From assembly GCA_017615955.1 (NCBI GenBank), contig JAFZZD010000500.1, forward strand, positions 1 to 23,420: DNA of 23,420 bases, given 5' to 3'. The notes under the pieces were generated by a model. The model worked only from the letters and a program-made list of their open reading frames with translations, was not told the DNA's origin and ran no database searches. The DNA comes from Victivallales bacterium. GTDB lineage: Bacteria > Verrucomicrobiota > Lentisphaeria > Oligosphaerales > Oligosphaeraceae. The position numbers and the translations under genes were made by a program. Shown here piece after piece: positions 1 through 23,420 of this stretch; position 1 is the stretch's first letter, and each line of letters starts with the position of its first letter.

Positions 1-17
1 CCGCTTCGCGGCTTCAA

Positions 18-43
18 TTACCTACCCATACGGGGAACATAGC
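18..43 (-). repeat. Dispersed repeat, left copy (inverted relative to 23256-23281)
   Basis: Read on the minus strand, this 26-nt block matches 23256-23281 at 22 of 26 positions, with uninterrupted cores TGTTCCCC and GGGTAGGTAA. Similarity continues outward: both copies are followed by TAATT and then by a GC-rich hairpin ending CGAAGCGG, with a small length difference between them. Both copies point out of the window. A short internal inverted repeat, TTACCTA (18-24) with TAGGTAA (54-60), brackets the block. The identity of the element is unknown. An insertion-sequence end or an intergenic repeat is inferred. Confidence 0.55.
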
Positions 44-90
44 GTTTTGTATATAGGTAATAGCAAAACTTTTAGGAAGGCTAGCTTTTT

Positions 91-108
91 CCGCTGGCGA
101 GCCAGCGG
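91..108. other. Perfect hairpin upstream of rpsA
   Basis: CCGCTGGC pairs perfectly with GCCAGCGG around a two-base turn (or 7 bp with a CGAG loop). A T5 run precedes it on the + strand and none follows it. It therefore does not look like an intrinsic terminator for + strand transcription, and on the minus strand it is followed by A5. Its function is unknown. Confidence 0.5.
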
Positions 109-176
109 CTCCGATAGTTTGTGGCTTGGCGCGATAAGTTTTGAAAAGGGACTAGAGGGAACCAATTTAGGGGCTT

Positions 177-208
177 TCGTCTCCTCGTCCCTTCGTCTCT
201 TTATCCCT
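177..208 (+). repeat. Four imperfect 8-nt tandem repeats
   Basis: The units read TCGTCTCC, TCGTCCCT, TCGTCTCT and TTATCCCT. The tract is strongly pyrimidine-rich and can pair with the purine-rich AAGGGACTAGAGGGA just upstream (146-160). It ends about 32 nt before the proposed -35 box of rpsA. Confidence 0.5.
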
Positions 209-240
209 TCATAAAAGTGTGAATATTGCGAGTTATTGGC

Positions 241-268
241 TTGAAAAACAATTGGCTTTGGTTAAATT
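241..268 (+). promoter_or_regulatory. Probable sigma70-type promoter for rpsA
   Basis: TTGAAA (241-246) and TAAATT (263-268) are separated by 16 nt. This is the same spacing as the two stronger promoters at 2177 and 16997. Initiation near 275 would give a leader of about 74 nt before the rpsA ATG. The leader includes a small GGAAA/TTTCC hairpin around 296-312. Confidence 0.5.
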
Positions 269-348
269 ACCCGCGTTTCTTTGCCCGTTTTGCAAGGAAA
301 CCTGGTTTTCCGTAATTTAGTAAAAGCAACAACAAGGTCAACAAAACA

Positions 349-2076
349 ATGAGCAGATTCGTAGAATTACCGGACGAAAATGTGACAATGGATGCCCTGA
401 TGGGCGCCGAGGATCAGAAGGCACGCGCACCGAAGGACGGCGAGATCGTGACAGGTCGCGTTGTAAACAAGAACGAAAAGGGAATATACCTTGACTTCGG
501 CTACAAGGGCGAGTCCTTTATTCCCCGTGATGAAATCCCGAACTGGGATGATCTCAAAGAAGGTGACAGCCTGGATGCGCAGGTTGAAATATCTGAAAGT
601 GATGACAGTTCAATGACATTGAGCGTGCAGAAGGCCAACATGCAGAAGGCATGGGAGGCCATAGTCAACAACCACCAGGAAGGCGGCACCATCCACGGTG
701 TGGTGCGCAGCTGCGTCAAGGGTGGTTTGATAGTGGATGTGGGCGTCGAGGCATTCCTGCCCGGCAGCCAGATTGACATTGCTCCCATCCGCAATCTCAA
801 CGACTACGTTGGTCTTGAGGAGGATTTCAAGATTCTCAAGATCAATGTGGAGCGCCGCAACATCGTCCTGAGCCGCAGGGAGATCCTGGAGGCCAACAGG
901 GAAGTTCAGCGTGGAAAACTGCTTGAGGATCTCCAGCCTGGCCAGATCCGCCGCGGAAAGGTCAAGAACATCACCGATTTCGGCGCATTCATCGATCTGG
1001 ACGGAATGGATGGACTTCTGCACATCACCGACATGAGCTGGGGCCGTATCACCCATCCAAGCGAAGTGGTCAAGCAGGACCAGGAAATAGATGTGATGGT
1101 TCTGGATGTGGACAAGACACGCCAGAGGGTCTCCCTGGGCATCAAGCAGATGTACGGCAATCCATGGGATACAGTTGATGTGAAGTATCCAAAGGGCACA
1201 CGCGTGAAGGGCAAGGTCGTGAACGTGATGCCATACGGTGCATTCGTTGAACTGGAAGACGGCATCGAAGGCCTGATCCATGTTTCCGAGATGTCCTGGA
1301 CAAAGAAAGTCAACCGCGCCGGCGATGTCCTCAAGGAAGGCGACGAGGTCGAGGCAATCGTCCTGGAAGTCAACAAGGCAAGCCGCAAGATATCCCTTGG
1401 CCTGCGCCAGACACAGGCCAATCCATGGGAAGTCATCAAGGAGAAGTACCCCAAGGGCACCCGCATCAAGGGCAAGGTGCGCAATATGACAGGCTATGGC
1501 GCATTCGTCCAGATACAGGATGACATCGACGGCATGATCCACGTTTCAGACATGAGCTGGAACCGCAAGATCAACCATCCAAGCGAGGTTCTTCAGAAGG
1601 GCCAGGAAGTGGAGGCCGTCATTGTGGATGTCGATACCGTCAACCAGCGCATCAGCCTCAGCATGAAGATGCTGTCCGATGATCCATGGAACTCCATCCA
1701 GGACAAGTACAAGGTTGGCGCCGTCGTCGAAGGCAAGGTAATGAAGCTGGCCAGCTTCGGCGCATTTGTGGAGCTGGAAGAGGGCGTGGATGGTCTTATC
1801 CACATTTCCGAGCTGAGCGACGAGCACGTCAACAAGGTGAAGGACTGTGTCCAGATCGGGGACATGGTGAAGTGCCGCGTAAAGAACATCAATACAGAAG
1901 AAAGGCGCATTGGCTTGAGCATGAGGGACGTGGATGGCCCATATCAGCCTGAAGCCGAGGAGCAGGCGCCGCAGCAGGCTGCCGCCTCCACTGGCAGCGC
2001 GTTCAGCAGCGCTTTGGACGAGGCCTTCTCGAAGGCTCAAAGCGAAGGCAACGGCGGCGAGGAAGAACAGAAGTAA
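349..2076 (+). CDS. rpsA: 30S ribosomal protein S1
   Basis: This is the mRNA-binding protein of the small subunit, which helps unfold and dock messenger RNA. The protein is 575 aa, slightly longer than the roughly 557 aa of E. coli S1. Six S1 (OB-fold) domains can be read at about residues 31-95, 112-176, 197-266, 282-353, 369-440 and 456-526. Domains 3-6 carry the usual G-x-F-V/I-x-L...G-L-I/L-H-x-S/T pattern; domains 1 and 2 are more divergent, as expected for the ribosome-binding part. The C-terminal tail (about 530-575) is Ala/Gln/Glu-rich and acidic. Only a weak AAGG lies 5' of the ATG, in an A/C-rich leader, which is common for rpsA. It appears monocistronic, with its own promoter upstream and a terminator just downstream. 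The identification is secure. Confidence 0.97.
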   Translation: MSRFVELPDENVTMDALMGAEDQKARAPKDGEIVTGRVVNKNEKGIYLDFGYKGESFIPRDEIPNWDDLKEGDSLDAQVEISESDDSSMTLSVQKANMQKAWEAIVNNHQEGGTIHGVVRSCVKGGLIVDVGVEAFLPGSQIDIAPIRNLNDYVGLEEDFKILKINVERRNIVLSRREILEANREVQRGKLLEDLQPGQIRRGKVKNITDFGAFIDLDGMDGLLHITDMSWGRITHPSEVVKQDQEIDVMVLDVDKTRQRVSLGIKQMYGNPWDTVDVKYPKGTRVKGKVVNVMPYGAFVELEDGIEGLIHVSEMSWTKKVNRAGDVLKEGDEVEAIVLEVNKASRKISLGLRQTQANPWEVIKEKYPKGTRIKGKVRNMTGYGAFVQIQDDIDGMIHVSDMSWNRKINHPSEVLQKGQEVEAVIVDVDTVNQRISLSMKMLSDDPWNSIQDKYKVGAVVEGKVMKLASFGAFVELEEGVDGLIHISELSDEHVNKVKDCVQIGDMVKCRVKNINTEERRIGLSMRDVDGPYQPEAEEQAPQQAAASTGSAFSSALDEAFSKAQSEGNGGEEEQK

Positions 2077-2082
2077 TCGAAT

Positions 2083-2107
2083 AGGGCATTGCCCTGTTTT
2101 TACTGTT
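2083..2107 (+). terminator. Intrinsic terminator of rpsA
   Basis: AGGGC-att-GCCCT forms a short stem six bases after the rpsA stop, followed by GTTTTTACTG and then T7. A second mini stem, CGCCA-aaa-TGGCG (2114-2126), follows the T run. The stem is short, so termination may be partial. Confidence 0.6.
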
Positions 2108-2135
2108 TTTTTCCGCCAAAATGGCGTTATTATGC

Positions 2136-2182
2136 TGTCAAACTGCCACTTTTCCAAAAAATTGGGACATGGCAGTTTGACA
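2136..2182. repeat. Long perfect inverted repeat overlapping the tuf promoter
   Basis: TGTCAAACTGCCA (2136-2148) and TGGCAGTTTGACA (2170-2182) are perfect 13-nt arms around a 21-nt spacer. The spacer itself holds CCAA-aaaa-TTGG. The right arm contains the whole -35 hexamer TTGACA. The repeat lies upstream of the inferred start site, so it would act as DNA (operator or cruciform) and not as leader RNA. It follows a T run but is not followed by one, so it is a poor terminator. Confidence 0.75.
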
Positions 2183-2204
2183 ATATGCGAAAAAGCCGTA
2201 TATT
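2177..2204 (+). promoter_or_regulatory. Strong sigma70-type promoter for tRNA-Thr/tuf
   Basis: TTGACA (2177-2182), a 16-nt spacer and TATATT (2199-2204) closely match the sigma70 consensus. Initiation near 2211 would start a transcript that carries a leader hairpin, tRNA-Thr and tuf. The extended box CAGTTTGACA recurs at the rpsL promoter (16993-17002). Confidence 0.8.
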
Positions 2205-2221
2205 AACGCCGTTTTTCTAGA

Positions 2222-2244
2222 AGTCCCCAGCGGAAAAGGGGACT
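2222..2244 (+). other. Leader hairpin before tRNA-Thr
   Basis: AGTCCCC (2222-2228) pairs with GGGGACT (2238-2244) around a 9-nt A-rich loop. It lies just after the inferred transcription start and ends 25 nt before tRNA-Thr. It could protect or process the 5' leader. No U tract follows. Confidence 0.45.
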
Positions 2245-2269
2245 GAAAAGAGGGCAATTTCGGGTGAAT

Positions 2270-2345
<76 letters not shown>

Positions 2346-2439
2346 TTCCTGTTGCTGGAGGAAGTATTTTTTTAGAAGACAGATAGTAGTGGGGGTTCAG
2401 CCCCCCAGGTTGAAGTCCCATTTAAAGAGGATTGAAAAA

Positions 2440-3660
2440 ATGGCTAAAGACGCAGGAAAGAAAGAAGTATTCAAGCGTGACAAGCCGCATGTGAACATCG
2501 GCACAATCGGTCACGTTGACCACGGCAAAACAACTTTGACGGCTGCAATCACAATGGTTCAGGCCAAGAAGTTCGGCGGCGATGTCAAGAGCTATAGCGA
2601 AATTGACAATGCACCAGAAGAAAAGGCACGTGGTATTACCATCAACACCGCACACGTGGAATATCAGACAGCGAAGCGCCACTATGCACACGTTGACTGC
2701 CCCGGACACGCGGACTACATCAAGAACATGATTACTGGTGCTGCCCAGATGGACGGTGCAATCCTGCTGGTTGCCGCAACAGATGGACCCATGGCCCAGA
2801 CACGTGAGCACATCCTCCTGGCCCGCCAGGTTGGTGTTCCTGCAATCGTCGTCTTCATGAACAAGTGCGACATGGTTGATGACCCAGAACTTCTGGACCT
2901 CGTTGAAATGGAAGTGCGCGAGCTGCTCTCCAGCTATGACTTCCCAGGCGATGAGATTCCGATCATCCGCGGTTCCGCTCTGAAGGCCGGCGAGGCCATC
3001 ATGGCAGGCAAGGATGTGGACTGCGAAGAGTGCAAGTGCATTACCGAGCTCATGGACGCAGTTGACAACTACATTCCCGAACCAGTCCGCCCATTGGATC
3101 AGCCTTTCCTGATGCCAATTGAAGACGTGTTCTCCATCGAAGGTCGTGGTACAGTTGTTACTGGCCGTGTCGAGCGTGGTGTCATCAAGGTCGGCGAAGA
3201 AGTTGAAATCGTCGGCATCAAGGACACTGTGAAGACCACAGTCACAGGCGTTGAAATGTTCCACAAGCTGCTTGACCAGGGCCAGGCCGGTGACAACATC
3301 GGTACTCTGCTCCGCGGCATCAAGAAGGAAGATGTGGAGCGTGGTCAGGTTCTGGCGAAGCCCGGCACCATCACACCTCACAAGAAGTTCACTGCGGCAG
3401 TTTACGTGCTGACCAAGGAAGAAGGTGGCCGCCATACACCATTCATGAATGGTTATCGCCCACAGTTCTACTTCCGTACAACTGACGTGACTGGCTCACT
3501 GCAGCTCCCAGAAGGTGTGCAGATGGTCATGCCTGGTGACAATATTGATATGACTGTTGAGCTCATCGCTCCTATCGCCATGGAAAAGGGTCTCCGCTTC
3601 GCTATCCGCGAAGGCGGCCACACCGTTGGCGCAGGTCGTGTATCTGAAATTATCGAGTAA
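2440..3660 (+). CDS. tuf: Elongation factor Tu
   Basis: This GTPase delivers aminoacyl-tRNA to the ribosomal A site. The ATG at 2440 is chosen over an in-frame upstream start because AGAGG precedes it and the protein then begins [11 protein letters not shown], giving 406 aa (E. coli 394). G1 GHVDHGKT is at 24-31, switch [13 protein letters not shown] follows, G3 DCPGH is at 86-90 and G4 NKCD at 141-144. Domains 2 and 3 are complete, ending in the [16 protein letters not shown] segment. A small insert near residues 190-200 carries three cysteines (C195, C198, C200). The gene is co-transcribed with tRNA-Thr. A GGGGG/CCCCC hairpin (2390-2407) lies in its leader. This is the only tuf seen here: the usual str-operon copy between fusA and rpsJ is absent. 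Confidence 0.98.
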
Positions 3661-3667
3661 TACCGGC

Positions 3668-3707
3668 CAGTCGAATGCCCTGTCCATTTGGGCAGGGCAT
3701 TCGATTG
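3668..3707 (+). other. Long hairpin between tuf and rpmG
   Basis: TCGAATGCCCTG (3671-3682) pairs perfectly with CAGGGCATTCGA (3693-3704). The stem extends to about 15-18 bp when G-U pairs and inner CC/GG pairs are included. What follows is TTGCCTAGT, not a T run, and rpmG starts 23 nt later. A strong stem without a U tract suggests a processing or stability element, or only partial termination, which would lower rpmG output relative to tuf. Confidence 0.65.
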
Positions 3708-3729
3708 CCTAGTAAACAGGTACTGTAAT

Positions 3730-3882
3730 ATGCCACGCGAAATAGTAATTTTGGCCTGCACTGAATGCAAGCGCAGGAATTATACAACGACAAAAAACAA
3801 GCGCAACACACCAGGGCGTCTTGAGAAGAAGAAGTTCTGCCCATACGACAAGAAGCAGACTCTTCACAGAGAGACACGCTAG
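3730..3882 (+). CDS. rpmG: 50S ribosomal protein L33
   Basis: A 50-aa small protein of the large subunit near the E site. The family pattern is clear: [19 protein letters not shown], then [21 protein letters not shown] at the C-terminus. The ATG at 3730 gives the usual [10 protein letters not shown] start; an upstream in-frame ATG would add 14 residues from inside the hairpin and is less likely. It has the first CxxC pair of the zinc-binding form, but the second pair reads C-P-Y-D, so one zinc ligand is Cys to Asp. It lies between tuf and tRNA-Trp, ahead of secE-nusG, as in many bacteria. Confidence 0.95.
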
Positions 3883-3930
3883 TATGCGCATGGTGCAGGT
3901 TTGAAACTGCACTGGATTAAAGACTTAAGC

Positions 3931-4006
3931 AAGTGAGTAGCTCAATTGGTAGAGCGGTGGTCTCCAAAACCGCAGGTCGCAGGTTCGATCCCTGCCTCAC
4001 TTGCCA
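3931..4006 (+). tRNA. tRNA-Trp (anticodon CCA)
   Basis: A complete 76-nt tRNA with encoded CCA. The acceptor AAGTGAG pairs with CTCACTT, followed by discriminator G. The anticodon stem GTGGT/ACCGC holds loop CTCCAAA (anticodon CCA, codon UGG), and the T-arm is GCAGG-TTCGATC-CCTGC. The conserved setting is tRNA-Trp just before secE-nusG. Two T6 runs follow immediately (around 4008-4021). The 3' end TTGCCAAT (4001-4008) is complementary to ATTGGCAA at 4071-4078 in the secE leader. Confidence 0.95.
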
Positions 4007-4048
4007 ATTTTTTGTTTTTTGTGCCCACTGAATTGAATGCCTGGAAGC

Positions 4049-4068
4049 AGCCTTGATATGGCAAGGCT
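4049..4068 (+). other. Small hairpin in secE leader
   Basis: AGCCTTG (4049-4055) pairs with CAAGGCT (4062-4068) around ATATGG. It ends 25 nt before the secE start and leaves the AAGGAAG Shine-Dalgarno site free. Its role is unknown. Confidence 0.35.
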
Positions 4069-4093
4069 TCATTGGCAATTTCCAAGGAAGATT

Positions 4094-4294
4094 ATGACGA
4101 ACCCAATCACAGCCATACAGAAATACTACGACGAGACAGTTGTGCAGCTGAAGAAGTGCACCTGGCCTACAAGAAAGGAACTGTATGAATCGACAATAGT
4201 TGTGGTGAGCTCGCTGGTATTGCTTGCCGCATTCGTGATGATTGTGGACTGGGTAAGCGGATTTGCCGTTCGTTTTGTGACCAGCGGTTTTTAG
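4094..4294 (+). CDS. secE: Preprotein translocase subunit SecE
   Basis: A 66-aa single-span SecE that clamps SecY in the inner membrane translocon. An amphipathic N-terminal helix carries the family signature around VQLKKCTWPTRKEL (residues about 16-30). It is followed by one hydrophobic segment from about 34 to 55 (IVVVSSLVLLAAFVMIVDWV). The ATG at 4094 is preceded by AAGGAAG. An in-frame ATG at 4037 would add 19 residues that overlap the leader hairpin and has no good ribosome-binding site. nusG follows after 21 nt, the conserved secE-nusG pair. Confidence 0.93.
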   Translation: MTNPITAIQKYYDETVVQLKKCTWPTRKELYESTIVVVSSLVLLAAFVMIVDWVSGFAVRFVTSGF

Positions 4295-4315
4295 TCAGAG
4301 GAGACGATTTCCCCA

Positions 4316-4960
4316 ATGGCGGATACTAACAACAGGATTTGCTGGTATGTCCTGCAGGTGATGTCAGGTCGCGAGAAGCGTGTCTTCAACGAGCTGTCTG
4401 GCGAATGCTCTGCGGATTTGGAGAATGTGGTGGCAAAGGACGGGGAGAACGCCCGCAACTATTGCTCCCAGTTCAAGGGATTGCTCTACGGCATCTATGA
4501 ACTTAACATTCCATACGAGAAGGTTGAGGAACATAAGCAGGGCAAGACAGGCAAGAAGGCGGAGAAGGTCGAGCGGGAGAGGTTGCTGTATCCTGGCTAT
4601 GTCCTGATTCGCATGCAGCTTTTCGACGAGAATGGCAAATTGATACCGGACAATTGGAATTTCATTCGCGGGACGGCGAATGTAATCGGATTTCTGGGCA
4701 CAGGTGAATTTCCAACGCCTCTTACAGATGAGGAGGCGGCCAGGATGACCCATGAGGACGAGGCCGAGGACGAGCAGATGAGGCCACGTGTCCAGTACAA
4801 CGTGGGTGAGGCGGTAATCATCAAGGAAGGTGCCTTCGAGCATTGCGAGGGCGTCATAGAATCTGTTGATGACGAGCATGGCCGCTTGAAGGTGTCGGTC
4901 AGCATATTTGGCCGTTACACATCCGTTGAGGCAGAATTTTGGCAGGTGGAGCGCCCATGA
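4316..4960 (+). CDS. nusG: Transcription termination/antitermination factor NusG
   Basis: NusG binds the beta' clamp helices of RNA polymerase through its NGN domain and ribosomal S10 or Rho through its KOW domain. The NGN domain starts at CWYVLQVMSGREKRV (residues 9-23) and includes the LLYPGYVLIRM core (90-100) and the IRGTANVIGFLG segment (117-128). The KOW domain runs from about 162 to 190 (VGEAVIIKEGAFEHCEGVIESVD). At 214 aa it is about 30 residues longer than E. coli NusG. Most of the excess is an insert between the first NGN helix and the IPYEKVEE strand (about residues 30-62). GAGGAG lies upstream of the start. It is in an operon with secE and probably rplKAJL. Confidence 0.95.
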   Translation: MADTNNRICWYVLQVMSGREKRVFNELSGECSADLENVVAKDGENARNYCSQFKGLLYGIYELNIPYEKVEEHKQGKTGKKAEKVERERLLYPGYVLIRMQLFDENGKLIPDNWNFIRGTANVIGFLGTGEFPTPLTDEEAARMTHEDEAEDEQMRPRVQYNVGEAVIIKEGAFEHCEGVIESVDDEHGRLKVSVSIFGRYTSVEAEFWQVERP

Positions 4961-5000
4961 GGGTGCTTCAGGATAACATCCCAATTAAATAATTAGTAAA

Positions 5001-5044
5001 TGGCGATTGCGGGAGAATGCCTGCAGTTCCTACCACAAACGCCA
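5001..5044 (+). promoter_or_regulatory. Candidate L1-binding autoregulatory leader before rplK
   Basis: Two stems can be drawn: TGGCG (5001-5005) with CGCCA (5040-5044), and inside it TGCGGG (5008-5013) with CCTGCA (5020-5025, one G-U). They are separated by an asymmetric internal loop, 2 nt on one side and 14 nt on the other. L1 represses its own operon by binding a two-helix structure with an asymmetric loop at this position in several bacteria. The position and gross shape fit, but the conserved loop bases of the known L1 sites were not confirmed. Confidence 0.3.
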
Positions 5045-5060
5045 GATTGGAAGAGGTCTT

Positions 5061-5495
5061 ATGGCAAAGAAAGTCGTAGCAGAAGTGCGTCTGCAGATTC
5101 CTGCTGGTGCCGCCAATCCCGCACCGCCGGTTGGACCGGCTCTGGGTCAGGCTGGTGTCAACATCATGGAGTTCTGCAAGCAGTTCAACGCGGCGACCCA
5201 GGCTAACCAGGGATTGATCATCCCCGTGGTTATCACTGTTTACCAGGACAAGTCCTTCACGTTCATCACCAAGTCACCGCCGGCGGCAGTTCTTCTGAAG
5301 AAGGCAGCCGGCCTTGCGACGGCAGCCAAGACCCCAGGTCGCGAGACCGTGGGCAAGGTCACCCGCAAGGATTTGGAGGAAATCGCCGAGATCAAGAAGG
5401 CGGACATGAACTCAAGGAGCCTGGACGCGGCAGTCAGGGTCATCGCCGGAACAGCCCGCAGCATGGGCATCGAGGTGGTCGATGAAGAGAAGTAA
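5061..5495 (+). CDS. rplK: 50S ribosomal protein L11
   Basis: 144 aa, the base of the GTPase-associated stalk that binds 23S rRNA helices 43/44. The N-terminal domain holds the conserved [24 protein letters not shown] segment (read in two parts, residues about 20-43). The C-terminal rRNA-binding domain holds [13 protein letters not shown] and the [11 protein letters not shown] end. The start at 5061 is chosen because AAGAGG precedes it and the product then begins MAKKV as in the family. An upstream in-frame ATG at 5007 would run through the candidate L1 leader. The 3' end overlaps rplA by 14 nt, pointing to translational coupling. Confidence 0.97.
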
Positions 5496-6180
5496 ACTTT
5501 ATCGTGCCAAGTTTGAGAAGGTTGACAGGACAAAATTCTACAGCCTGGAAGAGGCGGTGGATTGTCTGAAGTCGATGCCTTCATCACCCAAGTTTGATGA
5601 GACGGTTGAGATTGCATTCCGTCTCGGTATCGACCCGAAGCAGAGCGACCAGATGGTTCGTGGCGCGTTGGTGCTCCCACAGGGCACTGGCAAGACACAG
5701 CGTGTCTGCGTCATCGCTGAAGGTGAGTTCGCCCTGAAGGCCAAAGAGGCAGGGGCCGACGAAGTTGGTTATGAGGAACTTATTCAGCGCATCAAGGGTG
5801 GTTGGTTTGAGTTTGACGTGCTCATTGCGACGCCTGCTGCGATGAAGGAAGTCAGGACACTGGGTCGTGTTCTTGGACCACGTGGACTTATGCCGAACCC
5901 CAAGACTGGCACCGTCACAGAAGATGTGGCGACGGCTGTCAAGGAAGCGAAGGCAGGTCGTGTGGAATACCGTTGCGACCGCGCTGGCTGTGTTCACATG
6001 CCAGTTGGCAAGTTGTCCTTTGATAAGGCGAAGCTGGTGGAGAATCTTGAGGCAGCGTTGGCGGCGATGTTGCGTGCACGCCCCGCGGCGGCCAAAGGTG
6101 TTTACCTGAAGGCTTGGACCTTGAGCTCAACAATGAGTCCTGGCATACGCCTGGATGTTAAAGCGGGAGCGAAGGCATAA
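5482..6180 (+). CDS. rplA: 50S ribosomal protein L1
   Basis: 232 aa, forms the mobile L1 stalk at the tRNA exit side and in many bacteria represses the rplK-rplA operon. Family hallmarks include [20 protein letters not shown] near residues 35-54, [18 protein letters not shown], the hinge segment [20 protein letters not shown] (about 126-146) and the C-terminal [20 protein letters not shown]. The gene starts inside the end of rplK, with GAGGTGG at 5470-5476 as ribosome-binding site. Its TAA overlaps the ATG of rplJ in TAATG, so the usual untranslated leader between rplA and rplJ is absent. Confidence 0.97.
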
Positions 6181-6710
6181 TGAGAGCTGAAAAGATTTCA
6201 ATGGTAAATGAGCTGGCGGGTCTGTTGGACGGCCGTTCAGCTGTGTTGTTCAGCTATCAGGGGCTTACCGCCAATGTGTTCAACAGCTTCCGCGCCAAGG
6301 TTGCAGGCGAAGGCATCAATGGCTGCTGCCATGTGGTACCCAACAAACTGCTGAAGAAGGCGGCAGCCCAGGTCGGGCTGGACGCGCTGGCGAACGTGGA
6401 GCTTTCGGGCGACACTGCAATGGTCAGTGGCGTTGACGCCGTTTCCCTGGTACGGGCTGTGAAGGATTTCGCGGCGGCGGAAGGAAAGGACAAGGTCAAG
6501 ATCAAGATGTCCTGCGTGGAAGGTCAACTTCTTAACGCGGAAGACACGCTGGCTCTTGCGAACCTGCCTTCCAAAGAGGCAATGCAGGCACAGCTGCTTG
6601 GTTTGCTCCAGGCACCTGCGGCTGGCATCGTCCGCGTGATCAATGCCAAGGTGGCAAGCATCCTGTACGTTTTGAATGCTTACAAAGCAAAGTTAGAAGA
6701 GACTGCATAA
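6180..6710 (+). CDS. rplJ: 50S ribosomal protein L10
   Basis: 176 aa, anchors the L7/L12 dimers to the stalk. The N-terminal rRNA-binding globular part includes [19 protein letters not shown] and the [13 protein letters not shown] segment (about residues 56-68). The C-terminal helix that binds L12 dimers is the last 40 residues or so, ending [16 protein letters not shown]. The ATG overlaps the rplA stop by one base, so translation is probably coupled to rplA. rplL follows after 22 nt with its own strong Shine-Dalgarno site, consistent with the higher L12 dosage. Confidence 0.95.
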
Positions 6711-6732
6711 CAAGAATCCGGAGGATAGAGAG

Positions 6733-7140
6733 ATGTCCGAAGAAAACACCGCAATTGATGAGAAGATGGAATCGTTCGTTTCGTATGTTGAGGGTTTGAC
6801 CCTTCTCGAAGCGTCAAAGCTGATCAAGGTCCTTGAAGAGCGTCTTGGTGTCAGCGCAGCCGCCCCAGTGGCAGTTGCAGCAGCCGCGCCAGCCGCCGCC
6901 GGTGCAGCAGCTCCAGCCGAAGAAGAGAAGACAGAGTTTGATGTGATCCTTGCCAGCTTTGGCGACAAGAAGATCGAGGTCATCAAGGTTGTCCGTGCTC
7001 TGACTGGCCTGGGCCTGAAGGAAGCGAAGGATCTGGTTGATGGCGCACCGAAGCCTGTCAAGACCGCAGTTCCGAAAGATGAAGCTGAGAACATGAAGAA
7101 GCAGCTTGAGGAAGCGGGCGCGAAGGTCGAAATCAAGTAA
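6733..7140 (+). CDS. rplL: 50S ribosomal protein L7/L12
   Basis: 135 aa, the multi-copy stalk protein that recruits translational GTPases. The N-terminal dimerisation domain (about 8-42, with [21 protein letters not shown]) is followed by an unusually long Ala/Pro hinge (about 43-68) and the C-terminal factor-binding domain from [18 protein letters not shown] to the end, with [21 protein letters not shown] intact. It is slightly longer than the common 120-128 aa because of the hinge and N-terminus. GGAGG precedes the start. It is the last gene before a cluster of terminator hairpins. Confidence 0.97.
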
Positions 7141-7142
7141 TC

Positions 7143-7164
7143 AAAGGCGGCTAAGCCGCTTTTT
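7143..7164 (+). terminator. Intrinsic terminator 1 after rplL
   Basis: GGCGGC-taa-GCCGC followed by T5 forms a 5-9 bp stem two bases after the rplL stop, with the flanking AAA pairing with TTT. This is a compact, typical terminator. Confidence 0.8.
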
Positions 7165-7170
7165 CAGACT

Positions 7171-7205
7171 TTCCCCGCAGCTCCCCCCCCCTATTCTGCG
7201 GGGAA
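7171..7205. other. Perfect 10-bp hairpin with a C9 loop
   Basis: TTCCCCGCAG (7171-7180) pairs perfectly with CTGCGGGGAA (7196-7205). The 15-nt loop contains nine consecutive C (7183-7191). There is no T run after it. It lies between two terminators. Confidence 0.7.
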
Positions 7206-7209
7206 AGAT

Positions 7210-7239
7210 GTCCGAAGCCAAAATGGCTTCGGACTTTTT
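7210..7239 (+). terminator. Intrinsic terminator 2 between rplL and rpoB
   Basis: GTCCGAAGCC pairs perfectly with GGCTTCGGAC around AAAAT, followed immediately by T5. The stem is 10 bp and strong. Together with terminator 1 it should largely separate rplKAJL from rpoBC transcription. Confidence 0.88.
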
Positions 7240-7653
7240 CTGTTTTCTGGATTTTATCCAGGTACAGAAGCAAGAGGGTGGGCGTTTGAGTTACGAGAAG
7301 CCAAGTGTAGCGTCTATGCCGGCTGATGGCGCCGGTGCATATATTAGCAGCGTTTTGTGCGAGTGTCATTTGGCTTGAGACAGTTTCTCTGCGTACAAGG
7401 CCATTGGATTTAGAGAATGCATCAATCGCCTGTGATTTGGCGATGTTCTATAGGGCGTGGCATTGCCGTGGCAAGCGGTGCTTCACGACGAGTATGACGT
7501 ACAGTGTATCTGGCCTCGTTTCATTGACGCAGAGGGCGGTGGAAATCCGCCGTTGAGCCATGCACGTCATCCTTATTGTGAAGTCCCGTTTTCTGGCATT
7601 TGCCAGGTGAATTGCGCCCTGAATAGTTTAACCATAAACGGAACAAAAACACA
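7240..7653 (+). other. Long gene-free region upstream of rpoB
   Basis: No supported gene is seen in these 414 nt. Several small stems occur: TATGCCGG with CCGG-tg-CATA (7315-7341), TTGCC-gt-GGCAA (around 7464-7475), GGCGG with CCGCC (7535-7551) and CTGGCA-tt-TGCCAG (7593-7606). No consensus promoter stands out. TTGCCA (7600-7605) 16 nt before AATAGT (7622-7627) is a weak candidate. Because terminators precede it, a promoter for rpoBC must lie here. Confidence 0.5.
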
Positions 7654-10600
7654 ATGAGTGATCGTATCAGCTTTGGCCGTCTTCACGACGCACTGGACAT
7701 TCCTGATCTCATACAGATTCAGACGAAGTCCTTTGACGATTTTCTCCAGCCCAACTTGCCTCCCGACAAGCGGGAGTACAAGGGATTCCAGGAGGTATTC
7801 AAGGACATATTCTCCTCGGACATAAACGAAAACAGCACTGGCCTGGAGTTTTTGAGCTACGAAATCGAGCCACCCAAGGTAGGTATTGTGGACTGCCTGA
7901 AGGACGGCGGCACATACCAGTCTTCAATCTACGCCAATTTCCGCCTTCGCCTTTCCGGGCAGAAGGAGACCAAGGAGGAGCGTGTCCATCTTGGTGAAAT
8001 GCCCATAATGACCGAGCGTGGCTCATTTGTCATCAATGGCGCCGAGCGTGTCATAGTCAGCCAGCTGCACAGGTCTCCTGGCGTCTGCTTTGAGAAGATG
8101 CGCCATGCCAGCGGCAAGGAGCTTTTCTCCTACAAGATCATAGCCGACCACGGTTCCTGGCTTGAAGTCCAGTATGACAACAACGACTACATTTACATAT
8201 ACCTGGACCGCAAGAGGCGCAGGCGCAAATTCCTCATCAGCACATTCCTGCGGGCGTTCGGCTACCAGACAGACAGGGAACTGCTCAATGCAGTCTATGG
8301 ATATTTCTACTTGATGAGCAACTGCCAGCGCATCCAGCTTGACGACAAGGACAGGGTGCGCATCAAGCCATTGTTCGGCGAGCCTTTGGGCAATCCCAGC
8401 CAGGCAGAGGAGGATTTGCTGGCCGCTGATGACAAGAAGCTGCCGCGCTGGCTTGGCGTCAGGGATGTCCCGGTGGACGAACTGATGGCAATCGAACCAG
8501 ACGAACTGGCGCACATCTACACTGCTGAAGATGTGATGAATCCGCTGGACGAGGAACTTCCCCCCATAGTGGAAGGTCTTGCCTCCTTGACGGACAAGGC
8601 ATTGTACGATGCAAAGGACAACGGCATAGATACCATCGCAGTTGTTGACACCAACGGAATGGGCGACACTTTCATCCGCTGCATCCAGAAGGAGCATCGT
8701 GACTTCGGCAAGATGCCCACTCCCGATGAGGCCCGCAAGGAGATCTACCGCAGGATGCGTCCTTCTGACCAGGCTACAGACAACAATGCCAAGGCCTTGT
8801 TCATGCGCCTGTTCGAGGATGTGCGCCGCTACGATATTGGCCGCGTTGGCCGCTACCGCATTTTCAAGCGCCTGTTCCTTTCTCCTTTGACGGATCTGGA
8901 TGACATGTTGAGCGACGACGAGAAGATGATCCGCCAGCGTTTCAACAAGATCACTCTTGAGGAGCTGCGTTCAGTCATCGGCAATTTCCAGTGCCTGCTG
9001 CTCAACTACAATCCTGATGCGCCCGCGCTGGAGGAGGACCAGCAGGTGCTGCGCCTGCTTTTCTCCACGCCTGAATATGCATTCTCAAAACTGTTCTACG
9101 ACGGGCCGGACGAACTGGACATGCCCAAGGAAGCGAAGGACGAGATACTGCCATTTGTCCGCAGTGGCTACAGGAAATTCCTTAGTGCTGTGAAGACAGA
9201 AGATACAGTGGACACTGCTGGCGGTGTGCTGGCTGCCTTCCTGGAGACCAATATGGAAGGTGCGCAGGGCTGCGTCCGCCGTGCCTGCGCCAGGATCCTT
9301 GGCGTCAAGGATGATGCGAAGAATGTTCGCGAAAACGAAGGCATGCGCAAGACAGTCGCCACTGTCCTGGAGAAGGTCTCCAAGATGAAGCGTTCTGATT
9401 TGCGCAAGCTGCTTTGCGGCGGATATCAGAAGAGCAAGAATGACAGCAAGACCGCCAAACTGACGGATGCTGTATATGCCTCGGTATGCTATATGCTGCG
9501 CGAGGTTGTTAAGGAAGTCATTGTGCAGGTGCAGGATTTCCTGAAGAGCCGCCGCTATCTCACCAAGGCTGACATCGCCGCATCCACCGCATATCTCATG
9601 CGTCTCAAAGAAGGCGCCTGTGTGATAGACGACATTGACCATCTGGGACGCCGCCGTGTCAGGACAATTGGCGAACTGCTGCAGAACCAGTGCAGGGTCG
9701 GCCTGAGCCGCATGGCATCTGCCTTCCGCGAAAAGCTGAACGGACAGAGCAATGGTGCCGGAACGTCGCTGGCAAACCAGAACATAGAGGATGTCAGCAT
9801 AGCCCGTGCATTGAACACCAAGGTTCTGATGAGCGTGGTGAAGGACTTTTTCAGCCGCAACCAGCTGAGCCAGTTCATGGACCAGACCAATGCGCTGGCC
9901 GAACTCACCAACAAGCGCCGTCTGAGCGCATTGGGACCTGGCGGACTTACCCGCGAGCGCGCAGGATTCGAGGTGCGCGACGTGCACTCCAGCCACTATG
10001 GCCGGGTATGCCCGATCGAGACGCCTGAAGGACCAAACATCGGTCTTATCTCATCGCTTGCATTGTATGCACAGATTGATGAATTCGGCTTTATCAACAC
10101 ACCATACAGGCGTGTTTCCAAGTGCAAGGTCAGCGATGACATAGAATACCTCACGGCTGACCGCGAGGAGGACTTTGTGATAGCGCAGGCCAATGCGCCT
10201 CAGGATGCGGACAACATGCTCATCAAGCCTTACGTCTGGGCGCGTCTCAAAGGCGAATCCAACCAGATCGAGCGTGAGAGGGTGAACTACATCGACGTTT
10301 CGCCGAAGCAGCTGATCAGCGCGGCGACAGGCCTGATTCCTTTCCTTGAGCACGATGACGCGAACCGCGCATTGATGGGTTCCAACATGCAGCGCCAGGC
10401 TGTTCCGCTGCTGAAGGCGGAGCGTCCCATAGTCGGCACTGGCCTTGAAGAGCCTGTGGCGCGTTATTCACGCGCAGCTGTGAATGCCCGTGAGGCCGGC
10501 ATAGTCGCCAGTTCTGATGCTGAACGTATTATCATCACGAAAGACGGCAAGATGCCCAATGAAACCGCATATCCGGACGAAGTCCAGGTTTACAATCTGT

Positions 10601-12444
10601 ACAAGTTCCTCCGCTCGAACGCTTCGACGCTGGTGAACCAGCAGCCCATAGTGGTGCGTGGCCAGGCAATCGAGAAGGGGCAGGCCATCGCCGATGGCGC
10701 CTGCACTGACCAGGGCGAACTTGCCTTGGGCCGCAACGTGACAGTGGCGTTCATGTCTTGGCACGGATACAATTTCGAAGACGCCATCATCATCAGCGAA
10801 CGCCTGGTAATGAGCGACGCATACACAAGCATTCATCTGAGCATGGAAGACGTGGTGGCCAGGGACACCAAGCTGGGTCCCGAGGAAATCACCAGAGACA
10901 TTCCAAATGTGGGTGAAGAGGCATTGAGGAATCTGGACAGCGAAGGTGTCGTGCGCATCGGCGCGGAAGTCAAGCCGGACGATATCCTGGTGGGCAAGAT
11001 CACGCCAAAGAATGAAAGCGACCTGCCCGCCGAAGAACGCCTGCTGAAGGCCATCTTCGGTGAAAAGGCACAGGATGTGAAGGATTCCTCGTTGCGTGTT
11101 CCAGGCGGTCTGTACGGAATTGTCATGGACGTGCGTATTGAGCGCAAGAGCGAGCCTTCCACCAAGGCCAAGGGTGACGGCAAGGATTCCCTCAAGGCCA
11201 AGATCAAGGAAAAGGAAAACAAATACAAGCAGGAGCATGACAATATTCTGGACGAGATGGTGCGCAATCTTGGCGAGTCCTTCCTGGGGCAGAAGCTGCC
11301 ATGCTCGATTACCAGGACTGTGGCTGGCGAGCCAGAGGAAATCATTGCGGCTGAACGCAAGATCACCAAGAGCATGCTTCACAAGCTGGCTTTGAACTAC
11401 GATTCCTTCAACATGAGGGACTGCGCCGAAAAGGAGAAGATCGAAGAGATCATAAGGTCCTATCGTGGTCGTTTGAGGGACAACGAGCAGTGCCGCCAGG
11501 AGGCCATAGAAAAGCTGGAGCAGGGCGATGGCCAGGAACTCGGCAAGATACGCAGTGTCAAGGTCTATATCGCCAGCAAGAGACGCATCTCCGTCGGTGA
11601 CAAGATGGCCGGACGCCATGGAAACAAGGGTATCGTGGCGAAGATCGTCCCCGTGGAGGATATGCCTTTCATGGCGGACGGCACGCCTGTTGACATTATC
11701 CTGAATCCTCTGGGTGTTCCTTCCCGTATGAATATCGGCCAGGTGTTTGAGACACACGTGGGCTGGGCGGCTGGCATACTTGGCATGACTGTTGCAACTC
11801 CAGTGTTCGATGGTATCAGGGAAAGATGCAAGGACGAGGACAAGGAAAAGGTGCAGGGCTACATCAAGACCGCCACCATTCCAAGTACCGAGGAAGTCAA
11901 GAAGTTCGGCGTGGTTGACCTTCTGGAGCTGTCCCGCGCAGTTAAAGTCAAGGAGAAGGGCTGGACCATTGACGAGGAAGGCCATGTCCGTGACGACGAG
12001 GGCGTCAACAGGGACGAGTACTTTGTTGGCGGCGAAGGCAAGATACGTCTCTACGATGGCCGCACAGGCGAGCCGTTTACGCAGAGGATAATGGTTGGCA
12101 AGATCTACATGCTGAAGCTGGACCACCTGGTGGCCAACAAGATCCATGCCCGTGCCACTGGCACATATTCACTGGTTACGCAGCAGCCTCTGGGCGGCAA
12201 GGCCCAGCATGGCGGCCAGCGTTTCGGTGAAATGGAAGTCTGGGCCCTGGAGGCATACGGCGCGGCATACACGCTGCAGGAAATGCTTACCGTCAAGAGC
12301 GATGACAAGAAGGGCAGGGGGCTCATCTACGAATCCATCATCCACGGAAACGGCACCTTGAAGGCCAGCGTTCCTGAATCATTCAACGTGCTGCTGCGCG
12401 AAATGATGGGATTGTGCCTGGACATCAAGGTCGGTTCCGATTGA
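7654..12444 (+). CDS. rpoB: DNA-directed RNA polymerase subunit beta
   Basis: The beta subunit of core RNA polymerase, 1596 aa against 1342 in E. coli. Recognisable in order: protrusion and lobe at the N-terminus with HRSPGVCF (residues about 140-147), the DDIDHLG-RRR segment from 659, the rifampicin-pocket region QLSQFMDQTN at 737-746 with KRRLSALGPGGLTRERAGFEVRD after it (read in parts), ALGRNVTVAFMSWHGYNFEDAI, and the active-site KRRISVGDKMAGRHGNKG at about 1309-1326. The C-terminal GGKAQHGGQRFGEMEVWALE clamp segment is intact. The extra length is mostly a roughly 220-residue insert (about residues 411-630) between the VGRYRIFKRLF and SRRYLTKADI segments. The position matching E. coli His526 is Asn (N753). 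There is no clear Shine-Dalgarno site (GGAAC only). rpoC follows after 83 nt. Confidence 0.98.
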   Translation: MSDRISFGRLHDALDIPDLIQIQTKSFDDFLQPNLPPDKREYKGFQEVFKDIFSSDINENSTGLEFLSYEIEPPKVGIVDCLKDGGTYQSSIYANFRLRLSGQKETKEERVHLGEMPIMTERGSFVINGAERVIVSQLHRSPGVCFEKMRHASGKELFSYKIIADHGSWLEVQYDNNDYIYIYLDRKRRRRKFLISTFLRAFGYQTDRELLNAVYGYFYLMSNCQRIQLDDKDRVRIKPLFGEPLGNPSQAEEDLLAADDKKLPRWLGVRDVPVDELMAIEPDELAHIYTAEDVMNPLDEELPPIVEGLASLTDKALYDAKDNGIDTIAVVDTNGMGDTFIRCIQKEHRDFGKMPTPDEARKEIYRRMRPSDQATDNNAKALFMRLFEDVRRYDIGRVGRYRIFKRLFLSPLTDLDDMLSDDEKMIRQRFNKITLEELRSVIGNFQCLLLNYNPDAPALEEDQQVLRLLFSTPEYAFSKLFYDGPDELDMPKEAKDEILPFVRSGYRKFLSAVKTEDTVDTAGGVLAAFLETNMEGAQGCVRRACARILGVKDDAKNVRENEGMRKTVATVLEKVSKMKRSDLRKLLCGGYQKSKNDSKTAKLTDAVYASVCYMLREVVKEVIVQVQDFLKSRRYLTKADIAASTAYLMRLKEGACVIDDIDHLGRRRVRTIGELLQNQCRVGLSRMASAFREKLNGQSNGAGTSLANQNIEDVSIARALNTKVLMSVVKDFFSRNQLSQFMDQTNALAELTNKRRLSALGPGGLTRERAGFEVRDVHSSHYGRVCPIETPEGPNIGLISSLALYAQIDEFGFINTPYRRVSKCKVSDDIEYLTADREEDFVIAQANAPQDADNMLIKPYVWARLKGESNQIERERVNYIDVSPKQLISAATGLIPFLEHDDANRALMGSNMQRQAVPLLKAERPIVGTGLEEPVARYSRAAVNAREAGIVASSDAERIIITKDGKMPNETAYPDEVQVYNLYKFLRSNASTLVNQQPIVVRGQAIEKGQAIADGACTDQGELALGRNVTVAFMSWHGYNFEDAIIISERLVMSDAYTSIHLSMEDVVARDTKLGPEEITRDIPNVGEEALRNLDSEGVVRIGAEVKPDDILVGKITPKNESDLPAEERLLKAIFGEKAQDVKDSSLRVPGGLYGIVMDVRIERKSEPSTKAKGDGKDSLKAKIKEKENKYKQEHDNILDEMVRNLGESFLGQKLPCSITRTVAGEPEEIIAAERKITKSMLHKLALNYDSFNMRDCAEKEKIEEIIRSYRGRLRDNEQCRQEAIEKLEQGDGQELGKIRSVKVYIASKRRISVGDKMAGRHGNKGIVAKIVPVEDMPFMADGTPVDIILNPLGVPSRMNIGQVFETHVGWAAGILGMTVATPVFDGIRERCKDEDKEKVQGYIKTATIPSTEEVKKFGVVDLLELSRAVKVKEKGWTIDEEGHVRDDEGVNRDEYFVGGEGKIRLYDGRTGEPFTQRIMVGKIYMLKLDHLVANKIHARATGTYSLVTQQPLGGKAQHGGQRFGEMEVWALEAYGAAYTLQEMLTVKSDDKKGRGLIYESIIHGNGTLKASVPESFNVLLREMMGLCLDIKVGSD

Positions 12445-12447
12445 GCA

Positions 12448-12463
12448 AAGGCATTCGTGCCTT
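12448..12463 (+). other. UUCG-loop hairpin between rpoB and rpoC
   Basis: AAGGCA-TTCG-TGCCTT forms a perfect 6-bp stem with a TTCG loop, three bases after the rpoB stop. No T run follows, so read-through into rpoC is expected. It may be a processing or stability element. Confidence 0.45.
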
Positions 12464-12527
12464 GAAAGGCGATTGGGATAGAAACGTAAGTGATAAAAGT
12501 TTAACATAATGGCACGGGTTCCTTCAC

Positions 12528-15500
12528 ATGAAGGAAGCCAGCCAGAAAACTATGGAGGGCTGTACTTTGGACAGCACTAGCAAACAGGAAAGTTTTGACA
12601 ACGAAAGCGTGGTCGGAGCGACAAGCGTTACCATCGGCATTGCCTCACCAGAAACCATCCGCCGCTGGAGCTATGGCGAAGTCAAGACCGGCGAGACAAT
12701 CAACTACCGTACCTACAAGCCTGAAAAAGGCGGTCTTTTCTGCGAGAAGATCTTTGGTCCTGTGAAGGACTGGGAATGCTCCTGCGGAAAATACAAGAAA
12801 GTCAAGCACAGGGGCGTGACCTGCGACAGATGTGGCGTTGAAGTCACTGAAAGCAGCGTCCGCCGCGAAAGGATGGGGCATCTTGAACTGGCGGTTCCAG
12901 TGTCCCACGTTTGGTTCTACAAGTGTCTTCCAAGCCGCCTGGGCCAGATTCTCGATGTCAAGCCCAAGGATTTGGACAAGATTCTCTACTATGAATCCTA
13001 CATCGTGACCGACAAGGGCGACACGCAGCTGGAGGAAAAGCAGGTCCTCAACGAGGAGGACTACCAGCGTGCCCGCCAGGACTATGGCGATTCCTTCAAG
13101 GCAGGCATGGGAGCGGAGGCGATTGAGACTCTGCTGGGCCAGTTGAATCTGGAGGAGGAGCAGCGCAAACTGGAGGCCATGCTCAACGCAGAGGACAGCG
13201 GGAAGGCAAAGGCCATGCGCAAGAAGGTGGCGAAGAGACTGCGCCTCATCGAGGGGTTCATCACCAGGAAGATGGATCCTCGCTGGATGATACTCCGCGT
13301 ATTGCCAGTCATCCCGCCAGACCTGCGCCCGATAGTCATGCTGGATGGCGGCAGGGTCGCCACATCCGACCTGAATGACCTCTACAGGCGTGTAATCAAC
13401 CGCAATTCCCGCCTTAGGAACCTGCTTCAATTGAGCACACCAGACGTCATCATCCGCAATGAGAAGCGCATGTTGCAGGAAGCGGTGGACGCATTGCTGG
13501 ACAACGGGCGCCACGGGCGCGCTGTCACCGGTACTGGCAACCGCAGCCTCAAGTCTCTGACCGATATGCTGAAAGGCAAGCAGGGCCGTTTCCGCCAGAA
13601 CCTGCTGGGCAAGCGTGTGGACTACTCTGGCCGTTCCGTCATCGTCGTGGGACCGGAACTTCGCATCAACCAGTGCGGTCTTCCCAAGGAGATGGCGCTT
13701 GTTCTGTTCGAGCCGTTCATCATGTGCAAGCTTCAGCAGCGCGGCTATGTCCACACCACCCGCAATGCCAAGAAGTGGATTGAGCAGCGCAGGAAGGAAG
13801 TGTGGGATGTCCTTGAGGAAGTCATCAAAGGGCATCCAGTGCTGTTGAACCGTGCTCCTACTCTGCACCGTTTGAGTATCCAGGCGTTCGACCCCATCCT
13901 CATCGAGGGCCAGGCAATCCGCCTGCATCCATTGGTGTGTACTGCTTTCAACGCCGACTTTGACGGTGACCAGATGGCAGTTCACGTGCCACTTTCAAAC
14001 GAGGCTCAGCTGGAGGCGAAGCTGCTCATGCTGTCTCCCAACAACATCTTCTCGCCAGCCAGCGGCAAGCCAATCACCACGCCTTCCCAGGATATCACGC
14101 TTGGCGTGTACTTCCTCTGCTACGAGAACAAGAAGAAGCGGGCGGAGTTTGATGCAAAGTCCCCAATCGACCAGCCCTGGTTCAACGATATGGACGAGGT
14201 CCTGCGGGCGAAGCAGGCTGGTGAAATCACCATGCATGACTTCTTCAACCTGAGGAATCCCTTCTATGGCAAGGACACCGTATGGAATCCCGCCACCAAG
14301 GACCAGCGTTTCATCGTGACCACCTGCGGGCGCTGCATCTTCAATGAGATATGGCCAGAGCAGATGGGCTTCCACAATGCTCAGGCCGGCAAGAAGGAAC
14401 TGGGGCGCATGATCAAGGAATGCTATGAGGCTGCAGGACGCCAGTCCCTCATCACGGTTCTGGACAAGTTGAAGGACCTGGGCTATGAATACGCCACATG
14501 GGCCGGCTTCTCCATCGGCATCCAGGATATGATCATTCCTCCCGAAAAGAAGGGCATCATCGAAGAGGCGCAGAAGAAGATTGACAAGATCCGTGCTGAC
14601 CGCCGCATAGGCGCTATTACCGAGACTGAACGCTACAACAAGAGCATTGACGTCTGGGAGCAGGCCAACAAGAGCGTGGCGGACCGTCTGGTTGGCGTCC
14701 TAGAGGAAAATGATGGACGCGATGAAATCAATCCAGTCTATGCCATGCTTGATTCAGGTGCTCGTGGTAGTAAGGACCAGATCAGGCAGCTGGCCGGTAT
14801 GCGTGGTCTTATGGCAAGGCCTTCCGGCGAAATCATCGAGACGCCAATCCTGGCGAACTTCCGCGAGGGTCTTACGGTTCTGGAATACTTCATCTCCAGC
14901 CACGGTGCCCGCAAGGGTTTGGCTGATACCGCTCTTAAGACCGCTGACTCTGGTTATATGACCCGCCGTCTTGTAGATGTGTCACACGACGTCATCTGCG
15001 AGATGGAAGACTGCCATACCATCAACGGCATCGAGGTTTCCGCCATCAAAGATGAAAACAACAATGTCAAGGTTCCGCTGGCAGACCGCATTACGGGACG
15101 TTTCAGTGTGGCTGACATATTCGATCCCAATTCACCTTCGGTGTTCATCGTCAAGGCCGGCGAAGAAATTACTGCAGAAAAGGCCAAGGAGATCGAGGCA
15201 GCAGGCATTGAATCCGTTAGGATACGCTCCGTGCTGACATGCGAAAGCCCCCGCGGCATCTGCGCCAAGTGCTATGGCCGCAATCTGGCTACTGGCGGAA
15301 TGCCCGACCTGGGCGACCCGCTGGGCATCATCGCGGCACAGTCCATTGGCGAACCTGGTACTCAGCTTACCATGAGAACCTTCCACGTCGGTGGCACTGC
15401 CTCCGCAGGAAACATCCAGAACTACTACGAGGCGCGACATGCCGGTTATCTGCGCCTGGAGGCTGTTCCGGTCAAGACCAGTAGCGGCAAGTACGTCGTG

Positions 15501-16856
15501 CTCAGCAAGACCGCCCACGCCATCATCCAGAACGAGGATGAGGAAGAATTGGAGAGCTTCGACCTGGTTGCCGGCGCAATGTTGGAGAAGAATTCAGGCG
15601 AATGGATTGAAGAGGGCGAGCGCTTCGTCACCTGGGATCCTTACAACATTCCAATCATCAGCAGCGTCAGCGGTCGTGTCGAGTTCCATGGACTGATCGA
15701 GGGCGTTACATGCCAGCGCGAACGCGGCAGTGAAAACAGCAGCAAGGAAGAACTGATTGTGATGGAGATGCATCGTGAAGACATCCATCCCACGATTTAT
15801 ATTATCCCAGCTGGCATGTCAGGGAACGCTAGCAAGGCCGCTAAGAAAACCAGCAAGACCCGCAAGAAGACGCAGTCCACAGTCAAGATCGAGGAGGCCG
15901 GCGACTTTGAGCTGGAGCAGGGTTCCTACCCGCTGCCCGCCAATGCACACATCGTGGTGGAGGATGGCAGCTACATCGAGGCTGGCGACACCCTGGCAAA
16001 GACGCCTCGCCAGAGCACGATGACCAAGGATATTACTGGTGGTCTTACCCGTGTGGCTGAACTGTTCGAGGCTCGCCGCCCGAAGAAGTCCGCCGAAATC
16101 GCCAAGGTCAGCGGCACGGTCACCGTGGAGCATACCCATGGCCGCAGTTCGGGCGTGGTTAACATCCTGGATTCCGAGACAGAGGAAGTCGTGGAGCACC
16201 GCATTCCCGCTGGAAAGCAGATCCTGGTCAACACCGGCGACAGTGTCAAGAAGGGACAGCCCCTTACTGACGGCGACGTGGTGCTTGAGGACATGCTGGA
16301 AATCTGCGGCAAGCCTGAAATGCAGGGCTTCCTGGTGAACGCAGTCCGCCAGGTCTATAGCGCACAGGGTGTTGAAATCAATGACAAGCACATTGAAATC
16401 ATAGTTCGCCAGATGACGCGCCGCGTCCGCATCACCGAGCCAGGCGGAACAGACTTCCTCTATGGCGATACAGTGGATGACCGCGTGCTCACCGAGGAGA
16501 ACCGCAAGGCCATTGCAGAGGGCAAGGAGCCAGCCTCATCTGCCCCCATGCTGCAAGGCATCACAAAGGCTGCCCTTGCCACGGACAGCTTCATCTCCGC
16601 CGCCTCCTTCCAGGACACCACCCGTGTCCTTACCGAGGCAGCAACCCTTGGCCGCAAGGACGAACTGCGCGGCTTCAAGGAAAACGTCATCATGGGACAT
16701 CTCATTCCCGCCGGCACGGGTTACAGGGATGTGCAGAATGTCCAGCTCAAGTTTGCCGCAGACGCGCTTATGGAGGAGGAACCCGCCAAGGACAAGGCTG
16801 CGGAGGAAGGCGAGCAGGACGATCTGGAATCGGTGCGCTCCATTATGAACCTGTAA
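12528..16856 (+). CDS. rpoC: DNA-directed RNA polymerase subunit beta'
   Basis: The catalytic clamp subunit, up to 1442 aa. The N-terminal zinc ribbon has C84, C86, C99 and C102, the same spacing as E. coli C70/C72/C85/C88. The absolutely conserved NADFDGDQM with the three Mg-binding aspartates is at 475-483. The second zinc site is C829 with C905, C912 and C915. Bridge-helix and trigger-loop region segments [19 protein letters not shown] and [18 protein letters not shown] are intact. The C-terminal tail is acidic. The start is uncertain: the ATG at 12528 has no Shine-Dalgarno site, an ATG lies at 12552, and a TTG at 12567 has GGAGG eight bases upstream and may be the real start. It is in an operon with rpoB, and a strong hairpin follows at 16877. 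Confidence 0.97.
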
Positions 16857-16876
16857 CAGGGGCAGCCGTTTCGATG

Positions 16877-16902
16877 CTCCCCCAGGTGGGTGCCTGGGGG
16901 AG
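16877..16902 (+). terminator. Strong hairpin after rpoC
   Basis: CTCCCCCAGG (16877-16886) pairs perfectly with CCTGGGGGAG (16893-16902) around TGGGTG, 20 nt after the rpoC stop. TTGCAG follows, not a T run, so it may be a weak intrinsic terminator or the 3' boundary left after Rho-dependent termination and trimming. Confidence 0.5.
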
Positions 16903-16996
16903 TTGCAGTGGCAGTCTGGTGCATTCAATTAGGGCTTGGCTTTCCAACGAACACCTGAAGCAAGGTCTGATATTGACAAAAATGTACCATCCCAGT

Positions 16997-17024
16997 TTGA
17001 CAAATTGGTATGCTGCTGTATATT
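16997..17024 (+). promoter_or_regulatory. Strong sigma70-type promoter for rpsL-rpsG
   Basis: TTGACA (16997-17002), a 16-nt spacer and TATATT (17019-17024) are the same hexamers and spacing as the tRNA-Thr/tuf promoter. A second TTGACAAA occurs 24 nt upstream (16973-16980), and TACCA (16985) is inverted as TGGTA (17006) around the -35 box. The start site would be near 17031, giving a leader of about 45 nt. Confidence 0.78.
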
Positions 17025-17075
17025 TTCGCTCTAATTTTTTGTGCATAGTAAAAATAGTTTAGGAACAAGGAACTA

Positions 17076-17477
17076 ATGCCAACAATCAACCAATTGATTA
17101 GAATGGGGCGCTCGGTAAAACCACGGAAGAGCCGTGTTCGTGCGCTCGCGATGTGCCCTCAGAGGAAGGGTGTATGCCTTCAGGTGACAACAAGAACTCC
17201 TAAGAAGCCTAACTCGGCTTTGCGTAAGATTGCCAGGGTTCGCCTGAGCAATGGCCAGGAAGTGACAGCCTACATCGGCGGCGAAGGCCACAGCCTTCAG
17301 GAGCACAGTGCAGTGCTGGTGCGCGGCGGTCGTGTTCGTGACCTGCCAAGCGTACGTTATCACATCGTTCGCGGTCAGTTGGATACAACTGGTGTTGACA
17401 AGCGCCGCCAGGGCCGTTCCAAGTACGGCACCAAGCGTCCAAAGCCAGGTGCAGCGCCAGCCAAGGGCAAGAAATAA
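17076..17477 (+). CDS. rpsL: 30S ribosomal protein S12
   Basis: 133 aa, the decoding-centre protein of the small subunit. Family landmarks are PTINQLIR at the N-terminus, [18 protein letters not shown] (about 46-63), [13 protein letters not shown] and [13 protein letters not shown] (about 84-97), then a basic C-terminal tail. The lysine of the first streptomycin loop (PKKPNS) is kept, but the second conserved lysine (E. coli K87, GGRVKDLPG) is arginine here (codon 88, 17337-17339), and the following Gly is Ser. The Asp target of RimO methylthiolation is kept. AAGGA precedes the start. rpsG follows after 34 nt. Confidence 0.97.
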
Positions 17478-17511
17478 GTTTCAATAAAAATAGCAATCGG
17501 ACTAGGAAAGA

Positions 17512-17982
17512 ATGAGAAGACGTAAAGCTGAAAAGCGCCAGGTCATTCCAGACATCCGCTTCAATAGCGAGATAGTGGCGCGTCTTATCAACGCGGTCAT
17601 GGAGCGTGGCAAGAAGTCAACTGCGCAGGGCATAGTCTATTGTGCATTTGACATTATCAAGGAGAGCAAGGCAGACAGCGAGCCGATGGAAGTCTTCAAG
17701 CAGGCGCTTGAGAACGTCCGTCCCCGTCTGGAGGTCAAGAGCCGTCGTGTTGGTGGTTCCACCTACCAGGTTCCTCTGGATGTTCCGGAAGAGAGGCAGA
17801 TTGCCATCGCTCTTCGCTGGATCGTGAGTTTTGCCCGCGGGCGCAAAGGCGTTCCAATGGCAAAGGCACTGGCCAATGAAATCACTGATGCCTACAACAA
17901 CACAGGCAACGCAGTGAAGAAGAAGGACGATACCCACAGAATGGCAAACGCCAACAAGGCGTTCGCTCATTACCGCTGGTAA
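17512..17982 (+). CDS. rpsG: 30S ribosomal protein S7
   Basis: 156 aa, the primary binder of the 16S rRNA 3' major domain and, in E. coli, translational repressor of its operon. It starts [14 protein letters not shown], and includes [18 protein letters not shown], the [22 protein letters not shown] beta-hairpin region (read in two parts, about 68-90) and the C-terminal helices ending [15 protein letters not shown], all typical of the family. The length matches normal S7. AGGAAAG is the ribosome-binding site. Two hairpins follow, so the rpsL-rpsG transcript probably ends before the fusA-type gene. Confidence 0.97.
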
Positions 17983-17987
17983 TTCAA

Positions 17988-18005
17988 GGGGATTTTCCCC
18001 GTTTT
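17988..18005 (+). terminator. Intrinsic terminator after rpsG
   Basis: GGGGA-ttt-TCCCC followed by GTTTTC, five bases after the rpsG stop. The stem is short, with a short T run. Confidence 0.55.
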
Positions 18006-18007
18006 CA

Positions 18008-18041
18008 GGCTGCCAATTCCCGTGGGCGGGGACTGGCAGTC
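18008..18041 (+). terminator. Second hairpin between rpsG and fusA
   Basis: CTGCCA (18010-18015) pairs with TGGCAG (18034-18039), and TTCCCG with CGGGGA inside it around TGGG, with one internal mismatch. It is followed by CTTTGCCGTTTTCC, a broken T run. It probably backs up the preceding terminator. A weak promoter-like pair, TTTGCC (18042) and CATAAA (18063), with only a 15-nt spacer, could serve the next gene. Confidence 0.5.
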
Positions 18042-18096
18042 TTTGCCGTTTTCCTAACTTGGCATAAAACGGCTGCACAGGGAGGTATTTTGATTT

Positions 18097-20100
18097 ATGG
18101 ACGAAAGTCAAAAGGAACCCCTGGAGGAAGCAAGGCTTTCCCGCATACGAAACGTCGGCATCATTGCCCACATTGATGCAGGCAAAACCACCCTGACCGA
18201 AAGGATACTCTTCGCGACCGATGAGATTCGGATAATGGGAGACGTACCCGACGGCACCACAGTCACGGACTGGATGCAGCAGGAAAGGGAAAGGGGCGTC
18301 AGCATTGTGGCTGCCGCTGTCACCTGTCATTGGAGACAGTGCCAGATCAACATTGTGGACACCCCTGGACACATCGACTTCACTGCCGAGGTGGAACGGT
18401 CGCTTTGCGTGCTGGACGGCGTGGTTGCCGTGTTCTGCGCAGTGCGTGGCGTCCAGGCCCAGTCCGAGACAGTCTGGCGCAGGGCGCAAAACTACAGGCT
18501 TCCCGCGCTGGCCTTCATCAACAAGATGGACAGGCTGGGCGCCGATCCCTGGAAGGTGGTCAGGCAGATGCAGGAGACTCTGGGCATTGAAGCATTGCCT
18601 GTTCAGTTTCCCATCGGTGCTGGCTCTGGCTGGCAAGGCACATTGGATTTGCTGAACAAGCAGTGGAATGGGCCAGCGGAGAAGCCGGACATGGAGCCAT
18701 ACCAGGCGGAAATCCACGCGGCCAGGGAGCGGCTCATCGAGGTTCTTGCCGATGTGGACGAGCATGTAATGCAATGCTACGTTGATGGCGAGGAGCCAAC
18801 GGTGGAGGCATTGAGGCATGCGCTGCGGAAGGCGGTCATACGCCGCCGGGTGCTGCCGGTGTTCTTCGGCAGTTCGCTGCACAATGTGGGCGTAAAGAAG
18901 CTGCTGGATGGAATATGCCTTTACCTGCCATCGCCACTGGAGCACAAGGTGCTTCAGGACAGGGACTTCAAAGGCGGGGCTTCGGCACTGGTTTTCCGCG
19001 TAAGCAGACAGGGTGAGCAGAACCTGGCGTTTGTCAGGGTGCTCTCGGGTCTGGTTCGCCAGGGAACAGAGCTGAGGAATGCCAGGAATGGTGTCATAAG
19101 CAAGGTTGGCGGCGTATTCAGGGTATGGGCGGCGCAGTTCATACCGCAGGAAGGCGCCATACAGGGTGACATAGTTGCCATTTCCGGCAATTTGAACCGT
19201 GTTCGCACAGGTGATGTGCTGACGCCGCGGGACGCCCAGGTGAGGCTGCCCAGGCTGCACTTTCCGCAGCCAGTGGTGTCAATATTGCTGGAGGCCTGCG
19301 ATGGCAAGGCTGCCGAGCTGGCGGTTGCTTTGAAGCAGATGGCCAGCGAAGATCCCACCTTGCGGATAAGGCAGGACTATGCCACGGCAGCGTGGCAGGT
19401 CTCGGGAATGGGAGAGTTCCATTTGGAGGTCCTCCGCGAGAACCTGAGGCTGAACTTTGGAATAAATACCTTGGCCGGGAAGCCAAGGGTTGAATATGTG
19501 GAGACCATAAAAGGGGATGCGCAGGCAGGCGCCTCCTTTGAAAAGCGTCTCTACGATGGACGGCAGCTCAATGCAAAAGTGGAGTTGGAAATACTTCCAC
19601 TTGCAAGAGGGGCTGGCGTCAGACTGGATTTTTCCATGCTTGAAGGCAGGCTTTCCAAGGAAGGAGAGCAGGCGGTCAGGCAGGGGATTGCGTCAATCGT
19701 CAATGCGGACAGTTCAGGCTGCCCCTTGACGGATTTGAATGTGAAGGTGATATCAGCCTCCTCGGACGCAGGGGAGGCGAGTGAAGTGTCGTTGCTGAAC
19801 GCGGCGCGGCTGGCGATGGGCAAGGCTCTGGACTGTGCGTCCAGGGTGGTTCTGGAGCCAATCATGCTGCTGGATGTGAACACACCAGCTGCCACGTCAG
19901 GCAATGTGATTGCGGACTTGGCGGCAAGGAAGGCAAGGATTTCCACAGTTGAAAGCGTTGCCGAGGGCTTCACTCACATCGTCGCACACGTGCCTCTGGC
20001 CGAATTGTTCGGCTATGCCTCCTCGCTTCGGTCCTTGAGCGCCGGAAGAGGAGAAGCTGTGGCAGAGCCTGCAGAATATGCACCCCGTGCTACACTGTAA
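18097..20100 (+). CDS. fusA: Divergent elongation factor G homologue (EF-G2-like translational GTPase)
   Basis: 667 aa, shorter than usual EF-G (about 690-704). The GTPase domain is intact: AHIDAGKT at 24-31, the switch I segment [19 protein letters not shown] at 88-92 and NKMD at 142-145. Domains II, III and V align with EF-G, including [14 protein letters not shown] and the C-terminal [13 protein letters not shown]. Domain IV is altered: the GGRGQYGHV strand (read here as [11 protein letters not shown]) is lost, and the tip loop GSYHDVDSSE, holding the translocation-critical His583 of E. coli, is replaced by [11 protein letters not shown] (residues 553-563). The start has GGAGG 11 nt upstream. 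It occupies the fusA site of the str locus, but terminators separate it from rpsG. It could be a recycling-type or other specialised EF-G paralogue, with the true translocase elsewhere. The symbol is given for family and locus only. Confidence 0.85.
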
Positions 20101-20135
20101 TTTCCAGCTCAAATTACCTAGAGGTCAAAAAAGAG

Positions 20136-20447
20136 ATGGCTGACAGTCAGAAAATCAGAATCCGTCTGCAGGCCTTTGAAAGCACAGTTCTGGACCAGTC
20201 CACGGCTGACATCGTGAACACGGTCAAGAGAACAGGCGCCAAGGTCGCAGGCCCCATTCCGCTTCCCACCAGGACGGAACGCTTCACCGTGAACCGCTCA
20301 CCACACGTTGACAAGAAGTCAATGGAGCAGTTCGAAATCCGTACGCACAAGCGTGTCATCGACATCATCAACCCCAACAGCAAGACAGTTGATGAGCTGC
20401 GCAAGCTTAATCTTCCTGCTGGCGTTGACATCATCGTCAAGATTTGA
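20136..20447 (+). CDS. rpsJ: 30S ribosomal protein S10 (NusE)
   Basis: 103 aa, head protein of the small subunit and partner of NusG/NusB in transcription-translation coupling and antitermination. [22 protein letters not shown] at the N-terminus (read in two parts), [24 protein letters not shown] with the long ribosomal loop (about 37-60), and the C-terminal [16 protein letters not shown] match the family over full length. AGAGG lies upstream. A GTAATTT/AAATTAC inverted repeat (20097-20117) covers the preceding stop codon. It is the first gene of the S10 cluster, and its stop lies 14 nt before rplC. Confidence 0.97.
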
Positions 20448-20461
20448 CGGGAGGCGGCAAT

Positions 20462-21097
20462 ATGAAGAAAGGGATGATAGGCAAGAAACTGGGCATGACC
20501 CAGGTCTATAATGAAGCAGGCGAACTGGTGCCGGTGACAGCCATCGAGCTGGGACCCTGCACAGTCGTTGAAGTGCGCACCGTTGCCAAGAATGGTTACA
20601 GTGCATTGCAGTTGGGTTTCGGCAGCCGCAAGGTCAAGAACGTTTCCAAGGCAGTGATCGGCAATCTGAAGAAGGCCAATCTGGCGGAGAATCCACCGGC
20701 CATCCTGCAGGAAGTCCGTCTGGAGAGCGATCCTGAACAGCAGCCTGGCGATGTGCTGAAGGCAGATTTGTTCAGTGCCAACGAGTTCGTGGATGTGACA
20801 GGCCGTACAAAAGGCCGTGGTTTCGCGGGTGTTGTCCGCCGCTACAACTTTGGTGGTGGCCGTGCCAGCCATGGTGGCGCTTGGACCCGCCGTACTGGTT
20901 CAATTGGTATGTGCGCCGCGCCAGGAAAGGTTTACAAGGGCAGGAAGGAGCCAGGCCACATGGGCAATGTGTTCCGCACAGTCCAGAACCTGACAGTTGT
21001 CGAGGTGCGTCCTGATATGAATCTTATGCTTGTCAAGGGTGCCATTCCAGGTTCCATTGGCGGCTATGTGACAGTGAAGAACGCTGTTAAGAAATAA
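20462..21097 (+). CDS. rplC: 50S ribosomal protein L3
   Basis: 211 aa, an early-assembly protein whose loop reaches toward the peptidyl transferase centre. It starts [20 protein letters not shown] and contains [23 protein letters not shown] and [17 protein letters not shown], then [14 protein letters not shown]. The ATG at 20462 follows GGGAGG. The glutamine that PrmB methylates in E. coli (Q150, context IGQNQTPGK) is alanine here (IGMCAAPGK). That is not unusual outside proteobacteria. Confidence 0.97.
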
Positions 21098-21111
21098 GGG
21101 GAGGCACAACA

Positions 21112-21750
21112 ATGGCTACAACACTCAATATAAAAGATGCTAAAGGCGCAGATGCCGGCAGCATGGAAATCAACGAAGCCTGGCTTGAGCGCGAAAAAGG
21201 CGAACAGGCTGTGAAGGATTCAGTGGTTGCGTTTCTGGCAGGTTGCCGCGCTGGCACAGCCAGCACAAAGACACGCGGCAAGGTTTCTGGTGGCGGTGCA
21301 AAGCCCTGGCGCCAGAAGGGAAATGGCCGTGCCCGTGCGGGTTCCAGCCGTTCACCAGTGTGGCGTGGCGGTGGTATTGCATTTGGACCACAGCCTCGTT
21401 CCTACGACAAGAAGGTCAACAAGAAGGTCGAGAAGCTGGCTCTCCGCCGTGCATTCACGGATCGCATCGACCAGAATGAGATTATTCTGGTGGACGAGAT
21501 TCCCGACATGTGCGTGAACGAGGCGCCCAAGACCAAGAGCGTGGTCGCATACCTGGAGGCAATCGGCGCTGGGCAGAACGTCCTGCTGCTGGATGCAGAT
21601 GTGGAATGCTGCTTGGAGCTGGCAGCCCATAATCTGAGCAGTGTCATGGTGATGAGTGCCGCTTCAGTGAATCCATACATTCTGATGTACTTCCGCAAAG
21701 TCGTCATCACCAAGGCTGGGCTTGAAGTGCTGGGCAAGCGTCTGGGATAA
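21112..21750 (+). CDS. rplD: 50S ribosomal protein L4
   Basis: 212 aa, lines the peptide exit tunnel and in E. coli also represses the S10 operon. The extended loop segment TKTRGKVSGGGAKPWRQKG then GRARAGSSRSPVWRGGG (residues about 48-85) is the tunnel loop and is intact. The globular part follows, ending ITKAGLEVLGKRLG. GGGGAGG is the ribosome-binding site, 15 nt after rplC. No S10-type leader with long stems was seen upstream of rpsJ, so L4 feedback as in E. coli is not supported here. Confidence 0.96.
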   Translation: MATTLNIKDAKGADAGSMEINEAWLEREKGEQAVKDSVVAFLAGCRAGTASTKTRGKVSGGGAKPWRQKGNGRARAGSSRSPVWRGGGIAFGPQPRSYDKKVNKKVEKLALRRAFTDRIDQNEIILVDEIPDMCVNEAPKTKSVVAYLEAIGAGQNVLLLDADVECCLELAAHNLSSVMVMSAASVNPYILMYFRKVVITKAGLEVLGKRLG

Positions 21751-21764
21751 GGAGGAAAGAAGCA

Positions 21765-22049
21765 ATGTTTAATCCTTACGACATAGTCTATACCGTTCTG
21801 ATCACGGAAAAGGCGACAGCCTCTGCGGAGAAGTTCCAGAGGTATGCCTTCAAGGTCAACCCCAAGGCAAACAAGATACAGATTGCCCAGGCAATTGAGG
21901 CAATCTTCGATGAAGTGAAGGTCGCTTCCGTTAATGTTATGAATTGCCTCGGAAAGAAGAAGCGGATGCGCTCCGCCAAGATGGGCAAGCGCCCCGACTG
22001 GAAGAAGGCAATCGTCAAGCTGGCTGAGGGCTCAATCGAGCTTCTCTGA
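21765..22049 (+). CDS. rplW: 50S ribosomal protein L23
   Basis: 94 aa, located at the tunnel exit and docking site for trigger factor and SRP. LITEKATASAEKFQRYAFKV (residues about 12-31) and PKANKIQIAQAIEAIFDEVKVASVNVMN are diagnostic, with the basic GKKKRMRSAKMGKRPDWKKAIVKL tail following (read in parts). The strong AAGGAGG site lies directly after the rplD stop. rplB starts 45 nt downstream. Confidence 0.96.
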   Translation: MFNPYDIVYTVLITEKATASAEKFQRYAFKVNPKANKIQIAQAIEAIFDEVKVASVNVMNCLGKKKRMRSAKMGKRPDWKKAIVKLAEGSIELL

Positions 22050-22094
22050 TACGCTGGCGCATAATTTTAACTCAAACTGAAAAGAGGCACTTAA

Positions 22095-22922
22095 ATGGGC
22101 ATAAAGAAATATAAGCCGACTTCCCCGGGACGCAGGGAAATGACGGTTAGCGACTTCAGCGAAATCACACGCAGGACACCGGAAAAGTCACTTACCGAGG
22201 GTAAGCGCTCCACTGGTGGCCGCAACAACCACGGCCGTGTCACAGTCCGCTTCCGCGGCGGTGGCGTCAAGCGCCGTTACCGCATCATCGACTTCCGCCG
22301 CAACAAGGACGGAATGAACGCAGTTGTGGAGCATATCGAATACGATCCTAACCGCAGTGCGCGCATCGCTCTCCTCAAGTACGAGGATGGCGAGAAGCGC
22401 TACATACTTGCCCCAGTTGGCCTGAAGCAGGGTGATGTGGTGCGCAGCGGCGAAGGCGCCGAATTCAAGACAGGGCATACCCTCTGCCTGAAGGACATCC
22501 CGGATGGACTGACCGTCCACTGCATCGAGATGTATCCTGGCAAGGGAGCTGCAATCGCAAGGGCGGCAGGCCAGATGGCAATTGTCCGCGCAAAGGAAAA
22601 TGAATATGTGCAGGTGAAGCTCCCCAGTGGTGAAATCCGCCTGATCCATGGCATGTGCCGCGCGACAATCGGCCAGGTGGGCAACCTGGAGCACAGCGGC
22701 ATCAGCCTGGGCAAGGCCGGCAAGAAGCGCTACTTGGGCAAGCGCCCGCACGTCCGCGGTGTCGTGCAGAACCCAGTTGACCACCCGATGGGTGGTGGTG
22801 AAGGCCGTACCAGCGGTGGTGGCCAGCCTGTGTCTCCTTGGGGACAGTTGGCAAAGGGCTACAAGACACGCAAGCATAAGAAGGCGTCTGATCGCTTCAT
22901 CATTCAGCGGAGGAAGAAGTAA
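22095..22922 (+). CDS. rplB: 50S ribosomal protein L2
   Basis: 275 aa, one of the most conserved large-subunit proteins, needed for subunit joining and close to the peptidyl transferase centre. It starts [18 protein letters not shown] and has [23 protein letters not shown] (about 42-64, read in parts), the OB-fold and SH3-like core, and the C-terminal [18 protein letters not shown] and [16 protein letters not shown] tail. The Asp-His pair (DH, matching E. coli D228/H229) is kept; the second His of DHPH is Met, a variant also known in other phyla. Its TAA overlaps the rpsS ATG (TAATG). Confidence 0.97.
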
Positions 22923-23194
22923 TGGGTGCAAGGTCAATTAAGAAAGGTCCTTTTACGGACGAACACCTGATGAAAAAGGTTGAGGCTCTCAACGCAGCCG
23001 GCGAGAAGAAGGTAGTCAAGACCTGGTCACGCCGCTCGATGATACAGCCCGAATTCGTTGGACACACATTCGCGGTCCACAATGGCAAGACATTCACCAA
23101 CGTGTTTGTGACTGAAAACATGGTCGGCCACAAGCTGGGCGAATTCTCTCTGACACGTATATTCAGAGGCCACGGCGCAATCAGCGGTAAGTAA
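22922..23194 (+). CDS. rpsS: 30S ribosomal protein S19
   Basis: 90 aa, head protein of the small subunit that pairs with S13. It begins [20 protein letters not shown] and carries [23 protein letters not shown] (residues about 34-56, read in parts) and [18 protein letters not shown] at the end, full length for the family. It overlaps rplB by one base, so translation is probably coupled. Unusually, a strong terminator follows at once; rplV, the expected next gene, is not found in the remaining 226 nt. Confidence 0.97.
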
Positions 23195-23215
23195 TTATAC
23201 TGGCTGACGTACAAA

Positions 23216-23248
23216 GCGGGGGCGGAGATTTCCGCACCCCGCCTTTTT
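23216..23248 (+). terminator. Strong intrinsic terminator after rpsS
   Basis: GCGGGG (23216-23221) pairs with CCCCGC (23237-23242), and GCGGA with TCCGC (22-26 with 31-35), around GATT with one bulged A. The stem is 11 bp and T5 follows one base later. It should end S10-cluster transcription here. Confidence 0.9.
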
Positions 23249-23255
23249 AGTTTTA

Positions 23256-23281
23256 GCTCTGTTCCCCATGAGGGTAGGTAA
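23256..23281 (+). repeat. Dispersed repeat, right copy (inverted relative to 18-43)
   Basis: This block shares 22 of 26 positions with the reverse complement of 18-43. It is followed outward by TAGGT...ACCTA (an internal inverted repeat, 23275-23297), TAATT and then a GC-rich hairpin (23303-23325) whose CGAAGCGG is shared with the left copy. It lies eight bases after the rpsS terminator. Confidence 0.55.
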
Positions 23282-23302
23282 ATAATCATGGGACCTAATT
23301 AT

Positions 23303-23325
23303 GTGAGCGCCGAAGCGGCACTCAC
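23303..23325. other. GC-rich hairpin at the right end
   Basis: GTGAG-c-GCCG and CGGC-a-CTCAC pair around AAG, a 9-bp stem with one mismatch. On the minus strand the turn reads CTTCGG, like a UUCG loop, and the hairpin lies just after a stop codon of an open minus-strand frame. It may be a 3' hairpin of a gene entering from the right. Confidence 0.5.
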
Positions 23326-23335
23326 TCAAGTTGGC

Positions 23336-23420
23336 CTACTTGTTCGTTTTTGCCTGTTGGACAAAGCACAGGTTGGCCACCTCGTGCGGGATGTCCGAGG
23401 CTTTACCCTGTCGCTTGTTC
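23336..23420 (-). CDS. Possible 3' end of an unidentified minus-strand gene (partial)
   Basis: On the minus strand, 27 codons are open from the window edge to a TAG (23336-23338), ending ANLCFVQQAKTNK. A hairpin follows the stop, and beyond it lies the repeat at 23256-23281. No family is recognised. The + strand also has an open 44-codon frame from an ATG at 23288 with only a distant GAGGGT upstream, and it is not clear which, if either, is coded. If the flanking repeat is a mobile-element end, this could be the C-terminus of its protein. That is a guess from context. Confidence 0.2.
   Translation of the reverse strand, partial: NKRQGKASDIPHEVANLCFVQQAKTNK

Follow-up and report, generated by a model that had tools for sequence, protein, structure and literature searches.

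The division of translocation and ribosome recycling between two elongation factors G (EF-G) has a precedent in P. aeruginosa, where, according to the sections of PMC3832671 that deal with the pair, EF-G1A of the str locus shows no activity in elongation and may act as a recycler, and EF-G1B, encoded outside str, translocates. Related pairs are spdEFG1/spdEFG2 of Borrelia and EF-G1/EF-G2 of mitochondria; in the parts of PMC3150367, PMC8203779 and PMC9067457 that describe them, one copy has intact loops and a longer tail and the other a changed loop 1 and a short tail. Loop 1 of domain IV goes into the decoding centre in translocation, and Koripella et al., citing earlier work, state that changes in it impair elongation and hardly affect ribosome disassembly; the same passages of PMC8203779 report changes of the loop 1 glycines in EF-G2mt and Borrelia EF-G2, as well as a C-terminal helix and extension that are longer in EF-G1mt than in EF-G2mt and are thought to keep RRF out. 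In the part of PMC4490557 concerned with it, the H583K change of E. coli EF-G stalls translocation at an intermediate. EFG II (Thermus EF-G-2, mycobacterial EF-G2) is a diverged EF-G paralogue of another kind, which lacks RGITI and keeps its loops.

The gene considered here, designated S for the str-locus copy, is encoded in the window, that is, the whole 23,420-nucleotide stretch of DNA analysed, from a Victivallales (Lentisphaeria) bacterium. Among titled records the closest is RGIG3456, a MAG from goat rumen whose EF-G is 97% identical; the nearest genome examined, G001 (78% complete), also has a str copy 97% identical to S of the window. The translated open reading frames (ORFs) form a cluster that we take to be rpsA, tuf, secE, nusG, rplKAJL, rpoBC, rpsL, rpsG, EF-G, rpsJ and rplC. 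S thus lies after rpsG in the str operon, the place of EFG I, with rpsJ on its other side, and S7 and S10 both adjoin the str copy in 56 of the 57 relatives scored.

17512..17982, + strand: rpsG (S7), upstream neighbour of the str EF-G (ORF list)
18097..20100, + strand: S, str-locus EF-G homologue with altered domain IV, 667 amino acids (ORF and translation)
20136..20447, + strand: rpsJ (S10), downstream neighbour of the str EF-G (ORF list)

Like an ordinary fusA EF-G, S has this locus, a five-domain fold, the GTPase motifs and the same ancestry; unlike it, S has neither of the two tip elements of domain IV, has lost part of the G' subdomain and the C-terminal helix, and scores under the EF-G cut-off. 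A sequence-only reading of the window had claimed that both tip motifs are replaced, and the ORF translation and a MAFFT alignment bear this out.

19477..19842, + strand: domain IV, about residues 461-582, fold kept and tip elements changed (Pfam EFG_IV, residues 463-581, 36.9 bits, a weak match)
19537..19596, + strand: loop 1 strand, [20 protein letters not shown], residues 481-500, replacing the GGRGQYGHV-type strand (alignment)
19753..19785, + strand: tip loop 2, [11 protein letters not shown], residues 553-563, replacing GSYHDVDSSE, His changed to Asp (alignment)

The strand standing for GGRGQYGHV of E. coli reads [13 protein letters not shown] in S, and the glycine columns of loop 1 are DG both in S of the window and in the G001 copy; S therefore carries neither the GGxGQYxHV nor the GSYHxVDSSE sequence of EFG I domain IV. 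Loop 1 is one residue longer, and the E. coli tip GSYHDVDSSE aligns without gaps to the altered segment, with Asp in the His column. A tip His that is present but shifted is ruled out, because there is no His nearby and no gap is needed there. In the predicted structure of domain IV the fold is kept, and loop 2 forms the end of a strand (547-556) and the start of a helix (559-581). If a tip is called intact when it has Gly-Gly in loop 1 and His at the column of E. coli residue 583, all 28 scored str copies of the family (f1) are altered, the His being absent from 28 of 28 and the Gly-Gly from 27 of 28. Chance or sequencing error is thereby excluded, since the altered copies include those of G001 and of the one-contig genome G009. 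In the 29th family genome, G028, S is frameshifted, and its second piece is likewise devoid of the tip motif.

Outside the tip, the GTPase core of S is largely that of an EF-G.

18166..18189, + strand: G1 P-loop AHIDAGKT, intact (motif)
18292..18306, + strand: G2 motif RGVSI, in which Ser replaces the usual Thr (RGITI) (motif)
18358..18372, + strand: G3 motif DTPGH including the switch II His, intact (29/29 copies)
18520..18531, + strand: G4 motif NKMD, intact (NKMD in 14/29 and NKLD in 15/29 copies)
18532..18819, + strand: G' subdomain region, from NKMD to the next helix (limits approximate), shortened (MAFFT alignment)
20071..20097, + strand: C-terminal tail of 9 residues, AEYAPRATL, without the C-terminal helix present in other EF-Gs (tail comparison)

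Throughout 29 copies (the window and 28 of the family), G1 reads AH[IV]DAGKT, G3 DTPGH and G4 NK[ML]D. Ser replaces Thr in G2 in all 29 (RGISI in 22, HGISI in 3, RGVSI in 2 and RGISV in 2), and the same Ser occurs in the tip-intact copy L035 from another family. S is likewise distinct from EFG II, since it keeps an RG[IV]SI-type G2 (RGVSI in the window) and has lost its loops, and its clade is separate from the EFG II copies L004, L187 and L240. All Pfam domains (G, II, III, IV and V) are matched in S, and an AlphaFold model built on a 50-row alignment (mean pLDDT 85.3, pTM 0.80) has the EF-G fold with five domains predicted intact. On the NCBIfam EF-G model TIGR00484, however, S reaches 550.2 bits, under the cut-off of 659.4, and on tet_protect 362.6 against a cut-off of 775 bits, which speaks against a Tet ribosomal protection protein.

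With 667 residues, compared with a median of 702 in 32 intact copies, S is indeed about 30 residues short, as had been noticed from the sequence alone; in the MAFFT alignment, most of the missing residues belong to the G' subdomain, the linker between G and II and the C-terminal helix. The G' region has a median of 97 residues in the family versus 105 in intact copies. The C-terminal tail has a median of 26 residues in T of the family, T being a second, tip-intact EF-G (13 copies), 25 in spdEFG1 (14 copies), 18 in intact str copies of the class (17 copies) and 11 in S of the family (20 copies). The earlier description of domains G, II, III and V as normal holds except for domain II: across 24 family genomes, the str copies agree least with one another in this domain (mean pairwise identity 0.355) and best in G (0.583) and V (0.597).

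Four EF-G-type genes are present in G001, namely S (L001), T (L002), a spdEFG2-like third copy with an altered tip, R (L003), and EFG II (L004), with the intact loop GKYHPVDSSE. T of G001 is 39% identical to S and has both loops intact (GGHGQYAHV and GSYHEVDSSE); to judge from this close relative, the window's own genome probably encodes a T as well. A second EF-G with an intact GSYH-type loop, such as the sequence-only reading had proposed to look for, is found in G001 and in 26 of the 29 family genomes (partial in G017). G009 has the same four genes on its single contig, where S, at 1.308 Mb, lies some 14 kb away from tuf and T is found at 4.533 Mb. On the EF-G model, T scores 1024 bits in G009, over the cut-off of 659, versus 618 for S and 587 for EFG II, both under it; T reaches 1020 bits in G001 and 1015 in G002. 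In phmmer searches, T of G001 matches Thermus EF-G with 871 bits and S of the window with 470.7 bits; S matches mtEFG2 with 375.4 bits. T is EFG I-type, without the KDG insertion in switch I, and neither S7 nor S10 was seen near the 39 T or spdEFG1 loci checked in the class. The ten EF-G matches of G001 (78% complete) include no spdEFG1; spdEFG2 would be expected alongside spdEFG1 in a genome without EFG I, but G001 carries T, R and EFG II. RRF gave one match each in five of six relatives tested. Contamination was considered as the source of R in G001, whose R gene lies on a 3,561-base contig of a MAG with 6% contamination; by GC and tetranucleotide values, this contig is not separable from the other G001 contigs.

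The ancestry of S was examined in a quick tree with long branches, comprising 119 rows with the domain IV columns removed, among them 50 Lentisphaeria str copies (the window, 32 of 40 altered and 17 of 17 intact). Without domain IV, these 50 copies group together in a single clade (SH-aLRT 99). S thus groups with the EFG I of its own lineage, together with 49 other Lentisphaeria str copies, and apart from the R clade, in a tree without rows named spdEFG2 or mtEFG2. Within the str clade, the altered copies of families f1, f2, f7 and f8 form one group (81; 98 when the f2 copy is excluded), and the f11 copies a separate one, so that the tip was altered at least twice in Lentisphaeria. T copies form a clade of their own (95; 99 in the AU-test run, also a quick tree with long branches), which adjoins EF-Gs encoded outside str in two Verrucomicrobiota MAGs and three Omnitrophota. 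Origin of T by a lineage-specific duplication of the str gene was rejected: grouping of T with the Lentisphaeria str copies has an AU p of 2e-6, under the model used and for a group named after the first tree.

The str clade and the AU rejection together argue that S diverged in place and that T came from another EF-G lineage. The sequence-only reading had left two possibilities, divergence in place after a second EF-G took over and replacement of the gene; the first is favoured, and as an interpretation it is supported by the sequence comparisons, the functions involved being deduced. Replacement of the str gene by an EF-G of another lineage appears extremely improbable. Long branches and the str matches of 39-53% identity in relatives except G001 would fit it, but S sits inside the Lentisphaeria str clade even with domain IV removed, beside families in which the tip is eroded by degrees: the f2 copy has kept Gly-Gly and lost His, and the f7 copy of G035 has kept His and lost Gly-Gly.

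The distribution of second copies was surveyed in 59 relatives, of which 57 str copies were scored by the fixed rule given above, with G028 (frameshift) and G033 (no str EF-G) outside the count; second copies were labelled manually, using the match lists and loop motifs. Before alignment, 13 duplicate, fragment or other ORFs were removed, among them both pieces of G028 and an unclassified G002 protein of 643 aa (L190). The str tip is altered in 40/57, with T in 31, spdEFG1 in 4 and neither in 5, and intact in 17/57, with T in none, spdEFG1 in 3 and neither in 14; T or spdEFG1 is thus present in 35/40 altered versus 3/17 intact cases. All five altered cases lacking a second copy are draft MAGs (64-91% complete), four of which have congeners with T. 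G040, intact and counted as having neither, contains an unplaced tip-intact EF-G fragment (L286), and counting it changes the test little. In family f11, altered S occurs with spdEFG1 and no spdEFG2-like copy, and three of the four altered copies keep the tip His, having lost loop 1 only. In G033 (family f5), S10 follows S7 by 64 bases with no EF-G between them, which makes S dispensable at least in this genome; elsewhere, G033 has T, EFG II and a partial R ORF (49% identity).

Outside the class, 31 genomes were picked from 61 loci and, having been chosen to mix altered and intact copies, do not form a random sample. The scored copy lies beside S7 in 24 of them. Ten of these 24 are altered, and all ten genomes have a second tip-intact copy (EFG I-like in five, spdEFG1 in five); the other 14 are intact, with a second tip-intact copy in five and none in nine. 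By record title, the altered ten belong to Verrucomicrobiota (2), Chloroflexota (3), KSB1 (2), Fibrobacteres (1), Cloacimonadota (1) and a "bacterium" (1) whose copy groups with KSB1 in the tree. The str tip is intact despite a second EFG I in G068, G085 and G086 and despite spdEFG1 in G073 and G075, and in Entotheonella (G063, G089) it is the intact copies (L228, L265) that have S12, S7 and tuf as neighbours, the altered ones (L044, L096) lying elsewhere. The label T here covers any second tip-intact EFG I-like copy; the only ones seen to group with the Victivallales T clade are those of G060, of G062 and of the Omnitrophota. An independent-pairs test on a tree of 80 str rows (without G048, G074, G076, G077, G078, G080, G081 and G083, where S7 or S10 was not seen) gave five pairs, on average 3.4 in the expected direction, none in the opposite one and 1.6 without a difference (p 0.125-0.5, not significant); the best tree of the 80 copies requires at fewest seven changes of tip state. 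The counts, taken with this non-significant test, are consistent with tip loss tracking a second, putative translocase.

In the other seven outside-class genomes, where S7 or S10 was not seen, four copies are altered (Cloacimonadota G074 and G078, with His changed to Asn, and WOR-3 G076 and G077) and three intact, accompanied only by EFG II-type copies. The four altered ones count against a link between tip loss and a second translocase, as do the five intact str tips that stand with a second EFG I or spdEFG1. The two WOR-3 genomes, in which EFG I is altered (the str locus was not seen) and the sole tip-intact copy is EFG II, might be taken to mean that translocation falls mainly to EFG II instead of T and that S decayed for that reason; the intact loops of L004 and the highest codon adaptation among the paralogues would agree with this. 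We nevertheless regard it as very improbable. EFG II-type copies are also found where the EFG I tip is intact (G064, G067, G072, G080-G084), so that EFG II does not track tip loss, and by model score T is the full EF-G (1015-1024 bits against a cut-off of 659, versus 587 for EFG II in G009).

The explanation that we favour, with moderate confidence, is that the str copy ceded translocation to T and then became a recycling-type GTPase working with RRF. S would be the ancestral str-locus EF-G (EFG I) of Lentisphaeria. When the lineage gained a second, tip-intact EF-G, translocation would have moved to T; the domain IV loops, which reach into the decoding centre, would then have disappeared from S, and its C-terminal helix would have shrunk. 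S would have kept its ribosome-activated GTPase core and domain V. Together with GTP, it would occupy the factor site of post-termination ribosomes bearing RRF, where a movement of domains III-V and of the body of domain IV would turn RRF domain II into bridge B2a and thereby split the subunits; S would no longer be able to move tRNA and mRNA. Poor translocation and compatibility with RRF are to be expected of S, because it is tip-less, has an intact GTPase and ends in a short C-terminus. The observations are that S has lost its loops, conserves the GTPase motifs, is under purifying selection, has descended vertically at the locus and co-occurs with T in relatives; the role of T as the translocase is deduced from them, as is ribosome recycling by S.

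S is under purifying selection. Between the window and the RGIG3456 copy (L040), a Nei-Gojobori script gave a dN/dS of 0.075 (G 0.056, II 0.025, III 0.108, IV 0.182, the highest, and V 0.051); yardsticks for the same pair are 0.022 for most of rpoC and 0.16 for rplD. S as a sequencing error or a pseudogene was rejected on the basis of this ratio, the conserved motifs and the 97% identical altered gene in the nearest relative. A TGA codon flagged in each of the str copies of G012, G021 and G026 proved to be the natural stop, which an overlong alignment had run into, and represents neither a pseudogene nor recoding. S is also the fastest-evolving paralogue, with 52% identity between the window and G009, versus 75% for T, 66.5% for R and 72% for EFG II between G001 and G009. 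In 24 family genomes, domain identities are G 0.58, II 0.36, III 0.48, IV 0.40 and V 0.60 for S, and G 0.79, II 0.67, III 0.77, IV 0.75 and V 0.71 for T. Codon adaptation to ribosomal-protein genes (references left one out for the G009 and G002 sets only) is 0.584 for S in the window, 0.574 in G009 and 0.586 in G002, the lowest in three genomes among the paralogues and every ribosomal-protein gene and tuf compared (0.655-0.789, 0.608-0.784 and 0.618-0.847, respectively). T has 0.665 (G001), 0.717 (G009) and 0.685 (G002), R 0.642 and 0.730, and EFG II, at the top of the paralogues, 0.724 (G001), 0.737 and 0.777; in the first set, the values of T, R and EFG II are from G001 and that of S is from the window.

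Rapid evolution (52% against 75% for T, 67% for R and 72% for EFG II) and the poorest codon adaptation would also suit a different explanation, according to which T is complete and dual-function, and S is an eroding leftover that has lost both classical jobs and is retained, by its place in the operon, as a minor or auxiliary ribosome-dependent GTPase. Absence of S from the G033 str locus, the frameshift in G028 and the existence of R as a possible alternative recycler in many genomes point the same way. A dN/dS of 0.075, GTPase motifs kept in 29/29 copies, an ORF uninterrupted in 28/29 family genomes and the standing of domain V and the G domain as the best conserved argue against it. We find this explanation, in which the auxiliary role might be to split or remove ribosomes that are idle or stalled, unlikely, albeit deserving of serious attention.

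The distribution of R bears on recycling by S in both directions. Matches to R at E 1e-155 occur in 45/59 relatives, those of G049 and G053 being their str copies. At this threshold, none was found in G002, G003 and G004; these genomes have S and T without R, and f11 has S and spdEFG1 without R, which strengthens the case for recycling by S. It is weakened by the occurrence of R in most other relatives, the absence of S from G033 and the possibility that T has both functions; indeed, T may both translocate and recycle like an ordinary EF-G. R, moreover, is present in many relatives including G001 and is better conserved than S (66.5% between G001 and G009 compared with 52% between the window and G009). 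The reciprocal pattern, S without R in G002, G003 and G004 and a partial R without S in G033, could alternatively mean that S and R share recycling, under different conditions or interchangeably, so that either can be lost. This seems improbable to us, as the pattern is confined to four genomes, all of them drafts with possible assembly gaps (95%, 85%, 93% and 86% complete, respectively), and recycling by R is itself putative.

On the favoured explanation, that of a str copy turned from translocation to recycling, the S/T arrangement would be a variant of the already known translocation/recycling split, its apparently new part being the loss of the tip at the str locus. As in P. aeruginosa, a second EFG I outside str would translocate and the str copy may recycle with RRF; unlike here, where the tip is gone and S and T are 39% identical, the sections of PMC3832671 on the P. 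aeruginosa pair give its copies as 84% identical, with no sequence cause found. The view that an altered EF-G is not usually the str-locus copy has a published exception in P. aeruginosa, described in those same sections. With spdEFG2 and EF-G2mt, S shares the changed loop 1 glycines (DG) and the short C-terminal tail (9 residues); unlike the spdEFG and mitochondrial pairs, S is an EFG I by descent and locus, and its partner T is of EFG I type and has no KDG insertion in switch I. The partner in f11 is spdEFG1, with S standing in the place of spdEFG2. A search of titles and abstract starts in open-licence PubMed Central found no paper on str-locus tip loss in Lentisphaeria or on its repetition.

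Altered str copies have at least two origins within Lentisphaeria; outside the class, they occur in Verrucomicrobiota, Chloroflexota, KSB1, Fibrobacteres and Cloacimonadota. It is tempting to speculate, although we would hold this only tentatively, that the gain of a tip-intact EF-G (T or spdEFG1) captures translocation and frees the str EFG I, which in many lineages then becomes a tip-less recycling GTPase or is deleted. If so, recycling-only EF-Gs would be a convergent state, reached repeatedly from EFG I, and not one ancient spdEFG2 subfamily. The str-locus EF-G is usually treated as a fixed reference translocase, and the relevant part of PMC3150367 works on the assumption that, across all bacteria, the original copy of fusA retains its context and evolves under similar constraint; this rule is broken by 29/29 sampled genomes of one family. 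In these groups, neither annotation as the translocase nor use as a phylogenetic marker is safe for the str-locus EF-G. Lentisphaeria, in which neighbouring families show the tip eroded to different degrees and one has the gene entirely excised, provide a natural tip-less series for testing which parts of EF-G serve recycling only.

In two Entotheonella genomes the arrangement is reversed, the str-locus EF-G being ordinary (intact copies L228 and L265, which adjoin S12, S7 and tuf), while the tip-altered EF-G (L044 and L096) is found at another site, outside the str locus. In G033, a genome of family f5, the second copy, T, is the sole tip-intact EFG I-type gene found. The str locus of that genome (L280, on contig C38, at about 2870–2950) is without an EF-G gene, S7 being followed directly by S10. 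As for tuf in the window, it lies not after EF-G but in an upstream block together with secE and two tRNA genes:

2270–2345: tRNA-Thr (GGT), before tuf
3931–4006: tRNA-Trp (CCA), between tuf and secE

The str-locus copy, S, is further eroded in some genomes. In G012 and G021, which belong to one genus, an alignment gap indicates that much of the G' subdomain of S (L119 and L123) is also gone; the G' region measures 74 residues in the shortest S of the family, as compared with 105. This subdomain is usually tied to contact with L7/L12. In G028, S (L129) is broken by a single frameshift, around position 6223, which could reflect either true loss or an assembly error. This metagenome-assembled genome, with 9% contamination, also carries an extra ordinary EF-G (L131) adjoining tuf.

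Altered EFG I copies also occur in WOR-3, where both the tip and loop 1 are lost (L086 and L090), and in Cloacimonadota, where the His is replaced by Asn (L077 and L082). No S7 or S10 gene was seen adjoining these four copies, and the only further EF-G found in their genomes was EFG II. Either translocation is carried out there by EFG II or another copy is absent from the draft genomes.

One additional EF-G-family protein of G002 was excluded from the alignments:

G002, contig C88, 1495–3429, plus strand: L190, 643 aa, matching the window protein at 209.5 bits

Among the EF-G paralogues of G001, G002 and G009, codon adaptation is highest in EFG II (L004, L186 and L187, respectively), at the level of ribosomal-protein genes, and the domain IV loops of these proteins are intact. 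EFG II may be an abundant factor in this group.
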